Positions 1 through 64,000 are shown, counted from the stretch's first letter. The stretch: 64,000 bases of DNA from Nocardiopsis mwathae (GCF_014201195.1 NZ_JACHDS010000001.1:1612001-1676000), one strand, 5' to 3'. The notes: a model not told the origin generated them from the letters alone. Made by a program: numbers and translations.

Positions 1-2326
1 CCCGATGGGCTGGGACGACAACGGCCTGCCCACCGAGCGCCGGGTGCAGAACTACTACGGGGTGCGCTGTGATCCGTCGGTCCCCTACGACCCGGACTTC
101 TCCCCGCCGGCCAAGCCCGACCCCAAGCGGCAGGTGCCGATCTCCCGCCGCAACTTCATCGAGCTGTGCGACCGGCTCACCGCGGAGGACGAGAAGGTCT
201 TCGAGCAGGTCTGGCGCCGCCTCGGGCTGAGCGTCGACTGGCGCTACACCTATGCCACCATCGACGACACCTCGCGCACCGCCGCCCAGCGGGCGTTCCT
301 GCGCAACCTCGCGCGCGGCGAGGCCTACATGGCCGAGGCGCCCACGCTGTGGGACGTCACCTTCCGCACCGCCGTCGCCCAGGCCGAACTGGAGGACCGC
401 GAGCGCCCCAGCGCCTTCCACAAGCTCGCCTTCCACCGCGCCGACGGCGGGAGGGTGCACATCGAGACCACCCGCCCCGAGCTGCTGGCCGCCTGTGTCG
501 CGCTGGTCGCCCACCCGGACGACGAGCGCTACCGGGAACTGTTCGGGCAGACCGTGCGCACCCCGCTCTTCGACGTGGAGGTGCCGGTCAAGGCGCACCG
601 GCTGGCCGACCCGGAGAAGGGCTCCGGGATCGCCATGATCTGCACCTTCGGTGACACCACCGACGTCACCTGGTGGCGCGAGCTGCAGCTGGAGACCCGC
701 GCGATCATCGGCTGGGACGGCCGCATCGTGGCCGAGCCGCCCAAGGGCATCGAGGCCGAGGCGGGACGCCTGGCCTACGGCCGCCTGGCCGGCGCCACCG
801 TGCACACCGCGCGCGAGCGCATCGTCGAGATGCTGCGCGAGTCCGGTGACCTGGTCGGCGAGCCCACGCCCGTCACCCACCCGGTCAAATTCTACGAGAG
901 GGGCGACAAGCCGCTCGAAATCGTCACCACCCGCCAGTGGTACATCAGCAACGGCGGCCGCGACGCCGACGTCCGCGACGCGCTGCTGGAGCGCGGCCGG
1001 GAGCTCGCCTGGTACCCGGGCCACATGCGGTCCCGCTACGAGCACTGGGTGGAAGGCCTCAACGGTGACTGGCTGATCAGCCGCCAGCGCTTCTTCGGCG
1101 TCCCCTTCCCGGTCTGGTATCCGCTGGACGCCGAGGGCAACCCGCGCTATGACGAGCCGATCCTGCCCGATGAGGCGGCGCTTCCGGTCGACCCCAGCCA
1201 GGATGTGCCCCCCGGCTTCACCGAGGACCACCGCGGCCGCCCGGGCGGCTTCATGGGCGACCCCGACATCATGGACACCTGGGCCACGTCCTCGCTGACG
1301 CCGCAGATCGTCGGCGGCTGGGAGCGCGACAACGACCTGTTCGAGCGGGTGTTCCCGATGGACCTGCGCCCCCAGGGCCAGGACATCATCCGCACCTGGC
1401 TGTTCGCCACGGTCGTCCGGTCGCACTTCGAGCACGGTCGGGTGCCGTGGAAGAGCACCGGCATCTCCGGTTGGATCCTGGACCCCGACCGCAAGAAGAT
1501 GTCGAAGTCCAAGGGCAACGTCGTCACCCCGATGGACCTGCTGGAGCGCTACAGCTCCGACGCCGTGCGCTACTGGGCGGCCAGCGGACGGCTGGGCACC
1601 GACACGGCCCTGGACGAGGGCCAGATGAAGGTCGGCCGCCGCCTGTCCATCAAGATTCTCAACGCCGGCAAGTTCGTGCTGTCGGTCGCGGGTGAGAATG
1701 CCTCCGAGGACCCGTCCGCGGTCACCGAGCCGCTGGACCGGGCCATGCTGGCGGCCCTGGCCGACGTCGTCGAGGACGCCACCGCCGCCTTCGAGGCCTA
1801 CGACCACACCCGTGCCCTGGAGCGCGCTGAGCGGTTCTTCTGGGAGTTCTGCGACGACTACCTGGAGCTGGTCAAGGCCCGGGCCTATGACGCGGAGTCC
1901 GCTTCGGGCGCCTCGGCCCGCGCTGCCCTGCTCATCGCGCTCTCGGCGCTGCAGCGGCTGTTCGCCCCGTTCCTGCCGTTCGTCGCCGACGAGGTCTGGT
2001 CCTGGTGGAACGAGGGCTCGGTGCACGCCGCCTCCTGGCCCGATGCAGCCGAGTTCCGTGCGGCGGCCCAGGACGGCGACCCCGCCGTGCTGGCCACCAC
2101 CTCCGAGGTGCTCAGGGCCATCCGCAAGGCCAAGTCGGAGGCCAAGCTGTCGATGCGCGCCGAGGTCGAGCGCGTCGTCGTGCGCGGCAAGAACGTGCAG
2201 AACGCCCGGGTCGCCCAGGGCGACATCGCGGCCGCCGGCCGCGCGGCCGCGATCACGTTCGAGGACACCGGCGACAGCGAGCTGACCGTCGACGTGGCCC
2301 TGCCCGCGCCCGAGTCCGACGCCTAG
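1..2326 (+). CDS. valS: Valyl-tRNA synthetase, 3' part (5' end outside window)
   Basis: Class I aminoacyl-tRNA synthetase that charges tRNA-Val in the cytoplasm. The frame is open from the left edge, and 774 C-terminal residues are visible. The sequence begins in the catalytic core just after the expected HIGH region ([18 protein letters not shown]). It continues through the CP1 editing domain with its TTRPE motif, and the KMSKS loop appears as [11 protein letters not shown] near position 1500. The anticodon-binding helical domain and the basic C-terminal region follow. Only the extreme N terminus is missing, so this is a window-edge truncation and not a broken gene. A strong hairpin follows the stop codon. 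Confidence 0.97.
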
Positions 2327-2335
2327 CGACACGGC

Positions 2336-2378
2336 GCGGGTCGCCCCGCCCGCCCCTCCGGTGGGCGGGGCGACCCGC
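2336..2378 (+). terminator. GC-rich hairpin terminator after valS
   Basis: Perfect 16-bp inverted repeat: arm GCGGGTCGCCCCGCCC at 2336-2351, 11-nt loop, complementary arm at 2363-2378. It starts 10 nt after the valS stop. There is no U-run, which is usual for actinobacterial terminators. Confidence 0.8.
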
Positions 2379-2460
2379 GCTGCCCGCGCGCTCCCGCCGT
2401 CCCGGGCACGCCCGTTCCACCGAGCCCGGCAGCCCCCGGGCCGCGATAGGCTCGCCAAGT

Positions 2461-2937
2461 GTGAGTAGTACTTCCGTTAACGCCCCGGTGGAGATCCTCA
2501 TCCGCCGCCTGGACCCCGGCGTACCGGTCCCCGCCTACGCCCACGCCGGCGACGCGGGCGCCGACCTGGTCACGACCGAGGACGTCGTCCTGGACCCCGG
2601 ACAGCGCGCGACCGTGGGCACCGGCATCGCCATCGCCCTGCCCGACGGTTACGCCGCGTTCGTCCACCCCCGCTCCGGGCTCGCCGCCCGGTGCGGACTG
2701 ACCGTCGTCAACGCCCCCGGCACGGTCGACGCCGGGTACCGCGGCGAGATCCGGGTGACCCTGCTCAACACCGACGCGACGACCCCGGTCAAACTGGCGC
2801 GCGGCGACCGGATCGCCCAGATGGTCGTCCAGCGGGTCGAGCGGGCCGCCTTCCGCGAGGTCGACGGCCTCCCGGACGACACGACGCGCGGGACAGGCGG
2901 GTTCGGCTCCACCGGCGGCCACGCGGCACGGAGATGA
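2461..2937 (+). CDS. dut: Deoxyuridine 5'-triphosphate nucleotidohydrolase (dUTPase)
   Basis: Hydrolyses dUTP to dUMP and PPi, keeping uracil out of DNA and feeding dTMP synthesis. The product is 158 aa, the normal size for trimeric dUTPases. The five family motifs are visible: AGDAGADL near the N terminus, the PRSGLA loop, the [11 protein letters not shown] segment with the catalytic Asp, RGDRIAQMV, and the C-terminal [10 protein letters not shown] arm. The GTG start at 2461 is chosen because the homology begins about 10 residues later (VEILIRRL). The open frame extends further upstream, but only by reading through the valS-dut spacer. Confidence 0.95.
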
Positions 2938-2993
2938 CGACGACCACCCCCGGCGACCCCGGGGACGACGAAGTAGCGGGAGAGGTGTGAGGC

Positions 2994-3752
2994 GTGTTCG
3001 GACGCCGACGCAAGAAGAGCGAGAAGAGCGGCGCTGCCGACACCCCCGAGGTCGCCCAGCAGCCGACCCCGGTGCAGGAGCCGGACAAGCCGGAGGACCG
3101 GCACCGCGCCGAGGGCCCGTGGGACGCCTCGGAGTCGGTACCCGAGGTCGCCCGAATCGACCTGGGCGCCATCCGGGTGCCGGTGTCCCAAGGCCTGGAA
3201 GTGCAGGTCAATGTCGCGCAGCGGACCAACCAGATCATCGGTGTCACCCTGGTCCAGGGCAACTCCGCCCTGCAGGTCCAGCCGTTCGCCGCGCCCAAGT
3301 CCAGCGGCCTGTGGGAGGAGATGCGCGGCGAACTGCGTGAGCAGGTCGTCTCGCAGGGCGGCAAAGTCGAGGACTTCGACGGTCCGTTCGGCCGGGAGCT
3401 GCGGGCCATCGTCCCGGTCGAGGGCAAGACCAACGAGGAGGGCCGCCAACTGGGCCAGCGGGTCCGGTTCATCGGTGTGGACGGTCCCCGCTGGGTGCTG
3501 CGCGGCGTGATCCGCGGCGAGGCCGCTGCCAAGCCCGAGGCGATGGCGGGGATGGAGCAGGTCTTCCAGCAGATCGTGGTGGTCCGCGGCGACCAGCCCG
3601 TCCCACCCCGTGACCTGCTGGAGATCACGGTTCCGCCGGAGATCCGGCAGTCCATGGCCGAGCAGCAGAAGCGCGCCGCGCAGGCGGCGCAGGCGGAGCA
3701 GAACGGCCAGGGTGGCCAGGGCGGCCAGGGCGGGGCACAGCAGCAGGGCTGA
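2994..3752 (+). CDS. DUF3710 domain-containing protein
   Basis: 252-aa protein of the actinobacterial DUF3710 family; the function is unknown. It starts at GTG 2994 behind GAGAGGTGTGAGG. A basic start (FGRRRKKSEK) and a charged disordered segment precede the conserved core, which begins near residue 50 (RIDLGAIRVPV) and ends near residue 225. A Gln/Gly-rich tail (GGQGGQGGQGG) closes it. There is no signal peptide or membrane segment, so it is probably cytoplasmic. dut, DUF3710 and DUF3159 are often neighbours in this order in actinomycetes. Here four unrelated genes lie between DUF3710 and DUF3159. A minimal 18-codon frame at 2934-2990 couples the dut stop to this gene's ribosome-binding region and is probably not a gene. 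Confidence 0.85.
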   Translation: MFGRRRKKSEKSGAADTPEVAQQPTPVQEPDKPEDRHRAEGPWDASESVPEVARIDLGAIRVPVSQGLEVQVNVAQRTNQIIGVTLVQGNSALQVQPFAAPKSSGLWEEMRGELREQVVSQGGKVEDFDGPFGRELRAIVPVEGKTNEEGRQLGQRVRFIGVDGPRWVLRGVIRGEAAAKPEAMAGMEQVFQQIVVVRGDQPVPPRDLLEITVPPEIRQSMAEQQKRAAQAAQAEQNGQGGQGGQGGAQQQG

Positions 3753-4018
3753 CCCCCGCCGCCCCCCACCGCCGGAGCCCCTACCCCGTCGCGCTCGGGG
3801 CGGCACGCCACCGCGGTCCGCCACCCCGAGCCGCCGTCGCCCCTCGGGCGCGTGCGGCGGATCGAATCCCCACCCGTGCCACCGGAACCACGCTCGTCGC
3901 GCCACTCCACGCGTCACGACGGCCCGACTCGACCTCGCGCAGTGGCGCGCGAGCGCCGCTCCGGACGACGGCTCGCCGAACGGAGAGCATCCGCCGGGCA
4001 CGCCCTAGGCTGGCACCC

Positions 4019-4750
4019 ATGACGACCTCAACCACTCTGCAGCCCCTGCGGGACGACTGGACCCGCGCGCTGACCGTCGTGGCGCACCCCGACGACCTGG
4101 AGTACGGCGCCTCCTCCGCGCTCGCCCGCTGGACGAGCCAGGGCAAGGCGATCACCGAGCTGCTGGTCACCCGAGGCGAGGCGGGGATCGACACCCTCCC
4201 GCCGCAGGAGAGCGGTCCGCTGCGCGTCCAGGAGCAGCTGGCCTCCGCCCGCGCCGTGGGCGTTGAGTCGGTCGAGTTCCTCGACTTCCCCGACGGCACC
4301 CTGGAGTACGGGCTGGACCTGCGGCGCGCGATCGCCCGGGCGATCCGCCGCCACCGCCCGGAACTGATCGTCTCGATCAACTTCCGCGACCACTTCCCGG
4401 GCAGCACCTCCTACAACCACGCCGACCACCGCGTGCTCGGCCCCGCCCTGCTCGACGCCGTCCGCGACGCCGCCAACCGATGGGTCTTCACCGAGCTGAT
4501 CGACGAGGGACTGGCGCCCTGGTCCGGGGTGCGCGAGGTGGCGTTCGCCGCCGCACCCCACCCCACCCACTTCGTCGAGCTGTCCGAGGCGGACCTGGAC
4601 GCGGGCATCGCCTCGCTCGACGCCCACGAGGTCTACCTGGCCAACCTCGGGGACTTCGACCAGAAGGCCTTCCTGCGCTCCAACGCCGAGGAGGCCGGCG
4701 CCCAGGCCGGCGTGGGGCTGGCGGTCGCCTTCGAGGTGCTGCCGGCCTGA
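4019..4750 (+). CDS. LmbE/PIG-L family deacetylase
   Basis: 243-aa zinc-dependent N-deacetylase-like protein. Near the N terminus it has the family's metal/catalytic motif AHPDD (VVAHPDDLEYGA), and a second metal-ligand segment NHADHRVLGPAL sits near residue 140. Relatives remove acetyl groups from GlcNAc-containing small molecules such as mycothiol precursors, mycothiol conjugates and antibiotic intermediates. The substrate cannot be deduced. It does not have the length of MshB or Mca (about 290 aa). The GNAT gene follows in the same direction 67 nt downstream and may be co-transcribed. Confidence 0.85.
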   Translation: MTTSTTLQPLRDDWTRALTVVAHPDDLEYGASSALARWTSQGKAITELLVTRGEAGIDTLPPQESGPLRVQEQLASARAVGVESVEFLDFPDGTLEYGLDLRRAIARAIRRHRPELIVSINFRDHFPGSTSYNHADHRVLGPALLDAVRDAANRWVFTELIDEGLAPWSGVREVAFAAAPHPTHFVELSEADLDAGIASLDAHEVYLANLGDFDQKAFLRSNAEEAGAQAGVGLAVAFEVLPA

Positions 4751-4817
4751 GCCCGGGGCGGGAGCCGCGAAATACACCTTGACGATGGGCGCCCTCGGCG
4801 GCCACCCTGGCCCGGTG

Positions 4818-5369
4818 ATGATCCGGCGTGAGACTCCCGCAGACGCTCCCGCGATCCGGGCCGTGACGGCGGCCGCCTTCGGCGCCGCCCCCTACAGCGC
4901 GCCGCCCGTGGAGCCCGGCGGCCCGCCGGGCGAGGCCACCCTCGTGGAGTGGCTGCGCGCCGATCCGGGCTGGATCCCCGAGCTGTCCCTGGTCGCCGTC
5001 GACGGCGGCGGCGAGGACGGTGGGGGCGCGGTCATCGGGCACGTCGTGTGCACCCGAGGCCGGCTGGACGGCGTCGCCGCGCTGGGGCTGGGGCCGCTGA
5101 GCGTGCTCCCCGACCGGCAGCGCGCGGGCGTCGGCGCGGCGCTGATGCACACCGTGCTCGGCGCCGCCGATGCCCGGGGTGAACCGCTGGTCTGCCTGCT
5201 GGGCGATCCCGACTACTACGCCGGGTTCGGCTTCCGCCCCGCCTCGGACTTCGCCATCCGCGGGGCGGACCCGGACTGGGGCGACCATTTCCAGGCGCGC
5301 GCCCTGAGCACCTACGACCTGTCCATGACGGGCACCTTCGCCTACGCCCGCCCTTACGGCCGCCTCTGA
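4818..5369 (+). CDS. GNAT family N-acetyltransferase
   Basis: 183-aa acyltransferase with the GNAT acetyl-CoA loop in the form RQRAGVGAALM and a C-terminal YYAGFGFRPAS segment typical of YhbS-like members. It transfers an acetyl group from acetyl-CoA to an unknown amine. ATG 4818 is preferred because the fold begins at once (MIRRETPADAPAIR). TTG 4779 and ATG 4785 lie in frame upstream and would add 13 or 11 residues; no clear Shine-Dalgarno decides between them. The neighbouring LmbE deacetylase makes a shared small-molecule pathway possible but unproven. Confidence 0.85.
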   Translation: MIRRETPADAPAIRAVTAAAFGAAPYSAPPVEPGGPPGEATLVEWLRADPGWIPELSLVAVDGGGEDGGGAVIGHVVCTRGRLDGVAALGLGPLSVLPDRQRAGVGAALMHTVLGAADARGEPLVCLLGDPDYYAGFGFRPASDFAIRGADPDWGDHFQARALSTYDLSMTGTFAYARPYGRL

Positions 5370-5389
5370 TGCCGGTGGCGGAGTGGACG

Positions 5390-6481
5390 TCACGCCGGAC
5401 CGGGGTCCTGCGGGTCGGCGACGTGGCCGAGGAACAGGATGGCCGAGCGGCGGCGCAGGATGACGGTGAACGGGCGGTCCGCCGTGAACACCACGGGCCG
5501 TGCCGGGAACGCCGCGGCGAGCGCCACCATGACGGCCGTCGCCGCGGCGCCTTCGGCACCCTTCTCGTCGACGCGTAGCACCGCCTGGTGGATCACCTGG
5601 TCGATACGGAGCCGCCGCGCGGAGATCCCGCCGAGGTCGGCGGCGTCGGTGAAGACCGTCCGCACACCGGTGTCGGCAAGGGGGCCGTTGAGCTCGGAGC
5701 GGTGCGTCAGCTCGAACCGCGGCAGTGACAGGTCCACGGTGGTCGGGCTCGCCTTGCGGTACAGCCGCTTCAGGGCCTCGGGGGTGAGCGCGGCGTCGGC
5801 CCGGTCGGCCAGTAGCACGTCCAGGGCCAGGTCGTGGTCGCCGCCGAGGGTGACCATGCTCCAGCCGTCCGCCTGCGCGTAGGGCAGGCGGCTCTCGCGG
5901 CGCATCATCGGGACCTCGCGGGTCCCTCGGGGGGTGTGGAAGTCGCGGGGCGCTGTCGCCGCGGGGTCGAACGGGTCGGGCCAGCGCAACCGCGCCCACA
6001 GCGCGTTGAGAAGGACCGCCTGGGTGTCGGTGCGGACGGTGCCGGGGAGGAGCAGCTCGTCGATCATCCCCCGGGTCACCTTGGCGACTTCGCTGTTGAC
6101 CGCGGTGCGCACCCCCTCGGGGTCACCGCCGAAGTCGGCGGTGTGCACGGCGGACTCGGGGCGGGCGCGCACGTCGGCCTCGAACTCGGGCCGGACCGCC
6201 ACGTCGTCGCGGACCCACAGCCCGGTGGTGGTGGCGAGTTCGGGCCCGTCGGCGACCGCGTCGTCCAGCGCCGCCAGGTGCGCCGAAAGATCCTGGCCGA
6301 GCAGGCCGGTCAGCTCCGCTCGCGTCGCTCCGCGGGTGCCGGTCGCCACGAGGCCCAGCGCACTGGCCACCGAGTAGGGCGACCACACGAATCCGGCGGG
6401 GTCGGCCGCGGCGGACAGCTCGGTGTGGAGCCGCAGCGCGAAAGCGACATGATCGGGGCGCAGGGACACGGACACAGCCAC
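5390..6481 (-). CDS. Serpin family protein
   Basis: 363-aa serine protease inhibitor fold protein, close to the usual serpin core length. Visible features are NPYS-like WSPYSVASALGL near the N terminus, a hinge EKGAEGAAATAV before the reactive centre loop, and the C-terminal ADRPFTVILRRRS signature. The small-residue hinge is the kind found in inhibitory serpins, which trap target proteases by loop insertion. GTG 6481 is chosen because GAGGAG lies 8 nt upstream; the frame is open further but without homology. No signal peptide is seen, so it may act in the cytoplasm or leave the cell by another route. It converges on the GNAT gene. Confidence 0.9.
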   Translation of the reverse strand: MAVSVSLRPDHVAFALRLHTELSAAADPAGFVWSPYSVASALGLVATGTRGATRAELTGLLGQDLSAHLAALDDAVADGPELATTTGLWVRDDVAVRPEFEADVRARPESAVHTADFGGDPEGVRTAVNSEVAKVTRGMIDELLLPGTVRTDTQAVLLNALWARLRWPDPFDPAATAPRDFHTPRGTREVPMMRRESRLPYAQADGWSMVTLGGDHDLALDVLLADRADAALTPEALKRLYRKASPTTVDLSLPRFELTHRSELNGPLADTGVRTVFTDAADLGGISARRLRIDQVIHQAVLRVDEKGAEGAAATAVMVALAAAFPARPVVFTADRPFTVILRRRSAILFLGHVADPQDPGPA

Positions 6482-6682
6482 GGCACACTCCTCGCGAGAG
6501 CCACTCGGGTCTCCCGCCAGCCTACGCACGGCCGCCCGAGGGGTCCACGGCCCCCGTCGGCCAACACTCGGGGGCGGAGGGAACAACGACCCTGCGCCGA
6601 GCCGTTGACCTAGGGTGGACTGCACAACAGCCGATGTCAGTCCCCCGGCGGACACCGCGCCGCCGATTCAACCTGGAGCAGC

Positions 6683-7621
6683 ATGACCGACCAGCAGCGG
6701 GCCGTGGAGACGTCCCGCCCGTCACCCGCACCCGCCCCGAACGGCGGCACCGACCGCCCGGGCGCTGCCGACGACGCCGCGCGGACCGCCCCGGAGCCGC
6801 CGCAGGCCGCCGCGGACCGCGGTGCCGACGGTTCGCACGGCGCCGACGGCTCGAACGGCTCGAACGGCGCGGCGGGTCCGCGGCGGGACGGCGCCGACGG
6901 TGCGCCGGAGCCCTCGGAGAACGGGGAGCAGCCGCAGGTCTCCGAGCAGACGGTCGAGGCCGTGGTGCGCGCCCAGCTGTCCAAGGCACTGGGCGGCAAG
7001 CGCGGCATGGTGGAGGCCGCGGTCCCCACCATCGCCTTCACCGTCACCTACATCGTCTCCCAGCACCTCCAGCTGGCGCTGGGCCTGGGGGTCGGCGCGG
7101 CGGTGGCACTGGCGCTCGTGCGGATCGTGCAGCGCTCCTCGGTCCAGTTCGTGTTCAACAGCCTCTTCGGCATCGGCATCGCGGCGATCTTCGCGCTGCG
7201 CAGCGGTGAGGCCGAGGACGCGTTCCTGCCGGGCATCATCTACAACGCGGTCTACGCGCTCGTGCTCATCGGGACCATCGTCATCCGCTGGCCGGCCGTG
7301 GGCCTGCTGATCGGCTCGGTCACCGGCGATCCCACCGGATGGCGGGACAACCCCGCCGTGGTCAAGCTCAGCTCCCGGCTGACCTGGCTGCTGGTGCTGC
7401 CCTGCGTCATCCGAGTGGCCGTGCAGTACCCGCTGTGGGCGGCGGCGAGCTACGGCATCGCCGACACCTTCGCCCTGCTGGGCATCGCCAAGATCGCGAT
7501 GGGCTGGCCGCTGCAGGTGGCGGCCCTGGCCGCCATGGTGTGGCTGCTGGCCCGCGGCCGTACCGCGATGGACGGCCCCACCCTCGCGCCGCCGCGCGAC
7601 CGCGACGGCGACGGCACTTGA
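6683..7621 (+). CDS. DUF3159 family membrane protein
   Basis: 312-aa integral membrane protein of the actinobacterial DUF3159 family; the function is unknown. Residues 1-95 are a low-complexity, hydrophilic tail rich in Gly, Asp, Ala and Pro, with collagen-like GADG and GSNG repeats. The conserved domain follows, starting at LGGKRGMVEAAVPTIAF and carrying about five hydrophobic helices. ATG 6683 follows a purine-rich stretch. In many actinomycetes this gene sits next to the paired TrkA genes, as here, which suggests a link to membrane or ion homeostasis; this is inference from position only. Confidence 0.88.
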   Translation: MTDQQRAVETSRPSPAPAPNGGTDRPGAADDAARTAPEPPQAAADRGADGSHGADGSNGSNGAAGPRRDGADGAPEPSENGEQPQVSEQTVEAVVRAQLSKALGGKRGMVEAAVPTIAFTVTYIVSQHLQLALGLGVGAAVALALVRIVQRSSVQFVFNSLFGIGIAAIFALRSGEAEDAFLPGIIYNAVYALVLIGTIVIRWPAVGLLIGSVTGDPTGWRDNPAVVKLSSRLTWLLVLPCVIRVAVQYPLWAAASYGIADTFALLGIAKIAMGWPLQVAALAAMVWLLARGRTAMDGPTLAPPRDRDGDGT

Positions 7622-7634
7622 GCCCGTGTCCCCC

Positions 7635-7699
7635 CCGATGACCTCGGGAGGCCGGTCGTCATTCTCCGGGAATGCGAACCGGACTCCCGAGATCATCGG
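7635..7699. terminator. Bidirectional hairpin between convergent genes
   Basis: 16-bp inverted repeat: CCGATGACCTCGGGAG at 7635-7650 and CTCCCGAGATCATCGG at 7684-7699. One mismatch becomes a G-U pair in one strand, and the loop is 33 nt. It lies between the DUF3159 stop (7621) and the end of the convergent TrkA gene (7780). Confidence 0.65.
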
Positions 7700-7704
7700 C
7701 CGGG

Positions 7705-7767
7705 AGGCCCAGTAGGCCCAGTAGGCCCAGTAGGCCCAGCAGGCCCAGTAGGCCCAGCAGGTCCGGT
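7705..7767. repeat. 9-bp tandem repeat (AGGCCCAGT)n
   Basis: Six consecutive units of AGGCCCAGT or AGGCCCAGC run from 7705 to 7758, with a degenerate seventh (AGGTCCGGT) to 7767. They lie immediately downstream of the hairpin and 12 bp from the end of the TrkA gene. A unit length divisible by three would keep a reading frame open, but no gene appears to use it. Confidence 0.85.
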
Positions 7768-7779
7768 CGGCCCGAGAGG

Positions 7780-8445
7780 TCAGGGAGCGAGGAGAAGCCC
7801 CAGTTCGTCCACGGAGTCGGTGCTGCTCAGGAAGACCAGGTCGTCGCCGGCCGCCAGGACGGTCTCCGGTGCCGGAGGCCGCACCCGGCCGTCGCGCACG
7901 AGCGCGACCAGGACGACCCCCTCGGGCAGGGCCGGGGCGAGCTCACCCACCGGGCGCCCCGCGTGCGGGGTGTCCGGTGGAAGCGTGAACTCCAGCAGGT
8001 CGGTCTCGGGCAGGGACACCGGCGCCATCGCGTCACCGCCATCGGTGATCGCGGCGACGTCGTCCACCAGCGAGGCGATCAGGCGCGGCGGCGAAACCGC
8101 CACGTCCACCCCCCAGTCGTCGGTGAACAGCCACTCGTTGCCCGGGTCGTTGATCCGGGCGATCGTGCGGTCCACCCCGAACTCCTTCTTCGCCAGCAGG
8201 CACACCACGAGGTTGACCTTGTCGTCGCTGCTGGCGGCGACGACCGTGTCGAAGTCGCCCAGCCGCGCGTCCTCCAGCGTGGACAGCTCGCAGGCGTCGG
8301 CCAGCATCCACTCCGCGCGCGGCAGCTCGTCCACGCCGATGGCGCGCGTGTCCCGGTCGATGAGCAGAACCTCGTGCCCGCTCTCACTCAGCTCGGCGGC
8401 GATGGAACGCCCCACGCTTCCGGCTCCGGCGATCGCGACCCGCAT
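7780..8445 (-). CDS. TrkA family potassium uptake protein (second subunit)
   Basis: 221-aa cytoplasmic regulator of a Trk/Ktr K+ channel. It has an N-terminal RCK Rossmann domain with GAGSVGRSIA for NAD(H) or nucleotide binding and the acidic DRD after strand 2, and a C-terminal RCK-C domain (about residues 140-221, ending DDLVFLSSTDSVDELG). ATG 8445 is 3 nt past the stop of the upstream paralog, so the two are translated as a pair, as in the actinobacterial ceoB-ceoC arrangement. No TrkH/TrkG membrane subunit lies nearby. Confidence 0.92.
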   Translation of the reverse strand: MRVAIAGAGSVGRSIAAELSESGHEVLLIDRDTRAIGVDELPRAEWMLADACELSTLEDARLGDFDTVVAASSDDKVNLVVCLLAKKEFGVDRTIARINDPGNEWLFTDDWGVDVAVSPPRLIASLVDDVAAITDGGDAMAPVSLPETDLLEFTLPPDTPHAGRPVGELAPALPEGVVLVALVRDGRVRPPAPETVLAAGDDLVFLSSTDSVDELGLLLAP

Positions 8446-8448
8446 CGC

Positions 8449-9132
8449 CTACACCCCCTGGTCTTCGCTCGCGCGGGCGCTCAGCCGCGCCTGCAGGCCG
8501 TCGATGTCGGCGGCGCGGGCGAGGATGTGCAGTACGTCCCCGGCCCGCATCGTCTCGTCCCCGCGCGGTAGCAGGATCTCGCCGCCGCGTGAGAGGTAGG
8601 CCACGCGCAGCGGCAGTGCGGACTCCAGCTGCTCCACGCGCTGCCCCACCCAGGGGTGGGAGAGCGGAGCCTCGGTCATCAGCAGACTGCCCGACGGGTC
8701 GCGCCACAGCGGGGCCAGCTCCAGCCCCTCCGACCCCGGGACGAGGCGCCGCAGCACGGTGTCGGCGGTCCACCGCACCGTGCCGACGGTCGGGATGCCG
8801 AGCCGCTGGTAGACCTCGGCGCGCCGCGGGTCGTAGATGCGGGCGACCACGTTCTCCACGCCGAACACCTCGCGGGCGACCCGCGCGGCGATGATGTTGG
8901 AGTTGTCGCCGCTGCTCACGGCGGCGAACGCGGCGGCCGACGCGATGCCCGCGGCGATGAGCGCGTCACGGTCGTGGCCGATGCCGTGGACCGCCGTCTT
9001 GGCGGTCGAGGAACGCAGCCGCCGGAACGCGTCGGGGTCCCTGTCGATCACCGCGACCGTGTGCCCCATGTCCTCCAGCGTGTGCGCGAGGGTGGAACCC
9101 ACCCGGCCGCAGCCAAGTATGACGATGTGCAC
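8449..9132 (-). CDS. TrkA family potassium uptake protein (first subunit)
   Basis: 227-aa RCK protein with the Rossmann motif GCGRVGSTLA and DRDPDAF near the N terminus, then a C-terminal RCK-C domain (about residues 140-227). It is paralogous to the downstream gene; the two probably form a hetero-oligomeric ring that gates K+ uptake in response to NAD(H) or ATP. ATG 9132 is the first codon of the domain. Its promoter must lie in the 205-bp spacer shared with the divergent RNA methyltransferase gene. Confidence 0.92.
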   Translation of the reverse strand: MHIVILGCGRVGSTLAHTLEDMGHTVAVIDRDPDAFRRLRSSTAKTAVHGIGHDRDALIAAGIASAAAFAAVSSGDNSNIIAARVAREVFGVENVVARIYDPRRAEVYQRLGIPTVGTVRWTADTVLRRLVPGSEGLELAPLWRDPSGSLLMTEAPLSHPWVGQRVEQLESALPLRVAYLSRGGEILLPRGDETMRAGDVLHILARAADIDGLQARLSARASEDQGV

Positions 9133-9337
9133 AGGTCATCCGCTCCCGGTCTCGGCGTTCGGACGTGGGGCCGCTCGGTCGGCCGACCGCCGCGGATACG
9201 ACCCCGGCAACGGTATACCCAACCGGAGCAAGGTGCCCGCTCGGCTAGTGTGTATGCGCAGATGGGCGGTGGCTGTACGCGGGGGGTCACCTGGCTACAG
9301 CCCGAAGAAGTCCCGTCGTGTCGGAGGTCATCCTTTC

Positions 9338-10606
9338 ATGAGCCGTGTCGGATCCCACCTGGAGCTGCGCATCGACGGTGTCGCGCACGGCGGGTGGTGC
9401 GTGGGACGCCACGACGAGCAGGTCGTCTTCGTCCGCCACGCCCTGCCGGGGGAGCGGGTCCGGGTGCGGGTCACCGAGGAGACCAAGCGCTTCCTGCGCG
9501 GTGAGGCGGTCGAGGTGCTGGAGGCGTCCGCCGACCGGGTCGAGGCGCCCTGCCGGTTCGCCGGGCCGGGCAAGTGCGGCGGCTGCGACTGGCAGCACGC
9601 CACCCTGGACGCGCAGCGCCGGATCAAGGCGCAGGTGGTCACCGAGCAGCTGCGGCGCATCGCCGGAATCGAGCGCGAGGTGACCGTCGAAGAGCTCCCC
9701 GGCACCCCCGACGGCCTGGGCTGGCGCACCCGGGTGCGGTTCGCGGTCGACGGGAAGGGCCGGGCCGGGCTGCGCAGGCACCGCTCGCACGACCTGCAGC
9801 AGATCGACGAGTGCCTGATCGCCCACCCCGAGGTGAACCGCCTGGGCGTGCCCGAGCTGGAGTGGCCCGGCATCGCCGAGGTCGAGGCGGTCTCCTCCGG
9901 GTCGTGTGCCGACACCGCCGTCATCGTCACCCCGCGCGGCGCCAAGCTGCCCCTGCTGCCCACCCCCAAGGCCTCGGCCGCCGTGCTGCGCCGGTTCAAG
10001 GGCGGGCGCACCCAGTCGGTGCGGGGGCGCCGCGGCATCCGGGAGACCGCGGGTGGACGCGAGTACCGTGTCAGCGCCGGAAGCTTCTGGCAGGTGCACC
10101 CGGCCGCCGCGCAGACGCTGAGTGACGCCGTCATCGACGCCCTGGCGCCCAAGCCGGGTGAGACCGCGCTCGACCTGTACTGCGGCGCCGGGCTCTTCGC
10201 CGGTGCGCTGGCCCAGGCCGTCGGCCCCGAGGGGCGGGTCCTGGGCGTGGAGGGCAACGCCGAGGCGGTCCGCGACGCCCAGCACAACCTGCGCGACCTC
10301 CCGTGGGTCCGGGTGGAACGCGCCGACGTCGCCAGCCAGCTGCGGGAGTGGGTCGACATGCGCGTGGACGTCGCGGTCATCGACCCGCCGCGCGCGGGCG
10401 CCGGACGGGTCGTCGCCGAGCAGCTCGCCGAGCTCCGCAACCGCCGGGTGGCCTACGTCTCCTGCGACCCGGCGACCCTGGCCCGCGACCTCGTGGCGTT
10501 CCTGGAGTGCGGCTATGAGCTGGCCGACCTGCGGGCCTTCGACAGCTTCCCGATGACCCACCACGTGGAGTGCGTGGCCACCCTGGTGCGCGAGGGCGCC
10601 GCCTGA
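9338..10606 (+). CDS. TrmA/RlmCD-family class I SAM-dependent RNA (uracil-5-)methyltransferase
   Basis: 422-aa enzyme that methylates C5 of uridine in rRNA or tRNA with S-adenosylmethionine. Domains in order are an N-terminal TRAM RNA-binding domain (residues 1-60), a Cys-bearing segment (CRFAGPGKCGGCDW) resembling the Fe-S cluster motif, a central RNA-recognition domain, and a C-terminal Rossmann domain with YCGAGLFAGAL (SAM site). DPPRAGAG, the catalytic Cys in SCDPATLARD, and the base-acting Glu in FPMTHHVECVATL follow. ATG 9338 follows GGAGG at 9323-9327. The exact rRNA or tRNA site cannot be read from sequence. Confidence 0.93.
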   Translation: MSRVGSHLELRIDGVAHGGWCVGRHDEQVVFVRHALPGERVRVRVTEETKRFLRGEAVEVLEASADRVEAPCRFAGPGKCGGCDWQHATLDAQRRIKAQVVTEQLRRIAGIEREVTVEELPGTPDGLGWRTRVRFAVDGKGRAGLRRHRSHDLQQIDECLIAHPEVNRLGVPELEWPGIAEVEAVSSGSCADTAVIVTPRGAKLPLLPTPKASAAVLRRFKGGRTQSVRGRRGIRETAGGREYRVSAGSFWQVHPAAAQTLSDAVIDALAPKPGETALDLYCGAGLFAGALAQAVGPEGRVLGVEGNAEAVRDAQHNLRDLPWVRVERADVASQLREWVDMRVDVAVIDPPRAGAGRVVAEQLAELRNRRVAYVSCDPATLARDLVAFLECGYELADLRAFDSFPMTHHVECVATLVREGAA

Positions 10607-10617
10607 CCCTTCCTCGG

Positions 10618-10682
10618 GCGATGATCATGGCGAAAGGCGTCGATTTCGTCCGCTTTCTCCGAGCGTTCGCCATGGTCATCGC
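10618..10682. terminator. Bidirectional hairpin between convergent genes
   Basis: 17-bp inverted repeat: GCGATGATCATGGCGAA at 10618-10634 and TTCGCCATGGTCATCGC at 10666-10682, with one G-U-compatible mismatch and a 31-nt loop. It lies 11 nt after the methyltransferase stop and 12 nt from the end of the convergent operon. Its size and CGATGA ends resemble the hairpin at 7635-7699. Confidence 0.65.
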
Positions 10683-10694
10683 GGAAGGGGAGGC

Positions 10695-12326
10695 TCACCG
10701 GCAGGGCGGGGCCGCGCTGTCCGGAACGGGGGCGACCAGGGCGAAGTCGGCCTCCTCAGGCGCGTCCTCCGGCTCGTCGCCGCGCCAGGCCTCGACGAAC
10801 TCGGCGGCGCGTCGGCGGTGGGTGTCGGTGACGTCGATGCCGAGCAGCCGGGCCGCCTCGTCGGCGCCGGTGCCGGGGGAGACCAGCCGCTCCCAGTGCG
10901 CCTCCAAGCCCCGGGCGACCCGCTGCTCCGGGGCGTCGAGCAGGGCGACCGCGACGGCGGCCTGCTCGGTGTCCCGCGCCGTCCACCGGTTCTCGTACAG
11001 GGCGTTGAAGAGCAGCTCGGTGTCGTGCGACCCCCGGGCGACGAGCCACAGGTACACCGGCAGCCGGGCCTGTCCGCGGATGCTGCAGTCGTACTCGCGG
11101 TAGGTGCGCAGGCCGAGCGCGGGCAGCGCGATCTGCTCGGCGAGGTCCAGCCGGGGTGTCTCCTCGGCGGGGTCCCAGTAGTCGATGGGTGTGGCCAGGC
11201 CGTCCCGCAACGCGTCGGCCTCGCCGTTCCAGGGGTAGCGGCCGAAGGTCTGCTGGACCACGCGCGGCACGTCGCCGCGCGCCCGGCGGGGCAGCGCCGC
11301 GGCGACGGGGGCGGCCGCCGCGTGCCAGTAGGGGATCCACTGCTCGTAGCCGGCGTAGGCGCAGTAGGTGATACCCCCGCGGGTCCGGCACGTGTGGTCG
11401 GGCACCGGCCCGGCCCACGGCGCGTAGGAGCCGACGTCCATCTCGTAGTCGTTCATGCGGCGCCCGTCCTCGTAGCGCTGCGTGTAGGCGGCGGCCGATC
11501 CGGTCAGGCACACGGCGGCCAGCGCGGCCGTGAGCGCCCGGCCCCACCCCCCGGACTGGTGGCGCAGCAGGGCGAGGGCGGCCGCAGCCGCCAGAGCGAG
11601 TCCGAGGTAGACGAGGTGGGCGGGGGCGAGCCACCAGTAGCCGGGGCTGTAGTAGCTGCCGGGCTGCAGCAGTGCGTCCGCGACGCCGCCGATCTGGAAC
11701 ACGCCGGGGATCGCCGTGGCGTCGACGACGCGGACGTCGACCGTGAGCAGCTCGTTGGCGGCTACCAGGAGGATCAGGGCGGGCACCATGAGCCATGACC
11801 GCGTCCACACCCCGACCAGCACACCGACGGTGCCGCCGAGCGCCGAGACCAGCAGCGGCAGGGCGAACGCGGCGGGCGTGACCGAACCCGCGAGCGGCGC
11901 CGGGCCCGACGTCCAGACCAGCACCGCGTAGGGGATGAGGAAGAGCACGGCACCGCCGATCGCGGCGGCGACCAGCAGCGCGGTCAGCCGCGCCCGCCGG
12001 GCCACGGGCAGGGCGGTCCCACCGGTGTAGCGGACCTCCCGCACGGCCGCCGGCAGCGCGGCCACGAACATCCCGGCGCCGGTGATCGCGGAGCCGACCA
12101 GTGCGATGTCGAGGATGCTCCCCCAGTGCGCCAGTTCGGGGCGGTCGAGGTCGCGCAGCGACACGTAGGCGACCGCGAGCCACGGGGCGGGGTTGCGCGC
12201 CAGGCGGGTGAGCTCGAAGGCGACCAGCCGAGCCAGGGACACCAGGGACACCAGGGACGCGATCCGCCGTACACCACCGGGATCCGCCTCACCGGCAGGG
12301 CGGCAGGTCGGGATCGGCGTTCTCAT
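10695..12326 (-). CDS. ABC-2-like membrane protein with extracytoplasmic domain (paralog B)
   Basis: 543-aa protein and last gene of the sigma/anti-sigma/ABC operon. The N-terminal half has about six hydrophobic helices in an ABC-2 permease-like pattern. A hydrophilic C-terminal domain of about 260 residues contains the conserved segment GGITYCAYAGYEQWIPYW preceded by another Cys (DHTCRTRG), and the protein ends PPCR. The same segment occurs in the gene immediately upstream, so the two are tandem paralogs. ATG 12326 is chosen because GAGGAG lies 10 nt upstream; it overlaps the previous gene by 38 nt. It probably forms the membrane part of an exporter with the ATPase; the substrate is unknown. 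Confidence 0.75.
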   Translation of the reverse strand: MRTPIPTCRPAGEADPGGVRRIASLVSLVSLARLVAFELTRLARNPAPWLAVAYVSLRDLDRPELAHWGSILDIALVGSAITGAGMFVAALPAAVREVRYTGGTALPVARRARLTALLVAAAIGGAVLFLIPYAVLVWTSGPAPLAGSVTPAAFALPLLVSALGGTVGVLVGVWTRSWLMVPALILLVAANELLTVDVRVVDATAIPGVFQIGGVADALLQPGSYYSPGYWWLAPAHLVYLGLALAAAAALALLRHQSGGWGRALTAALAAVCLTGSAAAYTQRYEDGRRMNDYEMDVGSYAPWAGPVPDHTCRTRGGITYCAYAGYEQWIPYWHAAAAPVAAALPRRARGDVPRVVQQTFGRYPWNGEADALRDGLATPIDYWDPAEETPRLDLAEQIALPALGLRTYREYDCSIRGQARLPVYLWLVARGSHDTELLFNALYENRWTARDTEQAAVAVALLDAPEQRVARGLEAHWERLVSPGTGADEAARLLGIDVTDTHRRRAAEFVEAWRGDEPEDAPEEADFALVAPVPDSAAPPCR

Positions 12327-13851
12327 CGGCGGCGTTCTCCTCATCCAGCAGGGTGAACTCGGAGGTGTGATCGGCGACGTAGATCCGGTCGAGTTCCTCT
12401 TCGGCGCGCGCCCGGTGGGCGTCGGTCACGTCGACGCCGAGCAGCCGGGCGGCGTCGGCCGACGTGGCGTCAGGCGAGGTTAGCCGCTCCCAGTGCCGGT
12501 CCAGTCCGCGGACGATCCGGTCCTCGGGGGCCTCCGCCAGGGCGAGGGCGGTCGCGATGTCCTCGGTCCTGGCGCCGGTGGCGTCCTCGCCCCAGACGGT
12601 CCACATCCCCTGGTCGGCCTCGTCGGGGGCGGGCCTGGTGGCGAGCCAGAAGTACAGCGGAAGGCGCGCCTGGCCGCGCAGCGTGCACTCGCCGTAGTGC
12701 CACCTCTCGGGCAGACCCAGTGTGAGTTGGACGAACTGGGTGGCCAGGTCCTGCTCGCTCCAGAGGGGGTCGGTGTCCCAGATCTCGACGGGAACGGCGA
12801 CACCGTCGAGAACAGTCGCCTGCGGGCTCTCGAAACTCTGCAGGGCGACCTCCGGCAGGTCGGCGCGCTGGGTGGGCGGCAGGGCCGCAACGACCGGTTC
12901 CACGGCCCGCCGCCAGTAGGGGATCCACCGCTCATAGCCGGCGTAGCCGCAGTACGTCACGCCGTCGTGGTCTTCGCACACGCGCTCCGGGACGGCGACC
13001 CAGCTCGGGATATCGGGGCCTTCCCCGGACCACAGGTCGCCCTGCGACCGCTGGTCGGTATAGGCGGCGGCCACTCCGGCCAGCAGCAGGACGGTGAGCC
13101 CGGCGGCGGTGGCCCGCCGCCGCAGACCGGGCAGCGAGCGCAGGACCGCGGCGGCGTACCCCGCGGCGATGAGGCAGAGGAGCTGCACCACGTGGACCGC
13201 CGGGATCCCCCAGAGGGACGAGTAGCCGTCGGCCTGGGGCCGCAGCAGGGCGTCGGCCGCCGTGTAGGCCGCGGCCGCGCCGGCCGCCGGCGCGTCGACC
13301 AGCGTCGATCCGACGTTCATGAACTCGGCCAGGAACAGGTAGCTCGGGATGACCAGCACCGGCACCAGGGCGGGGAGCAGCGACCTGGTCCAGGTGCCGA
13401 TCAGCACCCCGGCGACCCCTCCGGCGGCCGCGATCAGCGGCGGAGTGGCGAGTTCTGCCGGGGTCAGTGTGCCGGCGACCTCGGCGGGGTTCACGAACAG
13501 CGGCACCGTCGCCCAGGGCAGCGCGCCCAGAGCCGCGCCGCACAGCGTGACGGCGGCCAGCAGAGCGATCGAGCGCTGCACGGGCCCCAGCGGCGCGGTG
13601 ACGGCGCCTCCGTAGCGGGCGTCCCGCACCGCGGGGAAGAGCCCGGCCAGGAACATGGCCGCGGCGGCCATCTCGCTGATCTGGATCGCCTCACGGGCCA
13701 GTGCTCCCCAGGCCTGAAGCTGGCCGGTGTCGCCGCGGCCGCTGGGCAGCCCCTGCAGGAGGATGATCCCGGCGACCGCGAGCCAGACGAACGGGCTCCG
13801 CACCAGCCGCTTGGCATAGAACCAGGTCAGCCGTGCGATGGACATCGTCAT
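12289..13851 (-). CDS. ABC-2-like membrane protein with extracytoplasmic domain (paralog A)
   Basis: 520-aa membrane protein. The N terminus MTMSIARLTWFYAKRL is followed by six hydrophobic segments up to about residue 250, then a soluble C-terminal domain. That domain has a Cys pair in VCEDHDGVTYCGYAGYERW and two further conserved stretches shared with paralog B (ECTLRGQARLPLYFWL, HWERLTSP). ATG 13851 overlaps the ATPase stop as ATGA. The two paralogs could form a heterodimeric permease. If the soluble domain faces outward, its Cys residues may form a disulfide. Substrate and direction of transport are unknown. Confidence 0.78.
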   Translation of the reverse strand: MTMSIARLTWFYAKRLVRSPFVWLAVAGIILLQGLPSGRGDTGQLQAWGALAREAIQISEMAAAAMFLAGLFPAVRDARYGGAVTAPLGPVQRSIALLAAVTLCGAALGALPWATVPLFVNPAEVAGTLTPAELATPPLIAAAGGVAGVLIGTWTRSLLPALVPVLVIPSYLFLAEFMNVGSTLVDAPAAGAAAAYTAADALLRPQADGYSSLWGIPAVHVVQLLCLIAAGYAAAVLRSLPGLRRRATAAGLTVLLLAGVAAAYTDQRSQGDLWSGEGPDIPSWVAVPERVCEDHDGVTYCGYAGYERWIPYWRRAVEPVVAALPPTQRADLPEVALQSFESPQATVLDGVAVPVEIWDTDPLWSEQDLATQFVQLTLGLPERWHYGECTLRGQARLPLYFWLATRPAPDEADQGMWTVWGEDATGARTEDIATALALAEAPEDRIVRGLDRHWERLTSPDATSADAARLLGVDVTDAHRARAEEELDRIYVADHTSEFTLLDEENAADENADPDLPPCR

Positions 13852-14813
13852 GTGAGACCCGGGCCCGCCGTCCCGCGTCCTGCCGTGTCCCCGGTCCTGG
13901 CCGTGTCGGCCGCGCCGGTCAGCAGCAGGTAGCCGTCCTCCAGGGTGGGCTCGACCGGTTCCGCGGACTCCTCGTAGCCCTCCGGCGGCCGCGTCGCGTC
14001 CGGGGTCAGCACGCGGTACCGGCCGTCGGGCCGCCGCCACGTCGTGGTCCCCGCCGAGGGCCGCTCGGGCAGTGACCACACGTGCCCGTGCGCCCGCCCG
14101 ATGAGCTCGGCGGGGGTGCCGGTGAACACCAGCCGCCCCTCGTCCAGCACGACGACGCGGTTGCACAGCGCCTCGACGTCCTCGATCTGGTGGGTGGACA
14201 GGACGACCGTGCGCGTCGTGGCGAACTCCGAGACCAGGTCGCGGAAGCGGATCCGCTGCTCGGGGTCGAGCCCGATGGTGGGCTCGTCCAGCAGCAGCAG
14301 CCGAGGCTCGCCCAGCAGCGCACCGGCCAGTGCGAGCCGCTGCTTCATTCCGCCCGACAGGCGGCGCACCCGGCTGAAGCGGCGGTCGTACAGCCCCACC
14401 AGGCCCAGTACCCGGCGCACCTCGTCGTGCCGCCGCCTGCGCCCGCCCAGCTCCTTGAGCACGGCGATGTAGTCCAGCAGGCCGAACGCGGTGAAGTGCG
14501 GGTACAGTGTCGGGTTCTGCGGCAGGTGGCCGAGCCGCCGGCGGATCTCGGTCCGGTCCGCGGCCCGTTCCGGGTTGAGGCCGAGGATCTCCAGGCGGCC
14601 GCCGGTGGGGTCCAGGTCGGTCGCCAGGCAGCGCAGCAGCGTGGTCTTGCCCGCTCCGTTACGCCCCAGCAGGCCGGTCACCCCCGTGCCGAGCTCCAGC
14701 GTGAGGTCGCTCAGGGCGGCGCGCAGTCCGTAGCGCCGCGTCACCCCCTGTGCGGAGACGGTGGTGCCGAGCCCGGGGCACGCGGGCGTCGCGTGTGCGG
14801 TGGATGTGGTCAT
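13848..14813 (-). CDS. ABC transporter ATP-binding protein
   Basis: 321-aa nucleotide-binding subunit. It has Walker A GRNGAGKTT, a Q-loop in LGHLPQNPTLYP, signature LSGGMKQRLALA, Walker B LLLLDEPTIGLD and H-loop STHQIED, the full set of an ABC-2/DrrA-type exporter ATPase. After the core (about residue 235) an 85-residue extension ends in a Thr/Gly-rich tail and is less conserved. Start and stop overlap the neighbouring genes by 4 nt each, so translation is coupled across the operon. Its partners are the two downstream membrane proteins. Confidence 0.92.
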   Translation of the reverse strand: MTTSTAHATPACPGLGTTVSAQGVTRRYGLRAALSDLTLELGTGVTGLLGRNGAGKTTLLRCLATDLDPTGGRLEILGLNPERAADRTEIRRRLGHLPQNPTLYPHFTAFGLLDYIAVLKELGGRRRRHDEVRRVLGLVGLYDRRFSRVRRLSGGMKQRLALAGALLGEPRLLLLDEPTIGLDPEQRIRFRDLVSEFATTRTVVLSTHQIEDVEALCNRVVVLDEGRLVFTGTPAELIGRAHGHVWSLPERPSAGTTTWRRPDGRYRVLTPDATRPPEGYEESAEPVEPTLEDGYLLLTGAADTARTGDTAGRGTAGPGLT

Positions 14814-15625
14814 TCGGACCACCCGTGCCGCATCCGCAGGACCGCGAACGATCCGGCCATCAGGAGGAACGCCGCGGCCCACAGCGCCTGGGCGTGCGGG
14901 GCGAACAGCTGCTCGGGCCGCAGATGCTGGGCCGCGGTCGTCAGCGTCAGCGACGCCAGCCAGCCACCGGCCAAAAGAGCGCTGGCCAGGGTGAGGTTCA
15001 CCCATCGCGACAGCGTCAGCGACGCCGCGACCAGGGTCAGCGCCGGGAGCAGCCAGGCGATCGGAGCCCAGTCGGGACCTGCGGTGCCGGGCAGCAGCAG
15101 GGCGGCGACCGTGCACAGTGTGAACGCGGGGATGAGCACCGCCATGGCGCGCAGGAACAGCAGCCGCTGACCGCCCATCGGGGTCACCGAGGTGAATTCG
15201 TGTGCTGGGTCCACGCCCCGGCCGTAGGCCAGGGCCACGCCGACCAGCGGGAGAACCGGGGCCAGGAAATAGAACATCAGCGAACCGTGCGGGACCGTGT
15301 GCGCGGCGACCAGGGCCGTGCCCAGGACCGCCACCATCGCGATCAGCCACGCGCGGTAGAGCGCCGGTGTGGCGACCAGGAGCCGTGCGGTGGACTCGTT
15401 GAGCCCGCACGCCTCCAGTGCGCGTTCCAGCAGGCTGCGTCGGGGGCGGTCGACGATGTCGCGCAGCTGCGCCCAGCTCGCCTCCAGCCACTGTTCGTCG
15501 GTCGGCAGGTCGTTGCGGCAGGTCGCACAGTGCATCAGGTGGGCCTCCGCGGACATCGCCGAAGCGTCGTCCGCACGTCCGGCGGCATAGTCCGCGAGTT
15601 GCCGGGATGTGAGATGCCAGGTCAT
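14810..15625 (-). CDS. Polytopic zinc-finger anti-sigma factor
   Basis: 271-aa protein with an N-terminal zf-HC2/ZAS domain: the zinc motif H-x3-C-x2-C appears as HLMHCATC near residue 30. After a cytoplasmic linker come six hydrophobic helices, roughly residues 85-265. Most ZAS anti-sigma factors have one membrane helix, so the six-helix membrane part is unusual and resembles an ABC-2-like or sensory membrane domain. The ATG overlaps the sigma-factor stop by 4 nt. It should hold the ECF sigma factor inactive at the membrane until a signal, possibly from the co-encoded transporter, releases it. Confidence 0.85.
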   Translation of the reverse strand: MTWHLTSRQLADYAAGRADDASAMSAEAHLMHCATCRNDLPTDEQWLEASWAQLRDIVDRPRRSLLERALEACGLNESTARLLVATPALYRAWLIAMVAVLGTALVAAHTVPHGSLMFYFLAPVLPLVGVALAYGRGVDPAHEFTSVTPMGGQRLLFLRAMAVLIPAFTLCTVAALLLPGTAGPDWAPIAWLLPALTLVAASLTLSRWVNLTLASALLAGGWLASLTLTTAAQHLRPEQLFAPHAQALWAAAFLLMAGSFAVLRMRHGWSE

Positions 15626-16206
15626 GTCAGCTGCTCCCGGAGTTGGGCCTTGGCCCGCATGACACGGGTCTTGACGGTGCCTTCGGGGATCTGGAGCATC
15701 AGCGCGGCCTCCCGCACGGTCAGCCCGTCCAGGATGGTGGCCTGGATGGCCAGGCGCAGCTCCGGGGAGAGGTTGTTCAGCGCCACACCGAGCGGGCCGT
15801 GCTCGATACGGAGCAGCACCAGGTCCTCCGCCGAAGCCTCGCCCACGGGCTCGTAGGGCTCCGGGTCGGTGTCGCCGATCCACTGGTTGGCGCGCCGGCG
15901 CAGCTGCGAGATGAGCTGGCGGATGGCGATCGTCCAGATCCACGCGCCGGCGTCGCCGTCGGCGTCGCGGGGGGTGAACGTCCTGGCGTTCTTCCAGACC
16001 GCGAGGAACGTCTCCTGCAGGGCGGCGTCGACCAGGTCGGGATCGCTGCACCGGTAGCGCAGGCGCGCCCGCAGCCAGGGGGCGTGCCTGCGGTGCAGGT
16101 GCTCCAGGGCGGAGGAGTCACCGCACGCGACCGCGGCGAGCAGCTCGGCGTCCGAGCCGTCGGGGTCGTAGTCGGGGGTGCGCTTGGCACGTCGGAACAG
16201 CTTCAC
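15622..16206 (-). CDS. ECF-type RNA polymerase sigma factor
   Basis: 194-aa sigma factor with only regions 2 and 4. Region 2 includes LQETFLAVWKNARTF and the core-binding WIWTIAIRQLISQLRRR. Region 4 has a helix-turn-helix GLTVREAALMLQIPEGTVKTRVMRAKAQL. It is first in the five-gene operon. The cognate anti-sigma gene follows with an ATGA overlap. Such operons are typically autoregulated from the sigma promoter, which would lie in the 192-bp spacer upstream shared with the divergent LLM gene. The ECF subgroup is not assigned. Confidence 0.93.
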   Translation of the reverse strand: MKLFRRAKRTPDYDPDGSDAELLAAVACGDSSALEHLHRRHAPWLRARLRYRCSDPDLVDAALQETFLAVWKNARTFTPRDADGDAGAWIWTIAIRQLISQLRRRANQWIGDTDPEPYEPVGEASAEDLVLLRIEHGPLGVALNNLSPELRLAIQATILDGLTVREAALMLQIPEGTVKTRVMRAKAQLREQLT

Positions 16207-16398
16207 GTCGCTACTATCGCGCCTTCGGTCGGGATCGGTTCACCGGGAGGCGCAGGACCGGCGCCGACATTCGACGGTATCCGCTCCCCGCCGGCCGTGC
16301 ATCCGTGACCTGCGACGCAGCGCCGTCCGAGGCCGCGCCGTCACCCATTGCGAGTGTTCGGGTTTCCCGTTCCCCGTGTTGGTAGAACAATGGGGTGC

Positions 16399-17331
16399 AT
16401 GCGCCTGAGGATTTTCACTGAGCCGCAGCAGGGGGCGAGCTACGACACCCTGCTGACGGTGGCGAAGGCGGCGGAGAGCCTCGGCTACGACGCCTTCTTC
16501 CGGTCCGACCACTATCTGAAGATGGGGGACGTCGACGGTCTCCCCGGCCCCACCGACGCCTGGATCACCCTGGCGGGGCTCGCCCGCGACACCTCGCGCA
16601 TCCGCCTGGGCACGCTGATGACCGCTGCGACGTTCCGGCACCCGGGCCCGCTGGCGATCGGTGTCGCCCAGGTCGACCGCATGAGCGGCGGCCGGGTCGA
16701 GTTCGGCTTCGGTGCGGGGTGGTACGAGGAGGAGCACGCGGCCTACGGCATCCCGTTCCCGGCGTCGGGCCGTGAGCGCTTCGACCGCTACGAGGAGCAG
16801 TTGGACATCATCACCGGGCTGTGGGCGACCCCGGTGGGTGAGTCGTTCCGCTACGAGGGCCGCCACTACCGGTTGGCCGAGGGGCCGGCGCTGCCCAAGC
16901 CGCAGCAGGCGCCGCGCCCGCCGGTGCTGATCGGCGGGACCGGTAAGAAGCGCACCCCGCGGCTCGCGGCGGCGCACGCCGACGAGTACAACGTGCCGTT
17001 CTGCGGCGTGGACGACACCTTCGCGGCGTTCGAGCGCACCCGGGCCGCGGTCAAGTCGTCGGGCCGCAGCGAGCCGATGGTGTACTCGGCGGCCCAGGTG
17101 CTGTGCTGCGGCCGCGACGACGCCGAGGTGGCCCGCCGCGCCGGGGCGATCGGGCGGGAGGTCGAGGAGCTGAAGGAGAACGGCCTGGCCGGGACCCCGG
17201 CGGAGATCGTCGACAAGCTCGGCCGGTTCGCCGAGATCGGTACCGAGAGGATGTACCTGCAGGTGCTCGACCTGTCCGACCTGGATCACCTGCAGCTGGT
17301 CGCGGAGCAGGTCGCCCCCCAGGTGGCCTGA
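16399..17331 (+). CDS. LLM class F420-dependent oxidoreductase
   Basis: 310-aa luciferase-like TIM-barrel protein of the F420-dependent branch. It starts MRLRIFTEPQQGASYD. The SDHYLKMGD segment, TATFRHPGPLAIGVAQVDRMSGGRVEFGFGAGW-type core (near residues 75-110) and the C-terminal LxLxDLxDLDHLQL end match actinobacterial members. It probably carries out hydride transfer with reduced F420 on an unknown substrate. ATG 16399 is chosen as the start of homology; ATG 16390 and a more upstream GTG are in frame. No ribosome-binding site precedes it, so a leaderless transcript from TAGAAC (16383-16388) is possible. Confidence 0.9.
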   Translation: MRLRIFTEPQQGASYDTLLTVAKAAESLGYDAFFRSDHYLKMGDVDGLPGPTDAWITLAGLARDTSRIRLGTLMTAATFRHPGPLAIGVAQVDRMSGGRVEFGFGAGWYEEEHAAYGIPFPASGRERFDRYEEQLDIITGLWATPVGESFRYEGRHYRLAEGPALPKPQQAPRPPVLIGGTGKKRTPRLAAAHADEYNVPFCGVDDTFAAFERTRAAVKSSGRSEPMVYSAAQVLCCGRDDAEVARRAGAIGREVEELKENGLAGTPAEIVDKLGRFAEIGTERMYLQVLDLSDLDHLQLVAEQVAPQVA

Positions 17332-17420
17332 CGGGCCACCGGGCGCGGATACGGGCGGCGGCGGTGCCCTCGGCGGTTCCGCCGCACCCTCGTGTGCCCG
17401 GGCGGGGCCCCGGGGGATAA

Positions 17421-17462
17421 CTTGATATCGAGATATACGTTCGATAGCTTGATGTCGAGATA
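17421..17462. promoter_or_regulatory. Direct repeat of an operator-like element in the acnA upstream region
   Basis: CTTGATATCGAGATA (17421-17435) and CTTGATGTCGAGATA (17448-17462) are 15-bp near-identical copies 27 bp apart. Each contains an imperfect palindrome centred on GATATC/GATGTC. The 388-bp spacer 17332-17719 is otherwise GC-rich except for a poly-A patch just after the second copy, and it holds no gene. Palindromes of this size suit a MarR- or PadR-type dimer. The target could be a promoter for acnA or an unseen small transcript. Confidence 0.55.
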
Positions 17463-17719
17463 AAAAACGACAGTTGGTCACCGGGTGTGAGGTTGGCCGC
17501 TGCCACCCTGAGGCAGCCGCGCGTGCGAAACCGCGCGGCCGGTGCGCGCGGCGGCGCGGGCGGCGACATCACCCCTGGTAGAACAGTTACTTTGGCGTGC
17601 TGTGAGGTGGGTCGGCCCCGGTCCACGCGCCATCTCATAAGGGCAGCCTCAGTGATCTCCCGGCGTCGCCGTTAGTGCAGGATGCTGGGAGAAAGTGGCG
17701 AGATCAGGAGGCAAGCATC

Positions 17720-20443
<2,724 letters not shown>

Positions 20444-20466
20444 CCCCCGGCGATCGCGACCCACAT

Positions 20467-20505
20467 CGGGCCGCCCCGTCCACAAGACGGCGGCGGCCCG
20501 TTTCG
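20467..20505. terminator. Hairpin terminator after acnA
   Basis: CGGGCCGCC at 20467-20475 pairs with GGCGGCCCG at 20492-20500. The inner bases CCGTC/GACGG extend the stem with one bulge, and TTTCG follows. It serves acnA and possibly the convergent toxin gene. Confidence 0.75.
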
Positions 20506-20532
20506 TGTGTGCAATGTTCTCGGGAGGCCTTC

Positions 20533-20847
20533 TCAGTCGTTTCCGATGAGATTTCGCACCACCCGTTTCACGTGGTCGTGCCGGTCGGGGCGTAGATAAC
20601 CGACATTCTCGCGCAGCCAGGTCTGCGGAAACCAGACAACGCGATCGAGAAGTGCGACACCGAGGTTGGTGATAGGTTCGCTGATCTCCGGGTCGGTGAG
20701 TTGGTGGCGGTTCACCTCGCACAGGATCACGCCGAGCCCTGACTCGTTGTAAAGGTCACCGCTGACGACCAGGTGCGGTACAGGAGGCAGGATGTCGTCA
20801 TCGTCTCCTTGGCCGATCGTCCAGACTTCGCCGAATCGGGGGGTCAC
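20533..20847 (-). CDS. Putative type II toxin, PemK/MazF-like
   Basis: 104-aa basic-ended protein starting MTPRFGEVWTIG, close to the RGEVW opening of MazF/PemK ribonucleases. A PHLVVSGDLYNE segment (compare RPVLVVSNDxxN) and a VNRH motif follow. The length suits a MazF-type toxin. Its ATG overlaps the stop of the upstream ribbon-helix-helix gene as ATGA, the usual antitoxin-toxin order. It probably cleaves RNA. The divergence is high, so the family call rests on fold-like motifs plus context. Confidence 0.65.
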   Translation of the reverse strand: MTPRFGEVWTIGQGDDDDILPPVPHLVVSGDLYNESGLGVILCEVNRHQLTDPEISEPITNLGVALLDRVVWFPQTWLRENVGYLRPDRHDHVKRVVRNLIGND

Positions 20848-21107
20848 TCCGCCTCTCCCGCACCGCGTGTCTCGCGGTGGACCGCAGCACGTCGGCGGGC
20901 ATACGCGGCAAGGTGATCGGGTCCGAAGAGACCAGCGCGCTCTCTCTCCGCATGGGCGCGGGCATACGCGGCTCGCGTGGCCTCACGATGGGCGGCGCGT
21001 TCCACCCACTCCGACAGGCTGATTCCTGCACGCTCGGCCTCGGTTCGGATCTCGGTGGCGATGTCTGGGTTCACACTTACCGTAAGACGTTCCTTCATAC
21101 CTTTCAC
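20844..21107 (-). CDS. Putative ribbon-helix-helix antitoxin
   Basis: 87-aa protein whose first half, KERLTVSVNPDIATEIRTEAERAGISLSEWV without its outer residues, has the beta strand and two helices of the RHH (CopG/MetJ-like) DNA-binding domain. The charged Ala/Arg/Glu-rich second half could bind and neutralise the toxin encoded next. ATG 21107 is followed by a second in-frame ATG at codon 4 (21098). It probably represses its own operon. The operator would lie in the spacer at 21108 onward. Confidence 0.7.
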   Translation of the reverse strand: MKGMKERLTVSVNPDIATEIRTEAERAGISLSEWVERAAHREATRAAYARAHAERERAGLFGPDHLAAYARRRAAVHRETRGAGEAE

Positions 21108-21415
21108 TCTAGGCGGAGGACGTCAGGCACGACAGGAAAACAGAGAAAGTCGGCGCAGAGTCCCTCCAACGACCCGACAGACCGGTTGAGCCGGGCGGGA
21201 ACACCAGCCCCTGCTCTGTACGGGAGGTGCGCTCAGTCGGGTCGGCGCCGGGGCATGCGCCGCAGGCCGGCCGGCTCCCTGCCGCAGCCACGCCGACGAA
21301 GGCAGCAGGGTCCAGGGGCCGCTGGTCGTCGTGCGGGTGAGGGCCACTCGGTTCGGGGCCTCGGCCCGACGCCACTCCCCGCGATGATGATGGGATTCAT
21401 TCGCGCGAAACGGAC
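21108..21415. other. Intergenic spacer with possible decayed 5' end of the next gene
   Basis: 308 bp between divergent genes. No complete gene is seen. From about GTG 21331 to 21381 one frame reads VRVRATRFGASARRHSPR then stop. The next frame reads DDDGIHSRETD straight into the start of the regulator at 21416. Together these resemble the missing first helices of Scr1-type regulators, suggesting a frameshift near 21380. Promoters for the antitoxin and the regulator should also be here, but none is clear. Confidence 0.4.
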
Positions 21416-22189
21416 ATGTCGGGCGCACAGGTGGCAACGCGCTTGAGCTGGTCACAGTCCAAGGTCAGCAGAGTCGAGAACGGCCGCACCGCCGTATCGA
21501 CCAAGGATCTGCGTGATCTGCTTACCCTCTACGGAGTCCCTGAGGTGCGCCGCGGCAGCTACATCGAGCTCGGCAAGGGAGCCCGGGTTAAGGGATGGTG
21601 GGATGACTATGCCGATGCTATCCCGCAGGACTACGCCAACTACATCGGTTTGGAGACGGAGGCTGCCCAGGTCCTCAGCTACGCGCCGCAGGTCGTCACT
21701 GGGATTCTCCAGACGGAGGACTACGCGCGGCATGTGATCAGGGCGGCGTTGTTGATATCTCCGCCAGGAGAGGTCAACCGTCGGATCAAAGTCCGGATGG
21801 AGCGTCAGGAGCGATTCATCAATGATCCGTCTCGCTCCCTCTCCGTGGTGCTGGATGAGGCTGCATTGCGGCGTAAGGTCGGTGGCCGGGAGGTTATGCA
21901 GGAGCAGCTGTCGTGGCTTCTTGCCGTTGCTGAGCGGGACAACGTCACCCTCCGCGTTTCGCCATATGAGGTGGGCGAACACCCCGCCACCGCAGGGGAG
22001 TTCACCATCCTGCAGTTCCCGGAGGACGGAGACCCCGACGTGGTTCATGTAGAAGCGATGACAAGTAGCCTCTACGTCGAGGAGGAGGCCGATGTCTTTC
22101 GCTATACGCTCGCCTTCAACCAGTTGTGCACGATGGCACTGCCCCCGGAGAAGACGCGCGCGTTCATGGCCTCCCTCCTCGATAGATGA
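21416..22189 (+). CDS. Scr1-type HTH/DUF5753 regulator, apparently 5'-truncated
   Basis: 257-aa protein of the actinobacterial family pairing a Xre-like HTH with a DUF5753 effector domain. The HTH recognition part is intact (GAQVATRLSWSQSKVSRVENGRTAVS). DUF5753 follows at about residues 75-255 with GLETEAAQVLSYAPQVVTGILQTEDYAR. Relatives normally have 20-30 more N-terminal residues before SGAQVA. Here the ATG lies inside the HTH and no start codon is in frame upstream. Two DUF397 genes follow, the usual partner. Relatives near DUF397 are often named antitoxin-like regulators. Confidence 0.8.
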   Translation: MSGAQVATRLSWSQSKVSRVENGRTAVSTKDLRDLLTLYGVPEVRRGSYIELGKGARVKGWWDDYADAIPQDYANYIGLETEAAQVLSYAPQVVTGILQTEDYARHVIRAALLISPPGEVNRRIKVRMERQERFINDPSRSLSVVLDEAALRRKVGGREVMQEQLSWLLAVAERDNVTLRVSPYEVGEHPATAGEFTILQFPEDGDPDVVHVEAMTSSLYVEEEADVFRYTLAFNQLCTMALPPEKTRAFMASLLDR

Positions 22190-22216
22190 AACCAGGTAGT
22201 CAAGAGGAGCCTCGGC

Positions 22217-22408
22217 ATGTCCACGTCGGAGCCGTCCCCTAGAGGCTGGCGGAAGTCCAGTTACAGTGGGAACGGCCCCACATGCGTAGAAGTCGGAGAC
22301 CTCCCCTCAGGGAGAGCCGTCCGAGACTCCAGGCATCCGGAGCTTGGTCACCTCTCCTTCGGGTTCTCGGAATGGCGGGCCTTCGTCTCTACGGTGAAAT
22401 CCACGTGA
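22217..22408 (+). CDS. DUF397 domain-containing protein (first copy)
   Basis: 63-aa protein that is almost entirely one DUF397 domain: WRKSSYSGNGPTCVEVGDL, then VRDSRHPELGHLSF and a terminal EWRAFV. ATG 22217 follows AAGAGGAG. In actinomycetes such genes sit behind Scr1/DUF5753 regulators and are presumed to be their partners, possibly toxin-like or developmental; the molecular role is unproven. The two DUF397 proteins here share the GHLSFGF-EW end but differ in the middle. Confidence 0.88.
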   Translation: MSTSEPSPRGWRKSSYSGNGPTCVEVGDLPSGRAVRDSRHPELGHLSFGFSEWRAFVSTVKST

Positions 22409-22422
22409 AGGAGACCAGGTAG

Positions 22423-22623
22423 ATGGTCCGCAAGTCCCCCCAGCCGCTCGGGCGTACCAGCAGCTACAGCGGAGGCGGGAAGGAATGCGTCGAGATCGCT
22501 CAGGCGGCTCGTGCGTCACTGGTCCGAGACTCCAAGCACCCGGAGCGTGGTCACCTCTCCTTCGGATTTCCCGAGTGGGAGGCCTTCGCCTCGTCGGTCA
22601 AGGAGGGTGAGATCGACGGCTGA
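22423..22623 (+). CDS. DUF397 domain-containing protein (second copy)
   Basis: 66-aa DUF397 protein: TSSYSGGGKECVEIAQ, VRDSKHPERGHLSFGFPEWEAF, then an acidic tail. It lies 14 nt after the first copy, with GGAGACC upstream of ATG 22423, so the regulator and both small genes form one operon. It is a tandem duplicate or a separately acquired paralog; the two differ at many positions, which argues against a recent copy. Confidence 0.88.
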   Translation: MVRKSPQPLGRTSSYSGGGKECVEIAQAARASLVRDSKHPERGHLSFGFPEWEAFASSVKEGEIDG

Positions 22624-22654
22624 GTCTCGGTAACCTCCACGCTCTACGTACGGA

Positions 22655-22682
22655 CCCGGACCTCAGAGGGATCTGGTCCGGG
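22655..22682. terminator. Hairpin between DUF397 operon and convergent immunity gene
   Basis: CCCGGACC at 22655-22662 pairs exactly with GGTCCGGG at 22675-22682 across a 12-nt loop; GCTTTCCC follows. It sits between two converging genes. Confidence 0.65.
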
Positions 22683-22729
22683 GCTTTCCCGTGGCGTCAC
22701 GGTCCGATCAGGGGGTAATCCATTGATTC

Positions 22730-23086
22730 TCAATCCCCTGATATCCACAAGTATCCCCTTTTTCTTATGATTGTTTCAATCAAGGATTTCACGTTGGCAA
22801 TGTCGGTGGATATCTCTGGTCGGCGAAGGGCGATGCTGTCGAGCTCTTCGAGGATGCATGTTAGCTGCCAGGTGTTGAACATCGTGTCGGCGTGCAAGTG
22901 GATTCCCGACAGGAATGTCCCTTCTGTGGCGGCGTCGAATATTCTTTCCGTTGCAGAGCTGAGTTCTGGCCCCGCGTATTCGCGCTGGTGGATCTGGTCT
23001 TCAGTGAAAACAGAGATTCCCAAGACTTCTCCGCTGCTTCTGTGGGTTTGGGCTAGAGTGGATGCATTGTTATTACGCCACCCCAC
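22730..23086 (-). CDS. Putative immunity protein of the adjacent polymorphic toxin
   Basis: 118-aa acidic cytoplasmic-type protein with no signal peptide or membrane helix. The stretch HADTMFNTWQLTCILEELDS resembles a motif seen in small actinobacterial immunity proteins found beside HINT toxins (an mFN..Q..L..EL pattern). It directly follows the toxin and, from GTG 23086, overlaps its end by 34 nt; TTG 23023 (after GGAGAAG) is an alternative start that would remove the overlap. The gene is visibly AT-richer than the surroundings, as expected for a swapped toxin-immunity cassette. It should block the C-terminal toxin domain in the producing cell. Confidence 0.65.
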   Translation of the reverse strand: MGWRNNNASTLAQTHRSSGEVLGISVFTEDQIHQREYAGPELSSATERIFDAATEGTFLSGIHLHADTMFNTWQLTCILEELDSIALRRPEISTDIANVKSLIETIIRKRGYLWISGD

Positions 23087-24615
23087 TTATCTTGAACTAC
23101 CCTATATCTTCTTGTGGGGTCACCGCCTGCATTTTGTGACTTGTTTCCGATGATTTCGCTGGCTGTGACATCCCTTTCATAGTTGCCATTTCTGTTGGGT
23201 CCCCTTGCTGGAGTGGATTCAGCTGCCTCGACCAGCGCGTCCAGATCGACGTCGCTCCTGAACAGGCTCTTGTCAGGGGTGACAAGTGGCCCACCTGGCA
23301 TGTGCTTGTCCCTAACATACTTCTCAGACTGGTCGTCGAGCATCGGTGGAGGGCAGTCGTTGTTGTGGACAAGGATATCCATTCCCGGCGCAGCAACGTA
23401 GTAAGTGCTGATCCCGTCGACCGTGAAGTTGTGGACATTCTGGTCGGAGGCCCTGCTCGTCTGGACTGCTGTAACCTGCACCCACGTTCCGTTGGAGGAA
23501 CGGAGCCATGTGCCGGGATCCAGGTCGATCGCGTCGACCCACTTACCCTTCTCGGGAGCCCAGAAGGGGTGTTCGTCGGTGGCGGTGACCGATCCTGTGT
23601 CACCGTTGTCATCGGCGATGGTGATCTCGACGAGGGTCTTCTCGCCCGAGCCGGTGATGGTGGCGGTGACTGAACGGGGACCCTCCTCGCCGGTGAGGGG
23701 GTCGAATGCCCAAACGTCGCTGCCGACGGCTATGTCCTCGATGGGCGCCGATGTGCCGTCTGCGAGCAGGACGGGGGTTCCGGGGAGGAAGCTGTTCCCC
23801 GTCTTGCATCCAGCTGCCCTGTTGTCCTCATTCTTCTTTTCGTCGTTCGAAGAGTCTTCCTTGTCGGACTTCTGCCCGCTGTCCTTATCCGAGCCGTTTC
23901 CGTCGGGAGGTTTCGACCCACCTCCCTGGGGTGTCTTGGTGGCAGCCTTCCCACCCTTCAGAAGCAGGCCGACCCCACCTACGAGGGAGGATCCGATGTC
24001 CCACACGCCGTAGCCGAAGGCCGCCGGCCAGTCACCTCGGTCCCAGGCGTCGCGCAATTCCTGGCTGAGAATCAGTCCGAGAGGATCCTCAGCGATGGCG
24101 TCCCAGCTGTCGCCAAGGGATCCCACCGGATCGGTCAGCAGTTCCCCGATCCCCTCGATGACCCCACCGACATCGTTGCCGGCACCATCAGCCAGAGCGT
24201 CGAGAAACCGTTGCACCGGCGGGTCGTCTTCGTCGACCTCTCCGAGCCCTTTCGGCGTGACCTCGTCGCCCGGCGCCAGTATCAGCGGCTCGCCGTCTTC
24301 ATCTACCGGGAAGTCCGTGCTGTGGGTGCGGCTGTATTCCCGGGTCGTCGCGTCGCCGGGAAGGCCGGTCGTTTCGGCCCCGTGGTCCGCGGTACCCCCC
24401 GGATCGATGTCGTCGCCCGCGAGTTCGGTCGGGTCGTGGCCGGCAGCGGTCTCTTCACCGGAGACGCCTTTGAGTGCCCGCTCGATCTCGGCCGCGACGC
24501 GGTCTCCGATTCCGGCGTCCATGACAACGCTGACGATCGCGGCGACCAGGAGGATGACCGCGGCGTATTCGATCATGTTCGCGCCGCGGTCGGGGTCGTG
24601 AATCCTGCGAAACAC
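23053..24615 (-). CDS. Polymorphic toxin: prepilin-like N terminus, HINT domain, C-terminal toxin
   Basis: 520-aa protein. Residues 1-35 carry a Flp/type IVb prepilin signature: a basic start, then RG|ANMIEYA with Glu at +5 and Tyr at +6 of the predicted cleavage site, followed by a hydrophobic helix. Residues 40-265 are acidic and linker-like, with a short hydrophobic stretch near 205-220. Residues 270-417 form a pretoxin HINT domain starting at Cys270 (CKTGNSFLPGTPVLLADG), with TDEHPFWAP and ending ILVHNN. The last ~100 residues are the effector: DKHMPGG, DKSLFRSDVDLDALV, a Thr/Arg segment and the end VVQDKWGGVITMHPL. This layout recalls BECR-fold ribonucleases such as the Ntox50 group. HINT probably releases the toxin. 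Confidence 0.85.
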   Translation of the reverse strand: MFRRIHDPDRGANMIEYAAVILLVAAIVSVVMDAGIGDRVAAEIERALKGVSGEETAAGHDPTELAGDDIDPGGTADHGAETTGLPGDATTREYSRTHSTDFPVDEDGEPLILAPGDEVTPKGLGEVDEDDPPVQRFLDALADGAGNDVGGVIEGIGELLTDPVGSLGDSWDAIAEDPLGLILSQELRDAWDRGDWPAAFGYGVWDIGSSLVGGVGLLLKGGKAATKTPQGGGSKPPDGNGSDKDSGQKSDKEDSSNDEKKNEDNRAAGCKTGNSFLPGTPVLLADGTSAPIEDIAVGSDVWAFDPLTGEEGPRSVTATITGSGEKTLVEITIADDNGDTGSVTATDEHPFWAPEKGKWVDAIDLDPGTWLRSSNGTWVQVTAVQTSRASDQNVHNFTVDGISTYYVAAPGMDILVHNNDCPPPMLDDQSEKYVRDKHMPGGPLVTPDKSLFRSDVDLDALVEAAESTPARGPNRNGNYERDVTASEIIGNKSQNAGGDPTRRYRVVQDKWGGVITMHPL

Positions 24616-24668
24616 CAGGAGGACCTATCCGGGGGGGTTGGGGGGTGAGGGTTCCGGTGCGCAGGCTC

Positions 24669-25046
24669 TTATCTGTGGAGGGAAGAGCCTGACGTCAGAA
24701 AGGCGCGGGAGGATTTCTGTAGGACGAAGACGGTGATCAGGACCGGGAAAAGGAGATTCGTCAGCCCTTGCGGGTCGCCATTGCCGATCCGTCCGAGCGC
24801 AAAGAGAAGTAGGAACACCTGAAGGACCAGGATCGCCGCCAGTATCCACCTTCCACCTCTCGGGATGCGCAGGGCGAGGAACAGTGCTGCGATCCCGGGA
24901 AGCGCAGTCCATACGAGGAGGCCGAGTAGCTCGGGTCCCATGTCGAAGATCAACAGGCCGCCGATGACCTGGAGGCCAACGACAGCGGTTAGGACGAACA
25001 ACAGGATCCGGGTGATGCGGAGTGGGGTCGGCAGCGTCTCACGCAT
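24669..25046 (-). CDS. Small membrane protein upstream of the polymorphic toxin
   Basis: 125-aa protein with four hydrophobic helices (near residues 12-32, 38-58, 68-85 and 97-112) and short charged loops. No family is recognised. It reads in the same direction as the toxin and ends 53 nt before the toxin start, so the two are probably one transcript. It could assist membrane insertion or export of the pilin-like toxin; that is inference from position. ATG 25046 follows GGAGAGACC-type purines (GGAGGTCTC on the minus strand). Confidence 0.65.
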   Translation of the reverse strand: MRETLPTPLRITRILLFVLTAVVGLQVIGGLLIFDMGPELLGLLVWTALPGIAALFLALRIPRGGRWILAAILVLQVFLLLFALGRIGNGDPQGLTNLLFPVLITVFVLQKSSRAFLTSGSSLHR

Positions 25047-25283
25047 GAGGAGAGACCTCCAGGGTGAGAAGCGGTGAGCGGCCGACGTCGAAGTGGGGGG
25101 AGGGGCGGGACACGGGATTCTCCGGGCGATGGGGGATGGAAGGGCCGGGGGAGGAGGGCGCAGAGGCGCCGGGCGGTAGCGACCCTAACGCGGACAGCCA
25201 CAACAACGTCAAACCTCTGGCCGAAACTGGACACACGTATGAATCGATGCCTGACGCTTGTGTGACCGGCGGACCCCAGGCGC

Positions 25284-25505
25284 CTACTCGCATGAGGACG
25301 CGATGATCAGCAGGAGGATGAGGATCCCCAGGTGGGGGAGGCAGCCGAGGGAGTTGGGGTTCTTCGTATTGATTTCGACGCTGCCGCCGGGGATGAGTTC
25401 GGGGTGGTGGTCGGCGTAGTGGGCGATCGCGCGGTCTTCTGCCTCGGACTCGGTGGTCCATCCGGTTTTGAAGCCGCATTCGCCGCACCGGTAGCGGTAG
25501 GCCAT
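25284..25505 (-). CDS. Small zinc-ribbon-like membrane-tail protein
   Basis: 73-aa protein. The start MAYRYRCGECGFKTGW gives a CxxC knuckle, and HYADHHP in the middle could supply further metal ligands. A hydrophobic tail anchor (LGILILLLIIASS) ends it. ATG 25505 is well supported by AGGAGG 8 nt upstream. Similar short proteins are common and unannotated in actinomycetes. It is separated by 237 bp from the toxin-associated membrane protein, so linkage to the toxin operon is uncertain. Confidence 0.7.
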   Translation of the reverse strand: MAYRYRCGECGFKTGWTTESEAEDRAIAHYADHHPELIPGGSVEINTKNPNSLGCLPHLGILILLLIIASSCE

Positions 25506-25882
25506 ATCGAACCTCCTCAAGGTCTTTCTCGAACGAGAAGGGGGTAAGTGAGCCGGGCCTCGGCGCGGGCCCGCGTGCGGCGGCGGAGCCGTCCCATGCG
25601 CCCAGACCGGTACTGCTTCGGGCTGGGCGATCTCTGCCGCGTGCACGTTCACCGGCCGACGGGTCCGGCCCGGCTCACCTTGACGATGGCGGCCGCGTGC
25701 GCCCGGTGAACAGGCCAGGGGACCGGCCAAAGATGACCTGCGGTTGACCTGCTTCTATGTGGGCGGCCATGGCGGGGGTGGATGGGGAAGAAGCCCGGCG
25801 GCCGGTTCCCCGTTCGGGCATGCGAACGCCTCGCGAGCCGTTCGTGCATCGCGAGGCGTTCAGCGGTCCGTGGGGATCGGGG
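25506..25882. other. 377-bp intergenic region upstream of the zinc-ribbon gene
   Basis: No gene was seen. It contains copy 1 of a 22-bp repeat (25708-25729) and TTGACG/TTGACC hexamers at 25679-25684 and 25744-25749 that could be -35 elements. The 25550-25650 stretch is very GC-rich. The serine hydrolase reads into it from the right. Confidence 0.5.
25708..25729. repeat. 22-bp direct repeat, copy 1
   Basis: Identical over 22 bp to 28329-28350, with core GGCCAGGGGACCGGCC, an imperfect palindrome. After it both copies share the pattern GnTGACC. It lies about 200 bp upstream of the zinc-ribbon gene and just beyond the end of the serine hydrolase gene. Confidence 0.9.
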
Positions 25883-27052
25883 TCAGGATCGCGGCGGCTG
25901 CCCCTCACACAGGGCCGTGTCCATCAGGTCCAGTCTCAGCTGCATGTTCGAGGAGATCACGACGAAGCCCGCGTTGGTCACGAGGGCAGCGTGGCGGCCG
26001 TCCTCGGTGACCAGGGTGTAGGTCGAGTAGCCCGGTACGTCGCCGCCGTGGCCCCATGCCTCGCCACCGCAGGACAGTTCATGCCGCATGAGGCCGAGGC
26101 CGTAGCCGCGAACAGAGTCGCCCATGTCGCGGATCTTCTGCATCTCGGCCAGACCCGCGGGCGAGACAACCTTGCCGTCGGTCAGCGCTCGGTAGAACTC
26201 CGTCATGTCCTCCAGAGTCGATGTCATTGCTCCGACGCTGCTGTAGAGGGACGGATCGTACGTGGGGGCGGAACGCCAGGCGAAGAAGCCGCCGACCCGG
26301 ATACCTTCGTAGCCGTTGACGGCCGGAGTGGGCAGTGCGCGGTCGCCCGGCGCGGGGAATGCGGTCCGATTCAGGCCCAGCGGTTCGATGATGCGGCCTG
26401 TGATGGCCTCGTGCACCGCCATCCCCGTCACCTCCTCGATGAGCATGCCGAGGATGAAATAGCCGGTGTTGGAGTAGGTCCAGCCGGCGCCGGGCGCGGA
26501 GACCGGCGCATAGCTGAGCCCCTTGCGAACCGAGGCGGCCAGGTCGTAGGTGCCGTCCGGGTTGGCCGGAGGCTTCTGACCGAGCCAGTGCGGGTGGGGG
26601 GCGTACGGTGCCAACCCGCCGGTGTGCTGGAGCAGGTGGCGCACGGTGATGCGGGTGCCGTCGTAGCCGTCGCCGGTGACGACGCCGGGCAGGTAGTCCT
26701 CGATGGGGTCGTCCAGGGCGACCTCGCCCTCGTCGACCAGTTGCAGCACGACCGCCGCAGTGAACGTCTTGGTCTGGCTTGCGATACGGAAGTGCTCATC
26801 CGACTGAATCGGTCGGTTGGCGTTGACCGTTCCCGTGCCGACCGACAGTGTCCAGGTGTCGTTTCCGTCCCCGGCGTGGACGGCTGCTCCAGGGCCCGCG
26901 CTCCGCTGGAAGGCCTTCAGCGCAGCGAGCGTGGCAGGGTGGTCCTGCTCGGTCGTCTGCGCGCTCGCCGCCGGTCCCGACAGCGTCAGCATCGTCGCGC
27001 ACACAGTGCCGATGATGATGGAGAGCTTCGTCTTGCTCCGCTTCTCTGCCAT
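25883..27052 (-). CDS. Secreted serine hydrolase, beta-lactamase/DD-peptidase family
   Basis: 389-aa class C beta-lactamase-like or D-alanyl-D-alanine carboxypeptidase-like enzyme. The N terminus has basic residues then a hydrophobic core and ASA cleavage site (about residues 5-32), a Sec signal peptide. Catalytic motifs are Ser92-x-x-Lys95 (SQTK), YSN in GWTYSNTGYFILG, and HGG in EAWGHGGDVPGYS replacing KTG. It probably acts on cell-wall peptides or related amides outside the membrane. ATG 27052 follows GGAG 8 nt upstream; an in-frame ATG at 27079 lacks this support. It starts 32 nt after the esterase stop, so the two genes form one operon. Confidence 0.92.
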   Translation of the reverse strand: MAEKRSKTKLSIIIGTVCATMLTLSGPAASAQTTEQDHPATLAALKAFQRSAGPGAAVHAGDGNDTWTLSVGTGTVNANRPIQSDEHFRIASQTKTFTAAVVLQLVDEGEVALDDPIEDYLPGVVTGDGYDGTRITVRHLLQHTGGLAPYAPHPHWLGQKPPANPDGTYDLAASVRKGLSYAPVSAPGAGWTYSNTGYFILGMLIEEVTGMAVHEAITGRIIEPLGLNRTAFPAPGDRALPTPAVNGYEGIRVGGFFAWRSAPTYDPSLYSSVGAMTSTLEDMTEFYRALTDGKVVSPAGLAEMQKIRDMGDSVRGYGLGLMRHELSCGGEAWGHGGDVPGYSTYTLVTEDGRHAALVTNAGFVVISSNMQLRLDLMDTALCEGQPPRS

Positions 27053-27084
27053 GGTGTCTGCTCCTTCGTGAGGGGGCACGCCGG

Positions 27085-28170
27085 TCAGTTCGTCGCCGCG
27101 GCCGCGAATGCGGCCTCCAGACGGGGGATGTAGTCAGCGATCGCGGGGGCGAAGCAACCGTAGTTGTGGCCGCCGTTGCAGGTGGGGGAGAGCGATGCGC
27201 CGTTGCCGTAGTTGACGGCGCGGCTGGGGATACCGAGCCTGTCCAGGCGGGATGTGACGGTGCGGACGCCGGCGGCGGTGCGCTTCTCGATGAGGTCGTT
27301 GTCGCCGGTGTAGAGAGTGATGCCGGTGTCGGCGAGCTTGGCCAGGTTGGTGGAGGACGCCGGATCGACCGACCTCCAGATGTGATCGGCGTTGAAGACG
27401 GGGTACGGCGAGCCGAAGATCGCGTCGCTGTCGACGACGGGGCCGTAGTCGGCACATCCGCGCGAGCTGCTGACGGCGCACCAGGCGCTGAGAAGGTTGA
27501 GCTCGGTGGCCACCACGGCGCCGCGGACGGCGTAGTCGCCGAAGTCGATGGCGCCGGACAGCGAGGCGACATGGCCGAACAGGTCGGGTCGGGCCTGGGC
27601 GTAGTGCATGGAGCCGAATCCGCCCATGGACAGCCCGATGACGGCGCGGTGGTCGCGGTCGGGGACGGTGCGCAGGTTGGCGTCGATGAAGGGGACGACC
27701 TGTTCGAGGTGGAAGGTCTTCCAGTTGGCCGCGCCTTCGGCGGTGTCCTGCATGAGCCAGTCGGCGTACCAGCCCTTCCGGCCACCGTCCGGTGCGACGG
27801 TGATCATCCGGTCCGAGCGCAGTCCCTCGACCGCGCCGGCATCGTCCGCGTTTCCGGGCCCGCCGTGGAGGAAGTACGCCACCGGCCAGCGCTTGCCGGG
27901 CTCGGACGCGTAGTCGCTGGGCAGGAAGATGCGGATCTTGCGCGGCCCGGCCACTTCGGGGGTGGTCACCGTGATCGAGAAGTCGGTGCCGGAGTGCACC
28001 TCCCGGGCATCCGGGACCTGGGTGAGCCCGAATCCGTCGGCGAACTCGGGTACGGCGGGCGCATCGGCGTGGGCGACCGGACCGGTCAGGGCCGCCCATG
28101 CCACGGCCGCGGTGGCCGCGGCGATGACTCGGGTGGCACGGAACCTGCGCGACAGCGTGGATCTCAGCAC
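27085..28170 (-). CDS. Secreted alpha/beta-hydrolase esterase (antigen-85/esterase-D-like)
   Basis: 361-aa protein with a Sec signal peptide (SRRFRATRVIAAATAAVAWAALTG without outer residues, cleavage near AHA, residue 35). The mature part has the oxyanion-side segment FLHGGPGNADDAG, nucleophile elbow GLSMGGFGS, and a late Asp and His (TGDNDLIE, NGGHNYGC) completing a Ser-Asp-His triad. The fold matches PF00756-type esterases, which include S-formylglutathione hydrolase and mycolyltransferases. The actual ester is unknown. It is the first gene of the operon with the serine hydrolase. A GC hairpin lies in its 5' leader. Confidence 0.9.
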   Translation of the reverse strand: MLRSTLSRRFRATRVIAAATAAVAWAALTGPVAHADAPAVPEFADGFGLTQVPDAREVHSGTDFSITVTTPEVAGPRKIRIFLPSDYASEPGKRWPVAYFLHGGPGNADDAGAVEGLRSDRMITVAPDGGRKGWYADWLMQDTAEGAANWKTFHLEQVVPFIDANLRTVPDRDHRAVIGLSMGGFGSMHYAQARPDLFGHVASLSGAIDFGDYAVRGAVVATELNLLSAWCAVSSSRGCADYGPVVDSDAIFGSPYPVFNADHIWRSVDPASSTNLAKLADTGITLYTGDNDLIEKRTAAGVRTVTSRLDRLGIPSRAVNYGNGASLSPTCNGGHNYGCFAPAIADYIPRLEAAFAAAATN

Positions 28171-28204
28171 GTTCGTCTCCTTGGTGCGCAGTGGCGGGGG
28201 GAGA

Positions 28205-28232
28205 GGGCGGGGCCGCCGGCACGGCCCCGCCC
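28205..28232 (-). promoter_or_regulatory. Hairpin in the 5' leader of the esterase operon
   Basis: GGGCGGGGCCG at 28205-28215 pairs with CGGCCCCGCCC at 28222-28232 across a 6-nt loop. It lies 35 nt upstream of the esterase start between divergent genes, so it cannot be a normal end-of-gene terminator for either. It may attenuate or stabilise the leader. Confidence 0.5.
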
Positions 28233-28328
28233 TTGCTCGGGCGGACGCGGGCGGCTGACACTGGGGGTCGGCTCAGCACGCCGGATCACGTCCACCCGCC
28301 ACGACCATGGGGTTTCCCGCCGCTTCAC

Positions 28329-28350
28329 GAACAGGCCAGGGGACCGGCCA
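28329..28350. repeat. 22-bp direct repeat, copy 2 (NACHT/esterase promoter region)
   Basis: Exact copy of 25708-25729. It is 158 bp upstream of the esterase start and 60 bp upstream of the NACHT gene start, next to a possible promoter (TTGGTG at 28351, TAAGCT at 28371). This position suits an operator; the pair could equally be the borders of the two-gene cassette between them. Confidence 0.9.
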
Positions 28351-28410
28351 TTGGTGACCGGTCGTCACGCTAAGCTCACAACGCCTGAGTTCGTGTGAAG
28401 GGCGGCCAAT

Positions 28411-30822
28411 GTGACGGACCAGTCGGGCACGCTGTTGCGGCGACTGCGCAAGCATGCGGGCCTCACCCAGGAACAGCTCGCGGAGCGTGCCGGGGTGGGT
28501 GTGCGTACCATCCGCAGGCTGGAGACCGGCAAGTCCGCCGACCACCGGCTGGCGACGGTCAATCTGCTGGCGGACGCGCTGAACGCCAGTCCCGAAGACC
28601 GCCAGAAACTGACAGGCCCGCTGGTCCCGGCACCACGCGAGCCGGGCACTCCGCAGTCGGCACCGGATGCCCAGCCGTCCCAGCTGTCGCCGCCGTTTCG
28701 CGGGTCGGCTCGCGGGATGGTGCCGTCGAGCAACGCGCTCGTGGGCGCCGCCGATGCCCTGGCCAGAGAAGTCGGGCGCCGGTGGCAGCGGGAGGAGGAC
28801 CAGCGCCGGGTCCCCGATCCGTTTCCGCTGCCGGTGCGGTGGCAGCAGGCTCCCGCAGATCTGACCGACCATGCGGAGAACATCCAGCGTCTTCCTCCGG
28901 GAGCGCCCCCGCAGGACGTGGATCTCAGCGGTGATGTGGGGAGCGTGGCCGAGACCTACCGGCGCATCTCCTCGGGACGGCTGGTGATCCTCGGCAGGGC
29001 GGGCTCCGGAAAGTCGATCCTGGCGATCAGGTTCGTGCTGGACCTCCTTTCGGCCCCGGATTCCCCCGGCCGGGTACCGGTGATCTTCGGCCTCGGATCC
29101 TGGGATCCGACGACCACCGCACTGCGGGACCTGCTGGTCGACGGGCTTCTACGGGACCATCCGCACCTGGCCGAAAGGGCGCCGGGCGGTGGGACGCTGG
29201 CCGCCGCCCTGGTCGACGCCGGACTGATCCTGCCGGTCCTGGACGGGTTCGACGAGATCGCCGATGGTCTGCGAGGCGAAGCGCTCCACACACTCAACAC
29301 CACCCCGTCCATGCCGCTCGTTCTGACCAGCCGACGCGACGAGTACGCCCGCGCCGTCCGCACGGCGCACTCGCCCCTGGTCTGGGCCGCCGGCATCGAA
29401 CTTTCCGACCTCACCCTCGACGACCTCGCCGGCTACCTGCCCCGCACCGCGCGGCCCGTCGCCCACGGCGACGCTTCCGGCGGCGACGCGGGGCTGTGGG
29501 ACGCCGTTATGACCGAGCTGCGATCCGGGCTGACGCAGGGGAGCGTGAACCTCGCCGGGGTGCTGCGTACCCCGCTGATGGTCGGCCTGGCGCGGACGAT
29601 GTACAGCGAAACACCGGGCAGCGACCCCGAGGAACTGCTCGACACCACGCGTTTTCCCACCGAGGACCACCTCGAAGAGCACCTGCTGGCCGGGTTCATA
29701 CCGGCGGTGTACCGGCGCCGCGCCCCCGAGCGGTCCGACGACGGCCAGCCGCGCAGGCACCGGGATGCGCACCGCGCCCAGCACTGGCTCGGCTACCTCG
29801 CCCGGCAGAACCGCGGCCGCCAGGACCTCGGATGGTGGCGCATCGCGGGTTCCCTGGGCCTCCCGACACGCGTCCTGAACGTCGTGCTGGTCGCGACACT
29901 GTGCGTGGCCGTGTCCATCTGGATCGTCGGCGCGTTCCTGTCCCCGTGGGTCGTCGATGAACCGTGGAACCTCGGAATGATCCTGCTGCAGGGCGCCCTC
30001 TTCGGTCCCTGTGCCGGTGTCGCGTTCGGAGCGGCCTACTGCGCCCTGCCCTCCTTCCGCCGAGGGGCCGTCGAGCCGTCCCATGTGCGGTTGCGGCTGC
30101 CTGTCACAAGCCGCGGCGTGCGGCCCAGACCGGTCCGCGCGTTCACGGCCCGCTTCACCATCGTGATGCTGGGCGGAGTGGTGGTGGGCAGCGGACTCGC
30201 GTGGGCCGACGTCCTCCTGGGTGTGGTCCGGAAAGGAAACGCGTTCACCGACCCCGGAGTGCTCCAGAGCGCGGTCACCAACATGCTGGTCTTCGGACTG
30301 ATCTTCGGAACGGCGGCCGGGCTGGTCTTCGGGCTGCTCGCCGTGCTCGAAGCCCCCATGGACATCACCGCCGCGGCCACCCCGGTCAGGCTGCTCTCCT
30401 CCAACCGCACGACCGCGGCACGGCAGTTCCTCGTCCTCGTACCGACGCTCAGTTTCGGCATCGCGCTGTCCGGCCACGTGGTCGTCGCCCTGTTCCAGCA
30501 AACCATTGGACCGCTGGCCTGGGGGCTACCCAGTGCCCTCCTGTTCGGGGCGGCCGGCGGACTCGGCGGCGCCTCCTCCTACGTGCTCGCCTTCACCGCC
30601 TGGGGCCAGTGGCTGACCCTGTCCCGCATCTGGCTCCCCCTCACCGGCAGGCTCCCCTGGGACCTGGTCGCCTTCCTCGACGACGCCTATCGCCGCGGCG
30701 TGCTGCGCCAGACCGGCGCCGTCCACCAGTTCCGCCACATCCGGCTGCAACACCACCTCGACCGCACATTCTGCGATCAGCAGGCCGACCCCCGACCCGC
30801 CCGAGCCGCAGCGAGCCCATGA
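28411..30822 (+). CDS. HTH-NACHT-transmembrane protein
   Basis: 803-aa STAND-type NTPase. Residues 10-70 are a Xre-type HTH (LRKHAGLTQEQLAERAGVG then TIRRLETGK). A Pro-rich linker follows. The NACHT domain runs from about 190 to 400, with Walker A GRAGSGKS (Lys201) and Walker B LPVLDGFDEI (Asp278). About six hydrophobic helices lie between residues 490 and 740. The tail contains LPWDLVAFLDDAYRRGVLRQ then QFRHIRLQHHL, a conserved C-terminal module of such actinobacterial proteins. Bacterial NACHT proteins include known anti-phage sensors. Here the effector part is membrane-bound, so the output could be membrane-directed or transcriptional. GTG 28411 is the start of the HTH. Confidence 0.88.
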   Translation: MTDQSGTLLRRLRKHAGLTQEQLAERAGVGVRTIRRLETGKSADHRLATVNLLADALNASPEDRQKLTGPLVPAPREPGTPQSAPDAQPSQLSPPFRGSARGMVPSSNALVGAADALAREVGRRWQREEDQRRVPDPFPLPVRWQQAPADLTDHAENIQRLPPGAPPQDVDLSGDVGSVAETYRRISSGRLVILGRAGSGKSILAIRFVLDLLSAPDSPGRVPVIFGLGSWDPTTTALRDLLVDGLLRDHPHLAERAPGGGTLAAALVDAGLILPVLDGFDEIADGLRGEALHTLNTTPSMPLVLTSRRDEYARAVRTAHSPLVWAAGIELSDLTLDDLAGYLPRTARPVAHGDASGGDAGLWDAVMTELRSGLTQGSVNLAGVLRTPLMVGLARTMYSETPGSDPEELLDTTRFPTEDHLEEHLLAGFIPAVYRRRAPERSDDGQPRRHRDAHRAQHWLGYLARQNRGRQDLGWWRIAGSLGLPTRVLNVVLVATLCVAVSIWIVGAFLSPWVVDEPWNLGMILLQGALFGPCAGVAFGAAYCALPSFRRGAVEPSHVRLRLPVTSRGVRPRPVRAFTARFTIVMLGGVVVGSGLAWADVLLGVVRKGNAFTDPGVLQSAVTNMLVFGLIFGTAAGLVFGLLAVLEAPMDITAAATPVRLLSSNRTTAARQFLVLVPTLSFGIALSGHVVVALFQQTIGPLAWGLPSALLFGAAGGLGGASSYVLAFTAWGQWLTLSRIWLPLTGRLPWDLVAFLDDAYRRGVLRQTGAVHQFRHIRLQHHLDRTFCDQQADPRPARAAASP

Positions 30823-30901
30823 GCGACCGGGACCCTGGAGAAGACAGCGGGGTGTGCCAGTGGCGTAGTGGCGTATCCGCGTTGGCGTTCTCATCCTCGA
30901 T

Positions 30902-31381
30902 TCAGCGATTGGCGCCCTTCAGCGATCCCGTGGTTCCTCTGGGATCAATGATGACGCAGGTGACCTGGCGGTCGTTGAACACATTCCACGATTGTTCGCT
31001 GGGGTGGAGCAGTGAGAACTCAAGCTCGGAATCGTCGTAGTCGACATTCACAAACCACAGGAACTCCTCCCTGCAAATATCCTCGGCCGTCTCCTTGACC
31101 TTCGCCAAACCGGGGAAGTCACCGTCATCCAGCGTGGTGATGGCATAGACCTCGGCTCGGTGGGGATCCGTGCAGTCGACGGTGTTCACTCTGTCGACCT
31201 CGTCATCCGTGAACTCTGTGAGCAGACAGTCACCGACCTCAAGGCGGTAGGGGCTGTCCGCTCCGGGGTCGAAGAGAACGACCGGGAGGAACCCGCAGCC
31301 TGAGAGGGTCAGGCCTGCGGCGACGGCGGCGGCCGTGCTGATGGCGCGACCGGCACGGAGACGGGGGGCGGTGGGAGGCAT
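30902..31381 (-). CDS. Septum-formation-family lipoprotein (paralog 1)
   Basis: 159-aa predicted lipoprotein. The signal peptide ends in lipobox LTLSGC near residue 30, so the mature Cys would be lipidated. The extracytoplasmic part has the repeated pattern VGDCLLTEF, VDCTDPHRAEVYA, CREEFLWF and RQVTCVIID, with four Cys that could form two disulfides. This is the DUF4190-associated septum-formation-like domain common in actinomycetes; its function is unclear. ATG 31381 follows GGAG 8 nt upstream. A paralog lies at 33211-33663. Confidence 0.82.
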   Translation of the reverse strand: MPPTAPRLRAGRAISTAAAVAAGLTLSGCGFLPVVLFDPGADSPYRLEVGDCLLTEFTDDEVDRVNTVDCTDPHRAEVYAITTLDDGDFPGLAKVKETAEDICREEFLWFVNVDYDDSELEFSLLHPSEQSWNVFNDRQVTCVIIDPRGTTGSLKGANR

Positions 31382-31722
31382 GAAAGCTCCGTGAAGAGGT
31401 TCGGGGGTGTCGAGGGTCAACATATCGGTCGTTGTGGACGTTCAGGACTCTATTTGGTCACGACCGAAAAACGCCAATTCTGCGATGAACATGGTTTTCG
31501 TCGGGGCAAAACGGACGGAATTGACGCGGATTGCCATGGTCATCGTGAGGAATTATGGAAAAGCGGGCGAGGATTTCGGTGCGGTCGGAGGTGAAACGGA
31601 GGCAAATCTCTGTGTCGATTCGGGCTAAGCCGCGCCGTCAGACGTGGCGAGCACCGGGGTTCCGGCGAAGCTGTGTTTCAGAGATCGTGTCCGGTCGTCC
31701 GCGCACCGTGGGGGAGGAGCTC
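31382..31722. other. 341-bp intergenic region upstream of gadB
   Basis: No gene was seen. The part from 31430 to 31570 is clearly AT-richer than its flanks, with TTGACG at 31521 and A/T runs, so it probably holds divergent promoters for gadB and the lipoprotein. No exact repeat or strong hairpin was noticed. Confidence 0.45.
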
Positions 31723-33099
31723 ATGGCACTGCACAAGGCCGACCGGCCTGCCGAGGAACAGCTCGCGGACATCTTCACGAGCCGGCTGAGCGAGGCGCCG
31801 CTCCCCAAGTACCGCATGCCGGAGACCCAGTCCGTCCCGCGCGTCGCCTACGCCCTGGTGCGCGACGAGCTCTCCCTGGACGGCGATGCCTCGCAGAACC
31901 TCGCGACCTTCTGCACGACCTGGGCCGATGACGAGACCTACCGCCTCATGGCCGGAAGCCTCGGCAAGAACGTCATCGACAAGGACGAGTACCCGCAGAC
32001 CGCAGAGATCGAGTCGCGCTGCGTGCACATCCTCGCCGACCTGTGGAACTCGCCCGAGCCGCGGCACACCATCGGGTGCTCCACCACCGGATCCAGCGAG
32101 GCCGCGATGCTCGGCGGTCTGGCACTGAAGTGGAGCTGGCGCAAGCGCCGCCGAGCCGAGGGTGCCGACGCTTCGCGCCCCAACATCGTGGCGGGGCCGG
32201 TGCAGGTCTGCTGGGAGAAATTCGCGCGCTACTTCGACGTGGAGCTGCGCCAGGTCCCGCTGGAGGAAGGCGCCACCGGTCTGCGCCCGCACCAGCTGCG
32301 CGACCACGTCGACGAGAACACCATCGGCGTCGTCGCGATCCTCGGTGTGACCTTCACCTGCGACTACGAACCGGTCGCCGACATCGCGGCGGAGCTGGAC
32401 GCCATCCAGCGCGACACCGGGCTGGACATCCCCCTGCACGTCGACGCCGCCAGCGGCGGGTTCATCGCCCCCTTCTGCCAGCCGGACCTGGTGTGGGACT
32501 TCCGGCTGGAGCGTGTCGCCTCCATCAACACCTCGGGACACAAGTACGGCCTGGCGCCGCTGGGGGTGGGCTGGGCGGTGTGGCGGACCGCGGACCTGCT
32601 CCCCGAGGAGCTGGTCTTCAACGTCGACTACCTGGGCGGCGAGATGCCGACCTTCTCCCTGAACTTCAGTCGGCCCGGCGGTGAGATCATCGCCCAGTAC
32701 TACGACTTCGTGCTGCTGGGCCGGGAGGGCTACCGCACGGTGCAGCAGCACTGCCTGGACACCGCTGCCCGGCTGGCCGAGGAGGTCGACCGGATGGGGC
32801 CGTTCACGCTGCTGTACCGGGGTGAGGGCGGTCTGCCCGCGGTCTCCTACACGCTTTCCGAGCCCGATCCCGGGTTCAGCCTGTACGACCTGAGCGACCG
32901 GCTGCGCATGCGCGGCTGGCAGGTCCCCGCCTACCCGCTGCCGCCCGACCGGGACATGACGGTCGTCCAGCGGGTGCTGGTCCGCCACGGCATCAGCGCG
33001 GACAAGGCCGTTCTCCTGGCCGAGGACATGCGCCGGGCGCTGCGGGAACTGCGATCGGGCGCGGCCGGGCCGGGCGCTCGGATCGGTTTCCATCACTGA
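31723..33099 (+). CDS. gadB: Glutamate decarboxylase
   Basis: 458-aa PLP-dependent enzyme converting glutamate to GABA and CO2, consuming a proton. The PLP Schiff-base lysine is Lys274 in INTSGHKYG. The cofactor-binding Asp/Ala appear in HVDAASGGFIAPF. IGCSTTGSSEAAMLGGLA is the substrate/phosphate-binding segment. The length and order match GadA/GadB. ATG 31723 follows GGGGGAGGAG; the frame is open upstream, but the extra residues have no homology. No GadC antiporter lies nearby, so acid resistance through GABA export is not indicated by this window. Confidence 0.95.
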   Translation: MALHKADRPAEEQLADIFTSRLSEAPLPKYRMPETQSVPRVAYALVRDELSLDGDASQNLATFCTTWADDETYRLMAGSLGKNVIDKDEYPQTAEIESRCVHILADLWNSPEPRHTIGCSTTGSSEAAMLGGLALKWSWRKRRRAEGADASRPNIVAGPVQVCWEKFARYFDVELRQVPLEEGATGLRPHQLRDHVDENTIGVVAILGVTFTCDYEPVADIAAELDAIQRDTGLDIPLHVDAASGGFIAPFCQPDLVWDFRLERVASINTSGHKYGLAPLGVGWAVWRTADLLPEELVFNVDYLGGEMPTFSLNFSRPGGEIIAQYYDFVLLGREGYRTVQQHCLDTAARLAEEVDRMGPFTLLYRGEGGLPAVSYTLSEPDPGFSLYDLSDRLRMRGWQVPAYPLPPDRDMTVVQRVLVRHGISADKAVLLAEDMRRALRELRSGAAGPGARIGFHH

Positions 33100-33210
33100 T
33101 CGCCGGGGCCGCTCGCACGATGGTGGCGGTGCCCTTCTTCGCGTGATGTCGGCGAGAGCCGTCGCCCGGACGAATACGCCGCGCTGCGCGTCCGTCCGGG
33201 CGGGGTCGGA

Positions 33211-33663
33211 TCAGGCCTCGCTGTTCGTCAGCGAGCCCGTGGTGCCGTCCAGGTCGACGACCATGCAGGTGACAGCACGGTCGTCCATGTTGTTCCAGGA
33301 ATCCTCGGTCGGCATCAGGAAGGTGTAGGAGAGTTCAGCGTCGTCGTTGTCGTCGATGAGCGCCTCCAGCTCCGAACGGCAGAAGGAGTCCGCTTCCTTG
33401 TCGGTCTCCTTCTCACCGGGGTACGTGTCGCCCGAGAGCTGATGCTCGGCGTAGACCTCTGCCTCGTGCGGCTCGGCGCAGTCGATGGTGTCAGCGTCGT
33501 TGATCTCCTCGCCGTCAGGGACTGTGGCAAGGCAGTCACCGACCTTGAGGTCGAAAGCGCTGCCCGCGAGGAGGCCGCAGCCGGAGAGGGCCAGGCCTGC
33601 GGTGACAGCGGCGGCGGTGGTGAGGGCGCGGCCGAGGCGGGGGTGGGGGAGGACAGCAGGCAT
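33211..33663 (-). CDS. Septum-formation-family lipoprotein (paralog 2)
   Basis: 150-aa lipoprotein with signal peptide and lipobox LALSGC (Cys near residue 29). The mature domain matches the protein at 30902-31381: VGDCLATV, IDCAEPHEAEVYAEHQL, CRSELEALI and RAVTCMVVDLDGTTGSL. Shared endings (GTTGSL) and four conserved Cys show common descent. It is oriented toward gadB, and its own promoter lies in the spacer before 33847. It would be anchored on the outer face of the membrane; its role is unknown. Confidence 0.82.
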   Translation of the reverse strand: MPAVLPHPRLGRALTTAAAVTAGLALSGCGLLAGSAFDLKVGDCLATVPDGEEINDADTIDCAEPHEAEVYAEHQLSGDTYPGEKETDKEADSFCRSELEALIDDNDDAELSYTFLMPTEDSWNNMDDRAVTCMVVDLDGTTGSLTNSEA

Positions 33664-33846
33664 CAGGCACTCCGTGATGGTTCAGGGGATTGCGGGGGGT
33701 CGAACAGAGATAGAACTTAGCGGTCGGAAGGGTGGTGAACGGTCGTTTTCGGGCGCGGTCGGGATTTCCTGGAAGAACTGTGACCTGGGCGGGCATCGAA
33801 GGGGGACGTTCGCCGCCGGTGTTCCACGCGGCCGGGGGCCGGGGCG

Positions 33847-34674
33847 GTGCGCCCGTGTCCGCCTCGGGGCGCCGACGACCGCGGACCCGGGGCAGGCTCC
33901 GACTGCGGTGGCGCCGCCGGTTCCGCCGACCAGGGTCGAACCCTCGACTCGGCCGACCGCGGTGGAGCCCGGGCACTCGCCGACGACCTCCAGGCCGCCG
34001 AGTCGGCGGCGGTCGCCTTCATCGACGAGCTCCGCGGCCGCCTCGACGGCTGGCGGCAGGCCCCGCAGGTCTACGTCGACCCCGCGCTGGTCCTCGCCTT
34101 CCTCCTCCACCCGGGCCAGGTCCGGCCCCCGGACAGCAACGGGGACGCCGAGGCGGGTGAGCTGTTCGGCGCGCTGTGGCAGCGGGTCGGGCGCTCCGAG
34201 GGACCCCTGCGGGCCGGCCACGCCGCGGCCGTGCACGCGGCGACGGGTACGGTCCGCACGATGGCCGAGAACCGCCGCGCGTGGCGCGGCGAGCTGGACC
34301 TGGCCCACACCGACCTCGACAAGGCACGGAACCGGTGGGCCCTGCAGATCTTCCTGCACGTGGCCAAGATCCTGATGTTCGTCGGCGCGATCGCGCTCAT
34401 CCCCATCGGGTTCACCAACCTGGGCTACGTCAGGTCGACCGACCCCGCCTCCACCACGAGCGCGTTCAACACCTGGATCCTCTGGGAGGCCCTGCTGTTC
34501 GGCGGGGCGATCGCCATCGCGACGACCACCGGTGGGCACAACGGGTTCCGGACGCGCCGACATGCCGCCCAGGCTGGGCGGGCGTACGCCGCCGCCCGTG
34601 TCGAGGAACTGCGCGCGGGGATCGCAGCGGGCGACGAGGAGCTGCGGCTCACCCGCGAGATCTGCGGGCGGTAG
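33847..34674 (+). CDS. Hypothetical membrane protein with two TM helices
   Basis: 275-aa protein of no recognised family. Residues 1-50 are Gly/Asp/Ala-rich and probably disordered. A helical hydrophilic part follows to about residue 175. Two hydrophobic helices (FLHVAKILMFVGAIALIPIGF and a second near 220-238, ILWEALLFGGAIAIAT) flank a short loop. A charged helix closes it. GTG 33847 is the first start in the frame, but a later start is possible since the first 45 residues look non-conserved. It converges on rskA with only 34 bp between stops. Confidence 0.55.
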   Translation: MRPCPPRGADDRGPGAGSDCGGAAGSADQGRTLDSADRGGARALADDLQAAESAAVAFIDELRGRLDGWRQAPQVYVDPALVLAFLLHPGQVRPPDSNGDAEAGELFGALWQRVGRSEGPLRAGHAAAVHAATGTVRTMAENRRAWRGELDLAHTDLDKARNRWALQIFLHVAKILMFVGAIALIPIGFTNLGYVRSTDPASTTSAFNTWILWEALLFGGAIAIATTTGGHNGFRTRRHAAQAGRAYAAARVEELRAGIAAGDEELRLTREICGR

Positions 34675-34708
34675 CGGCCGATCGAGACCGACGGGGGCAC
34701 CCTGGGGC

Positions 34709-35533
34709 TCAGACCTCCACCTTCATCGGATCCTCGCTGGGTTCGGGCATGCCCGACGCCGGTTCCAGGGTGATACCGATCTGGCGGGCCGTCCCCAGAT
34801 CCTTGGCCATCCCCGAGAGCATGCCGTCCGCGGTCGCCTCCAGCATCCCCGCCGAGCGCATGCCGTCGTCGTCCACCAGCCACATCTGGTATCCCATGCC
34901 CTCGGGCGGCGGGGCCAGGCCCTCGACCATGATCATGGCGCTGCCCATCTCATCCGAGGTGACGACGGTCGCGCGCGCGGTCGTACGCGGCACCTCCGAC
35001 GCGCGGATCCGCGCGTCGGAGGCCGCCAGCAGCGCCTCGACCTCGGCGGTGTGGGCGCGCATGTCGTCCATGCGCTGCTGCATCGCCACCACGGTCCCGC
35101 CCAGGGCGAGCGCGACGGCCAGGCACGCGGCCGCCGCGAGCCAGGGCAGCACCGTGCGGCGGCGCCGCAGCGGGACGGCGGGAGCGGTGCCGTCGGGGGC
35201 CGGGGACGCGGACTCCTCCTCGACACCGCCGGGCGCCGCCTCCGAGGCCGCGGTCTGCGCGCCGTGCTCGGCCGTCAGCGGCGGGAGCCGGCGGATGCCC
35301 GGCACCGAGGCGCGCAGCCGCTGCCAGACAGCCGGGTCGGGCTCCTGGGCCTCGGCGTAGGCCAGCCGCACCGTCGTCGCCCGGAAGTCGTGCAGGTCGC
35401 GGCGGCAGTCCGCGCACCGGACCAGGTGCCGTTCGGCGCGCTCCCGCTCCTCGCCGGTCAGCGCGTCGACCGCGTAGGCGGCGGTGAGGCCGTGGACCTC
35501 GTCGTCCGGTGCGCTGTGGTCCGGCGTGCTCAT
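34709..35533 (-). CDS. rskA: Anti-sigma-K factor RskA
   Basis: 274-aa single-pass membrane anti-sigma factor. The cytoplasmic N-terminal domain carries the ZAS zinc motif H-x3-C-x2-C in HLVRCADCRRDL (about residues 36-43). A Pro/Ala/Glu-rich linker, one TM helix near residues 130-150 (VLPWLAAAACLAVALALGG), and an extracytoplasmic RskA domain with VTSDEMGSAMIMVEGLAP and GYQMWLVDDDG complete it. It holds SigK inactive; regulated proteolysis of such proteins releases the sigma factor. ATG 35533 overlaps the sigK stop by 4 nt, so the pair is translationally coupled. Confidence 0.93.
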   Translation of the reverse strand: MSTPDHSAPDDEVHGLTAAYAVDALTGEERERAERHLVRCADCRRDLHDFRATTVRLAYAEAQEPDPAVWQRLRASVPGIRRLPPLTAEHGAQTAASEAAPGGVEEESASPAPDGTAPAVPLRRRRTVLPWLAAAACLAVALALGGTVVAMQQRMDDMRAHTAEVEALLAASDARIRASEVPRTTARATVVTSDEMGSAMIMVEGLAPPPEGMGYQMWLVDDDGMRSAGMLEATADGMLSGMAKDLGTARQIGITLEPASGMPEPSEDPMKVEV

Positions 35534-36198
35534 CGGGTCACCCCCAGGCAGTCGCGCAGCTTGATCAGTCCGTCGCGCAGGCGGCCCTTGACCGTGGTCA
35601 GCGGGACCTGGAGCAGCTGGGCCGCCTCACGCTGGGTGTAGCCGGTGTAGTAGGTCATCCGCACGGTCTCGCGCTGGATCTCGGTCAGGTGGCGCAGGCA
35701 GCGCCGCACCTTCTCCCGCTCCAGGCGGTGGGCGACCCGGTCGGGCACGTCGTCGGCCGGGGAGGCGTCCGGTTCCAGCCGACCGGCATGCTCCAGGCGG
35801 GTGGCCGCGGCCTGCTCGGAGCGGACCCGGTCGACCGCGCGCCGGTGGGCGATGGTGAGCACCCAGGAGCGCACGCCGCCGCGCTCGGCGTCGAAGCGGG
35901 CGGCGGTCCGCCACATCTCCGTGAACACCTCCTGGGTCACCTCCTCGGCCTGGGCGCGGTCCCGGATCACCCGCTGCACAAGGCCGAACACCGGCCCGGA
36001 GAGCTCCCGGTACACCGCCTCGAACGCGTCGAGATCGCCTCGGGCGGTGCGGCGCAGCAGGGGGCCCAAATCGCCCTGACCGTCGAGTGGGTGCTCGTCC
36101 GCCGTATCGCCGCCCCCCGGTGGGGGACTCACCGGTATCGCCTGCTCCACCCTGCCACCGCCCTTTCCTCGTGGTGCCGTCTCGCCGACTCCCACCAT
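35530..36198 (-). CDS. sigK: ECF sigma factor SigK
   Basis: 222-aa sigma factor from ATG 36198; GTG 36150 behind a purine-rich stretch is an alternative giving 206 aa. Region 2 has EEVTQEVFTEMWRTAARFD and WVLTIAHRRAVDRVR. Region 4 has YTQREAAQLLQVPLTTVKGRLRDGL. Cys167 (RRCLRHL) and Cys217 (RDCLGVTR, five residues from the end) are 50 residues apart. This matches the Cys133/Cys183 pair reported as a redox-sensitive disulfide in M. tuberculosis SigK. Together with RskA it should respond to redox state and drive the divergent molybdoenzyme and lipoprotein genes. Confidence 0.92.
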   Translation of the reverse strand: MVGVGETAPRGKGGGRVEQAIPVSPPPGGGDTADEHPLDGQGDLGPLLRRTARGDLDAFEAVYRELSGPVFGLVQRVIRDRAQAEEVTQEVFTEMWRTAARFDAERGGVRSWVLTIAHRRAVDRVRSEQAAATRLEHAGRLEPDASPADDVPDRVAHRLEREKVRRCLRHLTEIQRETVRMTYYTGYTQREAAQLLQVPLTTVKGRLRDGLIKLRDCLGVTR

Positions 36199-36313
36199 GT
36201 CATTCGGAGCCGGGGCGGGGAGGGCGACGCCGCCACGCGCCTCGCCCGAGGGCTTTACCGTTTCGTTGCCGAAATCGCCGTCGCCCCACCGTGCACCGGT
36301 CCGAACGAAGGAC

Positions 36314-38020
36314 GTGTCGCATCAACGGAACGATTCGCCCGGAGCCCCTGGCCTCAGTGGCGCCATCGCCCTGCCGAACCGCGCCACCGCCGCGCTGTGC
36401 GGGCTGATCGCCGGGGGCGCCGGACTGGCTGCGGCCGAGGCCGTCGGCGCCCTCACCCGGCCCGAGGCCACGCCCCTGCTCGCCGTCGGAGCGGCGGTCA
36501 TCGACCTGGTCCCGCGCCCGCTGAAGGAGTTCGCGGTCGCGGCCTTCGGCACCGCCGACAAGGCGGTGCTGCTGGGCGGGATGGCGGTGACGCTGGCCGC
36601 CCTCGCCGCGCTGCTCGGCACCGCTTCCCGGCGGCGGCCGGCGGTCGGCGGTGCCGGGATCGCTCTTGTCGGCCTCATCGGTGTCGCCGCCGCCCTGACC
36701 CGGCCCGACGGCGGTCTCCTCGACGGACTGCCGTCGGCGGTGGGTGCCGGCGCGGCGACGGTGCTGCTGCGCGGCCTACTGGCCCGCGCGCCCCGGCAGG
36801 GCGGTCCGCCAGAGGAGGGCGACGCCCCGCCCGGCGCGCGGGGTGGGCCTCCGGTCGGCGCGTCCGCCGACATCCCGGCGTCCACCTCGGCGGCGAGTCC
36901 CGACGCGGCCATCGGAGAGCGCGTCCCATTCGACCGCCGCCGCTTCACCCTGCTCGCCGGTGCCGCAGCGGCGGCGTCGGCCGGAATCGGCACGGGCGCG
37001 CGCCGGTACGCCGCCTCGCGGGCCGAGGGTGCCGCGTCGGCCGGACGGATCACGCTGCCCGCCCCCGCCTCGCCCGCACCGCCGCTTGCGGATGGAGTGG
37101 ACCTGGAACTGGACGGGCTGACCCCCTTCTTCACCCCCGACGGCTCCTTCTACCGCATCGACACCGCGCTGACGGTGCCGCGCATCGACGCCACCGCCTG
37201 GACCCTGCGCGTCCACGGCCAGGGCGCCACCGAACGCCGGTACTCCTTCGACGACCTGCTCGACCGCCCCGACCTGATGGAACGCGACATCACGCTGGCG
37301 TGCGTCTCCAACCCTGTGGGCGGTTCCTATGTCGGCAACGCCCGCTGGATCGGTGTGCCGCTGGCGGCACTGCTGGAGGAGGCCGGGGTCCGTCCGCCCG
37401 CCGAGGGCGGCCCGGCCGACCAGCTCGTCTCGCGCTCCTCCGACGGCATGACGATCGGCACCCCCGTGGCCGACGTGCTCGACGGCCGCGACGCCATGCT
37501 CGCCCTCGGCATGAACGGGCGCCCCCTCCCACCCGAGCACGGATTCCCGGTGCGCATGGTCGTCCCCGGGCTGTACGGATACGTCTCGGCCTGCAAGTGG
37601 ATCGTCGAGATCGAACTGACCACGTTCGACGCCTTCGACGCCTACTGGGTGCCGCGCGGCTGGGCCGACCGGGCACCGGTCAAGGCCCAGGCCCGCATCG
37701 ACACCCCGAGGCAGCAGGCGCGGCTCGACGCCGGACCGGTGACGGTGGCCGGAGTCGCGTGGGCACAGCACGTCGGCGTCGACGCGGTCGAGGTCCGGGT
37801 GGACGACGGCCCGTGGCACCCGGCCCGGCTCGCCGCGGAGGGGACGGCCGACACATGGCGCCAGTGGGTGTTCGACTGGGACGCCGAACCGGGGGAGCAC
37901 CGGCTCGGCGTTCGCGCCACCGACCGGAACGGAGATGTGCAGACCGGGCGGGAGGCCCCGCCCGCCCCCGACGGCGCCACCGGGTGGCACACGGTCGACG
38001 TCACCGTCGAAACGACATAG
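36314..38020 (+). CDS. Membrane-anchored sulfite-oxidase-family molybdopterin oxidoreductase
   Basis: 568-aa enzyme. Residues 1-150 contain three hydrophobic helices (ALCGLIAGGAGLAAAEAVGAL, a second near 80-97, and GIALVGLIGVAAAL). After a Pro-rich linker a twin-arginine-like segment RRRFTLLAG (Arg208-210) precedes a further hydrophobic stretch, suggesting export of the folded cofactor domain. The molybdopterin-binding domain spans about 275-460, with the Mo-ligand Cys330 in TLACVSNPVGG and YGYVSACKWIVEIEL. The C-terminal dimerisation domain follows. There is no heme domain. GTG 36314 is chosen; the frame is open upstream to 36197. It is divergent from sigK, consistent with control by SigK. 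Confidence 0.87.
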   Translation: MSHQRNDSPGAPGLSGAIALPNRATAALCGLIAGGAGLAAAEAVGALTRPEATPLLAVGAAVIDLVPRPLKEFAVAAFGTADKAVLLGGMAVTLAALAALLGTASRRRPAVGGAGIALVGLIGVAAALTRPDGGLLDGLPSAVGAGAATVLLRGLLARAPRQGGPPEEGDAPPGARGGPPVGASADIPASTSAASPDAAIGERVPFDRRRFTLLAGAAAAASAGIGTGARRYAASRAEGAASAGRITLPAPASPAPPLADGVDLELDGLTPFFTPDGSFYRIDTALTVPRIDATAWTLRVHGQGATERRYSFDDLLDRPDLMERDITLACVSNPVGGSYVGNARWIGVPLAALLEEAGVRPPAEGGPADQLVSRSSDGMTIGTPVADVLDGRDAMLALGMNGRPLPPEHGFPVRMVVPGLYGYVSACKWIVEIELTTFDAFDAYWVPRGWADRAPVKAQARIDTPRQQARLDAGPVTVAGVAWAQHVGVDAVEVRVDDGPWHPARLAAEGTADTWRQWVFDWDAEPGEHRLGVRATDRNGDVQTGREAPPAPDGATGWHTVDVTVETT

Positions 38021-38184
38021 CGCCCGCCGGGGAAGCGGGGCGCGCACGGCCCCGGCCAGCGCCCCGTCCGCCCCTGCCCATGCCCCCGTGCGGTCCCCGC
38101 GACCGGTCACGGAGACGGCGGGTGCGCATCGCGCCCGTCACGTATCGCAAGTTCCGACCCACGAAAAGGAACCGAGGAGCCAGT

Positions 38185-38529
38185 ATGTCCATTCGCTCGA
38201 TGAACCGGTTGCGTTCCCTCGCCGCAGTCGGCGGTATCGCCCTGGCGATCGCGCTGCCGCTGTCCGGCTGCCTGAACAGCGAGGACAGCGGCGACGAGAT
38301 GTCGACCCAGCAGGAGTCCACCGATGAGGACATGGGCGACATGAAGGACGACGAAGGCCAAGGCGGCATGGGCGGGGAGTCCATGGACGACGGGGAGATG
38401 ATGGACGACGGCGACGCCATGCGGGGCGACGGCGACGACGGCGACGACATGGACGACATGGACGACATGGACGACGCGGGGGAGATGGACGACACGGACG
38501 AGGGCGGGGACATGGAGAGCGACGGGTAG
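38185..38529 (+). CDS. Asp/Met-rich lipoprotein
   Basis: 114-aa predicted lipoprotein. The signal peptide ends with lipobox LPLSGC (Cys at about residue 29). The mature part is extremely acidic, with little besides Asp, Glu, Met, Gly and Ser, and contains DDM units in direct tandem (GDDMDDMDDMDDAG). GAGGAG precedes ATG 38185. No family is recognised. Acidic Met-rich tracts can bind metal ions such as Ca2+ or Cu, but no function is known. It follows the molybdoenzyme in the same direction, the position where mycobacterial SigK loci carry MPT70/83-like proteins. Confidence 0.75.
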   Translation: MSIRSMNRLRSLAAVGGIALAIALPLSGCLNSEDSGDEMSTQQESTDEDMGDMKDDEGQGGMGGESMDDGEMMDDGDAMRGDGDDGDDMDDMDDMDDAGEMDDTDEGGDMESDG

Positions 38530-38602
38530 TCCTCAGGCGACCTCCTGTCCCGCCGCGTCCGGCGCCGCGACCCGCTGTACGACCGGGCGGCGGGCGCGGC
38601 GC

Positions 38603-39187
38603 TCACAGCCGCCCCGCCGCCGTGTTCTCGATGATGAGGTCGGCGTGCTCGCGCGGGCGGTGTTCGGCGCAGAACGCGTCTTCCTGCCGGGCCCACATCT
38701 CCCGGTAGGGGGCGTAGAGGGCGGCGTCCCCGCGCTGCGCGAGGCGCTGTGCGCGCACGTCGGCAGGGGCGTCGACCCACGCCAGAACCGACAGGTAGGG
38801 GCGCAGCTCCCGTGCGCCCGTACCGCAGCCCTCGATCAGCAGGAACGGACCGGTCGGCGTCTCCTGCCACTCCTCGGCGTGCCGTCCCCGGTCCCAGTCG
38901 TAGGCCCGCCACCGCGGGTGCCCGCCGCGCAGCAGCGGATCGATCACCCATGCGCGCACCAGTGGGACCACGGCCGCCAGCCCGTCCCACCCGGGGTACA
39001 GGTCGTCCATGCGCATCACCGGGCAGCCCAGCTCGGTGCCGACACGGTCGGCCACGGTGCTCTTGCCCGCGCCCGAGGGGCCCTCCAGCGCCATGACCCG
39101 GCAGCGCCCGGCCCGGGGCGGAGCGCCGCGCAACAGCCCGGCCGCGGCGGCGGGCCAGGAGGGATCACCGGTGGAGAGGACAGGCAC
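38603..39187 (-). CDS. Uridine kinase-like P-loop NTPase
   Basis: 194-aa kinase-fold protein with a P-loop GPSGAGKST, a following Asp-rich metal/substrate motif MRMDDLYPGWDGL, a lid region with RAYDWDRGRHAEEW and a Walker-B-like LLIEGCGTG. The arrangement matches uridine/phosphoribulokinase-type small-molecule kinases of actinomycetes. It probably phosphorylates a nucleoside or related alcohol. It is monocistronic on the minus strand and divergent from the ROK regulator gene. Confidence 0.85.
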   Translation of the reverse strand: MPVLSTGDPSWPAAAAGLLRGAPPRAGRCRVMALEGPSGAGKSTVADRVGTELGCPVMRMDDLYPGWDGLAAVVPLVRAWVIDPLLRGGHPRWRAYDWDRGRHAEEWQETPTGPFLLIEGCGTGARELRPYLSVLAWVDAPADVRAQRLAQRGDAALYAPYREMWARQEDAFCAEHRPREHADLIIENTAAGRL

Positions 39188-39361
39188 GCGCGGAGTCTAG
39201 CCCGACCGCGGCGACTCGACCGTGCCGGCCGTCGACGCACCGCAGCGCGGTGACCGCCGTGGGCGTGGGCCGGGCATCACGGCTAAGCTCCCTGTCACCG
39301 AAGGCCCGGCCGCCGGTCCGGGCCCAAGCCGTGAACCCAGGAGCGACGAGGGGAACCCGTT

Positions 39362-40531
39362 GTGACCGACACCGAGGTGGCACCGGGGAGCCAGGCGGAG
39401 CTGCGCCGGGCCAATCAGCGGCGGGTGGTCGAGGCGCTGCGTGCCGCCGGCACGCTCACGCAGGCGGAGATCGCCCGGGCCACCGGCCTGTCTCCGGCCA
39501 GCGTCTCCAACATGGTGCGCGACCTGCGGGCCGCCGGGACCGTGTCGGTGCGCGAGACATCGTCGAACGGGCGGCGGGCGCGCGCGATCACGCTGCTGCG
39601 CCCGCCGGGCGCCGTGATCGCGATCGACTTCGCCCCGGCCCGGCTCGCCGTCGTGCTCGGTGACAGCCAGGGCACGACGCTGGCCCGGGAGTCGGTCGCC
39701 TACGATGTCGCCGCGGACCCGGCACGCGGGGTGCGCCGCGCCGTGTGGCTGGTGGAGACGGTGCTGGCCGCGGCACGGGTGGACCGCTCGACCGTGACCT
39801 CCGCGGTCGCCTCGATCCCGGGCCCCATCGATCTGGGCAGCGGCGAGATCGGGGAGATCAGCTGCCTGCCCCGATGGGCGGGTTTCCGCCCGGCGGCCGC
39901 CCTGGCCGAGAAGCTGGGGGTGGGGGTGCTCGCGGAGAACGACGCCAACCTGTGCGCCCTGGCCGAGACGGCCTCCGGGGCTGCGCGGGGCCTGGAGCAC
40001 GTCATCCACGTTCAGCTCTCCGAGGGCGTGGGCGCCGGGATCGTGATCGGCGGTCGGCTGCTGCGCGGTACGCGCGGCAACGCGGGCGAGATCGGGCATA
40101 TCGGGCTGGACGAGCGCGGGCAGGTGTGCCGCTGCGGCAACCGCGGCTGCCTGGAGACGCTGACCGGGGCGCCGTACCTGCTGGGGATGGTGCCGCCGCG
40201 GCAGCAGAACGGCGACACTCCGGGCACGATCCCTGAGGTGGTGGCGGCGGCCGCGGCCGGAGACCCGGGGTGCCGCCGTGTGGTCGCGGAGGCCGGGAGC
40301 GCCCTGGGCCGGGGGATCGCGATCCTGGTGAACACGTTCAACCCGGACATGGTGACCGTCGGCGGCGAGCTGGCCGCGGCCGGGGAGCTGCTGCTGGAGC
40401 CGATGCGCCGGGAGGTGGAGCTGGGCGCACTCGGCAGTGCGGTGCGCGATCTGCGGGTGGTGCGGGCCGAGTTCAGCGGCGATTCGGCGTTGCGCGGTGC
40501 GCTGCGGCTGGCCGTGACCGCGGCCGGGTGA
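39362..40531 (+). CDS. ROK family transcriptional regulator
   Basis: 389-aa NagC/XylR-type protein. An N-terminal winged HTH (TLTQAEIARATGLSPASVSNMV) is followed by a sugar-kinase-like ROK domain. It has the zinc-site CRCGNRGCLE, the ExGH-type GNAGEIGHIG motif, and an ENDANLCALAE segment. The GTG start at 39362 immediately precedes the HTH. It lies just upstream of and co-oriented with the sugar ABC operon, so it probably represses that operon and is released by the transported sugar. Confidence 0.93.
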   Translation: MTDTEVAPGSQAELRRANQRRVVEALRAAGTLTQAEIARATGLSPASVSNMVRDLRAAGTVSVRETSSNGRRARAITLLRPPGAVIAIDFAPARLAVVLGDSQGTTLARESVAYDVAADPARGVRRAVWLVETVLAAARVDRSTVTSAVASIPGPIDLGSGEIGEISCLPRWAGFRPAAALAEKLGVGVLAENDANLCALAETASGAARGLEHVIHVQLSEGVGAGIVIGGRLLRGTRGNAGEIGHIGLDERGQVCRCGNRGCLETLTGAPYLLGMVPPRQQNGDTPGTIPEVVAAAAAGDPGCRRVVAEAGSALGRGIAILVNTFNPDMVTVGGELAAAGELLLEPMRREVELGALGSAVRDLRVVRAEFSGDSALRGALRLAVTAAG

Positions 40532-40673
40532 CGCGGCCGCGTGACACGATTCGGTAAACAGGCCCGTGGCGCACGGATCTTCACACCCCCCGCATTCCCG
40601 TCAGGCGCTGGACTTTCGGTTTGTTCATGTCTTGAAGGCAACGTGCGTGACGTTTCGGTTATGCGTTCACACC

Positions 40674-40683
40674 TTGACGTCAA
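40674..40683. promoter_or_regulatory. Palindromic candidate operator/promoter of the sugar ABC operon
   Basis: TTGACGTCAA is a perfect 10-bp palindrome 89 bp before the binding-protein start and contains a TTGACG -35-like hexamer. The 241-bp spacer 40532-40772 also has an AT-richer stretch from 40610 to 40710. It is a candidate site for the upstream ROK protein or a LacI-type regulator. Confidence 0.4.
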
Positions 40684-40772
40684 CTTTGCCGGGGGTTTTG
40701 ACTTCCGCCCATGACCTCACCGGGCCCCACCCCATCACCTGCCCGGTGTGAGCCCCAGAGGAGGACACCCCG

Positions 40773-41903
40773 TTGCAGAAGCGCACAGGATTCGTGAGCC
40801 GCGCCGCGGTCGGCGCCGCAGCCGCGCTGGCACTGCTGGCCGCAGGATGCGCGACCACCACCGGCGGGGACGGCGCGAACGGCGGCGATGCCAGCGTCGA
40901 GAAGGGCTTCAAGGTCGGCCTCCTCCTGCCCGAATCGAAGACCGCGCGCTACGAGAAGTTCGACAAGCCCTACTTCGAGCAGGCCCTCGCCGAGCTGTGC
41001 GAGAAGTGCGAGCTGTCCTACCAGAACGCCGACCAGGAGACCGCCAAGCAGCAGGCACAGGCCGAGGCCATGCTGACCGAGGGCATCGACGTGCTGGTCC
41101 TGGACGCGGTCGACGCCGAGGCGGCCGGCAAGATCGTCAAGGACGCCAAGGGCCAGGGCGTGCCCGTGGTCGCCTACGACCGGCTGGCCCACGGCGGCGT
41201 CGACTACTACGTCTCCTTCGACAACCGCAAGGTCGGCGAGGTGCAGGGCCGCGCGCTCATCGAGGCGCTGGAGAAGGAGGGCGCGGCCGGTGAGGGACAG
41301 ATCGTCATGATCAACGGCTCGCCCACCGACCCCAACGCCGCCGATTTCAAGGCCGGAGCACACGCGGTGCTCGACGGCGAGGTCGAGATCGGCGCCGAGT
41401 ACGACACTCCCGACTGGTCGCCGGACCGGGCGCAGACCCAGATGGAGCAGGCGATCACGTCGATCGGCGCCGACGACATCGTCGGCGTCTACTCGGCCAA
41501 CGACGGTATGGCCCAGGGCGTGCTGGCCGCTCTGAAGAGCGCGGGAGTGGACGAGATCCCGCCGATCACCGGTCAGGACGCTGAGATCCACGGTATCCAG
41601 CGGGTCATCTCCGGTGAGCAGTACATGACCGTCTACAAGGCCATCCGCCCCGAGGCCGAGACCGCCGCCGCGATGGCGGTCGCCCTGGCCACGGGCGAGG
41701 ACTACGCCGGCGGCGAGGACGGCCTCACCGAGGTGGAGAGCGGCGACGGGGAGAAGGTGAAGGCGGTTCTGCTCGACCCGATCGCGGTCACCGAGGACAA
41801 CGTCGAGGAGACGGTCGTCTCCGACGGCTTCTACACCATCGAGGACATCTGCACCGAGGCCTACGCCACGACCGACTTCTGCACGTCGGCCGACGACAGC
41901 TGA
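40773..41903 (+). CDS. Sugar ABC transporter substrate-binding lipoprotein
   Basis: 376-aa periplasmic-binding-protein-family lipoprotein (xylose/glucose type, XylF/ChvE-like). The signal peptide ends in LLAAGC near residue 27. Type I fold landmarks are VGLLLPESKTARYEKFDKPYF, AYDRLAHGGVDYYVSFDN, VMINGSPTDPNA, YSANDGMAQG and ITGQDAEIHGIQRV. TTG 40773 follows GAGGAGG. It captures a monosaccharide outside the membrane for the ATPase and permease encoded next. The exact sugar cannot be set, though D-xylose or glucose is likely from family resemblance. Confidence 0.92.
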   Translation: MQKRTGFVSRAAVGAAAALALLAAGCATTTGGDGANGGDASVEKGFKVGLLLPESKTARYEKFDKPYFEQALAELCEKCELSYQNADQETAKQQAQAEAMLTEGIDVLVLDAVDAEAAGKIVKDAKGQGVPVVAYDRLAHGGVDYYVSFDNRKVGEVQGRALIEALEKEGAAGEGQIVMINGSPTDPNAADFKAGAHAVLDGEVEIGAEYDTPDWSPDRAQTQMEQAITSIGADDIVGVYSANDGMAQGVLAALKSAGVDEIPPITGQDAEIHGIQRVISGEQYMTVYKAIRPEAETAAAMAVALATGEDYAGGEDGLTEVESGDGEKVKAVLLDPIAVTEDNVEETVVSDGFYTIEDICTEAYATTDFCTSADDS

Positions 41904-41992
41904 CAGGGGATCCGGTGGCGGGCGCGTGGCACGGGCGCCCGCCCCGCGGACCGTCCGCAACCCGCCGCAGGCGGAGTCTGAGGGATACGACA

Positions 41993-42778
41993 TTGAGCAC
42001 ACCAGTCCTGGAGCTGTCCGGGATTTCCAAGAGATTCGGCGCCGTGCAGGCGCTCAGCGAAGTCGACCTGCGGGTCGCGGCCGGTGAGGTCGTCGCCCTG
42101 CTGGGCGACAACGGCGCCGGAAAGTCCACCCTGGTCAAGACCATCGCCGGGGTGAACCCGGCCGACAGCGGCACCATCCGGTGGGAGGGGCGGCAGGTCG
42201 CCGTCACCAAACCGAACGACGCGCAGCGGCTCGGCATCGCCACGATCTACCAGGACCTCGCCCTGTGCGACAACCTCGACATCGTGGCCAACCTCTTCCT
42301 CGGGTCCGAGCGGACCGGATTCGGCCTGCTCGACGAGGTGGAAATGGAGCGGCGCGCCCAGGACCTGCTCGACTCCCTGTCGGTGCGCATCCCGAGCCTG
42401 CGGGTCCCGGTGGCCTCGCTGTCGGGCGGGCAGCGGCAGATCATCGCGATCGCGCGCTCGCTGCTCGGCGACCCCAAGGTCGTCATGCTCGACGAGCCCA
42501 CCGCCGCGCTGGGCGTCGCGCAGACCGCCCAGGTGCTCGACCTCATCGAGCGCCTGCGCGACAACGGGCTCGGCGTCATCCTGATCAGCCACAACATGGC
42601 CGACGTGCGCGCGGTCGCCGACCGCGCCGTGGTGCTGCGGCTCGGCCGCAACGCCGGTGACTTCCGTGTGGAGGACACCGCTTACGAGGAGATCGTCGCG
42701 GCCATCACCGGCGCCGCGGACAACCCCGTCGCGCGACGGGCCGGGCGCGTCTCGGTGTCCGGAACGGAGGAAGCGTGA
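41993..42778 (+). CDS. Sugar ABC transporter ATP-binding protein (single domain)
   Basis: 261-aa ATPase with Walker A GDNGAGKST, Q-loop YQDLALCDNL, signature LSGGQRQIIAIARS, Walker B VVMLDEPTAALG and H-loop ISHNMAD. Unlike XylG or RbsA (about 500 aa, two domains) it has one nucleotide-binding domain, so it should act as a homodimer, as in FrcA-type systems. TTG 41993 is chosen because the homology begins at once; the frame extends upstream to 41915 without resemblance. The stop overlaps the permease start as TGATG. Confidence 0.92.
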   Translation: MSTPVLELSGISKRFGAVQALSEVDLRVAAGEVVALLGDNGAGKSTLVKTIAGVNPADSGTIRWEGRQVAVTKPNDAQRLGIATIYQDLALCDNLDIVANLFLGSERTGFGLLDEVEMERRAQDLLDSLSVRIPSLRVPVASLSGGQRQIIAIARSLLGDPKVVMLDEPTAALGVAQTAQVLDLIERLRDNGLGVILISHNMADVRAVADRAVVLRLGRNAGDFRVEDTAYEEIVAAITGAADNPVARRAGRVSVSGTEEA

Positions 42779-44061
42779 TGGCACAGCGGACATCTCTGGC
42801 CGGAGGGTCCGACGGGACCGCGCGACCGGCGGCTCCGCAGCGCGACCCCCGGCTGATCGTCGCCGACGCTGCCTCACCCGGGGACATCCTCCGGGCGCTC
42901 AAGGAGCGCCTGCGCGGCGGTGAACTGGGGCCGCTTCCGGTCATCACCGGCCTCATCGTCATCTCGATCGTGTTCCAGAGCCTGCACGACCGCTTCCTGT
43001 CCCCGCAGAACCTCTCCAACCTGACCGTGCAGATCGCCGCGGTGGGCCTGATGACCACCGGTGTGATCATGGTGCTGCTGCTCGGCGAGATCGACCTGTC
43101 GATCGGGTCGGTGGCCGGTGTGTCGGCCGCCGTGCTGGCGGTCCTCTCCGTCAAGCAGGGGCTCCCCGAATGGGCGGCCATCGCCGCGGCCGTCGGCGTC
43201 GGCCTGGCCATCGGCATCCTGCACGGCACGATCTTCGCGAAAGTCGGGGTACCGGCTTTCGTGGTGACGCTGGCCGGGCTCCTGGGCTGGCAGGGCGCGC
43301 AGATCTACCTGCTCGGCTCCGACGGCACGATCAACATCGGCGACGGCGGCCCGATCGCCTTCCTCACCCAGACGTACTTCGTTCCGGCGGTCGGCTGGGG
43401 GATCGCCGCGACCGTGGTGGCCGTGTACGCCGCGACCACGGTCCACGGCGAGCGGCGCCGCCTGCGGGCGGGGCTGCCGCCGCGGACGCCCATGGAACTC
43501 GCCTTCCGCGGGCTGCTGCTGGTGCTGCTGGCCGTCCTCGTCTTCGGCGCGGTGGCGGTGCTCAACCAGTTCAAGGGCGTGCCGCTGGCGTTCCTGATCT
43601 TCGTCGGGTTCGTGGTCGCCTTCGACCTGATGCTCCGCAAGACCCGCTACGGGCGGATGGTGTTCGCGGTCGGCGGCAACGCCGAGGCGGCCCGCCGTGC
43701 CGGCATCGACGTCGACCTGATCCGCATCTCGGTGTTCGCGCTGTCGTCCATGCTGGCCGCGATCGGCGGCGTGCTGATGGTGTCCCGTTCGTTCTCCGCC
43801 AGCCTGGACACGGCCGGCGGCGACGAGCTGATGCTCGCGATCGCCGCCGCGGTCATCGGCGGCACGAGCCTCTTCGGCGGCCGCGGCAACGCCTACTCGG
43901 CGCTGCTGGGCGGCCTGGTGCTCGGTGCGATCACCTCGGGGCTGTACCTGCTGCAGATGGACGCCTCGGTGCGGTACATGATCACCGCCCTGGTGCTGCT
44001 CATCGCGGTCATCCTGGACGCCATGTCCCGGCGCAGCCGCAGGACGCACGCCCGAGGCTGA
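42778..44061 (+). CDS. Sugar ABC transporter permease
   Basis: 427-aa XylH/RbsC-type permease with about ten TM helices. Signatures are VGLMTTGVIMVLLLGEIDLSIGS in the first half (family motif GGIDLSVG-like), VPAFVVTLAGLLGWQG, and the C-terminal GGTSLFGGRGNAYSALLGGLVLG. A hydrophilic N-terminal tail of about 40 residues precedes helix one, and a basic loop lies near residue 230. ATG 42778 (or GTG 42775) overlaps the ATPase stop. It forms the membrane channel of the importer. The stop is followed by a strong hairpin. Confidence 0.93.
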   Translation: MAQRTSLAGGSDGTARPAAPQRDPRLIVADAASPGDILRALKERLRGGELGPLPVITGLIVISIVFQSLHDRFLSPQNLSNLTVQIAAVGLMTTGVIMVLLLGEIDLSIGSVAGVSAAVLAVLSVKQGLPEWAAIAAAVGVGLAIGILHGTIFAKVGVPAFVVTLAGLLGWQGAQIYLLGSDGTINIGDGGPIAFLTQTYFVPAVGWGIAATVVAVYAATTVHGERRRLRAGLPPRTPMELAFRGLLLVLLAVLVFGAVAVLNQFKGVPLAFLIFVGFVVAFDLMLRKTRYGRMVFAVGGNAEAARRAGIDVDLIRISVFALSSMLAAIGGVLMVSRSFSASLDTAGGDELMLAIAAAVIGGTSLFGGRGNAYSALLGGLVLGAITSGLYLLQMDASVRYMITALVLLIAVILDAMSRRSRRTHARG

Positions 44062-44115
44062 CCCCCGCTCCCCCGTCCCGCCCTTCCGTCCGGGGCGGGG
44101 CGGGCCGCCACGACC

Positions 44116-44156
44116 ACCGGCCGCGCCCCACTCCCACTCCCGTGGGCGCGGCCGGT
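44116..44156 (+). terminator. Hairpin terminator after the sugar ABC operon
   Basis: ACCGGCCGCGCCC at 44116-44128 and GGGCGCGGCCGGT at 44144-44156, a perfect 13-bp stem with a 15-nt loop, 54 nt after the permease stop. Confidence 0.75.
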
Positions 44157-44233
44157 CTCCGCCGAGGCAATGGGTCGGGAGATCCTACCTCTGTAATCCG
44201 GTCTGGAATGCGGAGATGTAGCGTCGTCCGACG

Positions 44234-44953
44234 ATGCCCGATATCTCCTTCCTTCTCATCGCCGGGACCGCGGTGATGGTCGGCGCCGTGGTGCAGAGCA
44301 GTGTCGGCCTGGGGCTCGGCCTGGTCGCCGCTCCCGTCGTCTCCTTCCTCGACCCCACGCTCATGCCCGGCGCACTGCTCATCGTGACCGCGGTGCTGCC
44401 CGTGTTCACCCTGGCCGCCGAGTGGCGCCACATCGACTGGCGCGGCCTGGCCTGGGCGCTGCCCGGGCGCCTGCCCGGCTCGGTACTGGGGGTGTGGGTG
44501 GTGGCGACGCTCACCCCCGAGATGATGGGCGTCGCCGTCGGTGCGATGGTGCTCGTCGCGGTCGTGCTGTCCCTCCGCGCGGTCCGGGTCCGCATCACGC
44601 CCGGGTCCCTGTTCGGCGCCGGCGCCCTGTCCGGGCTCACGGGCACCGCCACCTCCATCGGCGGACCGCCCATGGCCCTGCTCTACCAGCACGAGGAGGC
44701 CGCCCGGGTCCGCGGGACCCTCGCCGCGTTCTTCCTCATCGGGGTCATGATGTCGCTGGCGCTGCTCGCGGCCGGAGGCCAGCTCGGCGCGCACGAGATC
44801 CGGGGCGGACTGGCGCTGGTGCCCTTCCTCATCGCCGGGTTCCTCGCCGGGCGCCCGCTGCGCCGCGTCGTGGACGCCGGTCGCATGCGCACCGCCCTGC
44901 TCGCGGTCGTCACCGTCTCCGGGCTGGTGCTGGTCAGCAGCTCGCTGCTGTAG
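44234..44953 (+). CDS. TSUP (TauE/SafE) family permease
   Basis: 239-aa integral membrane protein with seven to eight TM helices. The family pattern shows as two half-repeats: VVQSSVGLGLGLVAAP near the N terminus and GALSGLTGTATSIGGPPMALLYQ in the middle. Members export sulfite, sulfoacetate or other organosulfur anions, or act as importers; the substrate here is not readable. ATG 44234 is 11 nt after an AGATG-type sequence with no strong ribosome-binding site. Not part of the upstream ABC operon, since a terminator intervenes. Confidence 0.88.
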   Translation: MPDISFLLIAGTAVMVGAVVQSSVGLGLGLVAAPVVSFLDPTLMPGALLIVTAVLPVFTLAAEWRHIDWRGLAWALPGRLPGSVLGVWVVATLTPEMMGVAVGAMVLVAVVLSLRAVRVRITPGSLFGAGALSGLTGTATSIGGPPMALLYQHEEAARVRGTLAAFFLIGVMMSLALLAAGGQLGAHEIRGGLALVPFLIAGFLAGRPLRRVVDAGRMRTALLAVVTVSGLVLVSSSLL

Positions 44954-45039
44954 CGGTCGGAGGCGCCCGGAGACGGGGACGGCACCGGGGCGCAGGCGAG
45001 GACGCGCGGACGACGAAGAGAAGGTAGGCTCCACAGCCC

Positions 45040-45609
45040 ATGAAGGCGACACCCCGGCCGCGCCCCACCAAGGCCGACCTCGCGGCCGCGCACGGCACCA
45101 CGATCCCCGACGTCATCGCCCCCGGGCTCGACGTGCTGTTCTGCGGAATCAACCCCGGGCTGTACTCCGGGTACACCGGGCACCACTTCGCCCGGCCGGG
45201 CAACCGGTTCTGGCCGGCGCTGCACCGGTCCGGCTGGACACCCCGGCGGCTCCGCCCCGACGAGCAGGACCTGCTACCGCAGTGGGGAATGGGCATCACC
45301 AATCTCGTGGCCCGCGCCACCGCCCGCGCCGACGAGCTGAGCGCCCGCGAGCTCCGCGAAGGCGGCGAGAACCTGCGCGAACGCCTGGAGCGCTACCGGC
45401 CGCGCACACTCGCCGTCCTCGGTGTGACCGCCTACCGCTCGGCATTCGGCCGACCGAAAGCGCGGATCGGATCACAGCAGGACATGATCGGGCATACACC
45501 GGTATGGGTGCTGCCCAACCCGAGCGGGCTGAACGCCTCGTGGCCCGTGGACGCCATCGCCGCGGAGCTGGCGCGGCTGCGCGGCCACTGCCGCGGGGGC
45601 GACACGTGA
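45040..45609 (+). CDS. mug: G/U mismatch-specific DNA glycosylase
   Basis: 189-aa uracil-DNA-glycosylase superfamily protein of the MUG branch. It has the catalytic-loop segment FCGINPGLYSGYTGHHFARPGNRFW and the minor-groove loop LPNPSGLNASW, both characteristic of Mug. It excises uracil or ethenocytosine from G-containing mismatches in cytoplasmic DNA repair. ATG 45040 follows AAGAGAAGG. It stands alone between the TSUP gene and dxs. Confidence 0.92.
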   Translation: MKATPRPRPTKADLAAAHGTTIPDVIAPGLDVLFCGINPGLYSGYTGHHFARPGNRFWPALHRSGWTPRRLRPDEQDLLPQWGMGITNLVARATARADELSARELREGGENLRERLERYRPRTLAVLGVTAYRSAFGRPKARIGSQQDMIGHTPVWVLPNPSGLNASWPVDAIAAELARLRGHCRGGDT

Positions 45610-45827
45610 CGACCGCCTCCCCGGCCCGGCACGCGCGGCGCGCACGGGCGGCGGAGCGGCCGAGACGACCGGGGCGGGCACGCCCCTGGACCGGTACACA
45701 GAGGCGATAGGTTCGGGTGGGAGCCGCTGCACGCGGCCCATACACTCGATGGGACGTGCGTGCCAGGTGTGCGCAGTGCAACCCGCACACACGCCGAACG
45801 CACGCTGGACGAGGGGACTGAGGAGAG

Positions 45828-47750
45828 TTGGCGCTGCTCGATACGATCGGAAATCCGGACGACCTGAAGAAGCTCGGCGAGGACGAGATCCCACAGCTGG
45901 CGCAGGAGATCCGTGACTTCCTCGTCTCCGAGGTGTCGCGCACCGGCGGACACCTGGGCCCGAACCTCGGGGTCGTGGAGCTCACGGTCGCACTGCACCG
46001 CGTCTTCGACTCGCCGCGCGAGCCGATCCTCTTCGACACCGGCCACCAGTCCTACGTGCACAAGATGCTCACGGGACGCCAGGACTTCTCCAAGCTCCGC
46101 AACGCCGGCGGGCTGTCCGGCTACCCCTCGCGCGCCGAGTCCGAGCACGACTTCATCGAGAACTCGCACGCCTCCACCGTCCTCTCCTACGCCGACGGCC
46201 TGGCCAAGGCCAACGAGCTCCAGGGCCGCGGCGACCGCACGGTCGTCGCCGTCATCGGCGACGGCGCCCTGACCGGCGGGATGGCCTGGGAGGCGCTGAA
46301 CAACATCGCCGAGGGCAAGAACCGGCGCATCGTCATCGTCGTCAACGACAACGGCCGCTCCTACTCGCCGACCATGGGCGGACTCGCCGACCACCTCGCC
46401 ACCCTGCGCATGGCGCCCGGCTACGAGCAGGCGCTCGACCTCGCCAAGGTCGCGCTCAACCGGGCGCCGGTCGTGGGCCCGCCGCTCTACGACGCGCTGC
46501 ACGGCCTGAAGAAGGGCATCAAGGACGCCATACAGCCCCAGATCATGTTCGAGGACCTGGGACTCAAGTACCTCGGCCCGATCGACGGCCACAACGAGCA
46601 GACGGTCGAGAAGGCGCTGCGCCGCGCCCGCGACTTCGGCGGGCCGGTCATCGTGCACTGCATCACCCAGAAGGGCAAGGGCTACGCCCCCGCCGAGAAC
46701 CACGACGAGGACCAGTTCCACGCCATCCCCAAGCTGGACGCCGACACCGGCAAGGCGAAGTCCGCACCGGGCTCCGTCAAGTGGACCAAGGTCTTCAGCG
46801 AGGAGATGGTCGAGCTCGGCGCCGAACGCGAGGACATCGTCGCGATCACCGCCGCCATGCTGCACCCCACGGGGCTGGCCGCGTTCGCCGAGGCCTACCC
46901 GGACCGGATCTACGACGTCGGCATCGCCGAGCAGCACGCCGCCACCTCGGCCACCGGTCTGGCGATGGGCGGGCTGCACCCGGTCGTGGCGGTGTACGCG
47001 ACCTTCCTCAACCGCTGCTTCGACCAGGTGCTGATGGACGCCGCCCTGCACCGCCAGGGGGTCACCTTCTGCCTGGACCGCGCCGGTATCACCGGCGACG
47101 ACGGCGCCAGCCACAACGGCATGTGGGACCTGTCCATCCTCAACGTGGTGCCGGAACTGCGCCTGGCCGTGCCGCGCGACGCCACCCGGCTGCGCGAGCA
47201 GCTGCGCGAGGCCGTCGCGGTCGACGACGCCCCCACCGTGGTGCGCTACCCCAAGGGCGAGGTCGCCCCGGAGATCCCGGCCGTCGGCAGGATCGGCTCC
47301 ATGGACGTCCTGCGCCGCGCCGCGGACGGCGGCCACTCCGAGGACCTGCTACTGGTCGCCGTCGGCCCGATGGCCGAGACCTGCTGCGAGGTCGCCGACC
47401 GCATGGCCGCCCAGGGCATCGGCGTCACCGTCATCGACCCCCGCTGGGTCAAGCCCCTGGACCCGGCACTCGTGGCCGAGGCCGCCGGATACAGCGTGGT
47501 CGCGGTCGTCGAGGACAACGGCCGCGTCGGTGCGGTGGGCGACGCCGTCGCCCGCGCCCTGCGCGACGCCGACCTGGACATCCCGGTGCGCACGTTCGGC
47601 ATCGACCAGGAGTTCCTGGACCACGCCAGCCGCACGACCATCCTGGCCGACATGGGCCTCACCCCCCAGGAGCTCTCCCGCAAGCTGACCGAAACGGTCT
47701 CGCGGCACACCGAGCGCTCCCCCTTGGCGGACGAGCCGGCCCAGAGCTGA
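45828..47750 (+). CDS. dxs: 1-deoxy-D-xylulose-5-phosphate synthase
   Basis: 640-aa thiamine-diphosphate enzyme that condenses pyruvate and glyceraldehyde 3-phosphate, the entry step of the MEP isoprenoid pathway. ThDP motif: [16 protein letters not shown] with the later [16 protein letters not shown], the pyrimidine-domain Glu region ([17 protein letters not shown]) and the transketolase C-terminal domain ([11 protein letters not shown]) are present. TTG 45828 follows GAGGAGAG and the protein starts [13 protein letters not shown], as in other actinobacterial Dxs. A 13-bp hairpin follows. Confidence 0.97.
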
Positions 47751-47787
47751 CGGCCGCCAGTGGCCGGCGCGGCCACTTCGTCGGGCA

Positions 47788-47817
47788 GGGGCCGCGGACC
47801 ATCGGGTCCGCGGCCCC
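47788..47817. terminator. Hairpin terminator after dxs
   Basis: GGGGCCGCGGACC at 47788-47800 pairs perfectly with GGTCCGCGGCCCC at 47805-47817 across a 4-nt loop (ATCG). It serves dxs and the convergent secreted-protein gene. Confidence 0.8.
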
Positions 47818-47873
47818 CTGTCGGAACCTTCCTGGGAAAGCGGCCTCCGCCTGGAAGGATTCGGTGGTTCCGA

Positions 47874-48431
47874 TCAGGGAGTGCTGGCGGCGAATTCCGT
47901 CAGCGCACGCGAGAGCGGCGTGACGACGCAGTCGCCCTCGGTGGGTTGGAAGGTGCCGACGCCTACCAGTCCACCGCTCAGTTCGGCCACGGGACCGATG
48001 ACCGAGAAGTCGACGCGTGTGGTGTGGGTCTTCTTCTGACCGTCGACGGTGGTCGCCGTGATGCTGATCGTCCCACTGCCGGTGAGTCCGGGGTCGTCGA
48101 TGAACGAACCGCAGTTCACCGGCTCGTCCGACCGCAGGTTGAGCCCGGCGGTCGCCAGTGTCGTGGTGTCGATCTTCTGCCCGCCGATGGTGCCCTCGCA
48201 CACGGCGAGCTCGTCCTTCGCGTTGAACGACGACCGTGTCTTGATCGGCGAGCCGATGGGCTGCAGCGGCGGGGTGAGGGGGCCTTCGGCGGCGATCACG
48301 CAGGTCAGGTCGGCCCGGGTCGACTCGGCCTCCTCAGTGGCCTGGGCGTTGGCGGCGGTGATGCCGGTCAGGGTGAGGGCGGTGGTGGTGAGGATTACGG
48401 GCACGATACGGCGGATCGGGGGACGTGCCAT
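47874..48431 (-). CDS. Hypothetical secreted protein
   Basis: 185-aa protein. The first 32 residues (MARPPIRRIVPVILTTTAL then TGITAANAQA) are a Sec signal peptide with AXA cleavage. The mature protein has Cys at three or more sites (TCVIAAE, AVCEGTIGG, VNCGSFID, GDCVVTP), probably forming disulfides, and Thr/Gly-rich beta-like repeats (TGSGTISITATTVDGQKKTHTT). No family is recognised. ATG 48431 follows ACGGAG. Upstream lies a 1-kb gene-free region. Confidence 0.72.
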   Translation of the reverse strand: MARPPIRRIVPVILTTTALTLTGITAANAQATEEAESTRADLTCVIAAEGPLTPPLQPIGSPIKTRSSFNAKDELAVCEGTIGGQKIDTTTLATAGLNLRSDEPVNCGSFIDDPGLTGSGTISITATTVDGQKKTHTTRVDFSVIGPVAELSGGLVGVGTFQPTEGDCVVTPLSRALTEFAASTP

Positions 48432-49492
48432 GGAAGAGTCTCCGTTCCGTTGCGGCCCTCGGGCGCGCGCGAGCGCCGAGCCGAGCGGGGGGCAGGGGGA
48501 TGGGCGAGTGGTGTGGCGTTTCCTATCCGCGGGTGGCCGTGTTTCCTGAGGCCACCGATGGAGGTCCGGACCTGTCATTGGTCTTACGTCAGTTCGCGAT
48601 CTTCCGCAATGGCCGGTCGTCCGGGTCAACTCAGGGATATGCGCGGAACGTGGTGAAAAGCCGTTGGCCCGCTCGGCCGGGCGCATGCGGCGAAAGATGC
48701 GGGCCGACGCGATTCGGCGGCCGACCCGTGTCGGGGCAGCAGGCCATGGCCCTGTCGCGGTGGAGTCGGCGGTCGATGATCGACCCACTCGCCCTGGAAG
48801 CGCGGCGGCCCAAGGCCCCTCGCCGCCCTACCGCGCGCCACGGATGGTGAGATCCCTACCCGCCCGGTGGTGTCACCGTGGTCGCCGGACCTGGCCGCCA
48901 GGTACTGGGTCGTGGACGGACCTGACCCGCCGGTTCCGGCGGAGACGGTCACAGATCCTTCCCCGGGGTGCGAACTCGGCCGTTCCGGGCGGGGACCGGT
49001 GCGTGTTCCGGTCATCGCCCGGTGGCGACAGATGATCGGAGGGCGATAGCGCCCCCCCGGGTCGTGTGAGGCATGGATCGCCGCGGTGTCGCCGCGGCCC
49101 GGATCGGCCTGCGCTCACCGGCGCCGCGCGAGCGGAGGCCCCCGCGGGCGGGGGCGGAGGACGCGGGTGGTGAGCGGAAGCGGTGATTCCGGGGTCGGGA
49201 TCCGGCGGGACCGGTCGGCCTTCGCGGGATCGGTCGTGCGAAGCGGCCGTCCGACCGCATCGACCGTTCACGAAATGAATGGTGTTCAACTCATATTTAA
49301 AGGGATTGTCGAAAAGAGATCGTCATCTTACGGTGATTCCAGATCAACGCACCCATGCGGGTGGAGAAGTATTCACGGGCGGGTCGCCTGAGAATGCCCG
49401 GCCGTTCATGGATGTTCCGGCTTCGGAACACCGAACCCCGCGTCCACGTCATTTACGGCAAGGGCGCGGGAGGAGGAATCGAGGGAATCACA
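48432..49492. other. 1.06-kb gene-free region
   Basis: No convincing gene in either strand: the open frames here have no domain, composition or start signals. An AT-rich patch (about 49262-49340) with AACTCATATTTAAAGGGATT lies 150-230 bp before the next gene and probably includes its promoter. TTGACC occurs near 48622-48632 on the minus strand, at promoter distance from the secreted-protein gene. The region could hold a small RNA, but nothing specific was seen. Confidence 0.5.
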
Positions 49493-50035
49493 TTGATCGA
49501 ATTCAAAGCGGGACTGAAGGGCATCGCCGCCGCGGGAACCGGCGCGTTCATGGTCTTCGGCCTCCTCAGCGCCCCCGCCCACGCCGCGCCGACCGCCGCG
49601 GACAAGGCGGCCGACGCCGCCCCTGCCGTCACCGAGGCCGGCGAAGCCGCCGACGGAGAGGTCGGCACCCTGAGCCACTGGCCCAACCCGGTCAACGCCA
49701 CCAACAAGAAGACCGTCCCGGGGAGCTCCACGACCACGTCGCGCGGCACCATGCAGCTGCGCCGGGGAGTCGTCGACGGGCAGCGCATGGTCTGGGCTCG
49801 GGCGGTCAACGCGAATTCGAACCTCTACATCATGCTGCAGTTCCGGAGGGACGACGGCTCGTACGGAACGAGTCTGCCGCGGCGTATCGGCACCCGGAAC
49901 TACACCAATGCCGCCCACGCCACCAACACCGTCGCTCGCAGCTTCCGGGCCTGCATCATCGCCGACCCGAACGACCGCCGGTGCAACAGCAACCACGCCG
50001 GTCCGTGGGTCCTTCGCGGAGACGTCTGGAATTAG
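49493..50035 (+). CDS. Hypothetical secreted protein
   Basis: 180-aa protein starting at TTG 49493 with GAGGGA at 49481-49486. The N terminus IEFKAGLKGIAAAGTGAFMV then SAPAHA is a Sec signal peptide (cleavage near residue 30). The mature part has Ala/Asp-rich residues to about 60, then a compact domain with LQFRRDDGSYGTSLPRRIGTRNY and two Cys (RACIIADPNDRRCN), probably one disulfide. No family is recognised. The frame is open to 49355 but the extra residues lack signal features. Confidence 0.7.
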   Translation: MIEFKAGLKGIAAAGTGAFMVFGLLSAPAHAAPTAADKAADAAPAVTEAGEAADGEVGTLSHWPNPVNATNKKTVPGSSTTTSRGTMQLRRGVVDGQRMVWARAVNANSNLYIMLQFRRDDGSYGTSLPRRIGTRNYTNAAHATNTVARSFRACIIADPNDRRCNSNHAGPWVLRGDVWN

Positions 50036-50102
50036 ATCCGGCCCCTGGCCCGAAACGGCGTGCACTCCTCACGCGTGCGTTTCTCCCGACCGCGGTACAT
50101 GA

Positions 50103-50138
50103 CCGTTCCCGGCCTCGCCCCTCCGAGGCCGGGAACGG
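50103..50138. terminator. Bidirectional hairpin terminator
   Basis: CCGTTCCCGGCCTCG at 50103-50117 pairs perfectly with CGAGGCCGGGAACGG at 50124-50138 across a 6-nt loop. It lies between convergent genes ending at 50035 and 50145. Confidence 0.82.
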
Positions 50139-50144
50139 ACCCTG

Positions 50145-51197
50145 TCAGGGGCGGCCGCCCAGTGGGGCGGTGTGCTCCCGGCTGTGGGGCGCCCTCGTCC
50201 GCCGGCCACCGGAACGGAGACGCGGCGCCGGCTCCTCCAGCAGGGCGGCGCCCAGCCGGGTGACCGTGTGCAGGACGCGGCCGCCGTGCCGCCGGCTGTG
50301 GATCAGCCCGGCGTCGCGCAGGACCGAGGTGTGGTGGCTGGCGGCCGCCGGGGTGACCCTCAGGCGCCGGGCCAACTCACCGGTGGTGGAGCCCGACGCG
50401 GTGAGCTCCAGCATGGTGGCGCGGGTCGACCCCAGCAGGCGTCCCAGTGCCCGGCCTGCCGGGTCGGAGCCGCCCGTGTCCGACGCCCAGCCGAGGGCCG
50501 GAGGCGCGGGGTAGACGAGGACGGGAAGCAGGTCGTCGTCGTAGAGGGAGATGGGCGTCCGCCAGCAGAAGAACGACGGTTGCAGAAGCAGTCCGCGCCC
50601 GCCGAGCACCAGGTCGCGGTCGACCGGGTAGTCCGCTTCCAGCACCGGCGGGCGCCACCGCATCGGCGGCCCCAGGCCGCTGAGCAGGGTGTGGGCCCCG
50701 CCGCGCAGGAACGCGCGGGCGTGTGCCGTGTGGACGGCGTCGACGTGCGCCCGGATGGCCGGTGCGAAGGGCGCGATGAACTCTCGGTGGCATGCCCGCA
50801 TGGCCTCGCCGATGCGGTGCAGGGCGTCCGGTTCGCCGTCGGCGACGGCGCGTGCCCATCCCGGTAGCCGGTGGTCGGCGGCCAGCCGCGCCATCTCGGT
50901 GCGCAGGCGTCGCCGGGGTGTGCCCAGCACGGTGTCGATGCGGGATTCCAGGTCGGCCGGGCCACCGGAGGGGGTGAGGAAATCGGGGAAGTAGTTGCTG
51001 TTGGGGACGAGTGGAGCCAGGAGCCGTGCTTCGGGGGGAATCCGTCGGCGGCAGGCCCGGCGCCATTCCTCGAACGCCAGGCCGCCGTGTGATCCGCCGA
51101 GCATCTGCAAGCTGAGGACGATCTCCCACGTCGCGTCGGGCCCTTCGGCCATGCGGGTGCGCGCGAGGTCGTCGCCGGTGAAGTGGATCCGCAACAT
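50145..51197 (-). CDS. ArsR-like winged-helix regulator with large N-terminal domain (paralog 1)
   Basis: 350-aa protein. The first 240 residues are a domain beginning MLRIHFTGDDLARTRMAEGPD with the conserved SNYFPDFLTPSGGP and YPVDRDLVLGGRGL segments. This actinobacterial module (DUF5937-like) has no known ligand. A C-terminal ArsR-type winged HTH follows (GELARRLRVTPAAASHHTSVLRDAGLI, about residues 275-315), then an Arg-rich tail. Start ATG 51197 matches the second paralog at 58661. It probably senses a ligand with the N-terminal domain; the targets are unknown. Confidence 0.85.
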   Translation of the reverse strand: MLRIHFTGDDLARTRMAEGPDATWEIVLSLQMLGGSHGGLAFEEWRRACRRRIPPEARLLAPLVPNSNYFPDFLTPSGGPADLESRIDTVLGTPRRRLRTEMARLAADHRLPGWARAVADGEPDALHRIGEAMRACHREFIAPFAPAIRAHVDAVHTAHARAFLRGGAHTLLSGLGPPMRWRPPVLEADYPVDRDLVLGGRGLLLQPSFFCWRTPISLYDDDLLPVLVYPAPPALGWASDTGGSDPAGRALGRLLGSTRATMLELTASGSTTGELARRLRVTPAAASHHTSVLRDAGLIHSRRHGGRVLHTVTRLGAALLEEPAPRLRSGGRRTRAPHSREHTAPLGGRP

Positions 51198-51357
51198 TGC
51201 GTCTCCGGTCGTGCACACACTGTGCGGTTGGGGGATGACCTCCGATTTTAGGCACAGAGGGGCGCGTTTTCGCCCTGTATTGGCCGGATATGGCCGCGGG
51301 TGCGGGTCGTCCGGAAACACCGGTCGGCCGCGCACCCGCCCCTCGTGCTCCGCCTGT

Positions 51358-51534
51358 TCAGGCGGTGTACAGCGAAGCCGCCGCCAGCGCGACCGCCGCT
51401 GCGGCCAGGACGATCAGGGCGGTGTTCAGCTCCGGCGGCAGCGGCTCCCCGCGGCTGCGCGTATAGCTCCAGAGCAGCAGCACACCGGCGACCATGAGCA
51501 CGGCGACCATGAGGACGAACAACAGCTCGGACAT
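51358..51534 (-). CDS. Small two-helix membrane protein
   Basis: 58-aa protein consisting almost wholly of two TM helices: residues 3-23 (ELLFVLMVAVLMVAGVLLLW) and 38-56 (TALIVLAAAAVALAAASLY), joined by a charged loop. ATG 51534 follows GGGGTGG. No family is recognised. It is divergent from fprA, with 129 bp between starts. Short membrane proteins of this form are often missed; composition and start support it. Confidence 0.55.
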   Translation of the reverse strand: MSELLFVLMVAVLMVAGVLLLWSYTRSRGEPLPPELNTALIVLAAAAVALAAASLYTA

Positions 51535-51663
51535 GCCACCCCGTTTCCGATCGTGAACCCCGTCTCGCTCCCATCCTCCCCCCTTACCTCCCCGCGGGGC
51601 GGTAGGACAGCCGCAGTGTCCCACGGGCGACGGCACGCCCGAAGGATGGGGGAGAATGGGGTA

Positions 51664-53028
51664 ATGAGCTCTCCCGACTCCCTGCGCGTAGCGGTGATCG
51701 GTTCCGGTCCCGCCGGGATCTACACCGCCGACGCCCTCACCAGGCAGAGCCGCGAGACCGTGGCCGTCGACGTCATCGACCGCCTGCCCACCCCCTACGG
51801 GCTGGTGCGCTACGGTGTCGCCCCCGACCACACCAAGATCAAGGGTGTGGCCCGCACCCTGCGCCAGGTCCTCGAACGCCCCGAGGTGCGCTTCATCGGC
51901 GGGGTGCGGTTCGGCCGGGACGTCACCGCCGACGACCTGGACCGCGTCTACGACGCCGTCGTCTACGCCACCGGCGCCAGCGTCGACCGCAGACTGGGCA
52001 TCCCCGGCGAGGACCTGCCGGGCAGCGTCGCCGCCACCGACTTCGTGAACTGGTACTGCGGCCACCCCGACACCGGGGTCGAGCGGTTCCTCCTCGACTC
52101 CGAGGAGGTCGCCGTCGTCGGCGCGGGCAACGTCGCCCTCGACGTCGTCCGGATCCTCGCCAAGTCCGCCGAGGAGCTGCGCCGCACCGACATCCCCCAG
52201 CCGGTCCTGGACGTCCTCGCGGACAGCAAGGTGCGGCGTATCCACCTGCTCGCCCGCCGCGGGCCGCTGCAGGCCAGGTTCACCGCCCCCGAGCTGCGCG
52301 ACCTCGGTGAGCTGGCCAACACCGACATCGCCGTCCGCCCAGGCCAGGTCGACATCGACCCCGCCGGCGAGGCGATGCTCGGCGCCGCCCGGGCCGCGCG
52401 CACCAACCTCAAGATCCTCACGTCCTGGGCGCAGCGGCCCTCCGCGGACCGCCCCCGCCGCATCGACCTGCGCTTCTGGGTGCGCCCCGTGGAGATCCTG
52501 GGGGAGGAGTCCGTGGCCGGGCTGCGGGTCGAGGGCACCCGGATCGGCGACGACGGACGCCTGGCCGGAACCGGCGAGGAGGAGGTGCTCGACGTCGGCA
52601 TGGTGTTCCGGTCCATCGGCTACATGGGCGTTCCCCTGCCCGGCGTGCCTTTCGACGAGTCCACCCGCACGATCCCGCACACCGACGGCCGCGTGCTCGG
52701 CCCCGGCGGCGGGGTGCTGGCCGGCCGGTACGTCGCCGGATGGATCAAGCGCGGGGCCACCGGCGTGATCGGCACGAACAAGTCCGACGCGGCGGCGACC
52801 GTGCGCAGCCTGCTGGACGACGCCCCCGCCCTGCGCGAGCGGCGCGCCGCGGGCGCGCACGATTCCTCGATCGAGGCGCTGCTGGCCGAGCGCGGGGCCT
52901 CCTTCACCGACTACGGCGACTGGCTGGCGATCGACGCCGCCGAGGCCGAGCGCGCCGCCGACCTCGACCGCGGCGAACGCGTGAAGCTGCACCGCTGGGA
53001 CGAGCTCTACGGCGCCCTGGGCCGGTAG
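51664..53028 (+). CDS. fprA: Ferredoxin/adrenodoxin--NADP+ reductase, FprA type
   Basis: 454-aa FAD flavoenzyme that moves electrons between NADPH and ferredoxin. The N-terminal FAD-binding motif GSGPAGIYTADAL is followed by PTPYGLVRYGVAPDHTKIK, the adrenodoxin-reductase signature. The NADPH-binding motif is GAGNVALDVVRIL. VFRSIGYMG and GVIGTNKSDAAATV close the FAD domain. The length and features match FprA of mycobacteria. ATG 51664 follows GGGGAGAATGGGG. No ferredoxin or P450 gene is adjacent. Confidence 0.94.
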   Translation: MSSPDSLRVAVIGSGPAGIYTADALTRQSRETVAVDVIDRLPTPYGLVRYGVAPDHTKIKGVARTLRQVLERPEVRFIGGVRFGRDVTADDLDRVYDAVVYATGASVDRRLGIPGEDLPGSVAATDFVNWYCGHPDTGVERFLLDSEEVAVVGAGNVALDVVRILAKSAEELRRTDIPQPVLDVLADSKVRRIHLLARRGPLQARFTAPELRDLGELANTDIAVRPGQVDIDPAGEAMLGAARAARTNLKILTSWAQRPSADRPRRIDLRFWVRPVEILGEESVAGLRVEGTRIGDDGRLAGTGEEEVLDVGMVFRSIGYMGVPLPGVPFDESTRTIPHTDGRVLGPGGGVLAGRYVAGWIKRGATGVIGTNKSDAAATVRSLLDDAPALRERRAAGAHDSSIEALLAERGASFTDYGDWLAIDAAEAERAADLDRGERVKLHRWDELYGALGR

Positions 53029-53041
53029 CGGCCGCTGAGAC

Positions 53042-53075
53042 GGTGGCGGCCGCCCCGCGCGGGGCGGCCACCACC
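53042..53075. terminator. Bidirectional hairpin terminator
   Basis: GGTGGCGGCCGCCCC at 53042-53056 and GGGGCGGCCACCACC at 53061-53075, 15 bp with one mismatch and a 4-nt loop. It lies between convergent fprA and the metallopeptidase gene. Confidence 0.8.
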
Positions 53076-53101
53076 GCTCGGGCGTCGGTGCGGGTCCGCG
53101 G

Positions 53102-54562
53102 TCAGCCGACCCTGGACGCCGGGGCACCGAAGGTGTTGCAGGACTCCAGGGTGTCCCCGGTCGTGCCCGCCGTGTACCACTGGCGCCGGTTGATCGACTT
53201 GCCGTGGGTGGGCAGGTCGCCGCCGGAGTTGAGGAGCTCGTTGACCTCCTTGATCTCGGAGTCGTCGAACGCCCCCAGCCCGCGCATGGCGACACCGGCG
53301 AAGCACTCGGCCTGCAGCTCGGTACGGCGGAGCGACTCCAGCCGGACCGACTCCGAGGCCCCCGACTCCGCCGCCACGGAGCGGGAGATGATCGCCGTCA
53401 CCTGCTGCACGTGGTGGCCGTACTCGTGGCCGAGCAGCGCGGCCCAGACGCTCTCCTGGCTGCCGTCGGGGATGAACTCCGCCATCTCGTTGACGTTGGG
53501 CAGCACCACGGTGATGGTCTTCTCGTCAGGCTTGTAGAAGGCCAGGACCACCCCCTTCTCCGCGGGGGCCTGCCGCGGCTTCTCGTTGGTGACCCCGAAG
53601 GTCGGGCCGGGCGTGCGGATCCCGAGTTCCTCGAAGCGCGGCTTCCACATCTCGTTCAGGCAGTCGCCCACCTCGGTCGTGAACTCCTCCCACGACGCGT
53701 CGGAGGACGTGTCGAGCCTGGGCACGTCGCAGTCGATGGGGTCGGGGGTCGCCGTGCCGAAGGCGGGGTGCTCGTCGAGGTCGAAGTCGGGCTCGACGGG
53801 GCGGTCGTCCAACTGCCGGGAGTAGAACGCGGACAGGTCCTCGCCGCCCGCCAGCGGCTGCTGGGCCCCTTCCGAGGAGGCGCCGGTGCCCTGGGCCATG
53901 AGGGTGATGAGGACGGTGAGGGCGGTGACGATGGCGAGCGCCGACCCGCCGGCGCCCACCACGACGGCCGTGGAGGGGCGGCGCCGCGGCCGGGGCGGCA
54001 CTCCGGTCGGCGGGTGGGGGCCGAGCTGCCCCGGCATCCCCTGGGTCGGTCGGGGCGGCCTACCGTGCGGGGCGCCGCCGTACGGGGCGAAGGCGCCGGG
54101 GTGCCCCTGGGGTCCCGGCCCTCCCTGCGGCCCCTGCGCTCTGTGGGCCGTATGCGGCCCCTGCGGGGCGGGCTGCCCGTGGTGCCCGGGGGGTGCCTGG
54201 GGGCTGTGGGGCGGGCGTGGGGGCGCGTGGAAGGCGGTCGTGTGCGGCCCCTGCCCGGGGACGGCGGGGCGGGGTGCCTGCGGCGGGTGCCCGGCCTGTC
54301 GGCCCGGCGCGCTGTGCGGTGCCGGCCCCTGCGGCCGGTACGCCTGCTGCGCCCGCTGCCCCGGTGGCCCAGGGGCGGCGGGCGTCGGCCCGCCGGCCGG
54401 GGGCGGGGACGGCCGCGGGGGCGCAGCGGGTCGCGGCGAGTCCCGCGGGGCCTCCTGGGGGCCGGGGTACCGGCCGGCGTCGGGTGTCGGGGCGGGCGCG
54501 CCGGAGGAGTCGGGCGGCCGGCCGCTCCCGGGCACGGGCGCACCGTCGGGGGAGGTGTCCAC
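53102..54562 (-). CDS. Neutral zinc metallopeptidase (YpfJ family) with Pro-rich N-terminal tail
   Basis: 486-aa protein. Residues 1-200 are a Pro/Gly/Ala/His-rich, repetitive, probably disordered cytoplasmic tail. One TM helix follows (AIVTALTVLITLMAQG, about 205-225). The extracytoplasmic peptidase domain has the zinc motif HEYGHH (His379-Glu380-His383) and a downstream Glu ligand region (ELQAECFAGV). CDVP, GDCLNE and ESCNTFG supply Cys. The family is annotated as a zinc metallopeptidase of unknown substrate. GTG 54562 is chosen because AAGGA lies 9 nt upstream. Confidence 0.9.
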   Translation of the reverse strand: MDTSPDGAPVPGSGRPPDSSGAPAPTPDAGRYPGPQEAPRDSPRPAAPPRPSPPPAGGPTPAAPGPPGQRAQQAYRPQGPAPHSAPGRQAGHPPQAPRPAVPGQGPHTTAFHAPPRPPHSPQAPPGHHGQPAPQGPHTAHRAQGPQGGPGPQGHPGAFAPYGGAPHGRPPRPTQGMPGQLGPHPPTGVPPRPRRRPSTAVVVGAGGSALAIVTALTVLITLMAQGTGASSEGAQQPLAGGEDLSAFYSRQLDDRPVEPDFDLDEHPAFGTATPDPIDCDVPRLDTSSDASWEEFTTEVGDCLNEMWKPRFEELGIRTPGPTFGVTNEKPRQAPAEKGVVLAFYKPDEKTITVVLPNVNEMAEFIPDGSQESVWAALLGHEYGHHVQQVTAIISRSVAAESGASESVRLESLRRTELQAECFAGVAMRGLGAFDDSEIKEVNELLNSGGDLPTHGKSINRRQWYTAGTTGDTLESCNTFGAPASRVG

Positions 54563-54705
54563 TAGGTCGATCCTTCTGTTCTGCTGCGCGTGGGCAAGCC
54601 GGACGATCAACCCTATTCGGACCGGCGGCGGAGCCGGTAGTTCGCCGGTGGTTCAACGGTGGCCGGGAGTGGCCGAGGGCGCGGCCCGAGCGCGTCGGGC
54701 CGGTG

Positions 54706-55458
54706 TCAGGGCGCGCGGTAGGTGACGCCCACCGTGCGCAGGATGCCGGGCAGCTCGGCCTCGAAGAGCGGCTCCATGTCCGGCATGACGAAGGACAGGT
54801 GCTCGAAGACCTCCATGCACACCAGGCCGTAGATACGCACCCAGCACGAGGTGAGGACGTGCAGGGCGCCGAGCGGGACGTTCTCCGTCGCGAACCCCGT
54901 CTGCTCGGCGAAGGCCTCCAGCTGGCGGCAGAGCACGGGCGAGAGTTCGGCCTCGTCGGGTACCTCGAAGCGCCGCTCCCGGAGCAGGCGGTCGAAGAGG
55001 GCGAAGAAGATCGCGGCGAAGCGCTGGCCGGCCTCCAGGGTCGCGCCCCGCTCGTGGTCGCGGTGGTGGTGGGGGCCGGGCGGGCCGAACATCAGCGCGA
55101 ACTCGGCGCGGTTGGCCAGCGCCCAGGTGCGCAGGGCGCGCAGGGAGGCGAGGATGCGGCCGTCGACGTCGTCGTGGGGCAGCGACCGGTCGGCGGCGGT
55201 GACGGCTTCGGCCAGCTCGGTGAAGAAGTCGGCGGTCAGCGAGGAGAGCAGGTCGTCGAGGCTGTTGAAGTAGCGGTACAGGCCGGGCGCGGTCATGCCC
55301 ATCTCACGGGCGATGGCACGCAGGGACACCCCGGGCGGTCCCTGTTCGACGAGGTGGCGGCGGGCGATCTGCTTGATCTCCTGCGATGTGGCTTCGCGGA
55401 CCCGTTCGCGCCGTGACAGCGCCGCCGTCGCCGTCGGCTTGTCCTCCTCGACGTGCAC
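54706..55458 (-). CDS. TetR/AcrR family transcriptional regulator
   Basis: 250-aa regulator. The N-terminal TetR HTH is GPPGVSLRAIAREMGMTAPGLYRYFNSLDDLL without outer residues; the C-terminal ligand domain is larger than average and includes FALMFGPPGPHHH and the segment CWVRIYGLVCMEVFEHL typical of the WHG-type C-domain. It is divergent from the MMPL exporter gene with 173 bp between starts, the usual repressor-pump arrangement. It probably represses both genes through the inverted repeats in the spacer. Confidence 0.92.
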   Translation of the reverse strand: MHVEEDKPTATAALSRRERVREATSQEIKQIARRHLVEQGPPGVSLRAIAREMGMTAPGLYRYFNSLDDLLSSLTADFFTELAEAVTAADRSLPHDDVDGRILASLRALRTWALANRAEFALMFGPPGPHHHRDHERGATLEAGQRFAAIFFALFDRLLRERRFEVPDEAELSPVLCRQLEAFAEQTGFATENVPLGALHVLTSCWVRIYGLVCMEVFEHLSFVMPDMEPLFEAELPGILRTVGVTYRAP

Positions 55459-55514
55459 TGGTGTCGCCTTTCTGCCGCGGTCCGGTCGGGAGGCGCGGGT
55501 TAGGGATGTCCGGG

Positions 55515-55586
55515 GATGTCATAGGTCACATTGACATCACTGATTGATACGAGTTCTAGTGAACACCGTAAGCAAACAGCGTTCAC
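55515..55586. promoter_or_regulatory. Inverted repeats in the tetR-mmpL spacer
   Basis: GATGTCA (55515-55521) and TGACATC (55532-55538) form a perfect 7-bp inverted repeat with a 10-nt spacer. Further on, GTTC-TAGT-GAAC (55553-55564) is palindromic at its arms, and GTGAAC (55559-55564) with GTTCAC (55581-55586) form a second spaced repeat. Candidate TetR operators overlapping both promoters. Confidence 0.55.
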
Positions 55587-55631
55587 GTGCGCTCTTCACC
55601 TCACGTTAACAGTCAGGCCCGGGGGGGATTC

Positions 55632-57899
55632 ATGTTCGGAGGCCTTGGGCGCTTCGCCTACCGGTGGCGGGTCGGGGTGCTCGCCGCAACGGCGCTCTTC
55701 ATCGCCTTCGCCGTGACCTGGGGAACAGGACTCTTCGGATCCGTCAGCCACGGCGGCTTCGAGGACCCCGACTCCGAGTCAAGCCGGGCCGCCGAACGCC
55801 TGCAGGCCGAATTCGGCCACGACGCCGTCGACGTCGTCGCCGTCTACCGCAGCGACGAACTGAAGATCGACAACCCGGTCTTCGCCGCCAACGTCCGCAA
55901 CACCGTCGACCGCCTTCCCGAGGACAAGGTCGCCTCCGCCCCCAGCTACCTGGACGAGGACCTCTCCGACACCGAGCGCGGCATCCTCATCTCCGAGGAC
56001 CGGCATGCCACCTACGTCCCCATCACCTTCAAGGGCGCGGACAACGACGAGCGCATGGCCGCCTTCACGTCCATCGCCGACGACCTCGACGCCGGCCCGC
56101 TGGACACCTACCTCGGCGGCCCGCTCGCCGTGGGCAAGGAGATCTCCGCCGGGGCCGAGAGCGACGTCGTCACCGCCGAGCTGATCTCCCTGCCGGTGCT
56201 GCTCGTGCTCCTCGTCGTCATCTTCGGCGGGGTCGTCGCCGCGCTGATGCCGCTGGCCGTCGGAGGCATCGCCGTCCTCGGCTCCCTCACCCTCCTGCAC
56301 GCCCTCACCTACGTGACCGAGGTGTCGGTCTTCGCCGTCAACGTCGCCACCCTGCTGGGCCTGGGGCTGGCCATCGACTACGGGCTGTTCATGGTCAGCC
56401 GGTTCCGCGAGGAGTCCGCCCGCGACGGCACCGACACCCGAACGGCCATCGCCCGCACCCTGGCCACGGCCGGACGCACCGTCGCCTTCTCCGGCGTCAC
56501 CGTCATGATCGCCTTCGGCGGACTGCTCTTCTTCCCCCAGCCGATCCTCCGCTCGATCGGCCTGGGCGGCATCGCCGTGGTCCTCTTCGACCTGCTGGCC
56601 GCACTCGTGATGCTGCCCGCACTGCTCTCCGTGGTCGGCCACCGCATCGACGCCCTTCAGCTGCGCCTGTTCCGACCGCGCCCCCGAGCGGGCACCGCCG
56701 ACGCCTCCGCCGCGATGCGGACGGTCCCGACCGGCACGGGGGCGTGGGCGCGCCTGGCGCACAGCGTCATGCGCAGCCCCGCGCTCTACCTCGCCGCCGT
56801 CGGCGGCGTCCTGGTCGCCTTCGCCTCCGCACTGATGTTCACCCACGTCGGCTCCACCGACCAGCGCTACCTCCCGCAGGACGCCAACAGCCGGATCGCC
56901 ACCGACATGCTCCGCGACGACTTCCCCGCCGGGGGCGTCAACCAGATCGACGTCGTGCTCGCCGGCGACATGTCCGGACGCGACCTCGACGGCTACGCCG
57001 AGCGCCTCGGCGGGCTGCCGGGCGCCGCCGGCGCCGACGTGGCCCGCACCGGCGACGGCGCCGCGCACGTGACCGTCGCCTACGAGGGCGAGATCGACGA
57101 CCCGGCGACCACGGACCTCGTGCGCGACGTGCGCGCCGAAACCGCCCCGGAAGGCGCCGACGAGGTCCTGGTGGGCGGACCGGCGGCGGTGCAGCTCGAC
57201 AACATGGACGCGATCGTCGACGCCGTGCCGTGGACGCTCGCCTTCGTCGTCACGGTCACCGTGGTCCTGCTCTTCCTGGCGTTCGGCTCGGTGGTGCTGC
57301 CGCTCAAGGCGGTGCTGATGGGCTTCCTGTCCCTGGGCGCGTCGCTGGGCGTGGTCATCTGGGGCTTCCAGGACGGCCACCTCGGCGGGCTCCTCGGCTT
57401 CGACGGGGTCGGCACCATGGACCCCACCTACCTCGTCCTCATCCTCATCGTGGCCTTCGGGCTGGCGATGGACTACGAGCTCTTCCTGCTCAGCCGCGTC
57501 CGCGAGGAGTACCTGCGCAGCGGCGACAACACCCATTCGGTCGCCGTGGGCCTGCAGCGCACCGGCGGCATCATCACCAGCGCGGCCCTGCTGCTCGTGG
57601 TGGTCATGCTCGCGATGGGCTCCTCGTCGCTGCTGTCCCTCAAGATCATCGGCATCGGCCTGGCCGTGGCCGTGATCGTCGACGCCACCCTGGTGCGCGC
57701 CCTGCTCGTCCCGGCCGGCATGCGCTTGCTGGGCCGCGCCAACTGGTGGCTCCCGCGCCCCCTGCGGTGGCTGCACGACCGCATCGGCATCTCCGAGGGA
57801 GAGGAGGCGGACACGGCGCCGCAGCCCGAAGCCCGCCCGGCCGTCCCTCCGGTCACGAGCGCCCACGATCCGGCGGATCCGGCGATAAGGAGCCGATAA
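55632..57899 (+). CDS. MMPL family RND transporter
   Basis: 755-aa RND-type membrane protein with twelve expected TM helices in two blocks, each preceded by a large extracytoplasmic loop. The motifs AIDYGLFMVSRFREE (near residue 250) and AMDYELFLLSRVREEY (near residue 615) are the conserved proton-relay-like Asp-Tyr pairs. Homologs export lipids or drugs in actinomycetes. ATG 55632 follows GGGGGG; the frame extends to 55587. The divergent TetR gene suggests drug- or lipid-responsive control. A SARP remnant overlaps its 3' end on the other strand. Confidence 0.92.
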   Translation: MFGGLGRFAYRWRVGVLAATALFIAFAVTWGTGLFGSVSHGGFEDPDSESSRAAERLQAEFGHDAVDVVAVYRSDELKIDNPVFAANVRNTVDRLPEDKVASAPSYLDEDLSDTERGILISEDRHATYVPITFKGADNDERMAAFTSIADDLDAGPLDTYLGGPLAVGKEISAGAESDVVTAELISLPVLLVLLVVIFGGVVAALMPLAVGGIAVLGSLTLLHALTYVTEVSVFAVNVATLLGLGLAIDYGLFMVSRFREESARDGTDTRTAIARTLATAGRTVAFSGVTVMIAFGGLLFFPQPILRSIGLGGIAVVLFDLLAALVMLPALLSVVGHRIDALQLRLFRPRPRAGTADASAAMRTVPTGTGAWARLAHSVMRSPALYLAAVGGVLVAFASALMFTHVGSTDQRYLPQDANSRIATDMLRDDFPAGGVNQIDVVLAGDMSGRDLDGYAERLGGLPGAAGADVARTGDGAAHVTVAYEGEIDDPATTDLVRDVRAETAPEGADEVLVGGPAAVQLDNMDAIVDAVPWTLAFVVTVTVVLLFLAFGSVVLPLKAVLMGFLSLGASLGVVIWGFQDGHLGGLLGFDGVGTMDPTYLVLILIVAFGLAMDYELFLLSRVREEYLRSGDNTHSVAVGLQRTGGIITSAALLLVVVMLAMGSSSLLSLKIIGIGLAVAVIVDATLVRALLVPAGMRLLGRANWWLPRPLRWLHDRIGISEGEEADTAPQPEARPAVPPVTSAHDPADPAIRSR

Positions 57900-58509
57900 A
57901 CGCGGCTCGTAGGGTCCTTCTCGCCCTCCTCGGAGAGTGAGGACCGGGATCGACCGAAGGAGTCTCGTTGAAGAGCAAGCTCAAGGCCTTCGCCGCCGCA
58001 GCCGCCGTTCCGGCCAGCGCCTCGGCCGCCCGCCACCGCAGCTCCTCCCAGCGGCGCACGTGCGCCGCCAGACCGGCGATGCCCAGGCCGTCGAGCACGG
58101 GACCCCGCCACAGTGCGAGCGCCGCGCGCAGGCCGCGCGCCGCCTCGGCCATCCGCCCCTCGCCCATGGCCCCCCGGGCCGACTCCACCAGCCGCTCGGC
58201 CTCCAGGGCGTCGAGGCGCACCCCCTCGGTACGGAGCCGGTAGCCCGCCTCCCGGGTCTCGATGACCTCGCCCTCCTGCCCCGCGTCGCGGAACAGCCGC
58301 CGCAGCCCGGACACGACGATGGCGACCTGGGTCCGCGCGGAGGCCGGCGGCCAGTCCTCCCAGAGCACCTCCGACAGCCGGTCGACCGTCACGGTCCGGC
58401 CGGGACGCAGCAGCAGCGTCGCCAGCACCAGCTGCGCCCGCCTTCCGCCCGGAGCCAGCCGCTTCCCGCCGACCCCGGCCTCCAGCGCACCCAGAATCCC
58501 GAACTCCAC
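57853..58509 (-). pseudogene. Truncated SARP (AfsR/RedD-type) regulator
   Basis: The start GTG 58509 (GGAAAGG upstream) encodes VEFGILGALEA, then the OmpR-like winged helix with VDRLSEVLW and the beginning of the BTAD domain (ALALWRGPVLDG, HVRRWEELR). Similarity ends near residue 165-175 at about position 58,000. The remaining 40-50 residues are unrelated and run on to a stop at 57853 inside the MMPL 3' end. Normal SARPs continue through a full BTAD of about 250 residues, often with NB-ARC and TPR. The fragment may still bind DNA but is probably broken. Confidence 0.65.
57968..58004 (+). pseudogene. 5' remnant of a truncated gene
   Basis: TTG 57968 follows a good GAAGGAG and begins KSKLKAFAAAAAVPA, a plausible gene start. 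After about 12 codons the frame becomes the antisense of the SARP gene, with low-complexity Ala/Arg/Ser composition. This suggests a gene cut after its start by a recombination that joined it to the SARP fragment. The exact junction, about 57985-58005, is not certain. Confidence 0.4.
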
Positions 58510-58660
58510 CGGCTCGCACCTTTCCGCGGATTCGCACCGATCGCCTACCCTGCTGCATCGGTAGCGGCCGCGGAGAACGTTTTCCCTGGCGCGACAACGT
58601 GAGGCCGGAATGGGACACAGGACACGCCTCCGCGAACGGCCCCGGAGGCGTCGGAGGAAC

Positions 58661-59653
58661 ATGAGACTGCGCATCCACTTCACACGGGACGATCTGCTGC
58701 GCATCCGCCTGGCCGACGCCCCCGACCCCATGTGGGAGATCGTCAACAGCCTGCACCTGCTGCAGAGCGGCGGGGGCGGTCTGGTCTTCGACCGGTGGCG
58801 GCGCGGCAGCGCCCGGCGCCTGGACGGCGGTGAGGCGACGCGCCGGGCGTGGCGGATGCTGGTCCTCCTCGCCCCCTGCGCGTCCTACTTCCCCGACTTC
58901 CTCACCCCCGCCGGGGGACACCGCGAACTGGACGCCGCCGTCGACTCGGTGCTCAGCACACCGGCCGACCGGTTGGGCCGGGAGATGGGGCGCCTCGCCT
59001 CGGGCGGCCGCCCCCAGCCCTGGTTCGCCGCACTGGCCCGCGGCGACGCCGCGGTCATGGGCGTCCTGGGCGAGGCGCTGCGCACCTACCACCGCGGCGC
59101 GATCGAGCCGCACCGGTCGGCGATCCAGGCCGCGGTGCGGGCCGACATCGCCGCGCGCACCCGCGCGCTCCTCTACGGCGGCGGTGAGGCGCTGCTCGAC
59201 TCACTGTCGCCGCTCATGCGGTGGAGCACCCCGGTGCTGGAGATGGACTATCCCGTGGACCGCGACCTCTACCTCGACGGGCGCGGCCTGCGCCTGGTCC
59301 CGTCGTTCTTCTGCTGGCGCCACCCGGTGAGCTACGCCGACCCGGGCCTGCCGCCCACGGTCGTCTACCCGGTCGGCCCGGCGCCCGGGTGGACGGACCC
59401 CGACGCCCAGGGCGGCGCCTCCGGGGGGCTCGCCGCGCTGGTCGGCCCCACCCGCGCGTGGATCCTCGAACTCGTCGCCGAACGCCCGGCCACCACCACC
59501 GACCTCGCCCGCGCCGCCGGGGTCTCACCCGCGACGGTCAGCAAGCACGCCGCGGTCCTGCGCGGTGCCGGGCTGATCTGCAGCCACTCGGAGGGCCGCC
59601 ATGTGCTGCACACCGCGACCGCGGTCGGCATGACCCTGCTGGCGCAGCGGTGA
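58661..59653 (+). CDS. ArsR-like winged-helix regulator with large N-terminal domain (paralog 2)
   Basis: 330-aa paralog of the protein at 50145-51197. It begins MRLRIHFTRDDLLRIRLADAPDPM without outer residues, with ASYFPDFLTPAGGH and YPVDRDLYLDGRGLRLVPSFFCW in the N-terminal domain. The C-terminal HTH reads TDLARAAGVSPATVSKHAAVLRGAGLI less its last residues. ATG 58661 follows GGAGGA. It is divergent from the SARP fragment. The ligand and targets are unknown; the two paralogs probably regulate different genes in response to related signals. Confidence 0.87.
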   Translation: MRLRIHFTRDDLLRIRLADAPDPMWEIVNSLHLLQSGGGGLVFDRWRRGSARRLDGGEATRRAWRMLVLLAPCASYFPDFLTPAGGHRELDAAVDSVLSTPADRLGREMGRLASGGRPQPWFAALARGDAAVMGVLGEALRTYHRGAIEPHRSAIQAAVRADIAARTRALLYGGGEALLDSLSPLMRWSTPVLEMDYPVDRDLYLDGRGLRLVPSFFCWRHPVSYADPGLPPTVVYPVGPAPGWTDPDAQGGASGGLAALVGPTRAWILELVAERPATTTDLARAAGVSPATVSKHAAVLRGAGLICSHSEGRHVLHTATAVGMTLLAQR

Positions 59654-59661
59654 GCGGGCGC

Positions 59662-60705
59662 TCAGCCCCCGGACCGCCCGGCCAAGGCCGTGCTCGCGCG
59701 CTCCACGACCTCGCCCGTCACCGGCACGGTCACCGGCTTCGTACCGGTCTCCTCGGCACCCAGCGCCAGCCGGGCGGCCTGTTCGCCCATCCACTCCAGG
59801 GGCAGGCGCACCGTGGTCAGTCCGGGGGTGAGGTCGCGCAGCGTGGGGATGTCGTCGAACCCGGCGACGGCCAGGTCCGCCGGGACCCTCAGGCCCGCGT
59901 CGCGGACGGCGGCCATGGCGCCGGTCGCCATGACGTCGTTGACGGCGAACAGGCAGCTCGCCTCCGTTCCGGCGGCGAGCAGCCGCCGGGCCGAGGCGTA
60001 ACCGCCGTCGCGGGTGAACCCGCCGCGGATCACGTCGTGCGGGGCGAGGGCGATCCCGGCGTCGGCCAGGGCCGCGCGGAAGCCCTCCAACCGGTCGACG
60101 GCGGTGCGCAGCTCCGCCGGGCCGGCCAGGACCGCGAACCGGCGGTGCCCCTGGTCGATCAGGCGGCGGGCGAGGTCGGCGGCGCCCCCGCGGTTGTCGG
60201 GGACGACGGTGTGGGCGGGCAGACCCTCCTGGGAGACGCACGAGACGGCGCCGCCCTGCTCGACCAGCGCGGTGATCTCGGCGCTGAGCGGGACGAGGTC
60301 GGCCGCGTCGGTGGTGCGGGTGCCGACCAGCACCACGGCGCGGGCGCGGTGCGCGCGCAGGGTCGACATCAGGGTGACCTCGCGTTGCGGGACGCGTCCC
60401 GTGGTCCCCAGCACGACGACGAGGCCTTCCCCGTCGGCCACCCGGGTGACACCGGCGGCGATGCAGGAGAAGTAGGGGTCGGCGATGTCGTGGACGACCA
60501 GCCCGACCAGGCGGCTGGTGTTGCGCGCCAGTGTCTGCGCGTAGGGGTTGGCGAGATAGCCGAGTTCCTTGGCGCTGGCGCTGACCCGATCGGCCAGCTT
60601 CCGGCCGACCTGCCGGGTACTGCCGTTGAGGACCCGCGACGCGGTGGCCAGTGAGACCCCCGCGTGCCGAGCCACCTGCTGCAGAGTCACGTATCCGCCG
60701 CCCAA
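59662..60705 (-). CDS. LacI family transcriptional regulator
   Basis: 347-aa repressor. The N-terminal HTH and hinge read VTLQQVARHAGVSLATASRVLNG, and the LacI hinge helix ends in LGYLANPYAQTLAR. The C-terminal sugar-binding fold has GLVVHDIADPYFSCIAAGV and AGFDDIPTLRDLTPGLTTVR. TTG 60705 is the first start; GTG 60690 (codon 6) is an alternative that starts directly at VTLQQV. It converges on the ArsR-like gene with only 8 bp between stops. No sugar operon lies beside it, so targets are elsewhere. Confidence 0.92.
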   Translation of the reverse strand: MGGGYVTLQQVARHAGVSLATASRVLNGSTRQVGRKLADRVSASAKELGYLANPYAQTLARNTSRLVGLVVHDIADPYFSCIAAGVTRVADGEGLVVVLGTTGRVPQREVTLMSTLRAHRARAVVLVGTRTTDAADLVPLSAEITALVEQGGAVSCVSQEGLPAHTVVPDNRGGAADLARRLIDQGHRRFAVLAGPAELRTAVDRLEGFRAALADAGIALAPHDVIRGGFTRDGGYASARRLLAAGTEASCLFAVNDVMATGAMAAVRDAGLRVPADLAVAGFDDIPTLRDLTPGLTTVRLPLEWMGEQAARLALGAEETGTKPVTVPVTGEVVERASTALAGRSGG

Positions 60706-60833
60706 GGCGTCCTCCTGCTCCCTATCGGTCAGGCCCGGCCAGGCTGTTCACGGTTTTTTGCCAATCGTAGAGCAACGGTTGGGACACTCTTGGTGGAATC
60801 GCGGAGGCGGGCGGCGCGGGAACATGCCCAGGG

Positions 60834-60882
60834 TGCGGGGTGCGGGGTGCGGGGTGCGGGGTGCGGGGTGCGGGGTGCGGGG
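60834..60882. repeat. 7-bp tandem repeat (TGCGGGG)7
   Basis: Seven exact, contiguous copies of TGCGGGG from 60834 to 60882, just after the end of the PH-like membrane-protein gene (stop at 60886) and before the LacI gene promoter. The unit is not a multiple of three and is outside any gene. Confidence 0.92.
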
Positions 60883-60885
60883 CCG

Positions 60886-61452
60886 TCACTCGACGTGCGC
60901 CCGGCGCATGCCCGGGGGGCGCCGGTCGTCGAAGGTGATCCCCGGCCGGCGGCGGCGGGCTTCGGCCACCACGTCCTCCACGGTGCGGTCCCAGGTCCGG
61001 TGGATGCGCACCGCGCGGTCCGGCCGCCACGGCGCGGGCGGCTGAAACGGGCGCGCCACCTCGTGGGGCGGGACGAAGACCAGGTACCACTGCGGCACCG
61101 CGCCGCCCTGGGCGGTGATGTCCTGGGAGCACACCCGGATGAGTGCGATGTCGTTCCAGTCCATCCACAGGTCGTCGTCGGACGAGCGGGGCCACGGCGC
61201 GACGACGCGCACGCCCTCGGCGTCCAGGACCAGCGTCGGCCGCCGGGACAGGAAGCGCGAGGCCGCCAGCAGCCCGCCGCCGCCGAACATCAGCACGGCC
61301 AGCAGCCCGATGGCGATGTCGGCGGTGCCGCCGCGCACGACCAGGGCGGCCCCCATCCCGGCGAAGATCAGGCACCCGGCGGCCAGTCCGACGCCGTCCC
61401 AGGTGACGCGGAACTGGTCGCGGACGGCGAACTGATCGGTTGGGCCGGTCAT
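60886..61452 (-). CDS. Hypothetical membrane protein with PH-like domain
   Basis: 188-aa protein. Two hydrophobic helices (about residues 22-42, GLAAGCLIFAGMGAALVV, and 46-64) are followed by a soluble domain with RPTLVLDAEGVRVVAPWPR and WMDWNDIALIRV. This is a strand pattern seen in PH-like, STM3941-type proteins. The function is unknown. ATG 61452 has a nearby GGATGACCGG. On the minus strand a hairpin separates it from the fadB gene upstream. Confidence 0.72.
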   Translation of the reverse strand: MTGPTDQFAVRDQFRVTWDGVGLAAGCLIFAGMGAALVVRGGTADIAIGLLAVLMFGGGGLLAASRFLSRRPTLVLDAEGVRVVAPWPRSSDDDLWMDWNDIALIRVCSQDITAQGGAVPQWYLVFVPPHEVARPFQPPAPWRPDRAVRIHRTWDRTVEDVVAEARRRRPGITFDDRRPPGMRRAHVE

Positions 61453-61472
61453 CCACCAAGGATAGAACGGGA

Positions 61473-61505
61473 GCGGCCCCCGGATCGTGAGGATCCGGGG
61501 GCCGC
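61473..61505 (-). terminator. Hairpin terminator after fadB
   Basis: GCGGCCCCCGGATC at 61473-61486 and GATCCGGGGGCCGC at 61492-61505, a perfect 14-bp stem with a 5-nt loop. It follows the minus-strand fad operon and precedes the PH-like membrane-protein gene start. Confidence 0.82.
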
Positions 61506-61576
61506 CGCGGTATTGCGCCCGATGTGCGGAGCCTCGTGCCGCTCTGTCGGGATTTGAGGGCGCCCCGCGCCCGGGT

Positions 61577-63727
61577 TCAGGACAGGGCCGACAGGCCCTC
61601 GGGGTGGAAGAGCTTCCCGTTGACCTTCTCCGAGACGCCCGACCGGTCCAGGTAGGGCGTGATGCCGCCCAGGTGGAACGGCCAGCCGGCGCCGGTGATC
61701 AGGCACAGGTCGATGTCGGCGGGCTTGGCGACCACGCCTTCGTCGAGCATGATCCGGATCTCCTCGGCCAGCGCCCGCAGGGCGCGGTCCAGGATCTCCT
61801 CCTCCGAGGAGGGCGTGCCGCCGCCCGTGAACAGCTTCTTCACCTCGGGGTCGATGCTGAAGTCCGGCGCGAAGATGGTGTTCTTACCGGCCTCCACGAT
61901 CGTGCGCAGCTGCGCGGAGACGCCGAAGCGCTCCGGGAAGGCCTCGTGCAGCGTCTCGGAGACGTGCAGCGCGACGGCCGGCCCGACCAGCTGCAGCAGG
62001 AGCAGCGGCGACATCGGCAGCCCCAGCGGTGCCACGGCGCGGTCGGCGACCTCCGGCTCGGTGCCCTCCTCCACTGCGGCCAGTACCTCGCCCATGAACA
62101 GGGTGAGCAGCCGGTTCACCACGAACGCCGGGGCGTCCTTGCACAGCACCGCCGACTTCTTCAGCGACTTGGCCGTGGCGAAGGCCGTGGCCAGCGCCGC
62201 GTCGTCGGTCTTCTCGCCCCGGATGATCTCCAGCAGCGGCAGCACGGCGACCGGGTTGAAGAAGTGGAAGCCCACGACCCGCTCGGGGTGCTTGAGCTTG
62301 CTCGCCATCTCGGTGATGGACAGCGAGGAGGTGTTGGTGGCCAGCACCGCCTCGGGCGAGACGACCGCCTCGACCTCGGCGAAGACCTGCTGCTTCACCT
62401 CCATCTTCTCGAAGACGGCCTCGATGACGAAGTCGGCGTCGGCGAAGGCGTCCTTGGTCAGCGAACCGGTGACCAGGCTCTTCAGCCGCGCGGCCTTGTC
62501 GGAGTTGACGCGGCCCTTGGCCAGCAGCTTGTCGACCTCGCCGTGCACGTAGGCCACGCCCTTGTCCAGGCGGTCCTGGTCGAGGTCGGTCATGACCACC
62601 GGCACGCCCAGGCGGCGGGCGAACAGGAGGGCGAGCTGCCCGGCCATCAGGCCCGCGCCCACGACGCCGACCTTGGTGACCTTGCGCGCCAGCGACTTGT
62701 CCGGGGCGCCGGCGGGGCGCTTGGCGCGCTTCTGCACCAGGTCGAAGGAGTACAGCCCGGCCTTGAGCGTGTCGCTCATGATGAGGTCGGCCAGCGCGTC
62801 GTCCTCGGCGGCGAAGCCCTCGTCGCGGCTGCGGTCCTTGGCCGCGGCGACCAGGTCCAGTGCGCGCACCGGGGCCGGGGCGGCTCCGCGCAGCTTGCCC
62901 TCCACGGCGAAGCGGGCGTTGTTGACGGCCTGGTCCCAGGCCTCGCCCTTGTCGACCTCGGGGCGCTCGACGGCGATGTCGCCCTTGACGACCTTGGCCG
63001 CCCAGCGCAGCGACTCCTCGACGAAGTCGGCCGGCTCGAAGACGGCGTCGGCGATCCCCATCTCGTGCACCTGCGGGCCCTTGATCATCTTGTTCTGGGC
63101 CAGCGGGTTGTCGATGATGATCTTCAGCGCCTTCTCCGCGCCGATGAGGTTCGGCAGCAGGTAGGTGCCGCCCCAGCCCGGCACGAGGCCGAGGAAGGTC
63201 TCGGGCAGCGCGAACGCCGGGACGCCGGAGGAGACGGTGCGGTAGGTGCAGTGCAGCGCCACCTCCACGCCGCCGCCCATCGCCGCGCCGTTGATGAGCG
63301 CGAACGTCGGCACCTTCAGCTCGCCGAGCTTGCGGAACACGTCGTGGCCGAGCTTGCCGATGGCGTGCGCCTGCTCGCGGGTCTGCACCTTGGGCACACC
63401 CGTCAGGTCGGCGCCCACCGCGAAGATGAACGGCTTGCCGGTGACGGCGACGGCGACGATGTCGGTGCGGTCCTTGACCGACTCGATGGCTGCGTCCAGC
63501 TCCAGCAGCCCGCCGGGGCCGAACGTGTTCGGCTTGGTGTGGTCGTGGCCGTTGTCCAGGGTGATCAGGACGGCCTTGCCCGCGCCGTAGGGGAGTTCGA
63601 TGTCGCGCGCGATGGCCTTGGTGACGACCTCGTCGCTGAACAGCTCCGAAAAGGAGCCGTGGCTCGCAGCGCCTCCGCTGGGGGCGGTGGCGGGCGACGG
63701 GCGGGATTGCTCGATCGGGGTGCTCAC
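61577..63727 (-). CDS. Bifunctional enoyl-CoA hydratase/3-hydroxyacyl-CoA dehydrogenase (FadB/FadJ type)
   Basis: 716-aa multifunctional beta-oxidation alpha subunit. Residues 35-230 form a crotonase domain with the oxyanion segment INGAAMGGGVEVALHC and a GWGGTYLLPNL-type region. The NAD-binding domain begins near residue 320 with VGVVGAGLMAGQLALLFAR. VGFHFFNPVAVLPLLEI and the C-terminal 3HCDH domain (KDAPAFVVNRLL) follow. It hydrates and oxidises fatty acyl-CoA intermediates. GTG 63727 overlaps the thiolase stop as GTGA, giving the fadA-fadB order. The N-terminal 30 residues are Ser/Pro-rich. Confidence 0.94.
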   Translation of the reverse strand: MSTPIEQSRPSPATAPSGGAASHGSFSELFSDEVVTKAIARDIELPYGAGKAVLITLDNGHDHTKPNTFGPGGLLELDAAIESVKDRTDIVAVAVTGKPFIFAVGADLTGVPKVQTREQAHAIGKLGHDVFRKLGELKVPTFALINGAAMGGGVEVALHCTYRTVSSGVPAFALPETFLGLVPGWGGTYLLPNLIGAEKALKIIIDNPLAQNKMIKGPQVHEMGIADAVFEPADFVEESLRWAAKVVKGDIAVERPEVDKGEAWDQAVNNARFAVEGKLRGAAPAPVRALDLVAAAKDRSRDEGFAAEDDALADLIMSDTLKAGLYSFDLVQKRAKRPAGAPDKSLARKVTKVGVVGAGLMAGQLALLFARRLGVPVVMTDLDQDRLDKGVAYVHGEVDKLLAKGRVNSDKAARLKSLVTGSLTKDAFADADFVIEAVFEKMEVKQQVFAEVEAVVSPEAVLATNTSSLSITEMASKLKHPERVVGFHFFNPVAVLPLLEIIRGEKTDDAALATAFATAKSLKKSAVLCKDAPAFVVNRLLTLFMGEVLAAVEEGTEPEVADRAVAPLGLPMSPLLLLQLVGPAVALHVSETLHEAFPERFGVSAQLRTIVEAGKNTIFAPDFSIDPEVKKLFTGGGTPSSEEEILDRALRALAEEIRIMLDEGVVAKPADIDLCLITGAGWPFHLGGITPYLDRSGVSEKVNGKLFHPEGLSALS

Positions 63728-64000
63728 TTGGCGTTCCCTTCCCAGTTCGTGTTCTCCCACAGCACGGTTCCGCCCATGCCCATGCCCACACACATGGTGG
63801 TGAGGCCGTAGCGGACGTCGGTCCGCTCCGCGAAGAGCCGGGAGAGCTGCATCATCAGCCGCACGCCCGAGGAGGCGAGCGGGTGGCCCAGCGCGATGGC
63901 GCCGCCCCACGGGTTGACGCGGGCGTCGTCGTCGGCGATGCCGAAGTGCTCCAGGAACGCCAGTACCTGGACGGCGAACGCCTCGTTGATCTCGAAGAGG
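63724..64000 (-). CDS. Acetyl-CoA acyltransferase (thiolase), C-terminal part
   Basis: Only the last 91 residues are in the window; the gene runs off the right edge. Visible thiolase motifs are FEINEAFAVQVLAFLEHFG (active-site Asn/Glu region), NPWGGAIALGHPLASSG with the catalytic His, and TTMCVGMGMGGTVLWEN with the second catalytic Cys. The protein ends NWEGNAK. It cleaves 3-ketoacyl-CoA with CoA to acetyl-CoA, the last step of beta-oxidation, in complex with the FadB-type protein encoded next. Confidence 0.93.
   Translation of the reverse strand, partial: LFEINEAFAVQVLAFLEHFGIADDDARVNPWGGAIALGHPLASSGVRLMMQLSRLFAERTDVRYGLTTMCVGMGMGGTVLWENTNWEGNAK

Follow-up and report, generated by a model that had tools for sequence, protein, structure and literature searches.

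The operon and its products

The window, which is the whole 64,000-nucleotide stretch of Nocardiopsis mwathae DNA that was analysed, carries on its minus strand at positions 10695-16206 a tight operon of five genes, transcribed in the order ECF sigma factor, anti-sigma factor, ABC ATPase, M1 and M2. The coordinates, strand and gene identities proposed in the initial annotation were confirmed, and the relevant features are as follows.

16214-16241, minus strand: ECF-type autoregulatory promoter GAACC-N17-CGATAG; the GTG that starts the sigma gene follows after 7 nt
15622-16206, minus strand: ECF sigma factor, 194 aa, GTG start; Pfam Sigma70_r2 and Sigma70_r4_2
14810-15625, minus strand: anti-sigma factor, 271 aa; zf-HC2 zinc-binding domain (about residues 1-75) plus a six-helix membrane domain (about residues 78-270) with a predicted ABC-2 exporter fold
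13848-14813, minus strand: ABC ATPase, 321 aa; full-length Pfam ABC_tran domain (3e-29) with Walker A, signature, Walker B and H-loop
12289-13851, minus strand: M1, 520 aa; predicted ABC-2 permease domain (1-244), TM7, and predicted extracytoplasmic M1-peptidase-like domain (277-496) without HEXXH
10695-12326, minus strand: M2, tandem paralogue of M1, 543 aa from a conserved ATG at 12326
10618-10682, no strand assigned: inverted repeat with 17-nt arms and a 31-nt loop, located by repeat search between the operon end and a convergent methyltransferase gene

Membership of the first product in the ECF class was indicated by Sigma70_r2, Sigma70_r4_2 and the sigma70-ECF superfamily model, all of which scored above cut-off. 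ATGA overlaps, originally described at the starts of the first four junctions, were found at three (sigma/anti-sigma, anti-sigma/ATPase and ATPase/M1), the fourth junction (M1/M2) being a 38-nt overlap when the ATG at 12326 is taken as the start of M2. That start, and with it the 38-nt overlap first reported, is correct: in the sister species M2 likewise has an ATG at this point and an identical overlap with M1, while an ATG further upstream, at 12344, lacks a conserved counterpart. M1 and M2 are 40% identical over their full length; neither matched any Pfam or NCBIfam family, and a search of PDB sequences with M1 gave no match. Judged by names read from the sequence, the upstream divergent gene looks like an F420-type oxidoreductase and the downstream convergent gene like an RNA methyltransferase, with which the operon could possibly share a transcription end at the inverted repeat. 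A TrkA-like potassium-uptake gene also lies nearby (window positions 8449-9132).

Conservation of the gene order and of the promoter

The conserved unit consists of four genes: sigma, anti-sigma, ATPase and one M. Searches with M1 in related genomes yielded 20 loci. At 19 of them these genes follow one another in the order given, for the most part overlapping by 4 nt. Only a remnant is left at the twentieth, L029, where a single reading frame leads from the sigma start directly into the ATPase end, and a deletion had therefore taken out the middle: on the reverse strand of genome G006 (7159-8088) the N-terminal part of sigma continues in frame into the C-terminal part of the ATPase, and the M gene that follows is damaged.

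A single-sequence scan of genome contigs with M1 gave no match; an anti-sigma alignment succeeded instead, its profile detecting 371 loci in a collection that represents each species by a single genome. The 80 best of these 371, which were taken with names, include Nocardiopsis, Streptomonospora, Streptosporangiaceae, Streptomyces, Frankia, Nocardioides and Cellulomonas among others, and the four genes were detectable in order in about 75 of the 80. The remaining named loci (L071, L072, L074, L101 and L102) were either cut by a contig end, contained several broken frames, or had no recognisable M; in L072, from Nocardiopsis eucommiae, the sigma, anti-sigma and M genes are each split into several frames, owing either to decay of the module or to errors in sequencing. 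At 20 loci of greater divergence, sigma, anti-sigma and ATPase were without exception present in this order, and a recognisable M was present at 17. At the distant loci L089, L103 and L115, M is replaced by two tandem short permeases of about 275-290 aa that have no outer domain. The arrangement is not a matter of chance, since the gene order and the 4-nt overlaps recur in many genera; a search for the five-gene order in other actinomycetes had been advised in the initial annotation.

The same linkage was apparent when M served as the point of departure. Full-length M (E below 1e-80) was present in 32 of 395 genomes of the class examined, and in 31 of these 32 the coordinates placed an anti-sigma gene next to it, the exception being the deletion remnant. 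The pattern named in advance as contrary to a coupled system, namely ABC genes mostly occurring without the sigma pair, was consequently not the one observed. In Nocardiopsidaceae the module occupies a fixed site beside aconitase, and the stretch comprising aconitase, F420 oxidoreductase, module and TrkA is largely kept; in the Streptosporangiaceae and Streptomyces loci no aconitase neighbour was seen, and the gene order was still intact. The Walker A, signature, Walker B and H-loop motifs of the ATPase were intact in 76-77 of 77 relatives. A role as a defence system was considered and dropped, PADLOC having returned generic ATPase matches only.

A tree built from 45 M proteins placed M1 with the M1 of the sister species and M2 with its M2, and the two pairs joined each other (support 89/80). 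It follows from this topology that the tandem duplication most likely took place within, and is specific to, this genus. The five-gene form with two paralogues, as originally conceived, thus most likely derives, by duplication at the level of the genus, from a module of four genes whose core carries one M, and the two-paralogue design was rejected as an essential feature. A second M in Streptomyces humidus is of other origin.

The motif GAACC-N17-CGAT preceded the sigma gene in 65 of 78 loci, its CGAT lying 8-10 nt from the start codon and its spacer being 17 nt in every case though 16-18 were allowed; the expectation from shuffled sequences, which preserved base composition only, was 0.03. 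This implies that the operon is self-activated from GAACC-N17-CGAT, with a predicted leaderless mRNA. The exact motif is rare genome-wide, with four occurrences in this genome compared with one for a reversed-pattern control. GAACC-N17-CGATAG lies upstream of a DUF4184 membrane-protein gene in both species of the genus (L135, at G000:C1:2431175, and L134, in G001), and DUF6518 membrane-protein genes carry the motif of the sigma factor in five genomes of the family (L156, L159, L160, L162 and L144); in the first four of these loci the protein is a distant DUF6518 match, and an ATG follows the motif after 7 nt, the same spacing as for sigma. A Streptomyces-type motif was found upstream of kdpD in three of 12 module-positive genomes as against none of 10 module-negative ones, which are too few cases to claim kdpD as a regulon member and provide a lead only. 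The loci with the Streptomyces-type motif recorded for kdpD are L178, L182, L200 and L211; among these four, genome G152 has the motif before a response-regulator-like gene, and no close kdpD was found in that genome. At L203 (G141), a single case, the motif lies 43 nt upstream of a gene resembling glutamate decarboxylase. Several other matches to the motif were set aside as apparently lying within coding sequence.

Predicted structures of protein M and the anti-sigma factor

Both ABC-2 folds and the peptidase-like domain described below derive from structure models. The AF2 model of M1 (pLDDT 85.8, pTM 0.86) contains seven TM helices, and its membrane domain resembled six-TM ABC-2 permeases, with a VIA Z of 12.9 to NosY over 228 residues and a Foldseek probability of 0.99 for PmtD; the Pfam ABC2_membrane family was matched by only four of 71 M relatives. 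The outer domain (277-486) gave VIA Z values of 7.8 to ERAP2 and 7.6 to LTA4H over 177-183 residues, a borderline likeness to the fold of these M1 aminopeptidases. Protein M is accordingly predicted to comprise an ABC-2 permease, a seventh helix and an outer M1-aminopeptidase-like domain. It differs from the aminopeptidases themselves in that their HEXXH zinc site was found in none of the 71 relatives and four conserved cysteines are present instead: in M1 these are residues 292 and 301, both invariant, and 389 and 519, nearly so among the same relatives. The cysteine-containing motif first noticed in the two paralogues is indeed common to both, but its full form is C-x4-G-[VI]-T-Y-C-[GA]-Y-A-G-Y-E, in which the two cysteines are invariant and the first tyrosine is present in 97% of the 71 relatives, with the rest, including the YAGYE part, less fixed. 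In some distant lineages M has no outer domain, and its permease part remains clearly homologous (hhalign probability 99.7).

The anti-sigma factor matched zf-HC2 above cut-off, as did 71 of 72 relatives, and its zinc site, H29-x3-C33-x2-C36, conforms to the HxxxCxxC pattern of zinc-binding class I anti-sigma factors, with H29, C33 and C36 invariant in 72 rows. Residues 1-75 of the model align with the ChrR anti-sigma chain (VIA-align, Z 7.1), and the protein probably binds its cognate sigma factor and holds it at the membrane.

The remainder of the anti-sigma model (pLDDT 86) consists of six helices (residues 78-270), with no extracytoplasmic domain of its own. When these residues were compared with solved structures using VIA-align, the top 45 rows were all ABC permeases (Z 7.3-10.6), with matches including ABCA4, ABCG2, ABCG5, ABCG16, ABCG25 and NosY, and the first unrelated membrane row followed at Z 6.5; at Z 8-10.6, mostly 176-190 of the 193 residues were aligned. 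The comparison is suggestive of an ABC-2 (type V) exporter fold for the predicted model, but for a membrane domain made of helices a Z near 10 falls short of proof. Foldseek alone gave no match to the anti-sigma model below E = 0.001 and returned weak matches, many of them to ABC transporters. Since hhalign detected no homology signal between the anti-sigma membrane domain and the permease domain of M, and Pfam ABC-2 families matched none of the 72 anti-sigma factors, we claim similarity of predicted fold only and not proven descent. Among the most conserved parts of the membrane domain are its entry helix, which reads ARLL-x2-TP-x4-AWL, and the loop that connects helix 2 to helix 3, with YGR-x-VDPAHE and, after it, TP and R; in ABC-2 permeases these two regions are where the ATPase makes contact. 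A limited literature search, which is not proof of absence, found no earlier report of an anti-sigma factor fused to an ABC-2 domain.

Proposed coupling of the sigma factor to the transporter

On balance, and with reservations, we favour the view that these genes encode a self-activating, transporter-coupled ECF sigma module, a view that starts from the observed genes, order, overlaps, conservation and promoter motif, and in which the complex, its signal and the release of sigma by the state of the transporter are inferred. The zinc-finger domain of the anti-sigma factor would keep sigma at the membrane, while its membrane domain, through the predicted ABC-2 fold, would probably join the ATPase dimer and M (here M1 or M2) in one ABC complex. 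Outside the cell membrane, the peptidase-like domain of M, probably stabilised by disulfides, would probably bind a ligand; ligand binding or ATP-driven cycling would then shift the anti-sigma half and free the sigma factor, which would act at GAACC-N17-CGATAG to yield a leaderless transcript of its own operon and would also transcribe a few membrane-protein genes. A bolder form of the proposal, which we advance tentatively as having somewhat less than an even chance of being right, is that the anti-sigma factor is an obligate membrane half of an ABC exporter (ATPase2/anti-sigma-TMD/M), by which a sigma factor would be directly tethered to an active pump and the cycle or occupancy of that pump read into transcription in hundreds of actinobacterial species.

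In favour of coupling are the fixed gene order with mostly 4-nt overlaps, the position of M beside the anti-sigma gene, and the maintenance of this order in differing neighbourhoods; the ABC-2-like fold predicted for an anti-sigma factor with no outer domain of its own, alongside an M protein whose model matches NosY and PmtD; and the retained catalytic motifs of the ATPase and a conserved putative promoter in a leaderless position. Counting against it are the lack of detectable sequence homology between the anti-sigma membrane domain and the permease domain of M, the lack of Pfam ABC-2 matches and the weak Foldseek result; moreover, genomes with two M genes offer three candidate membrane subunits, so that the partner of M could be a second copy of M or the paralogue.

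The gene order is equally predicted by the main rival explanation, namely that the transporter is an output only: the anti-sigma factor alone would sense envelope stress or redox at HxxxCxxC, an exporter formed by M and the ATPase, its production raised by sigma, would remove the stressor, and the membrane part would be a plain anchor. An autoregulated promoter upstream of the entire operon and the invariant zinc-site residues both agree with this explanation, and ECF operons that combine a sigma factor, its anti-sigma factor and a target gene are common. We nevertheless regard it as rather unlikely: the many invariant or near-invariant residues of the membrane domain, clustered in the entry helix and helix 2-3 loop, exceed the needs of an anchor, that domain shows ABC-2 fold similarity, and the linkage is almost without exception. 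Less probable again is a complex of ATPase, anti-sigma factor and M that moves no substrate and signals by an ATP-driven, FtsEX-like shape change with the dead-peptidase domain as sensor, for although the intact ATPase motifs and the absence of catalytic HEXXH in 71 of 71 relatives would suit it, the module persists in distant lineages whose permease is devoid of the outer domain, and the core can therefore do without that domain.

The initial interpretation is partly supported: the ABC-2 exporter fold predicted for the membrane domain of the anti-sigma factor strengthens the case for a transporter-sensing unit, while sigma release by transport or occupancy stays inferred.

Sensing through a transporter has a precedent in the Bce-type BceAB-BceS-BceR system of Bacillus subtilis, in which the regulator is activated via the ABC transporter, with proposed flux sensing and positive feedback on the transporter genes (PMC10314905). 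In that system the histidine kinase is a protein of its own and BceB has 10 TM helices, whereas here an ECF sigma/anti-sigma pair is present, the anti-sigma factor itself being apparently a transporter half; there is no kinase in the operon, and the M model has seven TM helices. In FecI-FecR-FecA cell-surface signalling a transporter likewise controls an ECF sigma factor via an anti-sigma factor, as is proposed here, but the transporter concerned is an outer-membrane TonB-dependent importer of Gram-negatives and the parts are unrelated to those of this module. The sigY operon of Bacillus subtilis (sigY-yxlC-yxlD-yxlE-yxlF-yxlG), compared by description and not by sequence, similarly unites an ECF sigma factor, anti-sigma proteins and an ABC ATPase-permease pair; its anti-sigma proteins are small and separate, and we know of none fused to an ABC-2-fold domain. 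YxlF and YxlG are listed as an exporter and modelled as YxlF2G2 (PMC11466899). Exporters of the NosY, PmtD and ABCG type (type V, ABC-2) have the fold that is predicted both for M, with Z 12.9 to NosY, and for the membrane domain of the anti-sigma factor, with Z reaching 10.6, but possess neither an anti-sigma domain nor a peptidase-like outer domain.

Many membrane-bound anti-sigma factors of actinobacteria lack an outer sensor domain that would explain the way in which they sense their signal. The GAACC-N17-CGAT promoter should be usable as a reporter. Should the membrane part prove to be half of a transporter, a widespread class of anti-sigma factors would gain a concrete mechanism in which the pump is the sensor, and the module would represent an ECF counterpart of Bce flux sensing, with regulator and transporter subunit in one polypeptide.
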